DNA from: Sedimentisphaerales bacterium | GTDB lineage: Bacteria; Planctomycetota; Phycisphaerae; Sedimentisphaerales; Anaerobacaceae | Assembly (NCBI GenBank): GCA_016932835.1 | Contig: JAFGCD010000155.1 | Coordinates: forward strand, 32,299-96,298 | Length of the DNA: 64,000 nt | Reading direction: 5' to 3' | Shown here: in pieces, positions 1 to 64,000 of the stretch | How the letters are laid out: each line of letters begins with the position of its first letter | How positions within the stretch are numbered: the first letter of the stretch is position 1 | Translations under genes and position numbers: made by a program | Notes under the pieces: model-generated | What the model saw: the letters and a program-made list of their open reading frames with translations, nothing else | What the model was told of the DNA's origin: nothing | The model's database searches: none

Positions 1-137
1 TTGCCGCGCTCTATTTTGCCCATAACATTGGTGCCGACAACCGCTGCCAGCAGGCCGATGATGATCAGCATTGCAACAAGCTCGATCATCGTAAAACCGC
101 TTCTCGCTCGTCTTCGTTTTTCTCTTTTGGCCTCCAT
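1..137 (-). CDS. gspG: Type II secretion major pseudopilin GspG, N-terminal part (truncated by window edge)
   Basis: Reverse strand reads MEAKREKRRRARSGFTMIELVAMLIIIGLLAAVVGTNVMGKIERG, a class III prepilin peptide (GFTMIEL); lies upstream of gspF. Confidence 0.85.
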   Translation of the reverse strand, partial: MEAKREKRRRARSGFTMIELVAMLIIIGLLAAVVGTNVMGKIERG

Positions 138-184
138 ATCAGGCTCCCAAAAAAACATTCGTTCCTGAACTTATCTCAATCTGT

Positions 185-1402
185 CTAAAACTTGCCCGAC
201 GAAACCTCGAGGATCGGCAGTATCGTCGCATACGCAATCACGCCGATTATCGCCGCCATAACAACTATGATAAGCGGCTCGACCGCCGCGCTCAACCTTT
301 CAATAACAACATCCGTCGATGCCTCCAGATTATCGCTGATGTTCTTCAGCATCGTTTCGAGTTCGCCGCTCTTCTCGCCGACCGCAACCATGTGAGCAAT
401 AGCAGGATCGATTACGCCGCTGTCGCGAAGCGGAGTCGCAATATCGGCGCCGGCAAGAATCCGCTCTCGGGAATGCCGAATGGCGCGCTTCATCAGAACG
501 TTGCCCGTAACCTCGGCAACGACCCGGAGTGATTCGGCCATCGAGAGACCGGAGCCAAGAAGGGTCGATAGGGTCGAAGCGAAACGAGCAACCACTCGCT
601 GCCGTATCAAGGGCCCGAATATCGGAACCGACAGCAGAAACTTGTCACGCAGATAAGCCCCGCGCTCGGTCTTGAAGAACCGCCTGACGCCCCATACCAG
701 CAACCCTATCGAGCCTATCACGACAATCACCCAAAGACTCGTAAGAACGTAGCTGACGCCCATCAGTTGTCTGGTAATCCAGGGCAGTTCCTGGCCCGTA
801 CCGACGATCTGCTCGCCGATCTTGGGAATAACCGCAGTGGTAAGGATGATGATAGCCGCCAGGCAGAACGCCATCAGAAACATAGGATACACCATCGCCG
901 TCTTGACCTTCGACTCCACGCGCTGCCGCTTCTGCATAAAACCGGCGATGATCGAGAAGCTCTCCGACATTGTGCCGGTCACTTCCCCGACCCGAATCAT
1001 GCTGACGTATATCACATCGAAAAAATCGCCGTAATCGCTGAGGGCGTCCGTGAATGATTCGCCCGTCACTACCCGGTCTCGAATATCCGTAATCGCGGTC
1101 TTGAACCGCGAATCGGAGACCTGCAAAGTCATCACAGACAGAGCTTCGGTCAGCTTGATCCCCGAATTGAGCAGGGTCGCCATCTGCTGCGTGAAGTCTA
1201 TCAACTGTGTCTTCCTGGCACGCGAGAATATGGAAAAAAACGCCGTCTTGCGCTCCGAGGTGGAGCTGACCTCCGAAACCGACGTGGGGTGCATATTGCG
1301 CGCGCGTAACTGGCTCCTGGCCGCATAGGAACTCTCGGCGGCAATGGAGCCCTTGCTCTTCTTGCCGTCGGCTGCTATAGCTGTGTAACTGTATCTCGGC
1401 AT
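185..1402 (-). CDS. gspF: Type II secretion system inner membrane protein GspF
   Basis: MPRYSYTAIAADGKKSKGSI start, FTQQMATLLNSGIKLTEAL and duplicated T2SSF domains; adjacent to gspE and gspG. Confidence 0.93.
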   Translation of the reverse strand: MPRYSYTAIAADGKKSKGSIAAESSYAARSQLRARNMHPTSVSEVSSTSERKTAFFSIFSRARKTQLIDFTQQMATLLNSGIKLTEALSVMTLQVSDSRFKTAITDIRDRVVTGESFTDALSDYGDFFDVIYVSMIRVGEVTGTMSESFSIIAGFMQKRQRVESKVKTAMVYPMFLMAFCLAAIIILTTAVIPKIGEQIVGTGQELPWITRQLMGVSYVLTSLWVIVVIGSIGLLVWGVRRFFKTERGAYLRDKFLLSVPIFGPLIRQRVVARFASTLSTLLGSGLSMAESLRVVAEVTGNVLMKRAIRHSRERILAGADIATPLRDSGVIDPAIAHMVAVGEKSGELETMLKNISDNLEASTDVVIERLSAAVEPLIIVVMAAIIGVIAYATILPILEVSSGKF

Positions 1403-1453
1403 CGCGCATCGCCTTCTGTAACAACCTTACTCGACAATCACCCGCCCGGCCGG

Positions 1454-3172
1454 CTAAATAACATCCGCCTGCGTAACTCGCAGCACTTCCGAAACGGTCG
1501 TTTCGCCTGCGAGAACCTTTCTCGCTCCGTCCATTCGCAGTGTCCGCATTCCGGTATCGAGCGCGTGTTTTTTTATGGCGCCGGCTGTTTCACGCTTGTA
1601 TATCATATCCTGTATCGCTTCGCTTATGGTAAGCAATTCGTATATGCCCGTTCGGCCTCGATATCCCGTCTTGAAGCACTTCTCGCAACCTGCACCGGCG
1701 AAGAATTCGGCCCCGGCCTTGATAGACTTCGCCAGGCTCCCGTTTGTCAGCCCAAGAGCTCTCAAATCCCGCTCCGAAGGTTTGGTCGGCTCTTTGCAGT
1801 CGAGGCATATCCTTCGCACCAGTCGCTGCGCCAGTATAGCGATTACCGATGAACTCACAAGATAAGGCTCGACCCCCAAGTCCAGAAGTCGGCTCACGGC
1901 CCCGGCTGCATCGTTCGTGTGCAGAGTGCTGAAAACCAAATGACCCGTCAAAGAAGACTGTATGGCCATGCTCGCCGTCTCGATATCGCGAACCTCGCCG
2001 ACCATAATGACATCAGGATCCTGACGGAGTACATGACGAAGCGACGTCGCAAAAGTCATACCCTTTTTCGACGCAACCTGAATCTGGCTTATCCCCTCAA
2101 GCTGATATTCTATCGGATCCTCGATAGTCAGGACGTTTTTCTCCGAAGAGTTGAGTCGATTGAGACTCGCGTAAAGGGTGGTGCTCTTGCCGCTGCCGGT
2201 AGGCCCCGTTACGAAGATCACGCCGTGAGAACGATGGAGCAGCGAATCGAATTGCTCGAGGTCGTCTTCGAGCATACCGAGTTCGTTGAGCGTGAAAAGG
2301 CCCCGGCTCTTGTCGAGCAGACGAAGAACGCTTCGTTCGCCGAAGCTCGTCGGAACCGTACTGATACGCAAGTCCACCTCCCGCTGGCCCAGCCTGACGC
2401 TGCACCGCCCGTCCTGAGGCAGTCTGCGTTCGGCGATGTCCATGCCCGCCATAACCTTTATACGCGATACTATCAGCGGCAAAACGTTCCTGTTCAGGCT
2501 CAGGACGTCATACAAAATGCCGTCGATACGGTAGCGAACCTGGACCTTGGATTCGTATGGATGAACGTGGATGTCGCTCGCACGCATCTGAAGCGCGCGA
2601 AAGAGAACATCGTTGACCAGCCTGATTACCGGAGGCCTGTTGACCACATCCAGCAGGTCGTCGGAGGCGGCAACCTCATCGACGAGCTGGTCGAGATTCT
2701 GCTGGTCGAGCTCCTCGGCCACTTCCTCGATAACGGTTGATCGCTGCTCGTATGCAACGTCTATGGCGGCGGTTATCGTCGTCCGCGTCGAGACAGCCGC
2801 TCGAACGGGCAGGCCCGTCATCTTCGAAACGTTGTCTAGGGCGTTTGCATCCAGGGGCTTCGACAGAACTATCGTCAGCTCGCCGTTGTCCGATTCACGC
2901 TGTATGCCAATCAGAAAGTGGTGCTGGGCATAGGTAGCCGGGACGGTCTCGATGAAATCGACGGGCACCGAGTTATCCGGTATCTCGGCCAGGTATTCCC
3001 AGCCCAGGGCCTCTGCAAAAAGCTTGAGAACCGCATCTTCGGTGAAAAAAGGACAAGTAAGCAGGGCGTCGTCCAGTCGGCCCGTGGTCTTGTTTTCATC
3101 GAGGAATTTGCGCAGTTTCTCTGCGTCGATGATCCCCGTCCGTTCTGCGGTTTTTATCAGCAAATCTTTCAT
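1454..3172 (-). CDS. gspE: Type II secretion ATPase GspE
   Basis: Walker A GPTGSGKSTTLYASL, TIEDPIEYQLEGISQIQV, GEVRDIETASMAIQ, HTNDAAGAVSRLLDLG, CxxC pairs. Confidence 0.95.
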   Translation of the reverse strand: MKDLLIKTAERTGIIDAEKLRKFLDENKTTGRLDDALLTCPFFTEDAVLKLFAEALGWEYLAEIPDNSVPVDFIETVPATYAQHHFLIGIQRESDNGELTIVLSKPLDANALDNVSKMTGLPVRAAVSTRTTITAAIDVAYEQRSTVIEEVAEELDQQNLDQLVDEVAASDDLLDVVNRPPVIRLVNDVLFRALQMRASDIHVHPYESKVQVRYRIDGILYDVLSLNRNVLPLIVSRIKVMAGMDIAERRLPQDGRCSVRLGQREVDLRISTVPTSFGERSVLRLLDKSRGLFTLNELGMLEDDLEQFDSLLHRSHGVIFVTGPTGSGKSTTLYASLNRLNSSEKNVLTIEDPIEYQLEGISQIQVASKKGMTFATSLRHVLRQDPDVIMVGEVRDIETASMAIQSSLTGHLVFSTLHTNDAAGAVSRLLDLGVEPYLVSSSVIAILAQRLVRRICLDCKEPTKPSERDLRALGLTNGSLAKSIKAGAEFFAGAGCEKCFKTGYRGRTGIYELLTISEAIQDMIYKRETAGAIKKHALDTGMRTLRMDGARKVLAGETTVSEVLRVTQADVI

Positions 3173-3241
3173 GCACGTAAAATGAATCTAATCCTTGTGC
3201 TGATTAGTTCTACCGGTCGGCCACAGTAATTGTTCACCCTG

Positions 3242-6200
3242 TTACTCGTCGTCCAGGACCCGGATCGGGGCGATACGTTTCGATTTTATCCCCGGGAAGC
3301 TCTTGTAACCCTGGAATTCCTGCTCGAACTTTTCAAACGCCAGCCTGTTGCGCTGCGATATCTTCTCCAGGTCCGGCAGGCCCTGGGCCAAGGTTTCCGC
3401 CGGACGGATAATCTCAGCCTTGACGAATACGTAAAGCCGTTTCTGCAAATCGCTGTTGCTGACGCTCCTGAACAGCGCCCCGACAATAGGCAAATCGCCT
3501 AACAGCGGGACCTTGGTTCCGCCCTTGCCCTGATTGAGCTTAATCATGCCCCCCAGGATTATCGTGCTGCCGTCCGGCACTGTGACTATCGTATTGAGAT
3601 CGCTGCTGGTCGTGTCAGGAGGCTTGTCGCCAGTGATATTGCCGAAGTCCGACCGCGTTAGAGTTATCTCAAGCCTGAGAAGCTGGCCTTCACTTATGTG
3701 CGGCGTAATATCGAGCGATATCCCCGCGTCGTAACCCTGGAAATCGACTGCCGTCTGAACCAGCGTGCTCTCATTCGTTCCTCCGCTGGCCACCGGAATG
3801 GACGTTTCTTTTCTGACATACGTTGTATCCGTCGTGCTTATGGTTCCCGTCTCGTTGTCGTTGACAAGAATCTTCGGTTTTGCCAGCACCCTGCCGTAGT
3901 CCTTTGCCTGCATTGCTTCTAAGAGTATGTTCACATGGGTATCGCCGTAGAAGCCTGTGAAATCACCGGACTGCGACTGAAAATCGATATAGCGTGCACG
4001 GGCGCCGTCCGCCGACAGCCCTGCGACTATATCCGAACTGGACTTCCCTTCCGTAATGACTCCCGTCAAGCCTGATGTATCAAGCAGATCGGGCAGGCTC
4101 TGGATTACGTTCAGGTCATATTCGAACCTGTCGTTTTTCGTAACTTCCACCAGCGTCACGTCTATCAGCACCTGAGGCCTGCGCTTGTCCAGCGTCTTGA
4201 TCAGATTGCTTATCCACTCCTGGTTCTTCTTGCTGGCATAGACAATTATCGAGAAGGTATTCTCGTCGGGGACGATTACTATCTCCTCCTCGGTCTTCTT
4301 TATGACCTGCTCTATCTTGCCCTCTTTGTCCTTGACGGTTTCCTGGATGAGTTTCTCCAGGATGGTGGCCAGGTCTTCGGGCTTCTGGTTCTCTAAAGGA
4401 TAGATGACATAAGGTATCGTCCCGGTTTCCGTTTGGGCATCGACATACTTGAGGATTAGTGCTATCTGGGTATGCTGCTCGGCGGTGGCGTTTATCAGCA
4501 GCGAGTTCGTCGCCTCGATAATGATCACCAGAGGCTCTTCGACCAAGGCCGGCGATGCTCCGCCTGTGCTCAAGGCCGACGCCGGAGTCGCAGCCGCAGG
4601 AGCCGCAGGCGCTGCTGCAGCCTTTGTCGCCGCTCCGACCCGCTGGGTCCCGGTAATCCGAGAACTCTGCGACGAAGACGATCTTCCACCGCCGCTGACT
4701 ATGCCGAGCTCCTGGAGTTTCGAGCGAACCTGCTCGGCATCCACGTGTTCGATTCTATAGAGCTTCAGCGTTCGAAGATCGGTTTGGGCGACATCCAGGG
4801 CGTCTATCAACTCCTCGACATTGTCCAACTCCTCGTCAAAACCGATCATCAGGATTCGATTGGTTCTTTCGTCGGCATCGAGATAAACGCCGGACTCCGC
4901 TGACGCACCAGACGACCGGGAGGCAGTCGGCGCCGACCGCGCCGCGCGTTCTTTCGCAAGCCGGGCGGTGTATGCGGCGGTGGTTTCCCCGGGCTGCCGA
5001 CTACTTGGTGAGGCGCTGCCGGCGCCGGAAGACATCTGACCCACGGAAATGGACACCGTTCCGAGCTGCTCGGCAAGAGTCTTTATCTTCGGGGCAAGGG
5101 CGGTAGCCATGGTGTACTGGCAGGCCCTGAACCTGATTTTCTTCGGCTTGCCGGGCTTGTCGATCATCTTCAACAACCGCTCCACACGCGGCATGCGATA
5201 CGCATACCCCGTGACAAACAGCATCTTTGCATCGCCGACAGGCGAAACATTCGTGCCGAGTTTCATCCCGGCCAGGAGATTCTGGGCGCTCGCCGCGTCG
5301 ATATATTCCAGCTTGAAAATGCGGGTGACGATCACATGGCCTGGCTCGGTTATCTGGTCGTCCTCCGTCTCGATGATGGCCGGGTCTATCGCATCGGCCA
5401 CGAGAGTAACCGTAACGATCCCGGCCGCATCGTTACGCGTCATCGCGAAACCCTGAAATTGAAGCACCGATTCCAGCAGAGGATACAACTCATCAATCTG
5501 GATAGAACCCTTTCGGTCGCCGGTCCAGAGAATCGTTACTTCCCCCTTGATCTTGACTGGATCGTACAAAAAGTTCAAATCCAGGTACTCCCCGGCCAAC
5601 TGCAGCAGCCGGACTATATCGAGCTTCTCAGGCAGCGTGACCCTCAGAATATCATTGGCGTTGCCTTTGGGCTCGGGCCCGTAAATACTCGGAGGTTTCC
5701 TTATCGGCGACGGCTCGACGGGCCCGGCTGCGACGCCCGACGGTTCGTTGGCGTCATCCGAACCGGCAGGTTCGATCTTGCCGACCTTCACCGAATCACC
5801 GGCGCCTTCGCCGGGCTTGGGCGCCGGCGGAGCCGTATACGTCTGCTTCTCGATCAACTGGCCGACGGCGGCAGCGATCCTCTCGACCCGACTGGGCTGG
5901 GCGATTACTACGACCGAACCGTTATGCACATCAACTATGGCCATGCCTGAGCCGTCATCTTTGGGCGGATTGGAGAAAGTACCGACCGACAGCCCGCCGA
6001 CTTTCTCGGCAATAGCTGCGCTCGCAGGCAGCTCTGCGGCGTCTGCGGCTAACTTGAGCATCCTAACGCTGTATGTTTGCGCCGCATCGACAAGATCCAG
6101 AACCGCTTTAGCCTTGGCAACATCACCGCCCTCGCCGGTCACAAGAAGTGACGGAGAGCCGGCAAGCTGCGATACGGTTCCCAATCCCACCTCCGCAAGA

Positions 6201-6370
6201 TACTTCTTGCCCTGCGCTGCCGATATGTGCTTCAACGCAAAAATCCTGAACCCGCCGCCGTCAGACGCCCCATAAACCAGAGAACCGCCGCAGAACAACA
6301 GCAGCAAAATAACCGTCGCAGAGACAACAATCCTGGCGCGAGTCTCATGATAAAATCGAAGTTTTCTCAT
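3242..6370 (-). CDS. gspD: Type II secretion secretin GspD-like outer membrane protein (large, 1042 aa)
   Basis: Repeated N-domain-like segments, C-terminal secretin motif VPDGSTIILGGMIK...GTKVPLLGDLPIVGALFRS; N-terminal signal/TM segment. Confidence 0.9.
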   Translation of the reverse strand: MRKLRFYHETRARIVVSATVILLLLFCGGSLVYGASDGGGFRIFALKHISAAQGKKYLAEVGLGTVSQLAGSPSLLVTGEGGDVAKAKAVLDLVDAAQTYSVRMLKLAADAAELPASAAIAEKVGGLSVGTFSNPPKDDGSGMAIVDVHNGSVVVIAQPSRVERIAAAVGQLIEKQTYTAPPAPKPGEGAGDSVKVGKIEPAGSDDANEPSGVAAGPVEPSPIRKPPSIYGPEPKGNANDILRVTLPEKLDIVRLLQLAGEYLDLNFLYDPVKIKGEVTILWTGDRKGSIQIDELYPLLESVLQFQGFAMTRNDAAGIVTVTLVADAIDPAIIETEDDQITEPGHVIVTRIFKLEYIDAASAQNLLAGMKLGTNVSPVGDAKMLFVTGYAYRMPRVERLLKMIDKPGKPKKIRFRACQYTMATALAPKIKTLAEQLGTVSISVGQMSSGAGSASPSSRQPGETTAAYTARLAKERAARSAPTASRSSGASAESGVYLDADERTNRILMIGFDEELDNVEELIDALDVAQTDLRTLKLYRIEHVDAEQVRSKLQELGIVSGGGRSSSSQSSRITGTQRVGAATKAAAAPAAPAAATPASALSTGGASPALVEEPLVIIIEATNSLLINATAEQHTQIALILKYVDAQTETGTIPYVIYPLENQKPEDLATILEKLIQETVKDKEGKIEQVIKKTEEEIVIVPDENTFSIIVYASKKNQEWISNLIKTLDKRRPQVLIDVTLVEVTKNDRFEYDLNVIQSLPDLLDTSGLTGVITEGKSSSDIVAGLSADGARARYIDFQSQSGDFTGFYGDTHVNILLEAMQAKDYGRVLAKPKILVNDNETGTISTTDTTYVRKETSIPVASGGTNESTLVQTAVDFQGYDAGISLDITPHISEGQLLRLEITLTRSDFGNITGDKPPDTTSSDLNTIVTVPDGSTIILGGMIKLNQGKGGTKVPLLGDLPIVGALFRSVSNSDLQKRLYVFVKAEIIRPAETLAQGLPDLEKISQRNRLAFEKFEQEFQGYKSFPGIKSKRIAPIRVLDDE

Positions 6371-7007
6371 CGCAGATCACCCCGTCATTCCGATAAACGA
6401 AAAATTACAAGACATCTTCTATCCTTACCGGACATACCGGCCGAAGCACCAAAGCCGCAAATCCCTTCTCGCGGACTTATCGAGCATCCCTCAATGGCCA
6501 AAACAGCCTCCATTAGAGGACTCGCTATTTATCAGACACTGTAAACTCATATCAGTTCCACACTCTCGGCCAAAAAACGCATAATCCGCCTGCCTGGGGC
6601 GGAAAAAACGCCGGACCTCGAACGGGCCAAAACACCTGATTACTCGGCCAATTTAAATGCCGACTTGTGGGGATTCCAGGGCCGCACAACGCCATTTTTC
6701 AGGCATCCGCAGCAACGCCCAACAGGCATGACAGGCACGGCACAGCAGCACAACGAAAGGGGATTCGACCAGACCGCCTATACCCCTGGAATGTCTCAGG
6801 GGCCGCACAGCAGGATTAATCGTATGGAGTCTGAAGCAAGGGCCTGTTTAGGAAAAGCCAATATGTCCGACAGACAGCAACGGCAATTCTGCAATACCCT
6901 CTCACCCGGTGCTTTGCGCGGGGACTCTCCTGTCTTGGAAATGCATGTGGCCGTTCACCGAATATGGCATGCGATGAATCGTGGATTCTTTCCCTGCCGC
7001 TCTATTT

Positions 7008-7934
7008 TCATCTGGTCGTATTCGGACGGGGACGAGGGGCAGGCGGCGCTGTCGTCTTACTTGCCGTGTCGCTCGAACCTGACTTAGCGGCGGCCTCTTT
7101 CGCCTCCTTCTCAGCCAGCATCTTCTGGAACAACGCCATAGGGTTGTCATCGCCCTCCGGCAAAGCTGCGTCAACCTTGCTCGCGGATGATTCCTTCATA
7201 GCCTTGAGCCTGTCCCCCAATGCCGCCAGCCTTGCATTCTCCTCGTTGCTCAGCCGAGATCTCACGCTTGCCGGCGCCACCGGGCCCCTCCGACCGCTAC
7301 TCGGACTAGGAGGAATACTCGTCCTGCTCCTCGACGCAGCAGGCGTAACAGGGGTCGGCGATCCGACCCGCGAAGTAAGAGACGGCCCGCTTACAACACT
7401 CGTCGGCGCCGGGCCTTCTTCGACCATTATCTCCGAAGTTCCCTGAGCATCACGAACGACTACCACTCCGTCTTTGACCTCTTCAATCGTCAAGTGCATC
7501 ACGGCGGCGCCCTGTCGGACCATATGCAGCCCTTTGCCGGGCTCGTCCAGCAGAGCAAGAGAAAGGTTCGGATTCGACTCGCAGACAACTGTCCCGAAAA
7601 GCCTGAACTTCGGTTTGCTCTGCGGGGGCTCGGGAATCTCCGGCAGCTTGGGCACATCGGTCGTAGTGACCTGCTTGGCAACCACCGTGGGCTTGGGCGG
7701 ATTCAGGATCGAGCCGAAACGCTCGGCCTGCGCGACCAGTGGCGAGACCTGCCCGGCGCTGCGCTTCTTGGCCGCTCCGCCAACGCTCTTGGCAAACTGC
7801 TCCTTCACGCTCGGAGAAGCCAAAAAGGACTCTATCGCATCGTCCTTATGCACCCCGAAAACTACGGAAGATACAAACAAACCGATCGCCAGTATTACCG
7901 CCAAAATGCTGCTTATCTGCAATGTCTTTATCAT
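7008..7934 (-). CDS. GspC-like inner membrane secretion protein
   Basis: N-terminal TM helix, then a GspC HR-like segment FRLFGTVVCESNPNLSLALLDEPGKGLHMVRQGAAVMHLTIEEVKDGVVVV, low-complexity C-terminus; near the T2SS genes. Confidence 0.55.
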   Translation of the reverse strand: MIKTLQISSILAVILAIGLFVSSVVFGVHKDDAIESFLASPSVKEQFAKSVGGAAKKRSAGQVSPLVAQAERFGSILNPPKPTVVAKQVTTTDVPKLPEIPEPPQSKPKFRLFGTVVCESNPNLSLALLDEPGKGLHMVRQGAAVMHLTIEEVKDGVVVVRDAQGTSEIMVEEGPAPTSVVSGPSLTSRVGSPTPVTPAASRSRTSIPPSPSSGRRGPVAPASVRSRLSNEENARLAALGDRLKAMKESSASKVDAALPEGDDNPMALFQKMLAEKEAKEAAAKSGSSDTASKTTAPPAPRPRPNTTR

Positions 7935-9340
7935 CGGTCTTTAGAACCTCCAGTACTTTTATATACTTTGACATCGCTCGGCGTGTTCGGTTCCACCCAA
8001 TGTATGATTTTTTCAAAATATTCCGCCTCATTACCGCTGTAATTGGCGCTGTTATCGGGCGTATGGCACTGTTCGCAGGTATATTTCGGCTCGCCGGTCG
8101 GCTTGGCGCCGAGGCTCGAAATGTGCATCGAGCCGGGCCCGTGGCAGTTTTCGCAGCCCACATCCCGCATCTGCGGCGTCTGCTCGGGAGAAACAAAGCC
8201 GCTCTCATACCGCAAGCCGACAACATGGCAGATAACGCACTCCGGATCGTAATCCGACCCGACAGTCTCCAGAATAGAATAGGCACGGGCGTGCCCTTTC
8301 TGCCGCCACTTCTCATAAGCGTACTCGTGGCAGCTCTTGCACGCATCCGAGCCGGTATAACTCAAGCCGTCTGAGAGCGAAATCCGGGGTTGCGACTCGA
8401 GTATCCCGCTGTTCCGCATCATCAGTTGATAATCCTCATAAAGCTCGTCAAGAGCCTTGGCCGGGGGCAAATCCTCAGTGACCGGCAAGGCCGAGAATTC
8501 CAGTCTGAAGGGTTCTTTCCCCTTGCCGGGTCGAATCTCCAACTTGCCCACATACTTGCCCAACTGCCCCGCAGAGACAACCAGGGGCCGTCTCTTGGCA
8601 TCCCCGATAACAACAGGCTTGTCCGAACCATCCACACAAACGACGCAATCGACGAATCCGACATCCTTCAGGAAAGTACCGACCTTCTCCGCCTGGCAAC
8701 CGTTCACGATGAGAATCTTGACGGCTTGCTCATCAGATGCGGCCCCAAAAAGCCCTTTGATTTCCTCTGCCTTGCCCCTCTCCAAATCAAACGCCGCAAT
8801 TACCACCCGGATCTGTCCGCCTTTGAGAACCATCCGCCGGCTGAATGTCGCCGGCAGATTCGCATCTGTAATGCCTGCAGCACAGATGAATTTCGGATCC
8901 TGTCCCATATTCGCCAACAATCCGAGATTCTGCGCAGTCTCAATATCTCTGGCAGTCAGATTGACAAGATCATAGTCGAGCAGTCCCAACGCCCTGATAA
9001 TCACGTTGAACTTAATCAGGTCCTGTTCTCTCTGGTCTCTGATTAGAAACCCGGTATCTATAATGAGCCTGCGGGCCTTGGGAACCTGTGCGAGAATGGC
9101 CTTTCTCCGACTGAATCCCCCGAGCTGCCCGCCCGAACAGCCGCACGGCTTCATCGATCCGAACTCGTTGCCCGTCAGGAAGACCGTGAGCACCTCCGGA
9201 CTGCTCTTGGGCTGCCCCGCTATCCTTCTCGACGGACCCATCCCGACAGACAAAAAAAGCAAACACCCCGCCAAACCAATACTCGCGTAGCCGATTAACC
9301 GCATAGTTATAGAAAGCCGGGCTGCTCGCCAAGCCGACAA
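7931..9340 (-). CDS. Multiheme cytochrome c family lipoprotein (likely start 9304)
   Basis: Four CxxCH motifs (CKSCH, CVICH, CENCH, CEQCH), lipobox-like GLAGC after a TM segment, KPCGCSGGQLGGFSRR motif; 4-nt overlap with the downstream GspC-like gene. Confidence 0.82.
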   Translation of the reverse strand: MSAWRAARLSITMRLIGYASIGLAGCLLFLSVGMGPSRRIAGQPKSSPEVLTVFLTGNEFGSMKPCGCSGGQLGGFSRRKAILAQVPKARRLIIDTGFLIRDQREQDLIKFNVIIRALGLLDYDLVNLTARDIETAQNLGLLANMGQDPKFICAAGITDANLPATFSRRMVLKGGQIRVVIAAFDLERGKAEEIKGLFGAASDEQAVKILIVNGCQAEKVGTFLKDVGFVDCVVCVDGSDKPVVIGDAKRRPLVVSAGQLGKYVGKLEIRPGKGKEPFRLEFSALPVTEDLPPAKALDELYEDYQLMMRNSGILESQPRISLSDGLSYTGSDACKSCHEYAYEKWRQKGHARAYSILETVGSDYDPECVICHVVGLRYESGFVSPEQTPQMRDVGCENCHGPGSMHISSLGAKPTGEPKYTCEQCHTPDNSANYSGNEAEYFEKIIHWVEPNTPSDVKVYKSTGGSKDR

Positions 9341-9404
9341 AAATATCTCGATCGTGCCCGCCGACGAGGTCGTTCGCTCCCGGACTCTACATGCCTCTTC
9401 AATG

Positions 9405-10559
9405 TTATTTCTTGTTGGAATAGAATCCCTGACACTTGATTTTCAACAGGTCGCCGTCCTTGACCTGCACCGAAAACTCGTCGTTGAACCTTCGACTTTC
9501 GCCGCCTTCAGGCGGGGTTATCTCGAGATCGAATGTGTAACCGTTACGAATCTTCTCCTGTTTGACAACCTTCGTTATCCCGGTCTGGGACTTGACGGAT
9601 TCAATCTCGAACTCTTCTTCGTAATTGTTCAGAACGGTAATGTCATCACGCACCACCGCCTTGCCGGGCTCTGCATCGAAAAGGATGATGACCGGAGGAT
9701 TGATCACGAACCTCGACAGTGCACTGAACGGAATAGTCACGCTCTTGCATCCCGGATGGGTCAGGCTTATCTCGACGACTCCGTTGGTCAACCTTCTCAA
9801 CTGCTCCTTATTGGCCTTGAGCTTCAGAACGAACTTGGTCGCCTCGACCGAAGGATCGATTTCAGCGGTGATGGCGTTCACGGAGGATTTTATCCCTTGT
9901 ACGGAAAAAGGCTTGTCGTCGAGACTCGTCAATGTCACCTCAGGCAGCGCTTCATCGTCGTCCTTGAGCAGAAGATTCAGCCGCTTCGGCAGATAACTCA
10001 CCCGTTCGACAACCCGCCCCTTCATCGTTAGTGACACCTGCGGCGTCACGGGGTCGTTGGTAAAAACCTCGACATGCCTTGTAATCGGACCGGCACGTGA
10101 GACTGCGTGATACTTGATCTTGAGCACGCCGCTCTCGCCGGGCTTATATTCCTTCGGCTCCAGGGTAAACAGCGTACATCCGCAGTCCGGCTTGACATTC
10201 AGTATCTTCAGCAGCGCATCGCCTACATTCTTGAACCCGAACTCACAGATATTGTTGCTGGCCGGATCGATATCCCCGAAATTATGAACCAGCTTGTCGA
10301 ATCTGATCCTCGGCGCCGGGGCGTTGGGGTCCGCCTGGGCTGCAACATTCTTTTCAGCAGGTTTAGATTGCTGCGCCGCCGGTTCGGGTTTCGGAGGCAC
10401 AGGCTTCTGGGGCGCCGCGGCCTGCTCAGCCGGCTCTTCAGCCGCTCTTACAACAGGCTCGCTTTTCGCAGCAGATTTCTGGGCCTCTTCGCAGCCGGCC
10501 TGCGACAACAGAATACAACCAAGTCCCAAGAACACCAATATCAGCCAAACACTTTTCAT
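9405..10559 (-). CDS. DUF1573 domain-containing lipoprotein
   Basis: Lipobox LSQAGC; VHNFGDIDPASNNICEFGFKNVGDALLKILNVKPDCGCT is typical of DUF1573. Confidence 0.85.
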   Translation of the reverse strand: MKSVWLILVFLGLGCILLSQAGCEEAQKSAAKSEPVVRAAEEPAEQAAAPQKPVPPKPEPAAQQSKPAEKNVAAQADPNAPAPRIRFDKLVHNFGDIDPASNNICEFGFKNVGDALLKILNVKPDCGCTLFTLEPKEYKPGESGVLKIKYHAVSRAGPITRHVEVFTNDPVTPQVSLTMKGRVVERVSYLPKRLNLLLKDDDEALPEVTLTSLDDKPFSVQGIKSSVNAITAEIDPSVEATKFVLKLKANKEQLRRLTNGVVEISLTHPGCKSVTIPFSALSRFVINPPVIILFDAEPGKAVVRDDITVLNNYEEEFEIESVKSQTGITKVVKQEKIRNGYTFDLEITPPEGGESRRFNDEFSVQVKDGDLLKIKCQGFYSNKK

Positions 10560-10729
10560 ATCTCGATCTCCGAATAAAACGCCTTAAAAACCAGCCAAAT
10601 GTTCATTCTATCGGAAATTCGGCAGGCCATCAAACAATTTCCAACCCTATTACTAATGCCAAAGCCCCCCAAAGGTTCGTCCTCCCGCGAGAAAACCCGG
10701 CCCAGACAGGCCTTATATGCCCTTATCGC

Positions 10730-12166
10730 TCACGACTTTACTTTGATCTTCCCCAGGCGATAACGATTATTGTTGTCGTTATCGGGCAACGGCAGAGCGA
10801 TCTTCGGCGTGCCCGTCCGCGTGCCGATTGATATGTAAAGCTCATACATCCCGGCCTTTCGCACCCCGGGCCGCCAGTCGCCGTGCAGACGCGGCGAAAG
10901 TGCGAAGCCCGCCTCCTGGTTTGTTACCACCCCTGTATTCGGCTCGCAGGGAACCAGTGAGCCGACATCGAAACGCTCATCGACGAAAACGCCGACTATT
11001 CCGCCCTTGTCGTCTTTCAACGTCACCGCTGGAAAACCGCCCGGCAGGCACGGAGCGACACCCGCATTGCGCCACTTCGACGAGAACACCAGCTTCGAAT
11101 CAATATCAACCTCCATCGGCCACGACGCCTCAGTTAGTTGAAGCCGGTATCCAAGCCGAAGATTAATACGCCTGATCAAATCCCGATTACCCTCCTGAAA
11201 CTCCCGCGGCCACCAGTGAATAGACGCGTAGCTGGCGTGGTAATCCTCGACCGCCTGCAGATAGAGCCTTCCATCCTGCCAGTTCCCCCGATTCTTCGAC
11301 CCGCCGTAATGCTCGCACTCCAATACAACCGGCACTTTGGGCCAGAACGCCTGCGCAAGGTCTGCGTGGAAATAGGCATTCTCCCCGCCCTGAACCAATA
11401 TACTGTCGTCCCGCAGCGTCAGCCCGCGCTTGCACGCATATTCGATACTCTCGACGCCTCGGCCATGGCTGACAAAATCGTCGTTCGCCGCAAGCAGCGT
11501 CTTCTTGAAGTGCTTCAGATGCAAATCGATATGCCTGATAAGCGTCTTGCTCGAATAGGGAAGTTTGCTGCTGTGGTACGTGTGCCCCTCCCCCCATACG
11601 CCGAACGAGCCGATATCTATGAACGCTACTTCCTCGCTCCCGTCGTAGCGCTTCGCAAGAGCAGCAAGGAAGTTGCCCAGCTTCTCAAGAAAGACCGGGT
11701 CGTCATAATCCGGCTCCCAGAAGGGTCCGTCCTTATCGACGCCTTTACCAACTGTGAAGTTGTACCCTTTCGCTCCTGCCTTCTCGACCCATCGCGGCGT
11801 GGCATAACGCATCCACGATTCGCTGCACGTAATCCGAAGCGCAATCTGCTTGCCCTTATCCAGCCAGCGCTGCGCAGGAACATCAAGGGCCGACCAATCG
11901 AATTTGCCCTCTGCAGGCTCCAGATACGACCACGGAATGCGAAGGTAGATATGGCTCAAGCCGGGAAAATCATCCAGCGTATCCGACGGCGCCAGCTTCG
12001 AGCCGTAATTCGTCGGAATATTGGAATAATAATGAAATCCCCATCCCATCCCCGGATTGACAAGCGCTTCGCCGGTATCCCCCGGATGAACAACAACGAC
12101 GTCGGCGCCGGCTGAAATCGAGCAGCCCATCAGCAACAAACACGCAATCCATTTCTTACCATGCAT
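10730..12166 (-). CDS. DUF4832-type secreted glycoside-hydrolase-like protein
   Basis: Start set at MHGKKWIACLLLMGCSISAGADVV (signal peptide) within the longer ORF 10730..12340; VVHPGDTGEALVNPGMGWGFHYYSN and SYLEPAEGKFDWSALD. Confidence 0.75.
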   Translation of the reverse strand: MHGKKWIACLLLMGCSISAGADVVVVHPGDTGEALVNPGMGWGFHYYSNIPTNYGSKLAPSDTLDDFPGLSHIYLRIPWSYLEPAEGKFDWSALDVPAQRWLDKGKQIALRITCSESWMRYATPRWVEKAGAKGYNFTVGKGVDKDGPFWEPDYDDPVFLEKLGNFLAALAKRYDGSEEVAFIDIGSFGVWGEGHTYHSSKLPYSSKTLIRHIDLHLKHFKKTLLAANDDFVSHGRGVESIEYACKRGLTLRDDSILVQGGENAYFHADLAQAFWPKVPVVLECEHYGGSKNRGNWQDGRLYLQAVEDYHASYASIHWWPREFQEGNRDLIRRINLRLGYRLQLTEASWPMEVDIDSKLVFSSKWRNAGVAPCLPGGFPAVTLKDDKGGIVGVFVDERFDVGSLVPCEPNTGVVTNQEAGFALSPRLHGDWRPGVRKAGMYELYISIGTRTGTPKIALPLPDNDNNNRYRLGKIKVKS

Positions 12167-12368
12167 TTCTCTAACCTCTTCTTTTTGGACATCTCGACAA
12201 ATGACACTACGACATAAACAAAGCCAGTGAACATTGTCCTTTGGGAACAGGTTGGTGTCAAAGTCTTCTTGCGAAACATCTCGCAGAAAAGCGCCGATTC
12301 GATTGCTTTTCTTCCCTTGTGCGGCGATAATAGTCTCCAACCGTTTCGCTCGATCAGGAAATCATGGA

Positions 12369-12767
12369 ATGATGAAAAAGAAGGACATCAAGCTGTTCGT
12401 CAGGCGGACTCTGGGCTGTGCCTGCCCCGAAGAAGTATTCGATCGGATTGAATGTCGAAGCGACGTTAGCTCAGGCTGCGGCATTGTCCTGGATTACGAG
12501 ATCGATGTCGGCGGCAGGCTGCTTGTTTTTGTACTTATATTAGGCCAAGCCGAAGCCGTCGAGCCCGTTGTCACCGCCCTTGTCCGGGCGGGTACGGAGA
12601 AGAGAGACCGGGAAGGATTCAACAGGATTCGACTTGTGCTTCTAAGCGATGACCCGGAAGCGGTATCGAAGACCGCATTCGAGGCCTTCGAGTCACTCGA
12701 CACCGATGAGAAAGTGCATCTGCACGTTCTCTCCAATAACGATTTTCCGAATGAGCGAGCCGGCTGA
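12369..12767 (+). CDS. Small conserved protein, unknown function (RRTLGCACPEEVF motif)
   Basis: ORF start trimmed to MMKKKDIKLFVRRTLGCACPEEVFDRIE; compact 132 aa alpha/beta-like protein. Confidence 0.65.
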   Translation: MMKKKDIKLFVRRTLGCACPEEVFDRIECRSDVSSGCGIVLDYEIDVGGRLLVFVLILGQAEAVEPVVTALVRAGTEKRDREGFNRIRLVLLSDDPEAVSKTAFEAFESLDTDEKVHLHVLSNNDFPNERAG

Positions 12768-12836
12768 AGGAGAAGAGTGACTCACTTCAAAAACAGAAAT
12801 CTTGATGACCTTACGTGAAAGGAATAGGGCTGGCGA

Positions 12837-13910
12837 ATGGATACGACAAGAGAATACTCGAAGCCAATTGTCACGCTGGTATTTAGCAGCTTATTCTGCG
12901 CGATTCTGTTTTGTTCTTCGGGCTGGGCGGCGAACAAACCTGTTAAGATCATCTTCGATACCGATATGGCCGAGGATGTGGATGATGCCGGAACACTGGC
13001 CCTGCTGCACGCCCTGGCCGATAACGGCGAGGCCGAGATCCTCGCCTGCATGGTCTCCTCGAAAAACGAATGGGCATGCCCCTGCCTCGATGCAATCAAT
13101 ACCTGGTACGGCCGGGGCGACCTGCCGATCGGCTACCAAACCGGCCACAAGTACGGTTACCTCAACGAAAAAGACGCCGACCGCGCCACGCCCTCGAGAT
13201 ATGTCGAGGCCGTGGCCAGGGCCTTCCCGCACGACCTTGAAAAGAGCAGCGACGCACCCGAAGCCGCAGGCCTGTATCGCAAGATCCTTGCAGCCCAGCC
13301 GGACAGCAGCGTCACAATCGTCACTGTCGGCTTCCTTACGAATCTCAAGAACCTGCTCGATTCCAGGCCGGATGAATACAGCACCTTGGACGGCGAGGCC
13401 CTGGTAAAACAAAAGGTCAGGCAGTGGGTGTGTATGGGCGGGCTCTTCCCCAACGGTAAATTTCCCAACGGCGGCGGCGAATACAACCTCATGTGGGATA
13501 CCGTCGCCTCGATCAGAGCAACCAACGACTGGCCCACCCCTGTTGTCTTCAGCGGTTTTAACATCGGCGCAAGGATCAAAACAGGCGCCCGCCTTCGCCT
13601 GACATCCGAAGACAATCCGGCCCGTGCCTGTTATCAACACTATAATGGCCTGAACAACCGCGAAAGCTGGGACCAAAGCGCCCTGCTCTATGCGGTGCGC
13701 GGCCCGCGCGACTACTGGAAACTGTCCGAACCGGGTTTCTGCCTGATGCACAACCGCGTAACCCATGGCTACAGCGAATGGATCCCCTCGCCCAAAAAGG
13801 GCCACCGGTACTTGATTGAGAAAATGCCGCCGGGCCAGGTGGCCGAAATCATCGAGGACCTTATGGTGCAGCCCCCTCGTCGCGACCAACTCTCGCCCAA
13901 ACCCGACTGA
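12837..13910 (+). CDS. Secreted nucleoside hydrolase-like protein
   Basis: Signal peptide, then KIIFDTDMAEDVDDAGTLALLHALADNGEAEILACMVS (IUNH active-site aspartate cluster). Confidence 0.82.
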   Translation: MDTTREYSKPIVTLVFSSLFCAILFCSSGWAANKPVKIIFDTDMAEDVDDAGTLALLHALADNGEAEILACMVSSKNEWACPCLDAINTWYGRGDLPIGYQTGHKYGYLNEKDADRATPSRYVEAVARAFPHDLEKSSDAPEAAGLYRKILAAQPDSSVTIVTVGFLTNLKNLLDSRPDEYSTLDGEALVKQKVRQWVCMGGLFPNGKFPNGGGEYNLMWDTVASIRATNDWPTPVVFSGFNIGARIKTGARLRLTSEDNPARACYQHYNGLNNRESWDQSALLYAVRGPRDYWKLSEPGFCLMHNRVTHGYSEWIPSPKKGHRYLIEKMPPGQVAEIIEDLMVQPPRRDQLSPKPD

Positions 13911-14183
13911 GCCTGCGATAAGACCTGCGCCACCGGCGGCGACAAATCTCACCCTGTGGAGTGATTTTTTGTCACTTATTATCGGCTCATCGACCGATAT
14001 TCTCAGTGGGCATGGTCCCGGTACGGCCTCGTTGCGCGCCGATTGAGCGATGAAAATGAGGGTTGCCCGGGTCACAGGCCCCTTCTTGCTGCGGCCGGCA
14101 GTCCTTGCAGGACAAAGCCGAACCCGGTAGCATAAGACAGTTGAACCGATACCCGAACTGGCAGGCATGAGTTTGAACGGGGT

Positions 14184-15167
14184 GTGAATATGGGAAAAAA
14201 TGGGCCGCAGATAAGCGTCGTCGCACCGCTCCTCGATGAACAGGATAATATCAGGCCTCTATACGAGCAGATTACCGAGACGCTCGCCGGCAGGTATGAA
14301 TACGAGATAGTGCTCGTTGACGACGGCAGCACCGACAGAAGCTTCGAGATACTAACCGAATTGCACAAGGCCGACGACAGGGTGAGAGTTATCCGCTTTC
14401 GGAAAAATTTCGGCCAGACGGCCGCACTCAGTGCAGGCTTCGCCCACGCTCGCGGCGAAATCGTCATCGCACTCGACGCCGACCTCCAAAACGACCCCGC
14501 CGACATACCGAGAATGATCGACAAACTCAATGAAGGATTCGACGTCGTCAGCGGGTGGAGAAAGGAAAGACACGATAAACTCATAACAAGGCTGATACCC
14601 TCGAAGATGGCAAACTGGCTGATCTCAAAGATCACCGGCGTCGCCCTGCACGACTATGGCTGTACGCTCAAGGCATATCGAAAAGAGGTCCTCAACGAGA
14701 CCAACCTCTACGGCGAGATGCACCGATTCATACCGGCACATGCCAGTTGGAGCGGCGCGAAAATCGCAGAGATAGTCGTAAACCATCGGCCCAGAACCGC
14801 CGGCGCCGCCAAATACGGCCTGGCAAGAACGTGGAAAGTAGTCCTGGACCTCATCACGGTAAAGTTCCTCGGCTCATACTCCACAAAACCGATATACATC
14901 TTCGGCGGCCTCGGGCTGCTCAGCACCCTCGGAGCGATAGTCTTCGGCCTGACCGTAATCTATCAGAAGCTCGCCCGCGGAACCGATATGAGCGGCAATC
15001 CCCTGCTGATACTTACCGCCGTGATGATTATCGCAACCATCCAGTTCATACTAATGGGACTGCTCGCCGAACTTCTCGTCAGAACTTATCACGAATCACA
15101 AAACCGCCCCACCTACGTAATCAGAGAAACACTCGAACAGGGCGAAAAAAAGGCGCCAAGCCAATGA
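14184..15167 (+). CDS. Glycosyltransferase family 2 (polyprenyl-phosphate sugar transferase type)
   Basis: ISVVAPLLDEQDNIRPLYEQITETL, VDDGSTDRSFEIL, ALDADLQNDPADIPRM, two C-terminal TM helices. Confidence 0.92.
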   Translation: MNMGKNGPQISVVAPLLDEQDNIRPLYEQITETLAGRYEYEIVLVDDGSTDRSFEILTELHKADDRVRVIRFRKNFGQTAALSAGFAHARGEIVIALDADLQNDPADIPRMIDKLNEGFDVVSGWRKERHDKLITRLIPSKMANWLISKITGVALHDYGCTLKAYRKEVLNETNLYGEMHRFIPAHASWSGAKIAEIVVNHRPRTAGAAKYGLARTWKVVLDLITVKFLGSYSTKPIYIFGGLGLLSTLGAIVFGLTVIYQKLARGTDMSGNPLLILTAVMIIATIQFILMGLLAELLVRTYHESQNRPTYVIRETLEQGEKKAPSQ

Positions 15168-17101
15168 GCAAACATCGCCATAAAATCAGGACTGCCAAAA
15201 AACGTCACGAGACTTTGCCTCAATCGGGCAAGCCTATGTCCCAAACGCGAAAATCGGCCCTGCTCATCACGCTGGTCGCGGCCCTGGCCGGCATCCCCTT
15301 TGCCCTGGGCAAGCATTTCGAGTTCAACAGCCCCTGCGCCTTTGACGGCGGGGCATACGTTTACTCCGCAGCCCACATCCTCGACGGCGCCGAAATAGGC
15401 GTCGAAGAGATACCGAGCGCCCAGTTGGGTACGCTCCTGGTCAATATGCTCGGCGTAAAGCTCTTCGGCTTCAACGACTTCGGGCCAAAGCTCATCCAAA
15501 TGCTCCTCCAGGCCGGCGCGCTTGTCCTGATGTTCATCGCAATTAGAAGACTCTTCGGCTCGATACTGCCGGCCGCCGTCGCTGTCATCGTGGCATCGGT
15601 CTATCTCTCGGCGCCGCTGATCGCAAAATACGGCAATGTCAAAGAACAGTACATGATCGCCTTCATGATCGCCGGAGCAAGCTGTTTCGTCTTGTACGAA
15701 TTGAACGGCAAATGGCCCCTCGCCCTCGCCGCAGGCGCCCTGGCGAGTTTCGCGCCGCTGTTCAAGCAGACCGGAATGTCCGTAATCGGCGCGATCGGAT
15801 TGTACGTCGTCGCCCAGCCTTTCCTCAAACACAAAACCTTTAAGCAGATGGGGCGTGACATCCTCCTGCTGCTGGCGGGCCTGGCCCTTGCGATGGCGCC
15901 GCTGTACATCTGGATACTCGGCTGGGACGTACAGATGAACCTGCCCTACAGCTTCGTCGGCTACGTCTTCGCCAAGTTCATCCCCGCCGGCTCCGAAGCC
16001 GCCCAGGCCGCGCCGGACTACATCGGCGCAAGCCGCAAGCTCGTATCGTTCTCGGAGCAATGGCCCCGAGTCCTGAGATACTACCGCCTGCTGATGCTCC
16101 CGATTGCCCTGGCCCTCGGAGCAATCGTTGTCAGGCTCCTGCGGCTTGCCTGGCCCCGTATCGCAGGAAGGAAAATCGAGCCGAAAAATTACGACCGGTT
16201 CGTACTCCTCTTCGCTGTCTGGTGGCTGCTGGATATGGCCTTCGTCTGGATCAGCCCGCGCTCCTACGAACAGTACTACCTGCCTTTGAACGCCTCAGCA
16301 GCAATGCTCGGCGGGTACTTGGTAATAACTTATTGGCAGGCCGCCCGAAACGCAGACTCGGCAGGAAGGCGAATCGCCGCACTTGCCCTCGCGCTGATAG
16401 CAATGGTCGGCATGTCATGGCACATATTCTTCGGGATAACCACAAGCCCCCACAGCGGCACAAAATACCCTCGACCCGCACGGGGTTATTTGCAGAAGCT
16501 CGATGAAATCGCCGACCGCCGGGAGAAAAAGGCAAAAGGCCCCTGGGAAGTAGTCGGCGAGTACATACGGAACAACTCACAGCCGAACGATAAGATGTAC
16601 GTCTGGGGCTGGTATCCCGGAATGTACGTTGCCGCAGGGCGATTCAGCTCGGCCTCGAAGGCCTGCACCCTCCCGCGACCCGCCGTCGGCGAAATGAAGC
16701 AAATCGTCGCCCAATTGATCGAGGAATTTACCCGCGAAATGCCAAAGTTCATCGTTGACTCGCGCAAACTCCACATACCCACCGACAGGCCGCCGTATGT
16801 CCTCTGGCCTGTGGTGCCGAAAGGCTTCGCCCAAATGGCGAACAACGGGTTCATCCCGAATAACGACCGCATAATAGAAACATACGATAAGCAGTGGGCC
16901 GACATGCTCAAAACAAGATTCGACGAGGCCGAAGCCCTGCGATACCAGGCCCTGGCGCCTCTGAGGAAATTCATCAGGGATAACTATGACGTCGTCGAAC
17001 CCGATCAGTATGTGGCTATCAAAGACGGAGTCTTTCTCATAATCCACAGACAATTCAGCCAGCACGTCCTTTTCCAGAGAAAACAAACCCCTAAGCCGTA
17101 G
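15164..17101 (+). CDS. Membrane glycosyltransferase, family 39-like
   Basis: Start at MSKHRHKIRTAK (ATGA overlap with the preceding gene); multiple TM helices, early acidic loop HFEFNSPCAFDGGAYVYSAAHILDG. Confidence 0.75.
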   Translation: MSKHRHKIRTAKKRHETLPQSGKPMSQTRKSALLITLVAALAGIPFALGKHFEFNSPCAFDGGAYVYSAAHILDGAEIGVEEIPSAQLGTLLVNMLGVKLFGFNDFGPKLIQMLLQAGALVLMFIAIRRLFGSILPAAVAVIVASVYLSAPLIAKYGNVKEQYMIAFMIAGASCFVLYELNGKWPLALAAGALASFAPLFKQTGMSVIGAIGLYVVAQPFLKHKTFKQMGRDILLLLAGLALAMAPLYIWILGWDVQMNLPYSFVGYVFAKFIPAGSEAAQAAPDYIGASRKLVSFSEQWPRVLRYYRLLMLPIALALGAIVVRLLRLAWPRIAGRKIEPKNYDRFVLLFAVWWLLDMAFVWISPRSYEQYYLPLNASAAMLGGYLVITYWQAARNADSAGRRIAALALALIAMVGMSWHIFFGITTSPHSGTKYPRPARGYLQKLDEIADRREKKAKGPWEVVGEYIRNNSQPNDKMYVWGWYPGMYVAAGRFSSASKACTLPRPAVGEMKQIVAQLIEEFTREMPKFIVDSRKLHIPTDRPPYVLWPVVPKGFAQMANNGFIPNNDRIIETYDKQWADMLKTRFDEAEALRYQALAPLRKFIRDNYDVVEPDQYVAIKDGVFLIIHRQFSQHVLFQRKQTPKP

Positions 17102-17129
17102 CCGGATCTCGATAAGCGCGAAACAACAA

Positions 17130-17840
17130 ATGGATGATGCCCTCAAAGAACAACAGGACCTTTACGATGAAACCTGGAGAAAGGGCCTCGAAGCGGGAAA
17201 AGAAGAACGCGGCAACCTGCAGACAAACCTCGAATTCCTCAAAACAATCGATGTGCTTAAACCGGGCGACAAAATCCTGGAGATAGGCTGCGGTATCGGG
17301 ACCATAGTATCGAGACTCAGCGCCGAGGGGTATTCCGTCGCCGGCATCGATATATCGCGACGCGCAATCGCCTACGGCCTCGAGAAGTACGGCGACATCA
17401 ATCTGGAGGTCCAGGCCGCAGAAACCCTGCCCTACGAGAATCAATCATTCGATGTCGTGCTGAGCTTCGACCTGCTCGAACATATCGCCGACGTCGATAG
17501 GCATGTAGCTGAAGTCTCGCGCGTCCTGCGCCCCGAAGGCCGCTATCTCTTTCAAACGCCCAACAAATATTCCAACGCTATCGCCGAAACACTTTCACAC
17601 AAATCCCTGAAATGGCGCCGCGCCCACCCCTCGCTGCATACGCCGCGACAGTTGAAACGCCGCCTGGCGGCGCATGGCTTCGAGGCCCGCTTCATCAAGA
17701 TGAACACGATAAACGAATTCACGCTTGCAAAACTGCGAAAAAGAATCGGGCCTGTCAGCGGTATCTTCAAGCACGTCGATTTCCGCCGGCTGCCGCTCTG
17801 TCTCCAAACAAACCTGTATGTCATTGCTCGCAAAACGTAG
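17130..17840 (+). CDS. Class I SAM-dependent methyltransferase
   Basis: ILEIGCGIGTIVSRLSAEGYSVAGIDIS, LSFDLLEHIADVDRHVAEVSRVLRPEGRYLFQTPN. Confidence 0.88.
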   Translation: MDDALKEQQDLYDETWRKGLEAGKEERGNLQTNLEFLKTIDVLKPGDKILEIGCGIGTIVSRLSAEGYSVAGIDISRRAIAYGLEKYGDINLEVQAAETLPYENQSFDVVLSFDLLEHIADVDRHVAEVSRVLRPEGRYLFQTPNKYSNAIAETLSHKSLKWRRAHPSLHTPRQLKRRLAAHGFEARFIKMNTINEFTLAKLRKRIGPVSGIFKHVDFRRLPLCLQTNLYVIARKT

Positions 17841-17899
17841 ATAATGCTGATCCGGTTCACCGGAAGTTACGATAAATTCGTATTCACAAGAAGACTTTT

Positions 17900-19642
17900 A
17901 TGAAACGCAGGAAAACCGGCAATCCCAACCGTCCCCGAAGACAGGCCCGAGGCGTTACGATCCCGACCGAAACGCCCGATGCCGGCCCCGCCTGGACCCG
18001 GCCGCGCATCGCGGGCGCCTTAGTGGTCGTCGTTCTTGCCGTGATCTTAAGCTGCATAGGGCTGGATTGGGGACGCTCCGGCCTGGTGCCCTGGCAGCCC
18101 GATTCCATAGAAGGTATTACAACAGTCCGCGAGATGCCGAAAATCTTCGGCAAGTGGACATACAAATACCCGCGAGGCCATTTCATCGTCAACGCGATCT
18201 TCTACTACCCGCTCGTCGAACACTGGAAGAAACACCCCGTCGCCCTCAAGCGACCGGACGGTTCCCTCGCATCGCAGGCCCTGACGCTGGACAGGCTCGA
18301 CCTGCTCGCGAAAATATCCCGCCTCATCTCCGTCGCAATGGGCACAGCGACAATCCTCGCCGTTTTCCTGACGGGACGACTGCTCTTCGCAGACTACCTC
18401 GCAGGCCTCCTCGGCGCGCTCGCCCTTGCGCTCTCGCAGCTTTTCATCTTCTACTGTCACGTCGGCAATGTGGATGTCCCGCTGTTGTTCTGGTATGCCT
18501 GGGGAATCTACTGGACCGTCAAAGCGATACGCTTCGCTAAGTACCGTCACTTTGTGCTGATGGGGTTGTTCTTCTCATACTGCGTTTCAATCAAGGAAGC
18601 GATGGGGGGCTATCTGATAGGCCTGGCCGCAGCGTTCTGGCTCGCAGAGATAGCCAAAGCCCGAGCCGACGGACACGCCCTCAAAAAGGCCGTATTATCC
18701 GTCTTCACAAGAAAGGTGCTTGCAGCCGTTGCGGCCTTTCTGGTGCTGTTCGCCCTTTTGCAGGGTATTATCTTCTCCCCCGGAGAGTTCCTGCAAAGAA
18801 TGTCATTCTGGAGCGGCGAAAGCGGCGTCAGTAAGTTCAACACCCAATTCGCCGGACAACTGCCCCTGCTCTGGGATTCCTGCCGGATGCTGTACGGCTC
18901 GCTCGGCTGGCCTTTGCTGGCGCTGCTGGTCGTATCGACCCCTTATTGCCTGGCCAAATACCGCCGGCAGGCGGGCCTTGTCCTGATTCCGCTGCTCGCA
19001 TTCTACGTCGTAGTAATCATGAACATCCGCCTGACAACCGCCCGATACTTCCTGCCCGCATATCCCGGCTTCGCCGTGCTGATCGGAAAGGCCTGCGCCG
19101 ACTGGCTCAACACCAAGAAAATTCATCGTGCACTGCGGATTCTCCCCCTCTCGATAGTCGGCGCGCTGTCGCTGCTCTACTGTATCGCCCTTGACCTGGA
19201 GATGCTTGGCGACACCAGAGCAAGAACCGAGAAATGGTGCTATAAGAACATCGACCGCAGAACCACAATCGGAATTGGAATCTATAACAAAGTCTATGCC
19301 CCCAGACTCCACCTCAATGGATACGCCGCGATTTGCCCATGGCAATCCGCCGACACCAAAAACGCTCCGCCTCCCGATTACCTGATAATGACGCCCAAGT
19401 GGCCTTGCACCAACGACGAAACCGAGAAAAGATTCAGACAGACATTGTTCGACAACAAATCGAATTACGACGAGGTCGCCAGGTTCGCCCCGACTTATCT
19501 CTTCCCGGGGAAGTCTATCCTCGGATTGGCAGGATGGCCCGTGCCCAAGAACTCGCTGATCAGTCCCGAAATGATTATATTCAAGAAGAAAACTCGCGCC
19601 GGCACAGCCTGGCAAACCCCGCGAATCGACTCGACAAGATGA
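17900..19642 (+). CDS. Membrane glycosyltransferase, family 39/ArnT-like
   Basis: Multi-TM protein with an N-terminal acidic loop (GLVPWQPDSIEGITTVREMPKIF). Confidence 0.7.
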   Translation: MKRRKTGNPNRPRRQARGVTIPTETPDAGPAWTRPRIAGALVVVVLAVILSCIGLDWGRSGLVPWQPDSIEGITTVREMPKIFGKWTYKYPRGHFIVNAIFYYPLVEHWKKHPVALKRPDGSLASQALTLDRLDLLAKISRLISVAMGTATILAVFLTGRLLFADYLAGLLGALALALSQLFIFYCHVGNVDVPLLFWYAWGIYWTVKAIRFAKYRHFVLMGLFFSYCVSIKEAMGGYLIGLAAAFWLAEIAKARADGHALKKAVLSVFTRKVLAAVAAFLVLFALLQGIIFSPGEFLQRMSFWSGESGVSKFNTQFAGQLPLLWDSCRMLYGSLGWPLLALLVVSTPYCLAKYRRQAGLVLIPLLAFYVVVIMNIRLTTARYFLPAYPGFAVLIGKACADWLNTKKIHRALRILPLSIVGALSLLYCIALDLEMLGDTRARTEKWCYKNIDRRTTIGIGIYNKVYAPRLHLNGYAAICPWQSADTKNAPPPDYLIMTPKWPCTNDETEKRFRQTLFDNKSNYDEVARFAPTYLFPGKSILGLAGWPVPKNSLISPEMIIFKKKTRAGTAWQTPRIDSTR

Positions 19643-20796
19643 AACTGTTCATGCTCAACTACGAATTTCCACCCATAGGCGGCGGGGCCGCTAACGCCAA
19701 TCTCTGCCTGCTGAGGGAATACGCCCGCGACAGCAGCCTGACGGTAACCGTCCTGACCTCCGCACCGGAGCCGGGATTCTTCGAAGAGAAGTTAGCCGAC
19801 AACATCGTCATCTACAAAGTAGGCATCCACAAAAAGAGCCTGCACTACTGGCGAAGAACAGAAGTTATCGAATGGCTCTTCAAGGCCAGCCGGCACTACA
19901 GCAGGCTGCTTGGCCAGAATGACTACGACCTCGTCCACGCATTCTTCGGCTTCCCGACGGGTTATCTGTGCTACAAGACGGCGCAAGAGCTGCTCTACAT
20001 AATCTCGCTGAGGGGTTCCGATGTCCCCGGCTACAACGTCCGCCTGGGCCTGGACTACAGGCTTACCGCCGGCCTGTTCCGAAGAATCTGGACCGGCGCA
20101 TCCGCCGTCGTCGCAAACAGCACGGGCCTGCGCAGGCTGGCATCGAAGTTTATGACCGACCTCGATATAAAGGTGATACCAAACGGAATCGACACCGAAA
20201 AATTCCACCCTCCCGATAGACGCGATCCCGCTCAAACCATAGAACTGCTCACCGTCGGAAGGCTCATCACCCGCAAGAGAATAGACCTGCTCCTCAAAGC
20301 CGCCCACTGTGCAGATAAACTCGGCCTGAACGTCAGGCTGAATATCGCAGGCGACGGAAACATCCTCGGCAAACTGAAAGGCATCGCCGGCGAATTGAAC
20401 CTGGCCGAAAAAGTAAAATTCCTGCAAAGGGTCCCGCCCGAAGATATGCCCGCGCTTTACCGCAGCAATACGATATTTCTTATGGCCAGCGCCCACGAAG
20501 GAATGAGCAATGCAATGCTCGAGGCAATGGCGTCGGGCCTGCCTATAATTACAACCCCCTGCGAAGGAGTCGAAGAACTCATCGGCGACAACGGCATCGT
20601 CGTCCAAAGCGAGCGCCCCGAAGACATCGCACGTGCAATTAAGGACCTCGCCGACGACCCCCGGCGCATGGAACGCCTTTCCCTCGCCGCCGTAGAAAAG
20701 GCAAAACAGTTCACCTGGGCCGGCGTCGCCCGGCGGTACCTGAACTGTTACGAGCAAATAGTAAAACAAAAAAACAAGAATCGAACCAGTGAATAA
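19639..20796 (+). CDS. Glycosyltransferase family 4
   Basis: MKLFMLNYEFPPIGGGAANANLCLLREYA start (ATGA overlap); VIPNGIDTEKFHP, LTVGRLITRKRIDLLLKAA, ASAHEGMSNAMLEAMASGLPIITT. Confidence 0.92.
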   Translation: MKLFMLNYEFPPIGGGAANANLCLLREYARDSSLTVTVLTSAPEPGFFEEKLADNIVIYKVGIHKKSLHYWRRTEVIEWLFKASRHYSRLLGQNDYDLVHAFFGFPTGYLCYKTAQELLYIISLRGSDVPGYNVRLGLDYRLTAGLFRRIWTGASAVVANSTGLRRLASKFMTDLDIKVIPNGIDTEKFHPPDRRDPAQTIELLTVGRLITRKRIDLLLKAAHCADKLGLNVRLNIAGDGNILGKLKGIAGELNLAEKVKFLQRVPPEDMPALYRSNTIFLMASAHEGMSNAMLEAMASGLPIITTPCEGVEELIGDNGIVVQSERPEDIARAIKDLADDPRRMERLSLAAVEKAKQFTWAGVARRYLNCYEQIVKQKNKNRTSE

Positions 20797-21889
20797 AAAC
20801 GCAACAAAAATCAAGGTCTGCTTCATAGCCCCAAAGGCATACCCGCTGTTCAATCCCAAGGTCGCTGCGGTCTTCGGAGGCGCTGAAGTGGACCTGTACT
20901 ATCTCGCAACGGAACTGGCCAAAGACGATAACTTTGAGGTGGCTTTCATCACCGCCGACTATGGCCAGGAGCAATGCGAGACCATCGAAAACGTCAAAAT
21001 CATAAAGACGGCGGACTTCAAGAAAAATGTCGTCTCCGGCGGCCTGAGGGTCTGGCGGGGACTCAGGCAAGCCGACGCCGGGATCTATATGATTAAAACC
21101 ATATCGCCGGGAATGTTCCTCACCGCGCTGTTCTGCCGGCTCAAGCGAAAGGCCTTCGTATATCGCACGTCGAATACCAATAGCTGCGACGGCACATACC
21201 TAAGACAGCACAGCCTCTCAGGCCGGCTCTACAAGTGGGCGCTGCGCTCCGCCGCCCGCGTCTTTGTGCAGAACAGAACAGACCGGGAAAACCTCGAAAC
21301 AACAACAGGAGTTCGCGCAATCGCAATACCCAACGGTCACAGGTTGGCGCCAAGTAAGCAAGCAAGACGCGATACCATCCTCTGGGTCGGTCGAAGCGCG
21401 CAGATAAAAAGGCCGGAACTGTTCGTAGATCTCGCCGAGAAAATGCCCGAAGAGCATTTCACAATGATTTGCCAGCGAGCCACCGGCGACGACAACTTCA
21501 AAAGCCTCGCCGACCGCGCCGCAAAGACGCCGAATCTGCAATTTGTAGAACGCGTCGACTTCGATAAAATCAACGCATGCTTCCAGAAGGCAAAGATGCT
21601 GGTAAACACATCCGAGGCCGAAGGATTCCCCAATACCTTCATCCAGGCCGCCGTTAATGAAACGCCGATCCTTTCGCTCAATGTTAATCCCGACGGCTTT
21701 CTCGATGACTGCGATTGCGGCGCCTGCTGCAACGGCAGCATGAACCGCCTCGCCGAAACACTTAAATCATTGCTCGAAGATAACAAATATGTCAATATCG
21801 GCAAGAACGCCCGGACATACGCCGAAAAGAACCACAATGTCACGACCATCGTAGAACGCTATAAGAAACTGTTCGCCGAACTGGCATAA
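20789..21889 (+). CDS. Glycosyltransferase (GT4-like)
   Basis: GTG start overlapping the previous gene; VCFIAPKAYPLFNPKVAAVFGGAEVDLYYLATELAKD, IPNGH, LWVGRSAQIKRPELFVDLAEKM, NTSEAEGFPNTFIQAA. Confidence 0.88.
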   Translation: MNKNATKIKVCFIAPKAYPLFNPKVAAVFGGAEVDLYYLATELAKDDNFEVAFITADYGQEQCETIENVKIIKTADFKKNVVSGGLRVWRGLRQADAGIYMIKTISPGMFLTALFCRLKRKAFVYRTSNTNSCDGTYLRQHSLSGRLYKWALRSAARVFVQNRTDRENLETTTGVRAIAIPNGHRLAPSKQARRDTILWVGRSAQIKRPELFVDLAEKMPEEHFTMICQRATGDDNFKSLADRAAKTPNLQFVERVDFDKINACFQKAKMLVNTSEAEGFPNTFIQAAVNETPILSLNVNPDGFLDDCDCGACCNGSMNRLAETLKSLLEDNKYVNIGKNARTYAEKNHNVTTIVERYKKLFAELA

Positions 21890-21918
21890 ACCGAAACCCT
21901 GATAGTACCTCAAAAGAA

Positions 21919-22695
21919 ATGGACCGATTCGCTTTCGGAAAAAACTGGGAAGACTTCGCTAACCACGCCAGCCGCGAAGACTACGCAAAGGCCGCAGAAT
22001 CCCTCCGCCGACTCGTCGGCGATGTCGAGGGCAAAACCTTCCTCGATATCGGCAGCGGAAGCGGATTGTTTTCCATCGCTGCCGGCGCGCTCGGGGCGAA
22101 AAAAGTCCTCGGATTCGACTTCGACCCCAAAGCCGTCGCCGCCGCAGAAGGACTCATCGAAAAAATCGCCCGATGGGACGGCGACGTCAAAAAAGAGACC
22201 GTCGAATTTAAGGTCGCTTCCATATTGGATGAGAACCTCGCACCGGGGCAGTTCGACATAGTCTATAGCTGGGGCGTACTCCATCATACCGGAGACATGT
22301 ACAAGGCCTTCGAAAACGCTGCGAAACTCGTCGCCGAAAACGGACTACTCGCAATCGCAATCTACAACAGGCATTTCACCTCGCCGGCCTGGAAGATGAT
22401 AAAATACACATACGTAAAGAGCCCGGCCCCGGTCAAGAAGCTCATGGTCTATACCATCGGCGCCCTCAAGGCAGCCGTCTCAATGCTCACGGCCCGACAG
22501 AAACCACATAACCGCAAACGAGGAATGAGATTCTACAACGATATCGTGGACTGGATCGGCGGCTACCCTTACGAATACGCCTCAAAAAAAGAAGTGGCCG
22601 GCTTCTTCGAGAGCCGCGGATTCAGGCTCGCAAAATTCAACAAGACCCGAGGCTGGACCGGGTGCAACGAATACCTCTTTGAGAAAGTCAAGTAG
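21919..22695 (+). CDS. Class I SAM-dependent methyltransferase
   Basis: GKTFLDIGSGSGLFSIAAGALGAKKVLGFDFD, YSWGVLHHTGDMYKAFENAAKLV. Confidence 0.88.
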   Translation: MDRFAFGKNWEDFANHASREDYAKAAESLRRLVGDVEGKTFLDIGSGSGLFSIAAGALGAKKVLGFDFDPKAVAAAEGLIEKIARWDGDVKKETVEFKVASILDENLAPGQFDIVYSWGVLHHTGDMYKAFENAAKLVAENGLLAIAIYNRHFTSPAWKMIKYTYVKSPAPVKKLMVYTIGALKAAVSMLTARQKPHNRKRGMRFYNDIVDWIGGYPYEYASKKEVAGFFESRGFRLAKFNKTRGWTGCNEYLFEKVK

Positions 22696-24516
22696 ATGTG
22701 CGGAATCGTCGGATTCAACTGGGAAGATGACAGCAAAATCAGGCGACTGGCCCGCCTGCTCGAACACCGCGGACCGGAACAGGAAGGCTTCCACGTCCGC
22801 GACGGTATCTCGATAGGCCACAAAAGACTCAAAATCCTCGACCTCTCAGATAAGGCCGCCCAGCCAATCTACAGCGAGGACGGCGCCGCCTGCATAACCT
22901 ATAACGGCGAGGTCTATAACTTCGAGACCCTCCGCGAAGAACTCGAATCCAAAGGCCACAAATTCATCTCGAAAACCGATACCGAGGTCCTCGTTCACGG
23001 CTACGAACAGTGGGGAACAGACCTGCTCGAAAGAATCAACGGCCAGTTCGCCTTCTGCATCTTCGACAGGAAACAAAATACATTATTCCTCGCAAGGGAC
23101 CGTCTCGGAATCAAACCCCTCTACTTCTACGACAACGGCGAGCGATTCATGTTCGGCTCGGAACTGAAGGTCTTCCTCGACAGCGATATCGACAAGCGAA
23201 TCGACAAAACCGCAATGAATCATTACCTGCTCTTCGGCAACACCCCCTCCGGACAGTCAATCCTCGAAAACGTCCGCAAGCTCGCGCCCGGTTCCTATAT
23301 CATCTACGACCTCGCCGCCGGGAAAATAAAGCAGCACAGCCGATACTGGTCCCTGTCGTTCTGCGAAGACCCCGACATCTCCGAAGACCGCGCAAAACGC
23401 CAAATAGCCGAAAAACTCGACCGCAGCACCCGGGCCAGACTCGTCTCCGACGTGCCCCTCGGCGCGTTCCTCTCAGGCGGCGTCGATAGCTCAATAATAG
23501 TCGCGCTCATGAGAAAATACGTCAAAGAGCTCAACACATTCTCAATCAGGTTCGACCGCCCCGGATACAACGAATCGAAATACGCGAAAATCGTCTCGGA
23601 CATGTTCGAAACCGACCACCACGAAATCGAGTTCAACGCCGACAGCGTCCGCGACCTCATAGCCGAATTGCCGTATTACTACGACGAGCCGTTCGGCGAT
23701 TCCTCCATGATACCCACCTGCCTCCTCTGCCGCGTCGCAAGAAAATACGTCACCGTCTCCCTCTCGGGGACAGGGGGCGATGAGCTCTTTGCAGGGTACC
23801 CCAGATACCGCCAGCTCGGCCTGCTCAAAAAGCTCAACTCCATGCCGGCGCCGCTGAGAAAAACAATGGGTATTTCCCTCAGAGCGCTGAACCTCCTGCT
23901 GCGAAGCGACAAGCTCGGCAAGCTGCAGACATTTCTCGGCCCCAGGGAACAAACCTGGCAGCTTTACCTCAAGCTTTTCAGCTACATGTTCCGCAGCCCC
24001 GCCGAGCAAGGGCACAATCTCGCCGAATTCAAATCGCTCGGCAGATACTTCAAATACGAAAGCGACATCACCAACGCCATGAATTTCGACACGAACGAGT
24101 ATCTGCCCGAATGCCTGCTCACGAAGGAGGACCGCGCCTCAATGGCCGTAAGCCTCGAAGTAAGGCTCCCATTCCTCGACCATGAACTCGTCGAGTTCGC
24201 CGCAACTCTCGCTCCCGGAATGAAAACCAAAGGCTCGGACAATAAGCACATCCTCAAAAAGGCCTTCGCCGGAGTCCTGCCGCGCGAAATCCTCTACCGC
24301 AGGAAAAAAGGCTTCTCCGTGCCGCTCGCCGATTACTTCAGAAACGAATTGCGAGACTTCGCGCATGAAGAAATCTTCACCGACCGAACGTTCGACTATT
24401 GCAACAGAGATTTTCTGACGACCCTGTGGCGGAAACACCAGACCGCCCGCGCAGACTACGCCAGAATCTTCTGGAGCATAATAATGTTCAACCTCTGGCA
24501 AAAAAAATGGATGTAG
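22696..24516 (+). CDS. asnB: Asparagine synthase (glutamine-hydrolyzing)
   Basis: MCGIVGFNWEDD with Cys2 nucleophile, EHRGPEQEG, FLSGGVDSSIIVALM, GTGGDELFAGYPRY. Confidence 0.95.
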   Translation: MCGIVGFNWEDDSKIRRLARLLEHRGPEQEGFHVRDGISIGHKRLKILDLSDKAAQPIYSEDGAACITYNGEVYNFETLREELESKGHKFISKTDTEVLVHGYEQWGTDLLERINGQFAFCIFDRKQNTLFLARDRLGIKPLYFYDNGERFMFGSELKVFLDSDIDKRIDKTAMNHYLLFGNTPSGQSILENVRKLAPGSYIIYDLAAGKIKQHSRYWSLSFCEDPDISEDRAKRQIAEKLDRSTRARLVSDVPLGAFLSGGVDSSIIVALMRKYVKELNTFSIRFDRPGYNESKYAKIVSDMFETDHHEIEFNADSVRDLIAELPYYYDEPFGDSSMIPTCLLCRVARKYVTVSLSGTGGDELFAGYPRYRQLGLLKKLNSMPAPLRKTMGISLRALNLLLRSDKLGKLQTFLGPREQTWQLYLKLFSYMFRSPAEQGHNLAEFKSLGRYFKYESDITNAMNFDTNEYLPECLLTKEDRASMAVSLEVRLPFLDHELVEFAATLAPGMKTKGSDNKHILKKAFAGVLPREILYRRKKGFSVPLADYFRNELRDFAHEEIFTDRTFDYCNRDFLTTLWRKHQTARADYARIFWSIIMFNLWQKKWM

Positions 24517-24529
24517 CAGATATCCCCAA

Positions 24530-25651
24530 ATGACAACCGACAAGACCCCAACCAGAGTACTTCACGTTATTGGCAGCCTCGGCTGTGGCGGGGCACAGGT
24601 TGTGCTCAAGCACATCGTTGAAAACTGCGACGATAACGAGGTCAAAAGCTTCGTATATCCGCTACGGTCAGCACAAAGACGCATCCTTGTAAAAAGCAAC
24701 GTGATAACCCGTTCATATCCCAATTACGATCCTCGCAAATTCTTTACTATCCTCAGGCTCTGCAAGCAATATGAGATAGATATCCTCGTCGCTCACCTCA
24801 GCAAACCGATCATAGCCTGCCTGCTCGCCGCCTTCTTTTGTAAGTGCAAACTGATCATCTACGAACATGGCCCAATTTTCGAAACAGGGCCCCAATATAC
24901 ACTATACAGACTCATCCTTAGACTACTATGGCGCAGGGCCGCGGCCTTTGTCGCCGTATCCAACTACATAGCCGATTATCTGCAACGCAGAATTGGAATC
25001 CCGCCGGATCGAATCAAGGTGATAAACAACGCTGTGAACCTGGAGCAGTTCAGCCCGCATCGCATACCACCAAAAAAAATCAGGGCCAAACTCGGTATTG
25101 CCGATAGCGATATTATAGTAGGGTACGTAGGCAGACTCGATTATCTCAAAGGCCCGGATTTGCTTGTCGAGGCGGCAGCTTCGCTGCTGAGGAAATCGCA
25201 ACGGTACTTGTTCTTGTTTGTTGGAGACGGACCCCTGCGAAATAAGCTCGAGCAATCGGCCCAGCAACTCGGCATTCATGATCGAATCAAATTCCTCGGC
25301 TTCCGCGAAGACGTACCGGAAATAATGTCGACTTTCGATCTCGCCGTTGTGCCGTCCCGACGCGAATCCTTCGGAATCGCCTGCCTGGAGTTGATGAGTA
25401 TGAGAATCCCCGTCATCTCATCCGGAGCGGGCGGAATGTCTGAGTACATCACAAACGAACAAACAGGCCTCCTCCTGAAGGAAAACACTCCCGATGAAAT
25501 CTGCCGGGCCGTCGAGCAATTAACAGACGACCGGCAGTTGCGACAACAACTCATCGAAGCCGGCTCGAAACTCGTCCAGAGATTCGGCATTGAAGAGTAC
25601 GCCCGAAAAACCCGGCAGATATATGAAGAACTCCTGCCGAAACATCATTGA
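24530..25651 (+). CDS. Glycosyltransferase family 4
   Basis: VLHVIGSLGCGGAQVVLKHIVEN, VINNAVNLEQFSPHR, GYVGRLDYLKGPDLLVEAAASLL, VPSRRESFGIACLELMSMRIPVI. Confidence 0.92.
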   Translation: MTTDKTPTRVLHVIGSLGCGGAQVVLKHIVENCDDNEVKSFVYPLRSAQRRILVKSNVITRSYPNYDPRKFFTILRLCKQYEIDILVAHLSKPIIACLLAAFFCKCKLIIYEHGPIFETGPQYTLYRLILRLLWRRAAAFVAVSNYIADYLQRRIGIPPDRIKVINNAVNLEQFSPHRIPPKKIRAKLGIADSDIIVGYVGRLDYLKGPDLLVEAAASLLRKSQRYLFLFVGDGPLRNKLEQSAQQLGIHDRIKFLGFREDVPEIMSTFDLAVVPSRRESFGIACLELMSMRIPVISSGAGGMSEYITNEQTGLLLKENTPDEICRAVEQLTDDRQLRQQLIEAGSKLVQRFGIEEYARKTRQIYEELLPKHH

Positions 25652-25687
25652 CACAAGCGCCCTGCTCGGATACCAAGGCCGCATAGA

Positions 25688-26566
25688 ATGTTTGTTTCGG
25701 CACAAGTGTTTCGGTTTAGCAATATGAACAGCAACAAAGAAATAGATTACAATATCAACGCACACAACAGGATCGCCGCTAAATATGAAAGGATCCACGA
25801 CGAGATATTCAATGACATCGAGCAGGCACGCGTGCACAACGCTCTTGAAGAAGCAATCCGGGCAATAGAATCGGGAAAAGAGGATTTGAAAGCCCTCGAC
25901 GTGGGTTGCGGCTCAGGAAACCTCACTCGTCATCTGATCGATCACGGACTCTACACGGTCTCCGCTGATGTCTCGGAGAACTTCTTGAAGCTCATAAAAC
26001 AAAAGTTTGCGAGTACCAGCCTTTCCAAAACCCTCAAACTCAACGGCCTGGACCTTGCGGACATAGATGACTGCTCGTTCGATATCGCCGCAGCCTACTC
26101 CGTCTTGCACCATGTCCCCGACTATCTGCACCTTGTTAAGGAAATGTGCAGAGTCCTGAAACCAGGAGGCATTATCTACATCGACCACGAGGCCTGCCAA
26201 AGCCGTTACAGCAAGCCGCCGGAGTATGTGGAATTCCTGAATGCGGCAACGCCAAAAAGTTATATCCTGTGGAAATACGTGCGCCTGTTGCTCAGCTTCA
26301 GGTTCTACGTCAATTTCATCAAAAAGCGAATAAACCCGAGATTCATCGGCGAAGGCGATATACACGTCTGGCCGGACGACCACATCGAGTGGGACAAGAT
26401 CCAGCACGTGCTCTCTGCCCAAAACTTCGAGATTATAACCAGGAAAGACTATCTCGTCTGCAGAAACTCATACATAGAAAGCGTCTATGAAGCGTACAAA
26501 CACAAGTGCTGTGACACGACCATGCTGATCGCCAGAAAGAAGGCGGAATCGCCCGCCAATACATAA
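25688..26566 (+). CDS. SAM-dependent methyltransferase
   Basis: LKALDVGCGSGNLTRHLIDHGLYTVSADVSENFL, AYSVLHHVPDYLHLVKEMCRVLKPGGIIYIDHE. Confidence 0.88.
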   Translation: MFVSAQVFRFSNMNSNKEIDYNINAHNRIAAKYERIHDEIFNDIEQARVHNALEEAIRAIESGKEDLKALDVGCGSGNLTRHLIDHGLYTVSADVSENFLKLIKQKFASTSLSKTLKLNGLDLADIDDCSFDIAAAYSVLHHVPDYLHLVKEMCRVLKPGGIIYIDHEACQSRYSKPPEYVEFLNAATPKSYILWKYVRLLLSFRFYVNFIKKRINPRFIGEGDIHVWPDDHIEWDKIQHVLSAQNFEIITRKDYLVCRNSYIESVYEAYKHKCCDTTMLIARKKAESPANT

Positions 26567-26576
26567 AAGGTGACAA

Positions 26577-27350
26577 ATGACGAACGAAATAAAGGATTTC
26601 TTCGACGAAGCCGCGATTGACCGAAATGCGAAAATCGCAAAGAATCTGATCATTGAATATGAGCAGATAGTCCGTTCACAAATGGTAATGTCAATGGTCG
26701 ATCCGAAGCCCGGAGAAATGATACTCGACGGCGGATGCGGGAACGCAAGGGATCTGATCGAACTGTCCAGAAGGGGCTGTAAGTGCGTGGGTACCGACTT
26801 CTCACCCAACATGGTGGAAGAGGCAAAAAAAGAACTGTCAAAGAACAATATCGAAGGCATCGAGGTAGAAGTCGGCGATCTTACGAACCTGAGGTTTCCC
26901 GATGAAACATTCGACAAAGTCTTCGCCAGCGAAGTCCTCGAGCATATACCTGACTACAATAAGGCCATCAGTGAAATGGCGAGGGTCCTTAAGCCCGGAG
27001 GCTGCGCAGTAATCACCACCCCGAACAGGCACAGCCTCTACGGCTTCGATCGCTACGTAATCCTCCGAGGTCTTCTGCGACGCAAGCCTGTCCATCCTTG
27101 TGACGAATGGAAAACGCACAACGAACTCGCATCGGCTCTGCAAGACAACGGCTTCCAGATAGTGCGCTCCGCCGGTGCCTGCTATATCCCGGGCTCACTC
27201 ATACCTTACAGGCTGCCCGACATCTTGAAAAAATTGCTTATCAGAATAGTTCGTGCCGTCGAACCCTGGCTGAGCAGAACATTGCCCAAGAATGCGTATG
27301 TCTTAGCAATAAAAGCGCTCAAGAAACAGCCGCTCGAATCATCACCATAG
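26577..27350 (+). CDS. SAM-dependent methyltransferase
   Basis: GEMILDGGCGNARDLIELSRRGCKCVGTDFSPNMVEEA, ASEVLEHIPDYNKAISEMARVLKPGGCAVITTPN. Confidence 0.88.
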   Translation: MTNEIKDFFDEAAIDRNAKIAKNLIIEYEQIVRSQMVMSMVDPKPGEMILDGGCGNARDLIELSRRGCKCVGTDFSPNMVEEAKKELSKNNIEGIEVEVGDLTNLRFPDETFDKVFASEVLEHIPDYNKAISEMARVLKPGGCAVITTPNRHSLYGFDRYVILRGLLRRKPVHPCDEWKTHNELASALQDNGFQIVRSAGACYIPGSLIPYRLPDILKKLLIRIVRAVEPWLSRTLPKNAYVLAIKALKKQPLESSP

Positions 27351-28643
27351 TAGCCTGCGAAGTCTGAGTCGGAAGTAAACTTCGAAAGTTGCAGCCTGGC
27401 AGAAATAGGCTGCCGTCGTCGCAACCGCAGCACCCAGCAGCCCCATCACCGGAACAAGAAGAACATCCAAAACCAAGTTGAGCACGACATGAAAGAAATT
27501 GACTGTCTGGTGGAATCTGTATTTCCCCATGGTATTGAGAATGGGAACGTAAAAAACCGTATAGAGTATGGGAATACAGCCCACGAGCAAAACCCTGAAA
27601 ACAACAGATGACTCTTCGTAGTCTTTGTCGTAGATATTGAGCAGATACGGAACGAGAACAAAGAGTAAAACGATGAAACCGATACCCACGAGAAATATCT
27701 TCGGCCTCTTACCGAAAAGGTAATCCCTCATCTTCACGCTGTCGGTAATATGCTGACTTACAAAAGGCAGAAAATATGCGTTCACGACAAGTATCAAGGT
27801 AACAGCGCCCTTGAAAATTTGGTATCCCAGACCATAAGCTCCGATGTCACCCATTGATTTGTAGTATCTAAGCACTACATAGTCACCCCAGTTGACAAAG
27901 TATATAGCCGTTGCGCCGAACATTATCCACTTCGTAAAATTGAGCATATCTTTGAACCGCTGCTTGTCGACACTCAAGGGCAGCAATTGACTCCAATCGA
28001 TACTCCATACGAATATAGCCGACACAAAAACCGCCGACGCCAGATACGTCAAGAAAATCGCTCTCAGAGTCATCGTCCCGGTTAAGTAAAACAAAAGGAT
28101 GAGACCTAAGGTGAAACTCCCAAAGGCCAGCTCGACAAGCGAATTCTTAACCCTTTGCCCCATGCCCATAAACAGATTAGACATAAAGGCCTTCAACGCT
28201 ATCCCGACAAAAGCCAGCGCCACACAAAGCAAATCCCCTCGGTCAATCCCGGCGAACTGTATAATATACGTTCTAAACGAAACTGCCAGCACCGCGAAAA
28301 TGAATAGACTCAAAGCCAGAAAAACACACTGCGCGGTAAACGCCTGATTTATCTTGCCGCTCCGAGCCCTCTCTTGGTTCGCAAAAATTATAAACGGCGC
28401 CTGGGTCGAAGAAACCAGAAATGCACCGAAGAAAAAAACTACCATCTTCGACAGCGAGTAGCTACCGAACAACTCCGCAGAAAACGCCTTGGCGACAACC
28501 AGCGGGGCGACCATACCAAAGGCCTGGCCCGCAGCCTGCAGGGTTGTGAAGGTCATCAGGGTCTTGCCCTGTTTCAATTCGTGTTTGATTCTATGTAACA
28601 TAGTCTTGCCGGCCACCAGAATATCAAAGATTCGCCGATCCAT
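27342..28643 (-). CDS. Polysaccharide flippase (Wzx/MATE-type oligosaccharide exporter)
   Basis: About 12 TM helices, Wzx-like start TLQAAGQAFGMVAPLVVAKAFSAELFGSYSLSKMVVFF; borders the glycosyltransferase cluster. Confidence 0.82.
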   Translation of the reverse strand: MDRRIFDILVAGKTMLHRIKHELKQGKTLMTFTTLQAAGQAFGMVAPLVVAKAFSAELFGSYSLSKMVVFFFGAFLVSSTQAPFIIFANQERARSGKINQAFTAQCVFLALSLFIFAVLAVSFRTYIIQFAGIDRGDLLCVALAFVGIALKAFMSNLFMGMGQRVKNSLVELAFGSFTLGLILLFYLTGTMTLRAIFLTYLASAVFVSAIFVWSIDWSQLLPLSVDKQRFKDMLNFTKWIMFGATAIYFVNWGDYVVLRYYKSMGDIGAYGLGYQIFKGAVTLILVVNAYFLPFVSQHITDSVKMRDYLFGKRPKIFLVGIGFIVLLFVLVPYLLNIYDKDYEESSVVFRVLLVGCIPILYTVFYVPILNTMGKYRFHQTVNFFHVVLNLVLDVLLVPVMGLLGAAVATTAAYFCQAATFEVYFRLRLRRLLW

Positions 28644-28885
28644 CTACTGCATCAATTTCGTCGGCTATAACAGCTTTGTATCGGCAGAAATCTTCAGGCT
28701 CCGCGACGTCACTCTTCTCGATTTTCTCTGAAAATTGAGCATTCGCAGCAAAAACGTCCGAAAACACAGCGGATTTTACTTGACAAACCAGCTTAAGGAG
28801 TCGTACAATGCCCATAGTGGAATAACTTCTCGGAGGTTTTCCGGTCCGAATGTGCCGGTTGATTCTTCCACAGGAGGCAAGGGAA

Positions 28886-29818
28886 ATGAAAGAAAAATTC
28901 GGTTTGCTGCTTTTAGCAATGATGCTCAGTGTGTCTGCGCCGGCCTTGGCAACTTGGACCGCGCCGGTCCCCGTAACCGAAGTCAACATCCAACCCGGTG
29001 AAGACTGGTCACCTTTCCTGTCGTTCGATGGCCTCAGTTTGTATTTCTCGCGAGTCCGCACTGATGATTTCTACTACGGCAGAATATACGAGGCAACACG
29101 ATCAGAACCAACAGGTCCCTTTACGTCTGTAAGAGAAATAAGCGAATTGAATCGGTCGGACACGCACGTCCTAGCCCCGTGGGTATCGCCCGACAACCTG
29201 CGAATGTACTACCAAACGCAAGAATCTGCGAGATGGTCGCTCAGAATGAGCGAACGCGCTTCTGTAGATGATCCATGGCCCACGGGTACGAGCATAGACG
29301 AACTCAACTCGCTCGGCACCCTTCTTCAAGTCCCTCGTCTTACTCCGGACGAGTTGACTATTTTTTTTGGTGCGCGCGACATGAGCGGCGGAGAAGGCGG
29401 CCAGGATATATGGATGGCTACAAGGACCGACAGGAACTCCCCTTTCGAAAACGTTGTCAACCTCCGCGAAATCAACACAGCAGCTCATGAAGTCTCATCG
29501 TTCCCATCTACCGACGGCCTCATGCTGTATTTCGCCTCAGATCGAAACGGCGATGTGCAACTATTCAAGGCATCCAGAGAATCCACAAGCGACCCTTTCG
29601 GCGTCGCCGAGCACCTTTCTCTATTCGATCTGCCAGGCGGTCATAGTAATTTCCCCGCGATCTCCGCCGACGGCACGGCCTTGTACTTCATGGGACAATC
29701 CGCAGGCGCCTCGACCAGAGATATCTACGTCTCATACATCCCCGAGCCGGCTACGCTGCTGCTGCTTGGTCTCGGTGCGATGGTATTGAGAGCAAGAAAG
29801 CCCCGCAAAACACCCTGA
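28886..29818 (+). CDS. PEP-CTERM-anchored beta-propeller (PD40-like) secreted protein
   Basis: SD AGGAGG upstream of ATG 28886; signal peptide; repeats such as GLSLYFSRVRTDDFYYGRIY and GLMLYFASDRNGDVQLF; C-terminal IPEPATLLLLGLGAMVLRARKPRK. Confidence 0.85.
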   Translation: MKEKFGLLLLAMMLSVSAPALATWTAPVPVTEVNIQPGEDWSPFLSFDGLSLYFSRVRTDDFYYGRIYEATRSEPTGPFTSVREISELNRSDTHVLAPWVSPDNLRMYYQTQESARWSLRMSERASVDDPWPTGTSIDELNSLGTLLQVPRLTPDELTIFFGARDMSGGEGGQDIWMATRTDRNSPFENVVNLREINTAAHEVSSFPSTDGLMLYFASDRNGDVQLFKASRESTSDPFGVAEHLSLFDLPGGHSNFPAISADGTALYFMGQSAGASTRDIYVSYIPEPATLLLLGLGAMVLRARKPRKTP

Positions 29819-29837
29819 TGCAAAAAACGCCCGACCC

Positions 29838-31265
29838 TCAGCACATCGGGAACCTGCGGCACAAACCCAGCACCTCGGCCCTGACCCGCTCTCGCAGGTC
29901 ATCATCCAGCCGATACCGCCCTTCGCCGCCAATCTCCACCCCCCTCAAAACAGAATCTATCAAGGCCGCGACCATCTTCATCTCCTCGCCGCCCATACCG
30001 TTCTTAGTCACGATAGCAGTCCCCAGCCGAAGCCCGCTCGTCACCGCCGCACCCCTCGTATCGTACGGCAGCCGATTCATATTCACAATCAAACCGCACT
30101 GCTCCAGCCCTTTTTGTGCAATCGCACCGGTCAGCCCCTGCCTCAGCCGGCTGACATCGACAAGCACCATGTGGTTGTCCGTCCCCCCCGTCAGAACCTC
30201 GTAACCCAGGCCCGCCAGCGAATCAGCCAGCCTTTGCGCGTTCTCGATAATCCTGAACTGCCTGGACCGGTATTCCTCGCTCAGCATCTCCTTGAAGAAA
30301 ACCGCCTTGCCCGCGGCATTGTTCAGATACGGCGTGCCCTGAACACCGGGAAACGTCGTCTTTTGAATATGCTCGGCAAGCGTCACTTCCCGCGAACCGA
30401 TTCTTACCTTGCGGTCGAAATCACGGCCCATCAATATCACGCCGCCCCTGGGCCCGCCCGGCTTATATGTGCTCGTCGTGGTAAAATGTGCGAAGTCTAT
30501 CGGCGAAGGATGAGCGCCCGCCGACACCAGACCCGCAATATGCGAAATATCCGCTAAAAGATAAGCCCCGACCTCGCCGGCAATCTCCCGGAATCGACAG
30601 AAGTCTATCGTCCGCGAATACGCGCTCGCCCCGCAGATTATCAGCGTCGGCCTGCACGCAAGCGCCTTGGCGCGAACGGCTTCGTAGTCCAGCAGAAAGC
30701 TCTGCCTGTCAACGTAGTAGTTTTCCACCTCGAAGAATTTGCCCGTAAACGACACGCTCGCGCCGTGCGAAAGATGTCCTCCCTGGTCCAGCCCGAGGCT
30801 CAGTATCTTATCCCCCCGCCCCAGCATCGCCGTCAGCACGATTTGATTCGCAGCCGTTCCTGAATGAGGCTGAACATTCGCATATTCGGCCCCGAACGCC
30901 TCTTTAGCCCGGCTGACAGCGAGCGACTCGACATCGTCAACCACCTCGCACCCCGCGTGATAACGCCCCCCGACGAAACCCTCCGTCGTCTTGTTCTGGA
31001 TAACCGAACCAAGAGCGGCAAGAACGCCCGGCGAACATTGATTCTCCGCCGCGATAAGCTGGATACTGCTTTGCAGACGCTCGTACTCCGCCTGCAAAAG
31101 CTCATATACATGCAAGTCCTTCTCCCGCAGAGCTTCGAGTATCCCCTTATGGTACTGCTCGAATCCGACAAGGGCCTCCGCCTCGCAGGACGGCACGACG
31201 GCACGACGCAACGCGGCAACCTTGCCTCGGCTAAGACCGTCAGTACCATGTTTATCCGTCAACAT
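29838..31265 (-). CDS. glyA: Serine hydroxymethyltransferase
   Basis: SSIQLIAAENQCSPGVLAALGS, TEGFVGGRYHAGCEVVDDVE, LADISHIAGLVSAGAHPSP, TTTSTYKPGGPRGGVIL. Confidence 0.95.
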   Translation of the reverse strand: MLTDKHGTDGLSRGKVAALRRAVVPSCEAEALVGFEQYHKGILEALREKDLHVYELLQAEYERLQSSIQLIAAENQCSPGVLAALGSVIQNKTTEGFVGGRYHAGCEVVDDVESLAVSRAKEAFGAEYANVQPHSGTAANQIVLTAMLGRGDKILSLGLDQGGHLSHGASVSFTGKFFEVENYYVDRQSFLLDYEAVRAKALACRPTLIICGASAYSRTIDFCRFREIAGEVGAYLLADISHIAGLVSAGAHPSPIDFAHFTTTSTYKPGGPRGGVILMGRDFDRKVRIGSREVTLAEHIQKTTFPGVQGTPYLNNAAGKAVFFKEMLSEEYRSRQFRIIENAQRLADSLAGLGYEVLTGGTDNHMVLVDVSRLRQGLTGAIAQKGLEQCGLIVNMNRLPYDTRGAAVTSGLRLGTAIVTKNGMGGEEMKMVAALIDSVLRGVEIGGEGRYRLDDDLRERVRAEVLGLCRRFPMC

Positions 31266-31381
31266 CCGAACTGCCCTGCCAACCTTGTATCGATAACGAG
31301 CAACCCTGTTTTCCTCTACCAGCTACTTACTACTTCGGCAACTCGAATCGCATCGTATGAATTTTCCAGCACCCCCCAGGC

Positions 31382-33652
31382 CTAACTGAAGAAATTTCTG
31401 ATAACGTCGTTAAGCGTTATGTAAACAAACAGCACCAAAACAATCGCCAGCCCGATGCGAACAACCACACCCTGCGTCCGCTCGCTTACCGCAGAACCCT
31501 TAACCTTCTCGACAACAAGAAACGCCGCCAATCCACCGTCAAGAGGCGGCATCGGCAGAAAATTGAAAACCGCAATCGCAGCGTTGATTAAGCCGATCAG
31601 GAAAAGGTACTCGATCCACATCTGCCTGGCGACGGTCTGGTAACTCACCGAAAGAATGCCGACAGGACCAATCAGGTTCTTCGGGCTGACCGCGCCGACA
31701 ATCAACCGTCTCAGCGTCAGGTACGTCTGAGCGATTAACGCAACGGTCTTTCGCGCACCCATCCTCACCGCATCAATCGGCCCGCTTGCCTTGTAAAGCC
31801 GTTCCATCCGCTTGAACGGAATGAAATCGGAAAAGCCGGCTTTGACACTGACAGCCTCGGCTTCGGTGCTTACGGTCAACGCAACTGCCCCCGCAGTCTC
31901 GTCATCGATGCGATATTCGATCGTGATATGCTCGCCGGGATACTTGCCGATCTGGCGAACAACATCATAGAAACTCGAAACCGGCTCGCCGTCAACAGCC
32001 GTTATCAATGCCCCGCGCGGAATATCGAGCTTGCCTATGCCCACGCCGGCCTCAACAGTCCCGGCTACAACCGCATGATCCGCATCGAGCTCCAGCATAA
32101 CCCCCATCTGCACCCAGTCTGAATCAGGCAGGCCCCGCGGCGTGATACTCACCGCAACCTGCTCCTCAGCACCATTAGCGTCCGTCCGCAAGACGACGAC
32201 CCGAACCGGCTTATCCTTATTCCCCTGCACAACCTCACGCATCTCCAGATACGTCGGATTCTCGACCCCGCTGGCGGAGAGAATTACGTCGCCGGCGAGA
32301 AGAGCAGGAGCCGCTTCGTCCTCGACCTTCTTCTTGCCCGTCTTTCCAAACAGAGAGCCAACCTTCCCAAGGGCCCACCGCCCCGCAGACTTAACCCCGC
32401 GACCCACCTTCACAGGCAGAGACACCGGCTCCGGCATCCCCGCATAAGCCACAACACGCAGCCGCGGAACCATCGAGTGGATATGATAAAGCTGAGATTC
32501 CGAAGCGATCTTGTACTCCTCCGCGAACGCCCAGCCGAGTTTTACCTCACCATAAACCGTCAATGGCTCGTTGGTATTGCCCGCCCGCTCGGCCGAGAGC
32601 TTCACAGTCGGAGAATAAGTCCGCTCGACGATAGGTGCCAAGTCCCAGTGATTGGAAACCTCTTTGCCGCCGACCTGCGTGATTCGGTCTCCGGGCGCAA
32701 GGCCTGTCTTCGCCCGAAGATCGTTAACGTCCGCCTGGTCGGCTAACTCATCCACAGTCAGCGTCTCCGGCATATTGATCCCGAAAGTCTTCAAGTCGCC
32801 GCCGTTCCTCTTCTCCGCGACAATCTCGAAATCCTTGATAACACCGCCCCGATCGACCTTCATGCTAACAGCCTCGCCGCGCCCCGAAAGACCTGCGGCA
32901 AGCATGACATCCGTAATGTCGATATTGTCGCTCTTGCCGTCTATCTCGATGATCTCATCACCAGCCTGCAGGCCCGCACGCATCGCCGGTGAGTTAGGCT
33001 CGACACCGCCGACAACCGCCGGAGGACGATTTATCCCGATCAGGAAAACAGCGATGAAGATAATCACCGCCAGAATAACATTGCACACCACGCCCGCCGC
33101 GACGACCGCCATACGAGCCGCTACCGACTTGTTGGCGAAAGAACGCGGATCGTCCGTCGATTTCGCCGCGCCGGTGTCTTCCTGACCCAGCATCTTCACA
33201 AAACCGCCGACCGGAATCAGCCCGAGACAATACTCCGTATCCCACACCGCGCCCTTGCAGCCGAAAGTGTGGCTCCAAAGACTGTCCTCAACCTCGACGG
33301 CATCATCGGCCGCGCCCTCATCGTCTTCGTCGCCTTCCTCCTCCTCACGCTCTTTCTCAGCGAAGAAACCGGGAAGTATCCGAATCCGGAAGCCCTCGGC
33401 AACCCGCTTGAAACCGAAAAGAATAGGCGGAAAGCCTATCGCGAACATCTCGACCTTGATCCCGCACAGCTTGGCCGAGATGAAATGACCGAACTCGTGA
33501 ACCAGAATCACCGTGCCAAAACCCAGCAGGACCAAAAGCACGTTACCGAAAGTATCGATATTCCGGAAAATCAGGTAAATGACCCCGGCCAGAACGGCCG
33601 CCAGCAAAAACACCTTGAACCACTTGCTGAATAAACTCTTTGGTTTCGACAT
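31382..33652 (-). CDS. rseP: RseP-like site-2 membrane zinc metalloprotease with several PDZ domains
   Basis: HEFGHFISAKLCGIKVEMFAIGFPP, C-terminal NFLPMPPLDGG; directly downstream of dxr; start set at MSKPKSLFSKWFK. Confidence 0.9.
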   Translation of the reverse strand: MSKPKSLFSKWFKVFLLAAVLAGVIYLIFRNIDTFGNVLLVLLGFGTVILVHEFGHFISAKLCGIKVEMFAIGFPPILFGFKRVAEGFRIRILPGFFAEKEREEEEGDEDDEGAADDAVEVEDSLWSHTFGCKGAVWDTEYCLGLIPVGGFVKMLGQEDTGAAKSTDDPRSFANKSVAARMAVVAAGVVCNVILAVIIFIAVFLIGINRPPAVVGGVEPNSPAMRAGLQAGDEIIEIDGKSDNIDITDVMLAAGLSGRGEAVSMKVDRGGVIKDFEIVAEKRNGGDLKTFGINMPETLTVDELADQADVNDLRAKTGLAPGDRITQVGGKEVSNHWDLAPIVERTYSPTVKLSAERAGNTNEPLTVYGEVKLGWAFAEEYKIASESQLYHIHSMVPRLRVVAYAGMPEPVSLPVKVGRGVKSAGRWALGKVGSLFGKTGKKKVEDEAAPALLAGDVILSASGVENPTYLEMREVVQGNKDKPVRVVVLRTDANGAEEQVAVSITPRGLPDSDWVQMGVMLELDADHAVVAGTVEAGVGIGKLDIPRGALITAVDGEPVSSFYDVVRQIGKYPGEHITIEYRIDDETAGAVALTVSTEAEAVSVKAGFSDFIPFKRMERLYKASGPIDAVRMGARKTVALIAQTYLTLRRLIVGAVSPKNLIGPVGILSVSYQTVARQMWIEYLFLIGLINAAIAVFNFLPMPPLDGGLAAFLVVEKVKGSAVSERTQGVVVRIGLAIVLVLFVYITLNDVIRNFFS

Positions 33653-33694
33653 TAACTCGCCTCCGGGCACAAAGCCCGCGCCAAAAAATATCAT

Positions 33695-34852
33695 CTACGC
33701 GCTGCACGCCGTCGCAGCAACTTCTCGCCTCGCCCACATATCGGCCTCAAGCAGCTCATCCAGCGAAACATCCGTCCGGATATCGTGCTTATTGAGGCAG
33801 TGTTCGACGAGTTCGAGTATATTAACAAATTTGATGCGCCCCGCCAAGAACTCTTCCACCGCCGCTTCATTCGCCGCATTGAATACCGCCGCCGCAGTGC
33901 CCCCCGCTCGAGATACCTCATAAGCTAAGCCCAGGGCGCGAAAAACCGTCGGATCGGGCCGACTGAAATTAAGACGCCCGATCTCGGCCAACTGAGGCGC
34001 CTTGGCCGGGCCGCAAACGCGATCCGGGTACGTCAGCGAATACTGGATCGGCAGGCACATGTCAGGCTCGCCCAACTGCGCTATCACAGAGCCGTCAACA
34101 AATTCCACAAGCGAATGAACTATCGATTCCGGATGTATCAGAACCTCGATCTTCTCCACCCCGACCCCGAAAAGCCAACTTGCCTCGATTATCTCCAGCG
34201 CCTTATTCATCATCGTCGCCGAGTCAATGGTAATCTTCGGCCCCATATCCCACGTCGGGTGGGAAAGGGCCTGCTCCAGAGTAACCTCCCGAATATCCTC
34301 CGCGCCCAACTCGCGAAACGGCCCTCCCGAAGCCGTCAGAATAATCCGCGCAACCTCACCGCTCTTGCCCGCCTGCATCGCCTGGAAGATAGCCGAATGC
34401 TCGCTGTCAACCGGAATAATCTCGCTGCCGCTGCCCGCCGCCTCGGTCATCAGAATCTCCCCGGCAATCACAAGCGGCTCTTTGTTCGCAATGGCCAGCC
34501 GCTTGCCCTGCCGAGCCGCCGCAAGAACCGCAGGCAGCCCCGCAGCACCGACAACAGCAGTCAGAACCGTATCGACCTCATCTAACTCGGCAAGCCGCAC
34601 AAGACTCTCAGGCCCGCTAAGAACCTCCGCAGCCAGGCCGTCCAGCAGCCCCGCAAGCTGCCCGGCGCAGCTCTCGTCCGTAATAGCGACATAACTCGGC
34701 TTAAAACGCCGCACCTGTTCCGCCAGAAGCTCGGCATTGCTGTGCGCGCTCAGCGCGCAGACACGGTATCCCGGCCCCAGGCCCTCGATTACACGAAGGG
34801 CGTTCCTCCCGATAGAACCCGTTGAACCCAATATCGCAATACGTCGAACCAT
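33695..34852 (-). CDS. dxr: 1-deoxy-D-xylulose-5-phosphate reductoisomerase
   Basis: RRIAILGSTGSIGRNALRVIEG, AIANKEPLVIAGE, PVDSEHSAIFQAMQ, ATMMNKALEIIEASWLFG. Confidence 0.97.
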   Translation of the reverse strand: MVRRIAILGSTGSIGRNALRVIEGLGPGYRVCALSAHSNAELLAEQVRRFKPSYVAITDESCAGQLAGLLDGLAAEVLSGPESLVRLAELDEVDTVLTAVVGAAGLPAVLAAARQGKRLAIANKEPLVIAGEILMTEAAGSGSEIIPVDSEHSAIFQAMQAGKSGEVARIILTASGGPFRELGAEDIREVTLEQALSHPTWDMGPKITIDSATMMNKALEIIEASWLFGVGVEKIEVLIHPESIVHSLVEFVDGSVIAQLGEPDMCLPIQYSLTYPDRVCGPAKAPQLAEIGRLNFSRPDPTVFRALGLAYEVSRAGGTAAAVFNAANEAAVEEFLAGRIKFVNILELVEHCLNKHDIRTDVSLDELLEADMWARREVAATACSA

Positions 34853-34904
34853 AAAACACGCTAACTACCTATCTCAACAAAGCCAATACGAAAATCATCG
34901 CGAC

Positions 34905-35993
34905 TCAATCAAGTTCCACAACCGAAAGCGTATAAGGCTTGTCCCACATCGTATTGACCACCCCCTCGAAGGGCCAGTCCATATTCGAGATTATCACCTC
35001 GTTGCCCCGCAGTATCGCCTCGCAGGGCTGATCGATGCCCCCGTCGGCCCCGTCGGTGTCGCCGTTGGCCGCGACGGTCCGCACCGAACCGTCCGGACCC
35101 ACAACCTGAATAGCGTTCTGCACCATATCCGCAACCAGAATCCTGTCGGTCTTGATATCGCAAAACAACCCGTCCGCACACTTCATCCTATCGTTCTTGA
35201 CGAAAATCTCGTTCGAGACAACGCTGTCGCTCTTGTCGAAACTGATCTTGTGAATCGTTCCGTCGGCGAAATTACCGCAGTACAAATTACCTTTACTGTC
35301 GAAGCAAAGTCCGTCGGCGCCGTAGCCGATAGCCGCGTTGAAACTCTTGATTGTCGTTATCAGGTGCTCATCTTTCTCAAGCGGCGTCTTGAGCTGGATC
35401 CCCTCCTCGCCCATCCGGAACCGGAATATCCCGCTCACCAGCGGGTCCGACCCCGGAACGAGAATCGTCTCGCTCACATATACGTAATCGCCCTTGATCG
35501 CCACCGCATTGGCAACGTTGAATCCCGAAACGACGGCAACGGCCCCCGTCGGCTCACCGCCCTTGACGGTGATTCGCATCAGACGGGAGCTCTGCGGCGT
35601 GTCCGGGCCGTACTGGTTGTCGGCATAGTAAACATCCCCCGACGCAGCCAGGCAAATCCCCATCGGCCCGGCCTTGTTCGTCATCGGGTGGGCAGGGGCC
35701 GTGAAATACTTCGAGACCTTATTATCCGCCGATACCTTCATAATAAACGCCCCCGGCGAAGGGTCGTTGTAATTCGGAACCGATAATAGAAAGCTCCCGT
35801 CCGGCAGAAGAGCCATCCCGTCCGGCGTATTGCAGTAGTCCGGAAGCTCAACAAGCAGCCGGGCTTTCTTAAGTCCCGCCGTACTCGCACCGACACCTTG
35901 GCCCTTCTTGGACGCCTCACTGTCCTCCTTTTTCCCGCAGCCTGAAACTGCAAGAGCGAGCATGCATAACAAGAGGAACGTTTTCTTTGACAT
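34905..35993 (-). CDS. SMP-30/NHL-type beta-propeller lipoprotein
   Basis: Lipobox AVSGCGKK; GADGLCFDSKGNLYCGNFADGTIHKISFDKS propeller blades. Confidence 0.75.
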   Translation of the reverse strand: MSKKTFLLLCMLALAVSGCGKKEDSEASKKGQGVGASTAGLKKARLLVELPDYCNTPDGMALLPDGSFLLSVPNYNDPSPGAFIMKVSADNKVSKYFTAPAHPMTNKAGPMGICLAASGDVYYADNQYGPDTPQSSRLMRITVKGGEPTGAVAVVSGFNVANAVAIKGDYVYVSETILVPGSDPLVSGIFRFRMGEEGIQLKTPLEKDEHLITTIKSFNAAIGYGADGLCFDSKGNLYCGNFADGTIHKISFDKSDSVVSNEIFVKNDRMKCADGLFCDIKTDRILVADMVQNAIQVVGPDGSVRTVAANGDTDGADGGIDQPCEAILRGNEVIISNMDWPFEGVVNTMWDKPYTLSVVELD

Positions 35994-36305
35994 GGCTGTT
36001 TCTCCTGACAGAACGAGATTTACGATTCAGGCCTTCCAGGCCGGTCCTTTTCGCCGGCGACCCGGCGCATCGGCGGCCATCCGGACCACCCGCCACGCTA
36101 ACGTCAACGCCCGGGCACCTGCTTAGAATATATGCCCCGCCCGACAAGTCAAGAGACTATTTCCACCCGGCCCGAACCCGGTCTGCCAGCAGCTAAATCC
36201 AAAAAACTCTCGAAAAACCGTTGCGCCGCACCACTAAGCCGGCACTAACAGATAGCTAAGTACCGCACAACTCGGAAGATAAACCGGCTATCGGGGAATA
36301 CCGCT

Positions 36306-37487
36306 ATGATCAGGCAACTTGTCGCCCTACTCGTCGCTGCTGCATTTCCACTATCGAATATCACCTTCGCAGAGAGCATTACCGTAAGTCCGCACCAACT
36401 GATACTCAATGCAAAAGGACAATATGAGGATGTCCAGGTCGTCATTCGCAAGCCCCTGCCGGGCGGATACTCACTGACGGATTTCAACGTCGCCCTCTTC
36501 TTCGACGAAATCGAAGTCGCCCGGGCCTACGCCCTCAGGTACTGCCCGATCGACGACAATTTCCTCGCAAGTTTCGATAGAACAGCTCTCCAAAACAGCG
36601 AAACCGTCCAGGCAATGGCGGGAACCGAAGTAACCGCACGAGTCGAGGGCGAATACTGGGCGGAAAATTCGCAAGGCGCGATCCTCTACGATACCTTCGC
36701 CGGAGAAGACGACGTGGCGATAGTCGATCAGGACTGGCAAATGTCCGTAATCAAAACCTCGCTGCCGCCCGACTACAACAACCTCCTCGTCACTTCCTGT
36801 CCGTCGGACATCAACGACGCCCATTGGCTGCTCTGGGAAAGAGTCCATGGAAACGAGACTTCCTTCGGCCAGATGTTCCGTTTCGACCGGCCCGTCCGGC
36901 TCGACAAAATAGCCGTAGTAATAGAAACCACCGACGTCAACATAAGCGACGTGCCCGTCGAGCTCGCCCTGGCCGAGGCCGACGGCGACCCCTGCCAAAC
37001 ACCGATAACCTCGATAATTATCTCGCCGGCGACCCAACTGCCCGTCCAACTCGGAACATACACGCAATGGTTCCTAACGCTCGACTTCGAGGACCAGTAC
37101 CTGCCGGCCAACGCCGACTGCGCATTCCTCCTGAGATTCGCAATCGGTAGTATCGGCGCCGGCGAAGCCGTCCAGGCCCGCATCGCATCGACAGGGGCAG
37201 ATCTCTACCCCAACGGCTCGGCCCTGGTGTTCGACGGTTCGACCGCCTCCCGCATTGACGAAAACGACCTGGCCTTCTTCGTCTTCGGCGAACAACTGAG
37301 CTACTCTCCGCTCCTCGGTGACATCGATATCGACTTCAACGTCGATTTCAAAGACTTCGGATACCTCTGCATATACCGAGACCGCGAAGAAACCGAACTC
37401 TGCGACCCAGGTGACTTGAACTGCGACGCCAAAATCGACTGCGCCGACCTAATGACCCTGTCTTCGCGCTGGCTGGCCGAACTCTAA
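36306..37487 (+). CDS. Secreted protein with C-terminal dockerin type I-like module, otherwise unknown
   Basis: Signal peptide; C-terminus LGDIDIDFNVDFKDFGYLCIY...DPGDLNCDAKIDCADLMTLSSRWLAEL resembles duplicated Ca-binding dockerin repeats. Confidence 0.72.
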   Translation: MIRQLVALLVAAAFPLSNITFAESITVSPHQLILNAKGQYEDVQVVIRKPLPGGYSLTDFNVALFFDEIEVARAYALRYCPIDDNFLASFDRTALQNSETVQAMAGTEVTARVEGEYWAENSQGAILYDTFAGEDDVAIVDQDWQMSVIKTSLPPDYNNLLVTSCPSDINDAHWLLWERVHGNETSFGQMFRFDRPVRLDKIAVVIETTDVNISDVPVELALAEADGDPCQTPITSIIISPATQLPVQLGTYTQWFLTLDFEDQYLPANADCAFLLRFAIGSIGAGEAVQARIASTGADLYPNGSALVFDGSTASRIDENDLAFFVFGEQLSYSPLLGDIDIDFNVDFKDFGYLCIYRDREETELCDPGDLNCDAKIDCADLMTLSSRWLAEL

Positions 37488-37495
37488 GCCGCAAA

Positions 37496-39292
37496 TCAGT
37501 CGCTGTTCTCCAGTATCGTCATGAAGGCTTCCTGCGGAATCTGAACGTTGCCCACGCTCTTCATCCGCCTCTTGCCTTCTTTTTGCTTCTTCAGAAGCTT
37601 CATCTTCCGCGTAACGTCGCCGCCGTATAGCTTCTGCGTAACGTCCTTGCGAAAGCCTTTGATCGTCTCCCGCGCGATGATCTTGCCGCCGATAGCGACC
37701 TGAAGCGGAATCTCGAACTGGTGACGCGGAATCGACCTGCGAAGCTTGACCAGCAACTTGCGACCGCGGGCCTCGGCGCTGTTGCGATGCACTATCAGGC
37801 TCAAAGCATCGACCGCCACAGAATTTATCAGAAAGTTGATCTTCACCAGGTCGCTCGCCTCGAACCCGGTGAATTCATAATCCATCGTCGCATAGCCCCG
37901 GCTGATACCCTTCAACTGGTCGTAAAAATCGTAAACTATCTCCGCAAGCGGCGCCTTGAATTCCAGCATTACCCTCGTCGTGCTCAGGTAGTCCGTCTTT
38001 ATCAACCTGCACCGCCGCGATTCCGCCAGCTTCATAATGCCCCCGATGCTGTCAACGCCCGCTATTATTTCCAGCCGCACGAAAGGCTCCCGAAGCTCTT
38101 CGATCTGGCTCGGATCGGGCAGCTCCCCCGGTGACTCTATCCGCTTGACCTCTCCCTTCTTCGTAACCACCTCATAACTCACCGTCGGGGCGGTCTGAAC
38201 TACCTCAACATCGTTCTCCCGCTCAAGACGCTCCTGGATTATGTCCATGTGAAGCAGCCCCAGAAAACCGCAGCGAAAACCGAAACCCAGCGCAGGAGAA
38301 TTCTGAGGGCTGAACGAAAAACTGGCATCGTTCAACGCGAGCTTCGCAAAGGCCGCCCGCAACTTCGAATAGTCCGTATTATTGCCCGGATAAAAATCGG
38401 AAAACACCATCTGCATCGGCGCCTTGTAGCCCGGCAAAGCCTTCGAGGCCGGCGCCGCAGCGTCCGTAATCGTATCCCCTATAGTCACGTCCGCCAGCTC
38501 CCGGATATTCGCAATCACATAACCGACCTCCCCCGCCCCCAGCCTCTCCACCGCAGCCATTTCAGGCTTGAACTTCCCCAATTCTGTTATGATGTGTGTT
38601 CGGCCGCAACGCATGAACCGAACCTTCTGCTTGACCTTCAACTCTCCCGCAAAAACCCTCACGTAACATATCACGCCCTTATACTGATCGCAGTGACTGT
38701 CGAATATCAACGCCGCCGTCGGCTCGGCGCCCCGGTCCGCAGGCGCCGGCAGGAACATCACAATCGCTTCCAGCAGCTCCGCAACCCCGGCACCGCTCTT
38801 GGCGCTTATCTTGTAGCACTCGTTCGCCCCTAAGCCGATGATGTGCTCGATCTCCTCGGCAACCCGCGCCGGCTCAGCAGCAGGCAAATCCACTTTGTTA
38901 ATAACGCTAAGCAGCTCAACGCCGCTCTCAACCGCCAGATATGCGTTCGCTACCGTCTGAGCCTCAACGCCCTGGCTCGCATCAACCACCAGCAAACCAC
39001 CTTCGCAAGCCGCAAGAGCCCGAGAGACCTCGTAATGGAAATCGACGTGACCCGGAGTATCGATAAGGTTCAGCATGTAAGTCCGCCCGTCGTGAACGTA
39101 ATCCATCGTCACCGCAGAGGCTTTGATAGTTATCCCCCGCTCACGCTCCAGATCCATGTCGTCCAGAAGCTGCTCGGCCTTCTGACGGTCCGAAATCGTA
39201 CCCGTCAATTCGAGCATACGGTCGGCAAGAGTGCTCTTGCCGTGATCGATATGGGCTATTATCGAAAAATTGCGTATGTACTTAGTGTCCAT
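37496..39292 (-). CDS. lepA: Elongation factor 4 (LepA)
   Basis: MDTKYIRNFSIIAHIDHGKSTLADRMLELTG, DTPGHVDFHYEVSRALAACEG, C-terminal LEKQKEGKRRMK-like block (LKKQKEGKRRMKSVGNVQIPQEAF). Confidence 0.98.
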   Translation of the reverse strand: MDTKYIRNFSIIAHIDHGKSTLADRMLELTGTISDRQKAEQLLDDMDLERERGITIKASAVTMDYVHDGRTYMLNLIDTPGHVDFHYEVSRALAACEGGLLVVDASQGVEAQTVANAYLAVESGVELLSVINKVDLPAAEPARVAEEIEHIIGLGANECYKISAKSGAGVAELLEAIVMFLPAPADRGAEPTAALIFDSHCDQYKGVICYVRVFAGELKVKQKVRFMRCGRTHIITELGKFKPEMAAVERLGAGEVGYVIANIRELADVTIGDTITDAAAPASKALPGYKAPMQMVFSDFYPGNNTDYSKLRAAFAKLALNDASFSFSPQNSPALGFGFRCGFLGLLHMDIIQERLERENDVEVVQTAPTVSYEVVTKKGEVKRIESPGELPDPSQIEELREPFVRLEIIAGVDSIGGIMKLAESRRCRLIKTDYLSTTRVMLEFKAPLAEIVYDFYDQLKGISRGYATMDYEFTGFEASDLVKINFLINSVAVDALSLIVHRNSAEARGRKLLVKLRRSIPRHQFEIPLQVAIGGKIIARETIKGFRKDVTQKLYGGDVTRKMKLLKKQKEGKRRMKSVGNVQIPQEAFMTILENSD

Positions 39293-39523
39293 CTATTCCT
39301 GCCTGCCAACCGAAACCGCACATCTTAACACAAAACACCCCAAAAAGCAACTTCCACTACGGATTCTCCCCCGGCCCAACCCCGGCCGACGCGCAAAAAA
39401 AGAAACGGCTCCCATTGGTACAGAGCGCTCGGGAAGGGCTATCAAAGCGCGCAGAAATGCTGCTTGTGAAGTCAAATGGGGGATAGGATGGGATCTTTGT
39501 GGACTTGGAGGGTGTTGATTTGT

Positions 39524-39529
39524 TATAAT
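39524..39529 (+). promoter_or_regulatory. Possible -10 element (TATAAT) upstream of the PEP-CTERM gene at 39609
   Basis: Exact TATAAT in an AT-rich stretch (ttgatttgttataataattgg); no convincing -35. Confidence 0.3.
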
Positions 39530-39608
39530 AATTGGGTATAAGGTACGGCGGAGACCGCGCTTCGAGGATACTGGATATCTATCACGGATTTTTTGAAAGG
39601 GGCAGAAA

Positions 39609-40262
39609 ATGACCCGGGAAAGAAGAATCATGATTCTGGGAACAGCTCTTTTATCCGGGGTGCTTCTCAGCCCGCCGCGCGTCGAGGCTGCGCTGGTAAC
39701 TATACAGATCGAGGCTGTGGTCGATTCGGTTGATGACCCCGATAACTATCTTGAAGGCCTGGTGGCTGTCGGTGATCCAATAACGGGGACGTATACTTAC
39801 GATACGGATACACCGGACTCAACGCCTGAGTATGCCACCGTTGGACGCTACGAGCACTTCGCACCGCCAGCGGGTATATATTTAACCGTAGGTGGCTTCG
39901 AATTCGAGACGGATAGTCTCAATGTGGACTTTCTTATGGCTATTGCTGATAATGTCACCTCAGGTGGCTTGCATGATAGCTATTGGATCCAGAGCTATAA
40001 CAATCTTCCACTTGTAGATGAGACTTTCATTGTGACGATTTTTTGGACGCTGAGGGATTATTCTGCCACTGCTATCTCAAGTATAGATCTTCCTATGACA
40101 GCTCCGGTTCTGGATGACTGGGGGGTTAACCTTTTGAGTTTCGGGGCCGGTACCCGGGCAAGGGGTTTTGTCATTGAGGGTCATGTGACATCTGCCATTC
40201 CCGAACCTGGCACAATGGTCTTTTTGGGCCTGGGCGGGCTGCTACTTAGAAGACGAAGGTAA
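39609..40262 (+). CDS. PEP-CTERM sorting domain protein
   Basis: Signal peptide and C-terminal AIPEPGTMVFLGLGGLLLRRRR. Confidence 0.85.
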   Translation: MTRERRIMILGTALLSGVLLSPPRVEAALVTIQIEAVVDSVDDPDNYLEGLVAVGDPITGTYTYDTDTPDSTPEYATVGRYEHFAPPAGIYLTVGGFEFETDSLNVDFLMAIADNVTSGGLHDSYWIQSYNNLPLVDETFIVTIFWTLRDYSATAISSIDLPMTAPVLDDWGVNLLSFGAGTRARGFVIEGHVTSAIPEPGTMVFLGLGGLLLRRRR

Positions 40263-40294
40263 TCAATTTCTCAGATATTTCAAGGAGGATTGAA

Positions 40295-42267
40295 ATGTTC
40301 TCACGGAAGAAACTCATCATAGGTGTGTTCTCACTTATCCTCGCCAGCGGAAATCTAATTAGCGCCAACTGGAAAGAAGACGCTTGGGTAATAGACATAT
40401 CGGGGGGAGAGGACCACACCTTGGTCCTGACGAATGATAGGGACGTCTGGGTCGGTGGAGCCAATGGGGGCGAAGCTTTTGGGTATCATTATTACGGTGT
40501 TCTCGGAACTGGGAACGCGACTTGGAGTGATTTTGAGACAAGATTTGTTAGGGTCCAAGACGGTGATATGAACACTCCCTCAGATTATCTCGAAAATATT
40601 GCTGACATCGATGCTGGATGGCAACATTCGCTTGCTCTGGACGTGAATGGATTTGTTTGGTCGTGGGGCTGGAACAGCGAAGGCCAACTCGGATACCCTC
40701 AAGTAGATTATGCAACTACTCCTGTGCAGGTTTTGCGTGGTGATCAGGACCAGGATCCTTGTGAGCCGAGCGATTATCTAAAGCACATCGTCGGTATTTC
40801 GGCGGGGCGAAGCGGCGAGTTTTCGTTGGCTATTGACGCGAACTTCGTCTATGCCTGGGGGATGAACCAGGAAGGCCAGTTAGGTAACGGCGAGCATGGT
40901 CAGAACGTGAGGGAGCTCACTGCGATAAAGGTCAAAGGCGTTGGAGGCCAAGACTTCTTAGCGAACATCATAGCGATCTCGGCCGGAGCGGATCACTCGA
41001 TGGCGCTCAAAGAGATCGATCCGTACGACGCCAATCTGGATGGCTCGGTTTATACATGGGGGGCGAACAAGTGGCCGGGAGACGGGGAATACTATCAAGC
41101 AGGCTCTGGCAAGCTCGGCAACGGGACTACCGTTGACCTGAGCGATACACCTGTTCGCGTTCTATCGGGCATGCAATACCCCGACGATCCCAACCATCTT
41201 TATCTGCGGGACATCGTTGCGATCAGCGCCGGCTGGAACCATTGTATGGCACTGGAAGAATATGACCCATGGGACCCTAATCTTAATGGTAGGGTTTATA
41301 CCTGGGGCTCCAATGGGGAAGGATATGGAGACCGCGAGGATCCATGCTCTATGGGCGGTCGGCTTGGGAACGGAACCACCACCGATAGCAATACTCCCGT
41401 ATTCGTGCTGAGGGGAGAACAAGACCCGAACGACGCGAATTCGCCCTTGCAGTATATCGCTGCGATCTCGGCGGGAGAGGCACATTCGATGGCTCTCGAC
41501 GGCAGTGGTTATGTCTATGCGTGGGGTGATAATCAGCACGGGCAGTTGGGGGACGGCACAAATGAGCAGAGGCTCACGCCGGTTCGCGTCGTCGGGCGCG
41601 ACAGGAATCGCAACGGCATCCACGAGCCAAATGAGGGCTATCTGGAGAACATCGTCGCTATCTCCGCCGGTTACTGGCACAGCCTCGCTATTGACACTAA
41701 CGGGGCCATATGGACGTGGGGCAAGGGCGCGGGAGGACGGCTGGGCTTAGCCGATAAGACTATAGACTGCAACATACCACACAGAATATCGGTAGTTTAT
41801 AATCTCACACAGGAGACATTTGCCTTTGCGATACAACCGGCTATTGATGACGCCAACGACGAAGATGTTCTTGAAGCATCGACGGGCACATATTACGAGA
41901 ATGTTGTTCTTGGGGACGAAAGCATCACGAGATGGACGACGATTTCGACATCGCAGACAATAATTCAATCGATTTTGGCGACATAATGGTCTTGTGCGAA
42001 AACTGGCTGCTTAACGGCGAATTGTGGTTGAAGTCTCTGCCTCTTACGGGCGAACCAGGCACCGAAGGGATGTGGCAGATGGCGTCTCTCTAGATCATTC
42101 CTCAAGAAACAGCCATTGCCGAAGAAAGCCCTGCCGTAGTCGAGTCCGTCAATATTGAAGGCATTCTCCAGTGGCTTTCGGGCATCTGGCTCGACCCGGA
42201 GGCAAGGCAGGTTGTGGATAGACAGGCACTGCAAGAAATCATCAAATCTCTGAGAGAGTTGGAGTAG
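40295..42267 (+). pseudogene. Decayed secreted RCC1-repeat / beta-helix / dockerin-like protein
   Basis: ORF 40295..41986 has a signal peptide and seven or so RCC1 repeats (e.g. GDNQHGQLGDGTNEQRLTPVRV), then a beta-helix start (AIQPAIDDANDEDVLEASTGTYYENVVLGDESIT) that stops abruptly. In another frame 41932..42267 encodes dockerin-like DDDFDIADNNSIDFGDIMVLCENWLLNGE, a TAG at 42091-42093, then SVNIEGILQWLSGIWLDPEARQVVDRQALQEIIKSLRELE. Confidence 0.7.
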
Positions 42268-42297
42268 CGGCGGCGAAGCGGTTTTTCAGAATGCTAT

Positions 42298-42426
42298 TCA
42301 GCCATAGAGCAGTGCCGCGATGGCAGCCAGGATGACCATCACAAGGGCCAGCCTCAAAAGACGGGCGTCGGTTGCCCTGTTGGCGGTTCTTAACTGCACA
42401 AACGCCTGCTTGTCTCTGCGGCCCAT
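42298..42426 (-). CDS. Putative 42-aa single-TM protein (below the ORF-track cutoff)
   Basis: Reverse strand reads MGRRDKQAFVQLRTANRATDARLLRLALVMVILAAIAALLYG-stop: basic N-terminus then one hydrophobic helix. Confidence 0.4.
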   Translation of the reverse strand: MGRRDKQAFVQLRTANRATDARLLRLALVMVILAAIAALLYG

Positions 42427-42552
42427 TAGGGCTACAAACGAACCAAAGTTTCAAAAGGTTCATGGGGAGGTGGGAGCTACTCTCTGTTCTTAGCAGCCCT
42501 ATCTCGGAAAAACAAATCCCCAGACCTCAGGACTAATAACGGGTAGCCTGAA

Positions 42553-42996
42553 TTATCCTTTTACCTTGACCTTCATAGCCTTCGATTCCAGCGACTTCGG
42601 CAGCGTTATCGCCAGCACTCCGTCCTTGCATACCGCGTCGATCTTGCTCTGGTCAACGTCGGTCGGCAGCGCCAACTCGCGACGGAAACTGCCGTAGCTG
42701 CTCTCCGAGTAGTAATAGCCCTTCTCTTTCTTCTCCTGGCTTGCCTTCTTCTCGCCGCTGATCGTCAGTTTGTTGTTGAACACCGAGATCTCAACGTCCT
42801 CGGCCTTGCAGCCCGGCACCTCGGCCCTGACTACAATCGCATTATCCTGCTCGGCAATATCGATCGCAGGCCACGCCTTATAACCCGACAACGGCCTTTC
42901 CAGGCCCCTGAAGAAACTGTCGAAAAGGTCGTCCATCTCGTGATGCAACGTCGCCAAACCGTCATTTCTTGTCCTCTGAATCGGTACCAATGCCAT
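42553..42996 (-). CDS. Hsp20/alpha-crystallin small heat shock protein
   Basis: PAIDIAEQDNAIVVRAEVPGCKAEDVEISVFNNKLTISGEKK, C-terminal GVLAITLPKS. Confidence 0.95.
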   Translation of the reverse strand: MALVPIQRTRNDGLATLHHEMDDLFDSFFRGLERPLSGYKAWPAIDIAEQDNAIVVRAEVPGCKAEDVEISVFNNKLTISGEKKASQEKKEKGYYYSESSYGSFRRELALPTDVDQSKIDAVCKDGVLAITLPKSLESKAMKVKVKG

Positions 42997-43281
42997 GATA
43001 CACCTCCATTTCTTCGTTCAGTACTGCGCATTCTTACTTGTTTACATCTACACTACCCCAAACGCCTCTGCCCATAAATCAGCAAACACCGTGCCAAACG
43101 CCAAAATCCGCCTTATCTGCTGAAAATCCGCCATTTTGCCCGCCGCGAACACGCCGCTGTGCTGCCAATTTGGCAGCTTCGAACGCCCTAAAAAGCCTCT
43201 GCTTGTCGTCGGAAATAAGATGCTGTAAACTCAAGCCGATACAACAGCAATAAAGATTAAGATTTTGGCCGGACAACGAAA

Positions 43282-43767
43282 ATGAGCGAAAAACTGAAAG
43301 GCAAAAGCCCGAAGGCCAGTGCCGTCGAAACCCGTTACCTGGTCATGCCGAGCCAGGCCAACCCCCACGGAACGGCCTTCGGCGGAGCTATCGTCGCATG
43401 GATCGACATGGTCGCCGCAATGACCGCACAACGCCACTGCGGAAAAGAGGTAGTAACCGCAGGAATCGATTCGATTATCTTCAAAGAGCCGATCCGCATC
43501 GGAGACCAGGTCCTCCTCAAAGCCGCCGTCAATTACGTCGGCACAACCTCGATGGAAGTCGGAGTACAGGTCAGCCGTGAAGACCCACATACCGGACGGA
43601 GCGTCATCGCAACCAGCGCCCACCTTACATTCGTTGCGCTCGATGAAAACAAAAAGCCGATCCCCGTCCCGCCGATAAGCCCCCAAACAGACGCCGAAAA
43701 GAAACGTTACGAAAACGCAAGAACCAGAGTAAGAGCAAGAAAACAACTGCTAAAGAAAATGCGCTGA
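43282..43767 (+). CDS. Acyl-CoA thioesterase (hotdog fold)
   Basis: LVMPSQANPHGTAFGGAIVAWIDMVAAMTAQRH, VGTTSMEVGVQV. Confidence 0.9.
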   Translation: MSEKLKGKSPKASAVETRYLVMPSQANPHGTAFGGAIVAWIDMVAAMTAQRHCGKEVVTAGIDSIIFKEPIRIGDQVLLKAAVNYVGTTSMEVGVQVSREDPHTGRSVIATSAHLTFVALDENKKPIPVPPISPQTDAEKKRYENARTRVRARKQLLKKMR

Positions 43768-43800
43768 TTTGACCACAGCCGCCCGCCCTGCGGCAACCCG

Positions 43801-46800
43801 TCAACCATGCACCTCTTCCAGCATCTCCTTGCGCTGGTAGCACTGCTCCTTGAAAACCGCGATCTCGGAGTCCAGGTTCGCGCTCGCCGAATCACCGAAG
43901 AATGCGTGCACGATCGGGAAGACAAGGTCCGGCTTTCGCTTGCGAAGCTCCTTCGCCATCGCCTCGATCTTCGCCGTCGCAACCCCTTCCTGCATACACG
44001 TGAAAGGCCCGACGTGGAAAATGCCCGAGATGCAAGCATCCCCGTGAGGCTCAACCATATCGTTCATCAAATGATACGCGATGCCCGTACTAAGCGGCGA
44101 TTCGCCTTCGATATTCCCGTGGCATTCATGCCTGGCTTCCAGCGTCTCTATCATCTGCATAGGCTTGGGCAGGACGTGTCGCCCGTGCAAAACCTCATGG
44201 AAAGGCCCGGCAATCTTCTTCTCCGCGTAACTCATGTACCGGCTCTTAATGAAGGATTTCAAAACGCTGCCAACCATCCCCCACGCCCGCTTCAAATCGA
44301 ACTGCCGAACCCGAAGACCAAGGTCGCGCTTGGCGTTGCGAAGGTTCATCTTGTTGACATAGTCCAGCCAGTCGCTGACCGGATCGCGCACGACCTCCAG
44401 CCCCTGCGCCTCGAGCTGCTCGATAACAAAACCCGTGCACGGGTCATGCTGCCTGACGTAAATCTCCCCGACATAAAGCACTATCGGAAATCTCCCGCAC
44501 CTCTCCAAATCCAGCGCCTTGAACCTCCGAACCGTCTCCTCGCCCCACGCCACAATCGCCCTGATTTCCGACCCCGCCTCCACAACCTTCTCCAGCTCGC
44601 GAAGCCTCTGAGTCCTCAACTCCAGCACAGCCTGCTTGTCGCGGGCGTAAGGGCGGAACCGCAGATAAATGTCTTCCAGCATATCGCACGCTTTGATGCC
44701 CTTGAACAGCATCTTCTGCATCTGCATCTTTTCCGACGACGTCAGCTTCTGCGGCAGCGGAATGTCGAAATAGTCCGTCTCCGACGACGGCCCGGCAACG
44801 GGAACCTTCTCCAGCCCCTCCTTATCCAGAAACTCGCGCATCAGCTCGCTGTACTTGCCGAACCTGCAAGGCCCGCTCGTTGTCGGAAGCATAACAAGGT
44901 ACTTCTGCTCGACATACTCCCGCCCCTTCTTCTCGATTTGCTCCTGAAGAAAGCCGATTGCATCGCCGACTACACCCTTCAGCGGCTGGCAAACCTCGGT
45001 GTAAATATGACGACGCGCAACCTCGTAGCCCCGCTGAGTGTTCGTCGGCAGCACTATCGCGTCAACGCCGAACATCCGAAGCCCCGCCGCCCCCACATAA
45101 CTGGCGTCCCCCATGTAGGGCAGCAGCCACGTCCGACCGCTCGTTTCCCCCCGCGGACGCCGCCTGATCTTATCCATCGCGAGCTTCTCGTGTTTAGTCT
45201 GGCTCACAACCCGCTCGTGAGCCTCCGTCCGCGTAACGAACGGCGCGTTGTTTGTCTGTGCATCCGTCAACAAAACAAGCGTCGGTTTGCCCGCCGCTCG
45301 CTGTATCTTCTCTTCCTGATAAATCTTAAGGCTGTCGGGCCCACATGCGAAATTCATCATCCGTATCGCAAAAAGCTGAGGATGATTCGCGACGAAGACG
45401 TTCGCCTTGAGAATCTTAACGCTTTGAACCCAGAATTCGTTTTCGACTATGCTCTTCAGCTCGATATCCTCGAACCGGTGCTCGAGGAAAAGCTGCGGAA
45501 TATAATCCAGCCCGCGAACCTGCGAAAACATCGTCCCCGAATTCGAACTCGCCTCAGGATCGAGAAGGACGTAGTCCCTGCCTACACCGACATAAGCCTT
45601 GTCCCCCCCGGCCTCGATTCGCGCCAGGAACTTGTCGCCCTCGGAATACAACTCCGCCTTGAACCGGCTTTCGGCATCGTCGGCGTACTGCATCGCTGCT
45701 TTTATCTGCCTGTCCGAAAACCCGAACCCAAGCCGGTCGAACTCACGCCTGAACGCCTGAACGACAAGCTCGTCGTCCCCGAAATGAAGAATCGGATTTA
45801 TCTGCCTAGCCTTGTCGAGCGAGAGCACGTCGTTCAAAACGTACCCCTCCGATTCGGTGTAGATGCAGTACTTCAAATCCGGCTTCTCGCCCGTCCGCTG
45901 CTCGATGAAGCTCGGGTTGAAAAGATACTCGATCTGCGCATCGTCGTTCAGAACCGACGCGTGCCCCGTTGCGAGCTTGCGGGCTATGCAGAATTCGGTC
46001 CGCGAATTATCGACCCCTATCTTCGCAATCTCCTGGCTGCTTCGCGGAGAAACAACCGGGCAGAACCCTAATTTCCTGAACAGCGCCGCGCTCCAGATTC
46101 CCTTCTCTCCGAGCGTAGCCGTGCTCCTCTTGATCCCCACCGTAACAGCCCCCTCGCCCAATTCGGCACAAGCCAGATCTTTCTGCAGAATCCCCTGCTG
46201 CTTGAAGTGCTTCTCGTAAATCTTGTGGTATTTCTCGACGTAGTTCGTCTTGGGCCTGCCCGAAGCCTCACTGTTGCCGCGCGGGCAGAAACCTCCCGTA
46301 ATGATTTCGTCGTCTTCTATGCTGAATATCTCGAGCTGGCAGTCGCGCATCCCGCACGATTTCTCGCCGAACAGCTCAACGCACGAGACCTTTCGCTTCG
46401 CGAACGGCATATCGACGATTCCCCAGCCCCGGAACGCCGTCCCGCACTCCCTGCCCTGCGCCCGGCAGTTCTTGATAGCGCCTATAATGTCCAGCGCCTG
46501 GCCCCACGCCCCGAACATCTCCCTGTGCGGATACGCCTCGATTTGCTTGCCGGTTACCTGCGCCAGCGCCGCAAGAAACGCCTTGCCCAAAGGCGGGCCG
46601 CCCTGCGCCGAGCACTTATCACCCACGTGCTGCGAACCCCCGACAAATTTATAATAATAGCTCGCAGCAGTCCCGCGAACTATCGCAGCGGCGATCTCGT
46701 CCCTGCCGAAGCCCTCGGCGATCAGCCGGTTCTCGTCCATCTCCATGAAAACACCGCACGTCGAATCGATAATAGGAACCCGCGCCGCACGCAACGCCGC

Positions 46801-48405
46801 CTCCTGTAAAGTGTTCTCGACATTCAGGTCGATGATATCCGCCATATTCTCCAGTGTCTGGCCCGAGCCTGCCTGGCAGCTATAGTTCATCTTGGCCTCT
46901 TTGACGCTGCCGTCCGCCGCGAAGCTCGTGAACTTCATGTCCTGCCCGCCCACCTCGAAAATCGTATCGACCTCCGAACTGCAATGCTTCACTCCCAGCG
47001 CGTGGCATGTGATTTCATCGGTAACTCTATCGACCGTCTCGATGCCCTGCCCCGCCAGCTCCTCCGCACGCTTCTTGCTCATTAGGATCTTCTCGTACAG
47101 CTTCCGGGCAGAGCCCGTCGCCCCTACACCTTTGACCACTACATTGTCCTTGTGCCGGCTGAGGTACTTCAGCACCCGCTTCAGCGATTCCTCCGGATTG
47201 CCGTGCGTCTTGATATACAGCTTGTCCAGCAGCTTGCCGCTCTTTATTTCCACCAGCGCGCCCTTTGTCGTCGTGCTGCCCCCGTCGATTCCTATTACCA
47301 CCTCCGTACCGGCGGCAATCGTCCCTCCCAACTCCACCGTCTGCTCTCGGACATTGCCCAGCGATTCCGCCAGCGGCGGGGCAAACTGACGCTTCTCCCT
47401 GCTGTACTCCGCAACCCTGTCGAGCTGCTCGGCTTCCAGCACCACGGCGTTGCCGGCTTCGAGCCCCTTCATCGCCGCGCCTATTGCCGCAACATTCTCG
47501 AAATGCTCGGGCCGCTCGATCTCAATTCCGACAAACTCGGCAAGCGCCCCCCTGATCAGGTCGTTCGCCATCACCCCGCCCGTCGCTATCGACTTGGCCG
47601 AGCCGTCCGCCCCTTCGAAATCTCTCGACCCTAAAACGTCGATCTTGAAATTCCTCGCCACAGTCCTGAAAAGGCCGGAAAGGTTATCCTGCCGAGTAGC
47701 CCCTTCGTTCTGCTTGTGAATCAGGTCCGACTGAATCACCACGCCGCACCGCGCCAGAAACTCGCTCGGCTCCGTTGATCTCGTCGCCTCGGCCTCGGCC
47801 CTTTTGAACATCTCCTCCAACCGGCCCTGAAGCTTGCGACGATTCCGAACTCGGACCTCCTCCTTCTTGCCCGCATCGGCGGTCTCACCTGAATCCTCCA
47901 ACTTGGGATTGGGCACCTCTCCTTCGAAAACCCGCCGGCACTGCTTCTCAAGAAGCGTCCCCGACCCGCCTCCACACTTGGTTCCCGTCTTCCACTCCTG
48001 GATAATCCTCTTGCCCTTGACCTCGTTCAAACTGAAGAAATATGAGTCTTTCGCCCCGATGTGGAATATGAACTTCACGCCCGGCTCGATCACAGACGCG
48101 CCGGTGGGTATCACAACGCTGTCATAAACGTAAGTGACCCCGTCTATCACTTTGCCAAAGGCCTCGGCGCCGCTGCCGGTAAAAGCGGTGTTCGCTATCG
48201 CAGCCCTGCCGAACTTCCCCTGAACATCCGCCCACGCCTCCTTCACCGCGCCGATTGGGTTGGCAAAATGCATAATCGCCCGGGGGCTGTACACAACCCC
48301 ACCGTCCCTGTCCAGAACCGCGTAGTGCACAAAGCTGCTACCAACATCAAACCCCACAAATAAGTGGGCTTCCTTCGTCAAGTTAGTCTTTGAATTGTCA
48401 TCCAT
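43801..48405 (-). CDS. Giant acyl-CoA dehydratase activase-related protein (BcrAD/BadFG-type ATPase fused to large C-terminal domains)
   Basis: Start set at MDDNSKTNLTKEAHLFVGFDVGSSFVHYAVLD; second ATPase motif VVIGIDGGSTTTKGALVEI; FEVGGQDMKFTSF; SCQAGSGQTLENMAD. Confidence 0.9.
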   Translation of the reverse strand: MDDNSKTNLTKEAHLFVGFDVGSSFVHYAVLDRDGGVVYSPRAIMHFANPIGAVKEAWADVQGKFGRAAIANTAFTGSGAEAFGKVIDGVTYVYDSVVIPTGASVIEPGVKFIFHIGAKDSYFFSLNEVKGKRIIQEWKTGTKCGGGSGTLLEKQCRRVFEGEVPNPKLEDSGETADAGKKEEVRVRNRRKLQGRLEEMFKRAEAEATRSTEPSEFLARCGVVIQSDLIHKQNEGATRQDNLSGLFRTVARNFKIDVLGSRDFEGADGSAKSIATGGVMANDLIRGALAEFVGIEIERPEHFENVAAIGAAMKGLEAGNAVVLEAEQLDRVAEYSREKRQFAPPLAESLGNVREQTVELGGTIAAGTEVVIGIDGGSTTTKGALVEIKSGKLLDKLYIKTHGNPEESLKRVLKYLSRHKDNVVVKGVGATGSARKLYEKILMSKKRAEELAGQGIETVDRVTDEITCHALGVKHCSSEVDTIFEVGGQDMKFTSFAADGSVKEAKMNYSCQAGSGQTLENMADIIDLNVENTLQEAALRAARVPIIDSTCGVFMEMDENRLIAEGFGRDEIAAAIVRGTAASYYYKFVGGSQHVGDKCSAQGGPPLGKAFLAALAQVTGKQIEAYPHREMFGAWGQALDIIGAIKNCRAQGRECGTAFRGWGIVDMPFAKRKVSCVELFGEKSCGMRDCQLEIFSIEDDEIITGGFCPRGNSEASGRPKTNYVEKYHKIYEKHFKQQGILQKDLACAELGEGAVTVGIKRSTATLGEKGIWSAALFRKLGFCPVVSPRSSQEIAKIGVDNSRTEFCIARKLATGHASVLNDDAQIEYLFNPSFIEQRTGEKPDLKYCIYTESEGYVLNDVLSLDKARQINPILHFGDDELVVQAFRREFDRLGFGFSDRQIKAAMQYADDAESRFKAELYSEGDKFLARIEAGGDKAYVGVGRDYVLLDPEASSNSGTMFSQVRGLDYIPQLFLEHRFEDIELKSIVENEFWVQSVKILKANVFVANHPQLFAIRMMNFACGPDSLKIYQEEKIQRAAGKPTLVLLTDAQTNNAPFVTRTEAHERVVSQTKHEKLAMDKIRRRPRGETSGRTWLLPYMGDASYVGAAGLRMFGVDAIVLPTNTQRGYEVARRHIYTEVCQPLKGVVGDAIGFLQEQIEKKGREYVEQKYLVMLPTTSGPCRFGKYSELMREFLDKEGLEKVPVAGPSSETDYFDIPLPQKLTSSEKMQMQKMLFKGIKACDMLEDIYLRFRPYARDKQAVLELRTQRLRELEKVVEAGSEIRAIVAWGEETVRRFKALDLERCGRFPIVLYVGEIYVRQHDPCTGFVIEQLEAQGLEVVRDPVSDWLDYVNKMNLRNAKRDLGLRVRQFDLKRAWGMVGSVLKSFIKSRYMSYAEKKIAGPFHEVLHGRHVLPKPMQMIETLEARHECHGNIEGESPLSTGIAYHLMNDMVEPHGDACISGIFHVGPFTCMQEGVATAKIEAMAKELRKRKPDLVFPIVHAFFGDSASANLDSEIAVFKEQCYQRKEMLEEVHG

Positions 48406-48535
48406 ATTCTGTCTTCCGGCCTCAAAAACGCAGTATGCCCTCTTCCGGGCGAGTCTCCGATGATACGGCTGCACAGGCAAGCCTGCGACGAACGGATATT
48501 ATAGCGGCATGGGCGGGAAAATCAAGCAATAACAT

Positions 48536-48732
48536 GCCTAACAATACGCGACCCGGCGTGTGGAATACCTGCGAGGAAAATCGTTAGGTGTGGCTCTCTC
48601 GGAGCAGGTCCGAGCCAATGCTCGTAGAACGTGTGAGGTAGGCTTCGTGATATCGCCGTAAACCTAACAGCTTTTCCACGCATGGCCCTGGGTAAAAAGG
48701 TGTGTAACCGGCGGGAAAACAAAGGGTTAGGA
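48536..48732. other. Candidate structured RNA or attC-like recombination element
   Basis: Alternating GCCTAAC (48536), GTTAGGT (48583), ACCTAAC (48662), GTTAGGA (48726); internal hairpins such as GGCTC..GAGCC and TTTTCC..GGAAAA; non-coding gap. Confidence 0.35.
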
Positions 48733-48838
48733 TGCAGCCTGCCGCAGTTGTAACAATACAACAGGGTATATGACTAATACTACTGCTTTCTTTATATTAT
48801 AAAAGCCAATAGTAATCAAGGCTGCCCAATCGTGAGAT

Positions 48839-50047
48839 TTAGTCTTCCTCCCACGTCTTTATTTTGAGCCTGACCAAGGGATCGCCGGCCGCCGCCTCCC
48901 GCAAGGAAGCAGGGTACCGGAATACAGCAGAGTTCTTCTGGGTGTACTCTTCGACGGTGATAGACCCGTAAATATCGGCCGAGTTATGCAGAGTCAGTTT
49001 AGCCTTGGGTGCGTAAATAGCGCCGTACAAAGCCGCGTTATTCTTCAGTACAATGCTGTCGCAGCCGTCGAGCCCGAATATCTTAAATCTGGCGGGCACT
49101 TTCGTAAGGTTATTGAAGATGCTTGAATTTTTAGTGTCGATCTTCCCGCCGACGTACAGGACCAATGACGCCCCGGGCTCATTAAGTATCTTAACCTCGG
49201 AAGAATTGCCTAACTTCAGATCGTCTTCTACATAAAGACTTACCGGCCCCGCTATAGTTATATCGTTGTTGTTCTTCAGGTCGATACTGCTGTATCTCTT
49301 TGAGCCGGTAAGGGTCACCGATTCTTCGAGCTTGCCGCTCGAGGGCAGGCTTCGAAGAGCTGCGGGAACGACAACGGATTCGAGTACGTATTCTTCGGCC
49401 ATAGCGTATGTGTTGCCTGTTATCGACGAGGCGTTTTTAAGATCGATCACCGTATCAGGGTCGCCGCCCACTCCTACGGCAACATCCCCGTTAATGCGGG
49501 TGCTGTTCTTTAGTGTGATGGCGCCCTTTTTGGTGCTGTTCGTTCCGACAGCAAGACTACTCGATCCGGGATCCCCGTACCAGTCCACCGTTGTAGCGTT
49601 CGTCAGATCTATACCTTTGTCTGCGAAGAGAGCGTATTCGAAAGGCCCCCTGAGGCTGAGCCCGCTGCTGACAGACCTCACTGCTGCGCCGGCGTTGCCG
49701 ACAGACTCAATCACATATGAACCCGAGGGGGTGGTTGTAACGGAATAGCTGAAAGTCGAGCCTGACCCGACTACGCCCTGATTGGCCGCGCTGGGCATGT
49801 TATACGGGCCCAACCCCCCCGAATCGAATGACTCGTTAAGACTGTGAAGGGCCTGTGCCAACCCTGCGTCGGCGGCGGCACGCGCCTGGATTACATTGGT
49901 CTCTCGAATAGCCTGCACCCGGCCTTGGTAGCCTATGCGCAGAAGCCCGACACCACCTACGAACATCACGACAACCGCCAGCAAGGCCAGCGGAAGCGCG
50001 GAACCGCAATGCCGCGTGTTTATTCGCTTGATATCGCTCGTATTCAT
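48839..50047 (-). CDS. PilX-like minor pseudopilin fused to a bactofilin/solenoid-like repeat domain
   Basis: GSALPLALLAVVVMFVGGVGLLRIG N-terminal helix; repeats LKNSTRINGDVAVG, LKNASSITGNTYA, LKNNAALYGAIYAPKAKLTLHNSADIYGSI. Confidence 0.7.
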   Translation of the reverse strand: MNTSDIKRINTRHCGSALPLALLAVVVMFVGGVGLLRIGYQGRVQAIRETNVIQARAAADAGLAQALHSLNESFDSGGLGPYNMPSAANQGVVGSGSTFSYSVTTTPSGSYVIESVGNAGAAVRSVSSGLSLRGPFEYALFADKGIDLTNATTVDWYGDPGSSSLAVGTNSTKKGAITLKNSTRINGDVAVGVGGDPDTVIDLKNASSITGNTYAMAEEYVLESVVVPAALRSLPSSGKLEESVTLTGSKRYSSIDLKNNNDITIAGPVSLYVEDDLKLGNSSEVKILNEPGASLVLYVGGKIDTKNSSIFNNLTKVPARFKIFGLDGCDSIVLKNNAALYGAIYAPKAKLTLHNSADIYGSITVEEYTQKNSAVFRYPASLREAAAGDPLVRLKIKTWEED

Positions 50048-50079
50048 ACCCGCCGCCCCTGAATTAAACCGGCCTTTTG

Positions 50080-50592
50080 CTAATTGTGCATGTACCCGCA
50101 CGATACCACCTCGTTGCGCTGTGTTCCGTCATCTAAGGCCAGCCTCATGTGTATGGACTGGCCGGCCTGCTTGAAAGTGCAGGTTGAAACCGAAGAGCAC
50201 ACAACCTCATTCGCTGTCGCCGACCGCGGATCCAACTGCCCGTACTCCACAAAGAGCATGCCGTTGCCTGTGGACAGCCGGGCGTAGCGGTCGGGAGCAG
50301 TGGATTCACTGCTCGCGTAGTACTGGACCTCGACCCACTCGCCGGCCGGGTCGATGGAGACGCCGTCGGAGGCTGCCTTGCGCATAATACTCTCGAATTT
50401 CTTCGTCGCAATATAACCGTCGGTTACGACATCTCCATAGGCGCGGCTGTACATAGCGGACCAGCTGCGATGATTGTCAACCATCAGCGCCGATATCCCC
50501 GCCAGGACCACCGTGGCGATAACCGCCGCTGTAACTACCTCGACAATCGTAACGCCACGCCTGAATACACGACTTGCTTCGCGCGATTTCAT
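50080..50592 (-). CDS. PilW-like prepilin-type protein
   Basis: Start set at MKSREASRVFRRGVTIVEVVTAAVIATVVLAGISALM. Confidence 0.75.
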   Translation of the reverse strand: MKSREASRVFRRGVTIVEVVTAAVIATVVLAGISALMVDNHRSWSAMYSRAYGDVVTDGYIATKKFESIMRKAASDGVSIDPAGEWVEVQYYASSESTAPDRYARLSTGNGMLFVEYGQLDPRSATANEVVCSSVSTCTFKQAGQSIHMRLALDDGTQRNEVVSCGYMHN

Positions 50593-50626
50593 CTGCTCTG
50601 CCTCTTTGAATTTCGTCACTGCCCGC

Positions 50627-51112
50627 TCAATTTGTTTCGGTATAAGTTGTCAGGCGAAATACACAATCGGAACTGTCCGCCTCCTCGCCGTTCCGCTTCG
50701 CCCATGCCACAGCCACGTTCAGCGCTCGCAGACCCGGAGCAACATCCTTCCAGGACAGCGTTGCGTAATAGTCGGCATCGTTCAGTCGAAGTTTGTAACT
50801 GCTGGCACACGTGAAGCCTCCTTCTTCGGGTGTGCCGGCTATGGCGCGGTACGGAGCCAAGCCAAGATCGGAAATCAGTAATGTCGAGGGGTTGTAAGTC
50901 TCCGCCCCCTTAACCGCGCGCCAGCTCTCGCAAAGCATCTCCGCAGCACGACCGGCCGTGATGTGCATCGCGGCACGGCGCGAATCGAGAGCCGAGTAGA
51001 ACCGCAGCCGCGAAGTCCCTATAACCGCGATAGTTATTATTGCTACGGCCACCATCGTACTAATAAGAGAAGTGCCGCTCTGCCGATTACTGCCTTTCGC
51101 TCGTGCAACCAT
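50627..51112 (-). CDS. PilV-like prepilin-type protein
   Basis: RQSGTSLISTMVAVAIITIAVIGTSRLRFYSALDSRRAAMHITAGRAAEMLCESW. Confidence 0.7.
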   Translation of the reverse strand: MVARAKGSNRQSGTSLISTMVAVAIITIAVIGTSRLRFYSALDSRRAAMHITAGRAAEMLCESWRAVKGAETYNPSTLLISDLGLAPYRAIAGTPEEGGFTCASSYKLRLNDADYYATLSWKDVAPGLRALNVAVAWAKRNGEEADSSDCVFRLTTYTETN

Positions 51113-51517
51113 ATTATGTTACCCTCTTCCCACAGCCGTGTGCCGGCCCCACCTGGTATGAAAACACAGAAATATCTATGAGTTACTTGTAGTCTCTGTG
51201 GGTAAAATCGGCATTGAATACGCCCGTCTTAACCAACGTGCCGGCGAAACAGGTCTTTTTCGGCCCCCGTGAAAAGCGTTGTCATGCCGTTATCGGGCGT
51301 TGGGATTAGGCCCTGCCAACCCCGCCCCGCCCGCCGGGTGATAACACCTTCCAAGTATAGTATAACACGGAAAATCCGCAGTGCAAAAAAACCGCAACGG
51401 CTTCGCCCGGATTGACCGGCGACGCAAGTTCCCGCCTTGCTTTCACCCACCTCCACTAACCTAATATCGGACATATCATATTGCGTTTTTCTCCCTGTTT
51501 TGATAAAATCCCGGGCA

Positions 51518-53488
51518 ATGCCGAAAAACCATGAAGAATCCGTGACAAGAACCCGCCGCCCAACACCCATGGGACGACTTTATGCCCTCCTCGCCCCGCG
51601 AGCCTACACCGTCTTGATGTTCGCAGCGCTGTTCTGCACCCTTGCGGTCAAGCTGCTCCAGGCATACCGAATGAGTCTCCTCGGCCGGAACGCGGGAATC
51701 GAATGGAGCACATATACCCGCTGGATACTCGCAGACCTCTCGTTTCTGCTGCTCGCAGAGATCGTCCTGGCATTGATTTGCTTCAAATGGCCTAAAAAAT
51801 GGGCCCATAGAGCCGCTACGGTAACCGCTGCGATTATCTGCGCGTGGTCGGTAATACACGCAGGCTACTTGATAAGGATGGGAACGGAAGTCCTGCCCAG
51901 AGTGCTGCTGCCTCTGGTCCGCGACCCCATAAATGCATGGTTGATGATCGGCGGAAATCTTGTAAAGGCCCCGCTCGCCTCCATACTGCTTCTCGGACCC
52001 AGCATGATAGCCCTTGCCTTCCTGTGCTGTGTGCTCGCCAAACCAAAAATACGGCTCTACGACAGGAAAAGATTCACCGTCCGCATCGGCGTATGCCTGA
52101 CAATAGGCCTCGCCGCGACACTGGCAAGGCCCTTTATAGGAAACGGCGGCACCGCCTACGGCAGAAGCCCGCACGTCCGTGCCGTCGCAAGCCTGTTCCA
52201 CCCCAGACTCGAAGAATCACACCGACGACTGCCGCATCTCGACGAGCTGCGCCTGCAAAGGCGGGCCGGTCATGCAGACCAGAATGTAGTAATTGTAATT
52301 CTCGAAGGCGTCCAGTATGCCTACACCTCGCTCACCCCGGCCGGCCGGGCAGCCACCCCTTATCTTGCCGGTATGGCCGAGCAGGGCGTCGAGTTTGAAA
52401 ATACACGCTCTTCTGTAACCCATACCACAAAAGCACTGTTCTCCCTCCTGACAGGACGCTTCCCCTCCGCCTCGGAAGACCTGGCTGAAGCCGTCCCTGT
52501 CGCTGAATCCTATGCGAGCTTGGCCACGATACTCCACAGGCAGGCAGGCTATCGAACCGCGTTTTTCCAGTCGGCAAAAGGTAACTTCGAATCCAGGCCC
52601 GGGCTGATATACAACCTCGGATTCGAGAAATTCTGGGCCAGAGACGACCTCGGCGACCCCAACCACTTCATTTACTACCTGGCATGTGACGAATTCGCGA
52701 TGATAGAGCCCCTCGCCGAATGGATGCAAAAAGACCGACAGCCGTTCCTGCTGGCGATCCTCTGTTCGGTTACGCACGACCCGTACGATGTTCCCCTCTG
52801 GTACGCCGAAAGGGCGAAAGAACCTGTCGAACGTTACCGCCAGACAATCGAATACACCGACGGCTTCCTCAAAGAACTTGACGCCAAACTCGCGGACCTC
52901 GGCCTGGCGGATAACACGATTCTTTGTGTCGTCGGTGACCATGGCGAGGCGTTCGGCGAGCATGGCGTCAGCGGGCACGACCAGATAGCATACGAAGAAA
53001 CCCTCAGAATACCGTTCTGTATGAAGTCTTCGCTGATTGCCGGGCGGGGAAAGAAAATAAAAAAGCCCACAAGCTCCATAGATCTTGCCCCCACAGTCCT
53101 CGAATTGCTTGGATTCGATACTGCCGCGGGCCGCTTCGACGGACTGAATGCACTCGGCGCGATACCGAAAGACCGGAAAGTCTATTTCTGCGGCTGGGTG
53201 AGAGAGGGATTGAGCGGATTCGTCCAGGGCGACAGGAAATATGTCTATGACCCGGCAGATCAGGCCGTGGGATATTATGACCTCGTGAAGGACCCTATGG
53301 AACTGGCAATCGTTAACCTGCCGCAGACCGACGCCGAAGCAATAGCAAGCCGAATCACAAAGTGGAGAAAAGACACCATCTTCCAACTCGACAGAAAAGA
53401 CCGAGGAGAGCAAACCGTATTCGACCACTGGCTCGTCTGGTGGAGAAATCGAGTCTTCGTCCGCGCAGACTATAACGGCGACGCCTGA
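51518..53488 (+). CDS. LTA synthase-like membrane sulfatase
   Basis: N-terminal TM helices, then NVVIVILEGVQYAYTSLTPAGRAATPYLAGMAEQGVEFENTRSSVTHTTKALFSLLTGRFP and VVGDHGEAFGEHG; start set at MPKNHEESVTR. Confidence 0.87.
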   Translation: MPKNHEESVTRTRRPTPMGRLYALLAPRAYTVLMFAALFCTLAVKLLQAYRMSLLGRNAGIEWSTYTRWILADLSFLLLAEIVLALICFKWPKKWAHRAATVTAAIICAWSVIHAGYLIRMGTEVLPRVLLPLVRDPINAWLMIGGNLVKAPLASILLLGPSMIALAFLCCVLAKPKIRLYDRKRFTVRIGVCLTIGLAATLARPFIGNGGTAYGRSPHVRAVASLFHPRLEESHRRLPHLDELRLQRRAGHADQNVVIVILEGVQYAYTSLTPAGRAATPYLAGMAEQGVEFENTRSSVTHTTKALFSLLTGRFPSASEDLAEAVPVAESYASLATILHRQAGYRTAFFQSAKGNFESRPGLIYNLGFEKFWARDDLGDPNHFIYYLACDEFAMIEPLAEWMQKDRQPFLLAILCSVTHDPYDVPLWYAERAKEPVERYRQTIEYTDGFLKELDAKLADLGLADNTILCVVGDHGEAFGEHGVSGHDQIAYEETLRIPFCMKSSLIAGRGKKIKKPTSSIDLAPTVLELLGFDTAAGRFDGLNALGAIPKDRKVYFCGWVREGLSGFVQGDRKYVYDPADQAVGYYDLVKDPMELAIVNLPQTDAEAIASRITKWRKDTIFQLDRKDRGEQTVFDHWLVWWRNRVFVRADYNGDA

Positions 53489-53861
53489 ACTGCCCGGCCC
53501 GGTCATAACCGCATATGCACGCGCCGAAATCCTGCCGTAAAACCCACGTCCTCGATTTGCCTCGCCCGCGTTGATTTATCGAAACATGCCGACCAGCTAC
53601 CCGTTAAGCCCAATTTTCTCGGGCCTGCATGTAAAAATAGGCAACTTAAGAGGAATAGGTGTTGACAAATCGCAACACACCGGCAAGATACAACCCTCGA
53701 CCATGAAGCGATCGTTACCGTACATGTAACAGCGTAAGTTCTGTAGCGACAAGGCGTTAAAGGTACTGGCGGCAATCAGTCGGGCCGAGCCCTCAGCTTG
53801 TTGGTATGGGTTTTGCAAACTAAGTTAATCTGTCTCCTTGAAATATCAAGAGGGCTGTATT

Positions 53862-53909
53862 GGGCGGACGGCCTAAACACACTATTGATGGAGGAGGATA
53901 TGTCCGCCC
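53862..53909 (+). promoter_or_regulatory. Hairpin (8-bp GGGCGGAC/GTCCGCCC) enclosing an SD sequence
   Basis: Perfect 8-bp inverted repeat 53862-53869 / 53902-53909; loop contains GATGGAGGAGGATAT. Confidence 0.45.
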
Positions 53910-53950
53910 GATATTTGCATAAGATCAGAGCCGGATACCGGCTTTGTTAA
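53900..53950 (+). CDS. Putative 16-aa small ORF / leader peptide MSARYLHKIRAGYRLC
   Basis: ATG preceded by GGAGGAGG; followed by hairpin AGCCGG-ATA-CCGGCT and a terminator-like structure. Confidence 0.3.
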   Translation: MSARYLHKIRAGYRLC

Positions 53951-53971
53951 TCATATATAGCGGGGTCGCAC

Positions 53972-53997
53972 CGGAGGAGGAGCGGCTCCGTTTTTTT
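53972..53997 (+). terminator. Rho-independent terminator-like hairpin
   Basis: CGGAG-gaggagcgg-CTCCG followed by TTTTTTT. Confidence 0.6.
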
Positions 53998-54090
53998 CTG
54001 CGCACACCGAGAAGGAATATGAAACTCCCCCGGACGCATCCGATCGTCGCACCCGGCAAGTTTGGGCTACTCCCCGCCGTAATCGCTGCG

Positions 54091-54096
54091 TATAAT
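54091..54096 (+). promoter_or_regulatory. Possible -10 element (TATAAT) about 10 nt before thiE
   Basis: Exact TATAAT 11 nt before ATG 54107; no strong -35. Confidence 0.3.
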
Positions 54097-54106
54097 TGAC
54101 CGCTGT

Positions 54107-55153
54107 ATGGAGCATGCTGTTAACAGGATAATCGATGCGAATTTCAATCGTGCTCGCGAAGCCGCACGCGTCATAGAGGAATACTGCCGATTCGCATTGA
54201 ATTGCCGCCCTCTTACCGACCGCACCAAGCAAATCCGTCATCGGCTGTGCGCATTGATCGACCGCTTCGACGACGCACGACTGATAGCCAGCAGGGATAC
54301 CGCTGCCGACGTAGGCGCTGCAAGAACAATCGGCGGACAACTCGAACGCCGCGACCTGCGAGACTGCTTCAAGGCCGGCTGTAAAAGACTAACCGAGGCC
54401 CTGCGAGCCCTCGCAGAGACAACCCAGACATTCGATGCAGAAACCGCCGCACAATTCGAAAAGCTCCGATTCGAGGCCTATGACCTCGAAAAGGACATAA
54501 CTCTCTTCGCCGAACCCGCAGAAAAATTCAAGCGCGTAAAGCTCTATGTAATCATAACCAGCGACCTGCCCGCAGAGATACTCGCCCTCACCGCCAAATG
54601 CGCCGCAGCAGGAGCCGATTGTATTCAACTCCGCGCCAAGCACCTTCCGGACGACAACCTCTATGCCGTCGCGGAACAGTTCGTGAAAATATGCGCTGAC
54701 GAAGGAGCCCTGAGCATGATAAACGACCGCCCCGATATCGCCGTCGCATCCGCCGCCGACGGAATTCATCTCGGCCAGAACGATATGCCCATCGAGCATG
54801 TCCGCAAGTTCCAACGGAAGCCTTTGATAATCGGCAAGAGCACCCACTGCAACGAACAGCTCCGCTCGGCCTGCGCCGACCTGCCGACCTACGTCGCCCT
54901 CGGACCCGTCTTCCCCACCGGCACAAAGCCAGAAACGCCCGCCGTGGGACTGAAATACGTCGCAGAAGCGACGAAAAAACTTGCCGGCACAGGTATCGAA
55001 AGCGTCGCTGTCGGCGGAATAACGCTGCAAAATGTCGCGGACGTACTCAATGCCGGTTCCGATGCCGTGGCTGTCTGCTCGGCTGTGACCGCAGCAGCCG
55101 ACCCCGCCGAAGCCTGCCGCGCGATGAAAAATAGAATTGAAGACCGCCGCTGA
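54107..55153 (+). CDS. thiE: Thiamine-phosphate synthase with N-terminal ThiD2-like domain
   Basis: N-terminal RIIDANFNRAREAARVIEEYCRFALN; C-terminal KLYVIITSD, GADCIQLRAKHL, INDRPDIAVASAADGIHLGQNDMP, AVGGITLQNVADVLNAGSDAVAVCSAV. Confidence 0.92.
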   Translation: MEHAVNRIIDANFNRAREAARVIEEYCRFALNCRPLTDRTKQIRHRLCALIDRFDDARLIASRDTAADVGAARTIGGQLERRDLRDCFKAGCKRLTEALRALAETTQTFDAETAAQFEKLRFEAYDLEKDITLFAEPAEKFKRVKLYVIITSDLPAEILALTAKCAAAGADCIQLRAKHLPDDNLYAVAEQFVKICADEGALSMINDRPDIAVASAADGIHLGQNDMPIEHVRKFQRKPLIIGKSTHCNEQLRSACADLPTYVALGPVFPTGTKPETPAVGLKYVAEATKKLAGTGIESVAVGGITLQNVADVLNAGSDAVAVCSAVTAAADPAEACRAMKNRIEDRR

Positions 55154-55163
55154 GGATATCGTC

Positions 55164-56747
55164 ATGACCCCGAAATATATACGCCTCTTGGCCTCGGCGT
55201 TATTGCCATGCCTGCTGTACTCCGCCGCTTTCGCCGACGATGAGCTTCTGCCCGAAACACCTCCGGGCAAGTACTTCAAACTCCGCCCTGCCGACCACGA
55301 AAAATCCCGAACATTCAAAACCGGCAGTCCGATCCTCGGAACGTCCTATTTCTACTGGTACGACATCTACACCAAAGCACACATCATAGACCACGACGGA
55401 ACCGACGCATTGACCACACACCCCGCCGACGCCAACGGCATAAGCTACAAACGCACCGAATGGCACGAACAGCAATTGACCGATATGATCGACGCCGGCG
55501 TCGATTTCCTCATGCCCGTATTCTGGGGCGTCCCGGGGCGATATGACGGATGGAGCTTCACCGGCCTGCCCCCACTGGTCGAAGCCCACGACCGGCTCGA
55601 AGCCAAGGGCAAAAACCCGCCCGCGATAGGACTCTTCTACGATACCTCGATACTCCAGTGGAACGACTTTCGCAGAGACTCAAGAGCCAACTACCACGTG
55701 GACCTCGCCGAAGAGTTCGGCCGCGAGTGGTTCTACACCGCCATGAGAGATTTCTTCAGCCTAATCCCGCCCGATAAATGGGCGCGCATCGACGGCAAAC
55801 CAATCGTATTTCTATACTCCGCCGGCTTCGCAAAAGGACAGGATGAAAACCAGTTTGCCTTCGTCAAGCGAAGATTCGCCCAGGACTTCGCCGTCGAACC
55901 GTTCATAGTCAAAGCGCAGGACTGGCGCGGCCCCGCCGATGCAACCTATGCCTGGGGCGGCGCCGTCAGCGGCCCCCTGATCTACAGAAAAGCCGTCGCC
56001 CTCGGCCCCGGATACGACCACAGCGCAGTGCCAGGCAGATCGCCCCTCGTAGTCGAACGCTGCGACGGAAAAACATATATCGACCGCTGGAAAAAAATCC
56101 TCCAGCTCGACCCGGAGCACCGCCCGTGGATCGTCCACGTGGAAACATGGAACGAGTGGCACGAAGGAACCGACATCGCCGACTCCCGCGAATACGGCCG
56201 GCTCTATATCGAGTTGACCCGCCTCTTCTCCGACCTCTGGCGCCGGCGAACGCACCTGCGCCTGCCGTCCTCATATCTCGGCAGCGACCGGATCCGCTGG
56301 GAACCCGACAAACCGGAAGGCCTGAGCATTAGACCGCCCGACGGCGACGGAGCCTGGAAAAAAATCAGGATCGGCGACCTCGATGCGGTGACATCCGCCC
56401 CGAATCCCAGCCTGCAGGCGGGCGGACGATACCTCTACTTCGATGTCGATGACGCCTTCGCCTTCGGTCTTTATGATAAGACCGTCGAAGTCGAAGTCAC
56501 CTTCCGCGATGCCGGCTGCTCGGCCTTCCTCTTGGAGTATGACAGTTCCAACCCCGCAGAAGGCGTCGGCGAAGGCGCATTCAGGCCTGTTGGAAATTTC
56601 AAAATAGGCGACACAGGCCGATGGAAAACCGCCAAATTCACCCTCCCCCAATGCCGCTTCATGAACCGCGCCAACGGAGCCGACTTCAGGCTCGCGATTT
56701 TCGGCGGGGAGTTGACCGTCAGCCGGGTCACGCTGACCAGACAATAA
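55164..56747 (+). CDS. Secreted glycoside-hydrolase-like protein (DUF5010-like)
   Basis: Start set at MTPKYIRLLASALLPCLLYSAAFADD; GTSYFYWYDIYTKAHIIDHDGTDALTTHP, MIDAGVDFLMPVFWGVP, VETWNEWHEGTDIADSREYG. Confidence 0.7.
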   Translation: MTPKYIRLLASALLPCLLYSAAFADDELLPETPPGKYFKLRPADHEKSRTFKTGSPILGTSYFYWYDIYTKAHIIDHDGTDALTTHPADANGISYKRTEWHEQQLTDMIDAGVDFLMPVFWGVPGRYDGWSFTGLPPLVEAHDRLEAKGKNPPAIGLFYDTSILQWNDFRRDSRANYHVDLAEEFGREWFYTAMRDFFSLIPPDKWARIDGKPIVFLYSAGFAKGQDENQFAFVKRRFAQDFAVEPFIVKAQDWRGPADATYAWGGAVSGPLIYRKAVALGPGYDHSAVPGRSPLVVERCDGKTYIDRWKKILQLDPEHRPWIVHVETWNEWHEGTDIADSREYGRLYIELTRLFSDLWRRRTHLRLPSSYLGSDRIRWEPDKPEGLSIRPPDGDGAWKKIRIGDLDAVTSAPNPSLQAGGRYLYFDVDDAFAFGLYDKTVEVEVTFRDAGCSAFLLEYDSSNPAEGVGEGAFRPVGNFKIGDTGRWKTAKFTLPQCRFMNRANGADFRLAIFGGELTVSRVTLTRQ

Positions 56748-56776
56748 ACCCGACTATCGATTCGAAAGGACCGCCC

Positions 56777-58381
56777 ATGATGCCGTCAAAAATCCTCAAA
56801 TACGCAGTGACGCTCTCGCTCCTGCTGCCGCTGTCCGCCCGGGCCGAATCCCTCTGGGATACCGCGAAAGCCAACCGCAAGCTCCTCAAAATTTCCACGC
56901 TCTTTACCGCCCATAATGTCCGCGACTATCTGGCCGGCGAAGACGGAACTAAAAACGCCGTAACCTGGTGTAAAGACACCGGCGTCACTCATGTCTTCAT
57001 AGAAACCTTCAGGGATAACTACACCGCAGAACGCCAAACTCTCGAAGCCGCAAAAAAAAGATTCTTCGCAGAGGGCTTCGAGGTCTCAGGCTGCGTCACC
57101 CCCACGCGCGTCGGAAAAATCTCTACAGGTTGGAACGTCATCTCCTGCTACACCGATGAGAAAACGCAAGCCGAGCTCAAACGAATATTCGAGTACACCG
57201 CATCGATCTTCGACGAGATTATGATAGACGATTTCCTCTTCACCGACTGCCAGTGCGACCAGTGCAAAGCCGCAAAGGGCGAGCAGCCGTGGGCACAGTA
57301 TCGCTGCGAGCTCATGGCAGGAAAAGTCAGCCGCGAGCTTATCCTCGACGCAGCCAAAGCCGTAAACCCCAACGCTAAGATAATCATCAAGTACCCCCAG
57401 TGGTACGACAACTTCCACAACCGAGGTTACGAAGTCGTCCGCCAGTCCGCAGACTACGACAAGACATGGGTCGGAACCGAAACGCGAAACTTCGAAGACC
57501 CCCGATGGGGCGGAAAAGTCCAGTACGAAGCATACTATATCATGCGCTGGCTCGGCGAAATAGGAGGGCCAAAGACCGGCGGCGGATGGTTCGACCCCTA
57601 CGGAACAACGGAAAACACCTACCTCGAACAGGCCCGCCAGACCGTCCTCGCGGACGCAAAAGAAATGCTGCTCTTCTGCTACGGCTCGCTGCAGAACCAG
57701 ACCGGCCCGGCCAACGTCCGCGCCCTCCGCAGAGAGATACCCGGCCTTCTAAAGCTCGCCCAAATCGTCCGCGGAAAACCAATCAAGGGCATAATGGCCG
57801 CAAAACCACCCAACAGCGACGGTGCCGGGGAGCAATACGTCTATGACTTCGTCGGAATGCTTGGCCTGCCCCTCGTGCCAACCGCAACAATCGATACCGA
57901 CGCAAAGGCTGCCTTCTTCCCTGTCCATTCGCTCAAAGATCCCAAGTTCAAAACCAAGCTCCGCACAATGACCGCCGCAGCAAAGCCCCTCCTGATAACC
58001 GACACCCTCGCCGAACGGCTCGACAAAACCGGCCTCGACAAACCGAATGTCACCATCCTCGAAGTGGCCGGCGACCCGAAAAATCTCCTCAAGCTCTCAA
58101 GGCAGCAGCTCCGCCCCATCCGCGAAAAACTGCTCGCCCCCTTTGCAGTGAAATTCGACGCCCCCAACAAGGTGGCCCTCTATCTGATCGGCGATAATTG
58201 CGCCGTCGTCGAAAACTTTAACGATGAGCCTGTTGACGCCGTCCTCGAATTGCCCCAGCCGGCCAACGCGAGAAAAACCCTAATCCTTGGCATCGACGGC
58301 GAAGTCGATATGAAAACCGCAGGGGCGAAAGTCGAATTCACAAAAATTACCCCGCGAACACTCGTTGTAATTGAGTATTAG
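56777..58381 (+). CDS. Secreted TIM-barrel-like protein, putative glycan-active, unknown
   Basis: Start set at MMPSKILKYAVTLSLLLPLSARAESLW; FDEIMIDDFLFTDCQCDQCK and NAKIIIKYPQWYDNFHNRGYE suggest a hydrolase barrel. Confidence 0.6.
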   Translation: MMPSKILKYAVTLSLLLPLSARAESLWDTAKANRKLLKISTLFTAHNVRDYLAGEDGTKNAVTWCKDTGVTHVFIETFRDNYTAERQTLEAAKKRFFAEGFEVSGCVTPTRVGKISTGWNVISCYTDEKTQAELKRIFEYTASIFDEIMIDDFLFTDCQCDQCKAAKGEQPWAQYRCELMAGKVSRELILDAAKAVNPNAKIIIKYPQWYDNFHNRGYEVVRQSADYDKTWVGTETRNFEDPRWGGKVQYEAYYIMRWLGEIGGPKTGGGWFDPYGTTENTYLEQARQTVLADAKEMLLFCYGSLQNQTGPANVRALRREIPGLLKLAQIVRGKPIKGIMAAKPPNSDGAGEQYVYDFVGMLGLPLVPTATIDTDAKAAFFPVHSLKDPKFKTKLRTMTAAAKPLLITDTLAERLDKTGLDKPNVTILEVAGDPKNLLKLSRQQLRPIREKLLAPFAVKFDAPNKVALYLIGDNCAVVENFNDEPVDAVLELPQPANARKTLILGIDGEVDMKTAGAKVEFTKITPRTLVVIEY

Positions 58382-58477
58382 CCTTTACTCCAATACGAAA
58401 AACACTTCCGTGTCACTATGTCGCCCCGATCTGCTCCTAAGGCAGCGCAGCCTGCCCCTGAGGGGCCTGCTTCAATA

Positions 58478-58492
58478 AGTCGCGCAGCGACT
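58478..58492. terminator. Inverted repeat between convergent genes
   Basis: AGTCGC-GCA-GCGACT; nearby CCCCTGAGGGG; no T-run. Confidence 0.25.
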
Positions 58493-58561
58493 CAATATCT
58501 GTGTAGCATACAGCGGACCGTATTCCCGTTGTACCAGGTTCCTTTTGAAGCCTGCTTTCTC

Positions 58562-60241
58562 TCAGTCTTCACTGAAGCGCAGCCGGTCACACAGAAGCAC
58601 TCCGCTTTTGACGGCGACCTTGAACGAATTAGCTCCTTCGGCCAGCTTCATGCTGCCTAAGTCCGCCTCCTGCCAATCCTCCCCGCCCGCCGACGCCTTC
58701 GCTTCTTGCCCCCCGATCGAGACTTGCAGCTCAGCCGGAGCATTCACCGCCCGGATCCTTGCCGAGAGCCGGTATTCCTTTGCAGTCAGACTGTGGATTG
58801 TGTAAGCGGTCCATTCACCCGCCTCCAGCCGAATACATTGCCCCGATCGGGATCGTCTGCCCCCGCCGCCGGCGGTCGACTCCACCGGCACCGGCTCCGA
58901 AGTCCGGTAGAGTTCGGACTTTCGCTCGGCATCCTTCACAAAATACGATTTGCCCGCACCCTCATGCCCGTAGTTCTCCGCCTCCACCACTCCGGGAGCC
59001 CGGCGGAATATCGCATTGACCACGTCCTGGTGAAACACGCAGTTCTCTAACTTGACATTTTCCACTAATTCATCCAGCGCCTTTTGAGCCAGTTCCGCCG
59101 ACGGTTTGGCCTGGCCCCGAGAGAACGCCGCAATCTCATCCCACCCCGCAGGCCTCTTGACCGAGCAGGGGCCGTTGTTGGCGTCCATCTTCTTCCATGG
59201 CCAAAACGACCAGCCGATGTTATTCGCCTCGAAGTACTGGGTCGTCCCCCAGTAAATTGCATTGTCCTTTTCCCCCGTTTCTCCGACCCAGACCGGGGCG
59301 TTCAGCGTCTCTCGTCTCGAGATGTAGGAAGCAATGCCCTTGAGCTTCGTCGGCCGGTCCCAGCAGTAGTAATGGAACTGGTAGAACATGTTGTCGTCGA
59401 ATCGCTTGGTGAAGACCGACCAGTCATTAGCCCAGTCCGCCCCTTCCACTGTAATCATGTGCCGTTTATCGACCGTCCGAATGGCCTTGGTAATCCTTCG
59501 GTACAAAGGTTCGAGTTCGGCCTTGTACTTCTCAGCCGCCCCGGTTCGCTGAGGAAGAGGCTCGTTGAGAAGGTCGTAAGCCGCTACTGCCGGCTCGTTC
59601 TTATACAGATCGGCAATCTTCACCCACAGGTCGATAAGCCGCTCCTGGTTTCGCGGCTCCGTGAACAGCCCCACCTCATCATGAGGACTGTCGTCGATAT
59701 TCGTCCCCGTCTGGCCCCCCGGAGCGCCGTGCATATCGATAATGACATAAACACCGTACTTCTTGCACCATTTGACCAGATTATCCAGCAGATCGAAACC
59801 CTCGGAAACATAAACTGCGTTCTCGCCTTCTGTGAGAAAGAGCCTTGCATTCAGGGCCGGCCGAACAGAATTGAATCCCAACTCGGAAATCCGCCGGATA
59901 TCCGCTTCCGTAATGTAATTACGCCGAAATTCCCGCCAGAAGCGCTCTCCCGCCTTCTCCCCGACCATCTCCCTGACGAGGGTCTCGATTTTCCTGGGCC
60001 GGTCGCCCCGATCCCCAAACTTCCACATATATCCTTCCGGCAGAAACCAGTTGCCCAAACCCACCCCTCGCAGAAGAACCACGTTCCCGTCTTCGTCCAC
60101 CATGTCATGTTCCCGTGTCCGAAGAAAACCCGCCCCCTCCGACACTTGCCCGACCCAAACAGCCGCCAGCAGAACCGCAATAATCATCCGAATCCGCCGC
60201 TGACCTCGAATTGACCTCGTCTGAAATACGCCTTTTCTCAT
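58562..60241 (-). CDS. Glycoside hydrolase family 5-like cellulase with C-terminal carbohydrate-binding-like domain
   Basis: GVGLGNWFLPEGYMWKFG, YVIIDMHGAPGGQTG, AAYDLLNEPLPQRTG, APVWVGETGE; C-terminal CBM35-like VEAENYGHEGAGKSYF...GQCIRLEAGEWTAYTIH. Confidence 0.88.
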   Translation of the reverse strand: MRKGVFQTRSIRGQRRIRMIIAVLLAAVWVGQVSEGAGFLRTREHDMVDEDGNVVLLRGVGLGNWFLPEGYMWKFGDRGDRPRKIETLVREMVGEKAGERFWREFRRNYITEADIRRISELGFNSVRPALNARLFLTEGENAVYVSEGFDLLDNLVKWCKKYGVYVIIDMHGAPGGQTGTNIDDSPHDEVGLFTEPRNQERLIDLWVKIADLYKNEPAVAAYDLLNEPLPQRTGAAEKYKAELEPLYRRITKAIRTVDKRHMITVEGADWANDWSVFTKRFDDNMFYQFHYYCWDRPTKLKGIASYISRRETLNAPVWVGETGEKDNAIYWGTTQYFEANNIGWSFWPWKKMDANNGPCSVKRPAGWDEIAAFSRGQAKPSAELAQKALDELVENVKLENCVFHQDVVNAIFRRAPGVVEAENYGHEGAGKSYFVKDAERKSELYRTSEPVPVESTAGGGGRRSRSGQCIRLEAGEWTAYTIHSLTAKEYRLSARIRAVNAPAELQVSIGGQEAKASAGGEDWQEADLGSMKLAEGANSFKVAVKSGVLLCDRLRFSED

Positions 60242-60361
60242 ATTCGCACCTCTTTGATGAAGATTATCACAACGATCTTCGAAACGCGTGCTCCTCGTCT
60301 CCGCTTGTGCTGCGGCAGTGCCCTATGCCTCGTGCTTCGCGAATCCCGCCGCAGCAGGACT

Positions 60362-60841
60362 CTAATCAGCGGCCACGATTCTGATTGCGACCGGGTTGCT
60401 CACCACCCGCACGCCTTCGAGCACATACGCCAGCCGGACCGTATGCCGGCCCGGCCGAATATCGATTCCGAATTGCCTGTCTAATTCGATTGTCACGGCG
60501 TAGTATTGCGAGCCGGGCCCTAACTTCCAGACTTGCCCTTCGGTCTTGACGTCTCTCGGCCAGCGATACCACTTCCCGTCAAACTCGATCTCCGCAAGCT
60601 CGACCTTCTGCCTGGGCCAGAATGCGAAGGTTCGCCTGCCGCGGTTGCGCAGATCGAAACTGAAGCTCAAAGTCTCGTCAGCCCGCCATGTTTGGCGCTC
60701 GACCGCAAGCCTGCATTGCAGGCCCTCAGCCGACGGCCCCCAATCCGAACTGCTCAACCCCGACAAAGACCTGCTGCACCCCGGGGCAGCCGACAAGACT
60801 GCCAACAGCCCGACCATAAGACACTTGTTAGCTGCCGTCAT
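60362..60841 (-). CDS. Small lipoprotein of unknown function
   Basis: Lipobox-like LSAAPGCS; beta-rich body LAVERQTWRADETLSFSFDLRNRGRRTFAFWPRQ. Confidence 0.65.
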   Translation of the reverse strand: MTAANKCLMVGLLAVLSAAPGCSRSLSGLSSSDWGPSAEGLQCRLAVERQTWRADETLSFSFDLRNRGRRTFAFWPRQKVELAEIEFDGKWYRWPRDVKTEGQVWKLGPGSQYYAVTIELDRQFGIDIRPGRHTVRLAYVLEGVRVVSNPVAIRIVAAD

Positions 60842-61009
60842 TCGTTGCTCCTTACCGTATTACAGGGCCATAACTCAAACCGGCCATCGCTCGCCTTGAG
60901 CAATTATACGGCTTACAGGCCAAAAGAAACCAAAAAACCCCAGGATTCCTGCGAAATCAGCTTGTAAAGAGACAGCAAATACCGCGCCGCCGAAACCCTT
61001 TTCTACGAA

Positions 61010-61424
61010 TTATCCACCAGCGGCAAAATTTGTGCCCCTCTTGCTCCAATCAAGCCTGAATTCCGGACTATTTCCCGCCCGCAACACAAAAAGAAAAGCG
61101 GATTAAACCTGTTGGATTTATCTACAAACGTAAAGCATGTACTAAGAAGGTTTTAGCGTAAAAACCACCCCCGTCCAAACGATTCGAAAAAGGGCAGCGC
61201 CGAACATTGCCTATTTTACCAAACGCCTTCGGCCATACTGTACGACACCTTTCTTGCAGACAACCGGAGTTATCAACAGGTTATCCACAACGGCTCGATG
61301 GCAGCCGAACAAGCCTTCGCGTAGTGTTGCGGCGCCGAATGAGCCGTAAGAAAGCATACAACGCCCGCAGACCGATTATTGCGCGTAAGAATCGGCACGG
61401 CAATGACCGAAAGGCTGTGGAAAA
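61010..61424. other. Candidate chromosomal replication origin (oriC)
   Basis: DnaA-box-like TTATCCACC 61010-61018, TTATCTACA 61118-61126, TTATCAACA 61270-61278, TTATCCACA 61281-61289 (consensus), TGTGGAAAA 61416-61424 (reverse, one mismatch); AT-rich stretch at 61081-61160; GC skew sign change at about 61.3 kb. Confidence 0.65.
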
Positions 61425-61566
61425 GGCAACTTTGTCGGTTGGCTCTTGTCCGCGGGGCAAGGCCGCTGTAGAATCGCAGCCTGAAGCAAACGACAGGCGA
61501 AGGGACGCTGTTTAACGGCGGCAGGATTGGTTTTCGGCTCCGCAAAAGCCGGGAAAGGATTGTGAT

Positions 61567-62526
61567 TTGGGAAAATCGTTAATCGCTATCGGCGAATCGA
61601 TTCATGCTTCGATTCCGAAGACAGGAGCCGTAATGAGGCAATTGGCCGAACTCGGCGCCGAGGCCTATTCGAAACCGAGTGACCAATTGGATTACATCAA
61701 GGACCTGATCGAATCTCAGGTCGCCGACGGCGCCGATTATATCGCAGTTAATCTGGATGCTTTCGGCGAGAGTGACCCTGCCGTTGCAGTGCAGATGATG
61801 GTCGAATACGTTCGGCTGATTCGCAGGTTCGGGCGGGGCGTGCCGGTCTGTATCGACAGCAGCGACAACAACATCCTCACAGCGGGCCTCGAAGAATGGT
61901 ACACCGGCGATCAAGCCGTGCCCCAGCCCCTGCTGAACTCGGTTAAGGATTATACGATGACGGCAATGCTGCCGCTCAAGAAGGAGTTCGACTATGCGGT
62001 GGTCGGTCTTCTGGTAAGCGAGGAGGCCGCCGCCGGGCCGGGCGACTCGCACAGCGTGGACGAATTGTATTGCCTTGCAAAGCGGATATTCGATTGTGCC
62101 GTCGGCGAGTACGGTTTCAAGGCCGGCGAGATATTCTTCGATTCGACCGTTTTTCCCCTGGCGATTGATATGCCGATGCAGCCGGGCGCAGCCGGCTATA
62201 CGTATCGAGCATTCGAGACTATAAAGAAAATCAAAAACGACCCCGCCATGGCCGGCGTGCACTGCTCGCTGGGCGTGAGCAATTGCGCGCGAGACCTGCC
62301 CGCCAGGAAGGTCGGCATCTGCAGGGCGTACGTCGCCAAGGCGATGGAGTACGGCCTGGATGCCGGCATCGTCAATACCGCTCACCACTTCGGCGAAAGC
62401 CCGGCGGCGCCCGAACTGCTCGAATTGGTCGATGCATACGCAAAGATGGACGGTTCAGCCGAAGCGATGATGCGGGCGATGGACCTTATGGGCCAATTCT
62501 GCCGGGCAAGCAGGGGGACTTCTTAG
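61567..62526 (+). CDS. Methyltetrahydrofolate:corrinoid methyltransferase-like (pterin-binding/DHPS-fold)
   Basis: LIAIGESIHASIPKTGAVMRQLAE, ADYIAVNLDAFGESDPAVAVQMM, PVCIDSSDNNILTAGLE, FFDSTVFPLAIDMPMQPGAAGYTYRAFETIKKI; TTG start. Confidence 0.8.
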   Translation: MGKSLIAIGESIHASIPKTGAVMRQLAELGAEAYSKPSDQLDYIKDLIESQVADGADYIAVNLDAFGESDPAVAVQMMVEYVRLIRRFGRGVPVCIDSSDNNILTAGLEEWYTGDQAVPQPLLNSVKDYTMTAMLPLKKEFDYAVVGLLVSEEAAAGPGDSHSVDELYCLAKRIFDCAVGEYGFKAGEIFFDSTVFPLAIDMPMQPGAAGYTYRAFETIKKIKNDPAMAGVHCSLGVSNCARDLPARKVGICRAYVAKAMEYGLDAGIVNTAHHFGESPAAPELLELVDAYAKMDGSAEAMMRAMDLMGQFCRASRGTS

Positions 62527-62539
62527 GTTCGAGTACGTC

Positions 62540-62887
62540 ATGAAGCTCAGGCGCCAGAAGGTATTGCTCTGTATCACGTTAGCGATGGCACTGCTGTGTC
62601 TCGGGTTCTTCGCCGGGCTTTATCTCGGCTCTCACATCGGCAGGTGCCGAGCTGTTGTTGATCGCCATTGGAGCGATTTCGAACAGGCCGAGGACAAAAT
62701 CGCTCTCGGCGATACCTTGTCGAATCCCTCGGTTGTTTATCGCCTGTCGATACGAGAAATATGGAAGGATCCCGATACCAAGCGTATCAAGCTGCATTTC
62801 AAGTGCGATCCTGCCAAGACCAGCGGCGAGTCGGACGGCTACGCAGTCAAGCGCGAAGACGGCAAATGGTACTACAAGATACCCTGA
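62540..62887 (+). CDS. Small membrane-anchored hypothetical protein
   Basis: N-terminal TM segment VLLCITLAMALLCLGFFAGLYLGSHIG, soluble C-terminus. Confidence 0.6.
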   Translation: MKLRRQKVLLCITLAMALLCLGFFAGLYLGSHIGRCRAVVDRHWSDFEQAEDKIALGDTLSNPSVVYRLSIREIWKDPDTKRIKLHFKCDPAKTSGESDGYAVKREDGKWYYKIP

Positions 62888-62941
62888 TCGCGGTTTAGCC
62901 ATTAGCAGGCATACCGGCATTATTGGCATCCTGAGGTAAGC

Positions 62942-63715
62942 TCACATCATCAGCAGGCTGATCGCCATTATCAACATGCCGGCGACTATTCCGCCTATTA
63001 CGAGGTGTCCGTGGCCGAACTTGTGGGCCATTGGCAGCAGTTCGTCGAGCGAGATGTATATCATAATCCCTGCTATGAATGCCAGCAGGGCCGCGAGCAG
63101 GGCGGGCGTTAAGAACGGCATGAGGATCAGATAGCCTATGATTGCCCCGACAGGCTCGGATAGGCCGGAGAGAAACGAGTAGTAGAATGCCTTATTCTTA
63201 TTGCCGGTGGCGAAGAGGATCGGGACCGAGACGGCGATTCCTTCGGGGATGTTGTGAATTGCGATTGCGATTGCGATGAATACGCCGAGCTTTGCGTCGC
63301 CGAGGGTTGCTGCGAATGTGGCCAGACCTTCGGGGAAATTGTGTATTCCGATTGCCAGTGCGGTCATCAGGCCTGTTCGCATGAGTTTGTCGGTGTCGGG
63401 GCGGTCGGCGGGGGCGTCCAGGCCGGTGAAATCGTGGGGGTTCTGCGGTTCCGGGACGAGCAGGTCTATCAGGGCTATTACGCCTATGCCGACGAAAAAT
63501 GCGACGATGGCCCATAATTCGCCGATATCCACTATTGCTTTCGGGAGCATTTCCATGAAAGAGATGTAAACCATGACCCCGGCTGAAAGGCCCAGCGAGA
63601 AGGCCAGATAGGCTATCTTCGGCTTTCGGATGAAATAGGCGATGGCGCTGCCGATGCCGGTGGACAGGCCCGCCAAGAGTGTCAGCAGTAATGCCAGAGT
63701 TACGTTTCCGTTCAT
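62942..63715 (-). CDS. zupT: ZIP family zinc transporter (ZupT-like)
   Basis: LSLGLSAGVMVYISFMEMLPKA-like TM, GIHNFPEGLATFAA, AIAIHNIPEGIAVSVPI; start set at MNGNVTLALLL. Confidence 0.93.
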   Translation of the reverse strand: MNGNVTLALLLTLLAGLSTGIGSAIAYFIRKPKIAYLAFSLGLSAGVMVYISFMEMLPKAIVDIGELWAIVAFFVGIGVIALIDLLVPEPQNPHDFTGLDAPADRPDTDKLMRTGLMTALAIGIHNFPEGLATFAATLGDAKLGVFIAIAIAIHNIPEGIAVSVPILFATGNKNKAFYYSFLSGLSEPVGAIIGYLILMPFLTPALLAALLAFIAGIMIYISLDELLPMAHKFGHGHLVIGGIVAGMLIMAISLLMM

Positions 63716-64000
63716 AATCGGTCCCCAGCAGGTGGGATTTACCCTTGCATTGTCTCGGATGTTGTTAGAGGTAGTATCGGTCATACAGCAGGTTTTGAAT
63801 CGATTATTGATGATTGATCATTAAGGCTGATCCGGCTTCGCCGCGACACGTTGGGTTTGTGTTTCCGGGGGGCAGGCGTATGTCGTATTGTCGGCGGGGC
63901 GGGATTGGATAGCGGAAAGGTAGGGATTCGGAAATTCGGGGGGAAAACGTGGAAAATCACGCTTTTTTTATTGGGGCACCCTTGATATTGGCCTAAAAAT

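Follow-up and report, generated by a model that had tools for sequence, protein, structure and literature searches.

In bacteria, the chromosomal replication origin oriC usually adjoins dnaA, although this arrangement is not universal. When only draft assemblies are available, Ori-Finder 2022 scores oriC by the skew minimum of each fragment together with clusters of DnaA boxes (PMC10225481). Boxes of this kind are not confined to origins, and in Escherichia coli DARS1, DARS2 and datA are DnaA-control loci, whose roles are to recycle, inactivate or titrate DnaA (PMC4585315). Where, then, might replication start in the planctomycetes of the order Sedimentisphaerales, for which a search of an open-access library turned up no origin study? 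This article deals with a 64,000-nucleotide stretch of DNA from a Sedimentisphaerales bacterium, referred to here as the window, which corresponds to bases 32,299–96,298 of a 96,298-base contig (JAFGCD010000155.1) in a genome of 4.16 Mb assembled in 157 contigs (GCA_016932835.1). Its intergenic portion at ~61.0–61.42 kb carries a small set of DnaA boxes, hereafter the module. No other site in the genome is as good a candidate for oriC, and both dnaA genes lie elsewhere. The probability that it is the chromosomal oriC of this uncultured Sedimentisphaerales-type planctomycete can be put at roughly one half.

Like a bacterial oriC (PMC10225481), the module is an intergenic cluster of DnaA boxes, present as a single copy and situated at an apparent origin-type skew minimum of its contig, and its tandem box pair is identical to one found beside dnaA in 12 unrelated bacteria. 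The Ori-Finder 2022 criteria would probably pick this same spot at ~61.3 kb. Unlike the usual oriC, it lies near neither dnaA nor dnaN, has three conserved boxes only, spread over ~280 bp, has relatives without a skew minimum at the module, and shows no clear DnaA-trio on inspection of the sequence beside the pair. The comparison with DARS1, DARS2 and datA (PMC4585315) is just as mixed: the module is small, non-coding and conserved, it contains three or more boxes away from dnaA, and in most relatives it is found inside a replichore, but its boxes do not appear to form a compact core, one conserved box being ~260 bp from the pair, and it holds the only tandem DnaA-box pair of the genome. A DnaA control site that is not an origin is the main rival to oriC.

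The module is made of five DnaA-like boxes (with at most one mismatch) within 415 bp, at 61,010–61,424, between flanking genes that end at 60,841 and start at 61,567 (Table 1). Its core is the 20-mer TTATCAACAGGTTATCCACA, made of two direct boxes 11 bp apart, and a search of the 4.16-Mb genome for TTATCMACA-N0-30-TTATCMACA returns this single occurrence. AT content, taken as composition only, peaks at ~0.7 around −155 to −125 relative to the pair. The central motif is possibly a site of unwinding or of regulator binding.

Table 1. Features of the module and its surroundings (window coordinates).
Feature	Coordinates	Strand	Remarks
ThiD2-ThiE fusion (thiamine phosphate synthase)	54107..55153	+	usual left neighbour in relatives; 6.1 kb away here
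Small lipoprotein-like gene	60362..60841	-	left of module; common to same-genus G001 and G002
DnaA box A, TTATCCACC	61010..61018	+	~260 bp before pair; first eight bases invariant in 33 aligned relatives
Extra DnaA-like box TTATCTACA	61118..61126	+	not conserved in relatives
Central AT-rich motif	61130..61158		inverted repeat GTAACTT...AAGTTAC in relatives, degenerate here
GC-skew changepoint	61231..61420 (best 61,319)		maximum likelihood, 2-log-unit support interval
Tandem DnaA-box pair TTATCAACA-GG-TTATCCACA	61270..61289	+	module core
DnaA-like box TTTTCCACA	61416..61424	-	same-genus G002 also has a box right of pair
Pterin-binding (methyltetrahydrofolate/corrinoid-type) methyltransferase	61567..62526	+	usual right neighbour; full-length metH instead in some relatives
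ZupT-like ZIP metal transporter	62942..63784	-	last complete gene of contig; adjoins metH in G034, methyltransferase remnant in G001

The module is conserved well beyond this genome. Of the 119 order-level relatives, 43 (39 from the same family and four from a second one) each have a single match to the pattern formed by box A, a spacer of 236–266 bp and the pair, while the reversed pattern, used as a control, occurs in none of the 119. The other 76 relatives lack the pattern, and some of them may carry diverged versions. When the relatives are aligned, three elements stand out: an invariant box A, the central AT-rich motif resembling an inverted repeat (roughly GTAACTTCTTTATT..AAA..AGTTA), and the pair. 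The 20-mer itself occurs once in each of 12 family genomes, the source genome included, and it matched 67 stretches in a collection of 84,980 species. Twenty-four of these stretches, most of which bear the label Planctomycetota, Phycisphaerae or Sedimentisphaerales, make up a planctomycete group in which a third box lies 247–271 bp upstream; among the remaining 43 loci, where dnaA genes were located with the results of a dnaA2 query, the 20-mer adjoins dnaA in 12 unrelated bacteria, at ordinary oriC positions.

In relatives (designated by G numbers) the common gene order is thiE, module, then methyltransferase or metH, all directed rightward. A role as promoter, riboswitch or leader of the methyltransferase was considered and ruled out as unlikely, because thiE and the module remain together in G003, G007 and G016, where the methyltransferase has a different location, because it is kept beside an inverted methyltransferase in G013, and because it has zero matches to Rfam families. 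In G013 thiE was not found nearby, and several other module-bearing relatives have no thiE in the stretch examined. Judged from these gene orders, the module is conserved in its own right and persists where either neighbour is lost or moved.

The earlier note on this DNA had reported an abrupt reversal of GC-skew sign at about 61.3 kb, taken from hand counts on single lines, and had read it as a replichore boundary that gene orientation does not explain. All seven of its C/G tallies proved exact on recount, and the reversal itself is borne out by 1-kb bins, by a changepoint fit and by non-coding DNA. Nearly all bins are negative over 1–61 kb and the last three (61–64 kb) are positive; the fitted step goes from ~−0.15 to ~+0.12, and the support interval for its position includes the tandem pair. 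Over the whole contig, skew is −0.111 in the first 93.6 kb and +0.12 in the final 2.7 kb. Intergenic DNA contains 80 G and 130 C to the left of the pair, against 91 G and 67 C to the right (Fisher p = 0.0002). On the left, the argument about gene orientation holds: third-position skew is −0.30 in plus-strand genes and −0.14 in minus-strand genes, which rules out a gene-strand artefact as the cause of the skew on that side. On the right, the step is partly gene-specific, because third-position skew is −0.07 in the methyltransferase versus +0.33 in the ZIP gene.

Could the end of the contig simply be a local patch of composition? The contig and the window share their end, so positive skew can be followed for no more than 2.7 kb past the flip. 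Under such an explanation, the methyltransferase, with its G-rich sense strand, and the ZIP gene, placed the opposite way, would produce a positive stretch that reverts beyond the contig and adjoins DnaA boxes by chance. The same contig does contain a patch of this size, since a ~3-kb positive island at ~39,417–42,476, covering a PEP-CTERM gene and an RCC1-repeat gene, reaches a score of 222 (the terminal segment scores 185) and reverts to negative on both sides. As this island, ~20 kb away, is no boundary, the terminal excursion by itself cannot prove that a replichore boundary is present. Relatives point the same way. In G017, third-position skew goes from −0.50 in thiE to −0.04 in the methyltransferase, the same step as here, and the short positive patch to the right of the module (~5 kb) is followed by ~30 kb that are mostly negative; a return to negative skew a few kilobases on was precisely what the earlier note had named as evidence against its reading, and it is thus found in a syntenic relative. 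Third-position skew of the methyltransferase varies little among relatives whatever its surroundings, and the ZIP gene of G001 is also strongly positive (+0.39), with genes beyond it near zero. Against a local patch, however, non-coding DNA flips exactly at the pair, and the score of the terminal segment exceeds those of all 200 block shuffles, the highest of which is 120. By our estimate, which assumes one flip per 30–50 kb, the chance of a flip falling within 100 bp of the sole box pair is ~0.5%. A local patch therefore seems quite unlikely to account for the flip.

An assembly chimera or a recent inversion with its breakpoint at ~61.3 kb would also reverse the skew. Inversions do seem frequent in these bacteria, to judge from the mosaic skew of complete relatives, and in genomes of the same genus contig ends fall near the methyltransferase. 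Gene order is nevertheless shared over the flip: G002 has the lipoprotein gene, module and methyltransferase in this order, G001 keeps the lipoprotein gene and module on the left, G034 keeps the methyltransferase and ZIP gene on the right, and the module is intact. An artefact or breakpoint of this kind is largely refuted by this shared synteny, and it was rejected as highly improbable.

The behaviour of skew in relatives bears on the choice between an origin and a DnaA control site. In ~30 module-bearing relatives G mostly exceeds C to the left as well as to the right, and the step is absent: the 250-bp flanks average +0.145 on the left and +0.160 on the right, with a rise in 17 of 32 (p = 0.41). 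No rise is seen over 15–25 kb per side in G025, G005, G013, G034 and G061, and in G061, whose genome is complete, cumulative skew followed for 200 kb each side does not reach a minimum at the module. Genes to the left of the module are mostly directed towards it in G025, G005, G017 and G020. A conserved non-origin locus binding DnaA, in the manner of DARS or datA, is the alternative: it would normally lie within one replichore with the motif strand leading, as the G-richness of that strand on both sides and the mostly co-oriented left genes suggest, and the flip would be a coincidence here. Such a locus is a possibility to be taken seriously, if not a probable one. Three observations stand against it. 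A real origin would have to lack a tandem DnaA-box pair, since the genome has only this one; the changepoint coincides with the module in the source contig with no synteny break; and unrelated bacteria have the identical pair at their oriC.

How much weight should be given to skew in these genomes? G003, G013 and G061 show several reversals per few hundred kilobases, which we read as the outcome of rearrangement or assembly error; skew is for that reason a poor witness in these genomes, and a lone reversal is no mark of a replichore boundary in the family. The skew minima of G003 and G017, considered as alternative origins, have neither a box cluster nor shared gene content. G001 provides a different kind of evidence: a block matching 7.2–10.6 kb of the window is inverted there, to the right of the methyltransferase, and its strand bias is unchanged when the block is read in its own orientation, which is what forks starting close to the module should produce. 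The replichore boundary proposed in the earlier note is therefore partly sustained: the change from negative to positive has the direction of an origin, whereas the mosaic skew of complete relatives and the ~30 relatives lacking the step weigh on the other side, together with the shortness of the right-hand segment and the reverting patch nearby.

An origin beside dnaA was set aside. The source genome has two dnaA genes, both on contigs other than that of the module (C139:9830-10312 and C143:16272-16742), nearly all relatives checked have two full-length paralogs, and in complete relatives these genes are far from the module. In the family genomes examined, neither dnaA gene has a DnaA-box cluster close by, so there is no better candidate there. 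The parS sites are less favourable to an origin at the module: their distance from it is 49, 304, 727 and 931 kb in four single-contig genomes, a variation that also suits a control locus, and the 64-kb window contains none. Most relatives carry, at one place per genome, two parS sites separated by a few hundred bases (C41:6849-7298 in the source genome), and this pair is a useful independent marker of the origin region.

For the module as oriC, then, the intergenic box cluster, its single copy in each of the genomes that carry it, the unique pair and the coincidence with the flip have to be balanced against the relatives without a step, the left genes pointing to the module, the variable parS distance and the reversion in G017. 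If this reading is right, DnaA would bind the tandem pair and box A, the AT-rich DNA between them (~61,118–61,158) would probably open, and forks would depart both ways, leaving C in excess of G to the left and G in excess of C to the right on the plus strand. A broader version, in which a three-box oriC is common to the lineage of uncultured Sedimentisphaerales and uncoupled from both dnaA paralogs and, in most species, from GC-skew polarity, is doubtful; were it true, skew-based origin calls would fail across the family, and either rearrangement would outpace skew equilibration or fork direction around the module would be asymmetric. Whichever reading holds, the module is a sequence-defined candidate origin (or DnaA control site) common to 43 genomes, and read depth from metagenomes already available offers a test of it. 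In chromosomes with such mosaic skew, a flip by itself marks an origin poorly.

Some minor observations concern the surrounding genes. In G001, a broken methyltransferase remnant lies beside the ZIP gene (contig C289, locus L208, 12658-12856), and an intact copy is found elsewhere, next to the block equivalent to 7.2–10.6 kb; remnant and copy together are a sign of duplication or inversion near the locus. A homologue of the G001 gene neighbouring ZIP was sought in the source genome as a means of extending the contig, and was not found. Between thiE and the module, the window at 55137-60241 contains genes of glycoside-hydrolase type (DUF5010/WbsX, GH5) and one gene without a Pfam match, and part of this set is common to G002 and G025.

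Follow-up and report, generated by a model that had tools for sequence, protein, structure and literature searches.

A DnaA-box cluster in an intergenic gap

We analysed a window of 64,000 nucleotides from the genome of a Sedimentisphaerales bacterium, corresponding to bases 32,299–96,298 of contig C71 in an assembly of 157 contigs and 4.16 Mb. The region of interest (Table 1) precedes a gene for a pterin-binding corrinoid methyltransferase, whose named relatives come from metagenome-assembled Sedimentisphaerales and other Phycisphaerae (Planctomycetota). The methyltransferase is here a free protein of 319 aa; in many relatives it lies within a frame of ~820 aa, behind a methylenetetrahydrofolate-reductase-like part. 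On the other side, inserted genes, including one for a glycoside hydrolase, now separate the region from thiE in this genome.

The original prediction was of a chromosomal replication origin, based on five DnaA boxes, an AT-rich tract and a GC-skew sign change in a window that carries no dnaA. All five boxes are indeed present, and no dnaA lies in the window, the two full-length paralogues being located on contigs C139 and C143; most relatives checked likewise carry two dnaA genes at separate loci. The AT-rich tract is also real, a content of 65% AT or more being reached in just 0.13% of the window's 80-bp stretches. Sites with at most one mismatch from TTATCCACA number 18 in the window, compared with 7.8 ± 2.7 in shuffled sequence (0 of 100 shuffles reach 18), and five of them fall within 415 bp where 0.08 would be predicted from the rest of the contig (Poisson P about 3e-8; about 6e-4 when corrected genome-wide). 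An equal density of boxes elsewhere, the circumstance that the original prediction had itself named as counting against it, is therefore not what we find. Across the 4.16-Mb assembly we count 77 copies of the motif TTATCMACA and 26 of its reversed control, and the TTATCMACA copies at 61270 and 61281 are the only pair in the genome less than 400 bp apart. The two boxes at 61118 and 61416, although present, are not conserved in relatives.

Table 1. Features of the locus and of the block upstream of dnaA. Positions are those of the window unless a contig is named.
Feature	Position	Strand	Remarks
thiE (thiamine-phosphate synthase)	54107–55153	+	identified from sequence, without a family search; ancestral left neighbour of the module
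Box 1, single DnaA box TTATCCACC	61010–61018	+	core AATTATCCAC, conserved in relatives
AT-rich tract	61081–61160		65% AT; overlaps the inverted repeat
DnaA box TTATCTACA	61118–61126	+	from the original prediction; without counterpart in the alignment of relatives
25-bp inverted repeat, here TAAAGCATGTACTAAGAAGGTTTTA	61131–61155		consensus TAACTtCTT-N7-AAgnaGTTA; conserved alignment columns in relatives
Head-to-tail DnaA box pair (tandem), TTATCAACA-GG-TTATCCACA	61270–61289 (61270–61278, 61281–61289)	+	unique in the genome
Reverse DnaA box TTTTCCACA	61416–61424	-	from the original prediction; absent among near-consensus boxes around orthologous modules
Pterin-binding corrinoid methyltransferase	61567–62526	+	Pfam PF00809; right neighbour of the module
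Block upstream of dnaA (L008)	C143, about 17,279–17,417		~140 bp; near-invariant in seven genomes of the family

A three-part module conserved across relatives

When up to two mismatches are allowed, the 20-bp tandem recurs in 91 of 161 Sedimentisphaerales genomes, nearly always as one copy per genome (two copies in six genomes); the reversed tandem, searched as a control, gave two matches in total. Alignment of about 60 loci, together with scoring of the parts in 62 modules, shows that conservation is confined to three parts, the DNA around them being unconserved: box 1 (aATTATCCAC), an inverted repeat of 25 bp and the tandem, which we refer to together as the module. The box 1 sequence TTATCCAC is matched at 8/8 positions in 53 of the 62 modules and at 7/8 in another 8, and it lies mostly 260 bp ahead of the tandem in relatives, the same distance as in this genome. 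The module is mostly intergenic, conserved across numerous related genera and usually single copy, and it is the only place at which clusters of at least four near-consensus boxes per 450 bp occur in 2.46 Mb sampled from this genome and its relatives. As judged from these patterns in the sequence, the boxes constitute a genuine DnaA-box locus under selection, clustered beyond chance.

The inverted repeat, which the original prediction overlooked, is previously undescribed. Scores of at least 12/15 are reached in 39 of the 62 modules, where chance would give 0.002 per search stretch. The copy in this genome is degenerate, with 9 of the 15 conserved positions, and would be weak evidence alone, yet it lies exactly at the expected spacing, 121 bp from box 1 and 139 bp from the tandem; because of this degeneracy its function is less sure here than in relatives. 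Where the 139-bp spacing is altered, it is mostly shortened by 11 bp (two lineages) or 21 bp (two lineages), corresponding to one or two helical turns, and some loci are 7–8 bp short in this second spacing, which is no whole turn. An RNA element was considered and rejected: the window holds no Rfam match, and the repeat arms show no covariation above shuffles in the alignment of relatives, which argues for a protein site on DNA rather than an RNA hairpin.

A profile built from all three parts and the distances between them gives scores of 16–92 at modules and of at most 0.0 in 77 control stretches of 20 kb. With this profile, further relatives also yield more degenerate modules; one of these relatives is G058, a complete genome from another family, in which the module (score 45) lies between thiE and the methyltransferase. 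The same scan found no module at the thiE genes of G044 and G048 (complete genomes of family f4) or of G039.

Placement relative to neighbouring genes bears on what the module does. With thiE to the left on the same strand at 35 of 44 loci and the methyltransferase to the right at about 30 of the 44, the ancestral order is thiE, module, methylenetetrahydrofolate reductase/methyltransferase gene. Such an order could mean that the module is the DnaA-regulated promoter region of the latter gene, a reading we regard as improbable. DnaA is a known transcription factor, and in most genomes the module and the methyltransferase domain share a strand, the module being 47–1823 bp upstream. However, the module does not stay with the gene: it is retained at loci that have lost one or both of thiE and the methyltransferase, or where these have moved or been inverted; the methyltransferase gene is inverted in one relative (G013) and elsewhere absent within 10 kb of some modules. 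The distance from module to gene is variable whereas the module's internal spacing is constant, and promoter-like matches in the gap are weak. As the module outlasts neighbours that have been replaced, it is not simply the promoter of one gene.

Strand skew and the replication origin

The sign change in skew on which the original prediction drew is real in this genome. At fourfold sites, genes to the left of the module have negative GC and TA skew whichever way they are oriented, and to its right both skews range from near zero to positive values. Nearly the whole of the left 93 kb is negative; the right end of the window is also the end of the contig, leaving just 2.7 kb beyond the sign change. 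Of the 26 sites of the strand-polar word GGTTTTC to the left of the module, 24 are in minus orientation, and the next occurrence, at window position 61529, is plus. Another word, CGGTTTTC, is confined to one strand (20 copies against 0) across 134 kb (C71 left of window position 61270, and C143), making it a possible chromosome-orienting motif.

These patterns could be explained if the module were a chromosomal origin away from dnaA, at which DnaA would assemble on the boxes and open the AT-rich DNA between box 1 and the tandem. Consistent with this, the module is the densest box cluster seen, exceeds chance as an origin's would, is usually single copy and is kept regardless of its neighbours; GC and TA skew switch from minus to plus here, strong GC switches are found at the modules of G076/G007/G078, G079 and G051, the congener G001 is positive for about 8.4 kb to the right of the methyltransferase, and the dnaA contig C143 has no switch in 41 kb. 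Against it, the minus-to-plus switch is not conserved among relatives, being present here and in only a few others. Most relatives with an intact locus have the same skew sign on both flanks, among them four (L273, L155, L186 and L222) that are strongly skewed, retain the gene order and are positive on both sides, and the mean switch at modules is not above that at control midpoints (P = 0.13). Moreover, in none of the five relatives with a strong switch is the methyltransferase found at its usual place, and their switch may therefore be a rearrangement joint.

Skew signs are in any case labile in this family. Skew flips every few tens to hundreds of kb in this genome and in G003, G013, G079 and G081, even in single-contig relatives, which suggests very frequent inversions. 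Strand domains alternate in the sampled relatives G013, G003 and G081, with almost no alternation in G080, and polar octamers alternate in G079 as well. When neighbouring sites of a polar 9-mer are compared in this genome, 10 of 24 pairs disagree, which shows local switches to be frequent. Given this mosaic in both genome and family, a sign change is weak evidence and no single switch is decisive; by the same token, the finding that the switch is not conserved only makes the origin claim less probable.

The best whole-chromosome skew signal comes from G058. Its polar octamers suggest a plus arm that starts near 0.89 Mb and ends near 3.09 Mb (a modest permutation P = 0.03), and the orthologous module, at about 1.753 Mb, falls within that one arm: 11 octamers are plus and 3 minus in the 860 kb to its left, and 8 are plus and 2 minus to its right. 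An origin at this module is 5.2 lnL units worse than one at the best place. The anatomy of the module also weighs somewhat against an origin, as only three of its boxes are conserved and a strong unwinding element shared among relatives is lacking; the 65% AT tract of this genome corresponds in relatives to an AT excess that is modest and diffuse and peaks (0.18) at the inverted repeat. The literature we searched yielded no worked-out replication origin for Planctomycetota.

The block upstream of dnaA on C143 offers a further candidate. TTATCMACA is absent from both dnaA contigs, and the block carries variant boxes: five box-like sites in about 110 bp, of which two are head-to-tail, two form an inverted pair separated by a GG-type spacer and the fifth is also inverted, along with a run of about nine T, all in a rigid layout. 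Sequence of this kind marks the block as a candidate for either a classical origin or an autoregulated dnaA promoter. Were it the true origin, the module might be an accessory part of a two-part origin system. The block's near-invariance, rigid layout and classical dnaA-adjacent anatomy speak for such an arrangement, but we think it a poor prospect, slightly more so than the promoter reading of the module: skew is positive on both sides of the block, with no switch anywhere in the 41 kb, the block may instead be the dnaA promoter, and nothing places block and module close together on the chromosome. Separately, the complete genome G039 contains about ten similar genes for 262-aa DnaA-like ATPases spread chromosome-wide (e.g. 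L067–L071), which are probably insertion-sequence helper (IstB-like) genes.

The mosaic skew, the same-sign flanks in most relatives, the position of the G058 module inside one arm and the rival block on C143 together count against the chromosomal origin of the original prediction. What survives of that prediction is a real and dense DnaA-box locus; that it is the chromosomal origin is not supported and we consider it unlikely, with a DnaA control locus the likeliest reading of the module.

A putative DnaA control locus

We thus lean, with slightly more conviction than doubt, towards interpreting 61010–61289 as a chromosomal locus that would titrate or regulate DnaA in the manner of datA or DARS2, and that is probably not an origin. 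The parts of the module, its usual single copy, their spacing and phase, and its independence of neighbouring genes are directly established. In favour of a control locus we count the box cluster beyond chance, the unique tandem and its recurrence in relatives, the clear separation of modules from control stretches by the profile, the retention of the module when neighbours are lost, its spacings with their whole-turn deviants, the fixed spacing of boxes and IHF site in datA, and the lack of a skew switch in most relatives and in G058; against it count the position of the module at a minus-to-plus switch here and in a few relatives, the loci that deviate by 7–8 bp, the missing module at the thiE genes of G044, G048 and G039, and the enterobacterial provenance of datA and DARS.

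Under a control-locus interpretation, DnaA would occupy both box 1 and, at a distance of 260 bp, the head-to-tail tandem, the latter with high affinity, and a dimeric DNA-binding protein, which probably bends DNA, would sit on the inverted repeat between them. The fixed spacing and helical phase that the parts maintain make it probable that box 1, repeat and tandem are brought together in a single looped complex. Judging from datA and DARS2, this complex may titrate DnaA or alter its nucleotide state, and would thereby help to time initiation elsewhere.

Dedicated DnaA-binding loci that control initiation have come to light mainly in enterobacteria and a handful of model organisms, the datA and DARS loci having been described from enterobacteria. 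More tentatively than the control function itself, and with our doubts here somewhat the stronger, we suggest that the module represents a new type of DnaA control locus, present in Planctomycetota. A dimer on the 25-bp repeat would phase the DnaA bound at the single box with that bound at the tandem, and each genome would retain one copy of the locus, in a lineage with heavily rearranged chromosomes. If this is true, dedicated DnaA-binding control loci also arise beyond those groups, here in an uncultured planctomycete order, and the module offers a defined 280-bp target together with a predicted binding protein to find.

Comparison with known systems

The module shares DnaA boxes, including a GG-spaced pair, with the dnaA-proximal oriC or dnaA promoter represented by the C143 block, but that block differs in packing five sites into about 110 bp, in its T-tract, in its contiguous conservation and in its position beside dnaA. 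A dnaA-distant oriC is likewise an intergenic DnaA box cluster with some AT-rich DNA; unlike one, the module has few conserved boxes, no strong conserved unwinding element and a location mostly off the skew switch.

The closest known workings are those of datA and DARS2 of E. coli (PMC4585315; PMC12371093). DARS1 and DARS2 share with the module a conserved, non-coding core of three DnaA boxes, to which DARS2 adds sites for bending proteins (PMC4585315); their layout differs from that of the module, which consists of one box and a distant head-to-tail pair. By its layout the module is a candidate for the datA/DARS class, with a hypothetical effect on DnaA ATP hydrolysis or ADP release. In datA, two boxes flanking an IHF site at a fixed spacing are essential (PMC4585315). 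Like the module, datA is non-coding, intergenic and located away from dnaA, its boxes flank a site for a second protein, and spacing matters (PMC4585315). It comprises five boxes and an IHF site, whereas the module has three conserved boxes in about 280 bp and a 25-bp inverted repeat instead. The arrangement characteristic of datA and DARS is nevertheless found in the module, in which boxes flank a site putatively bound by a second protein at fixed distances of 121 and 139 bp.
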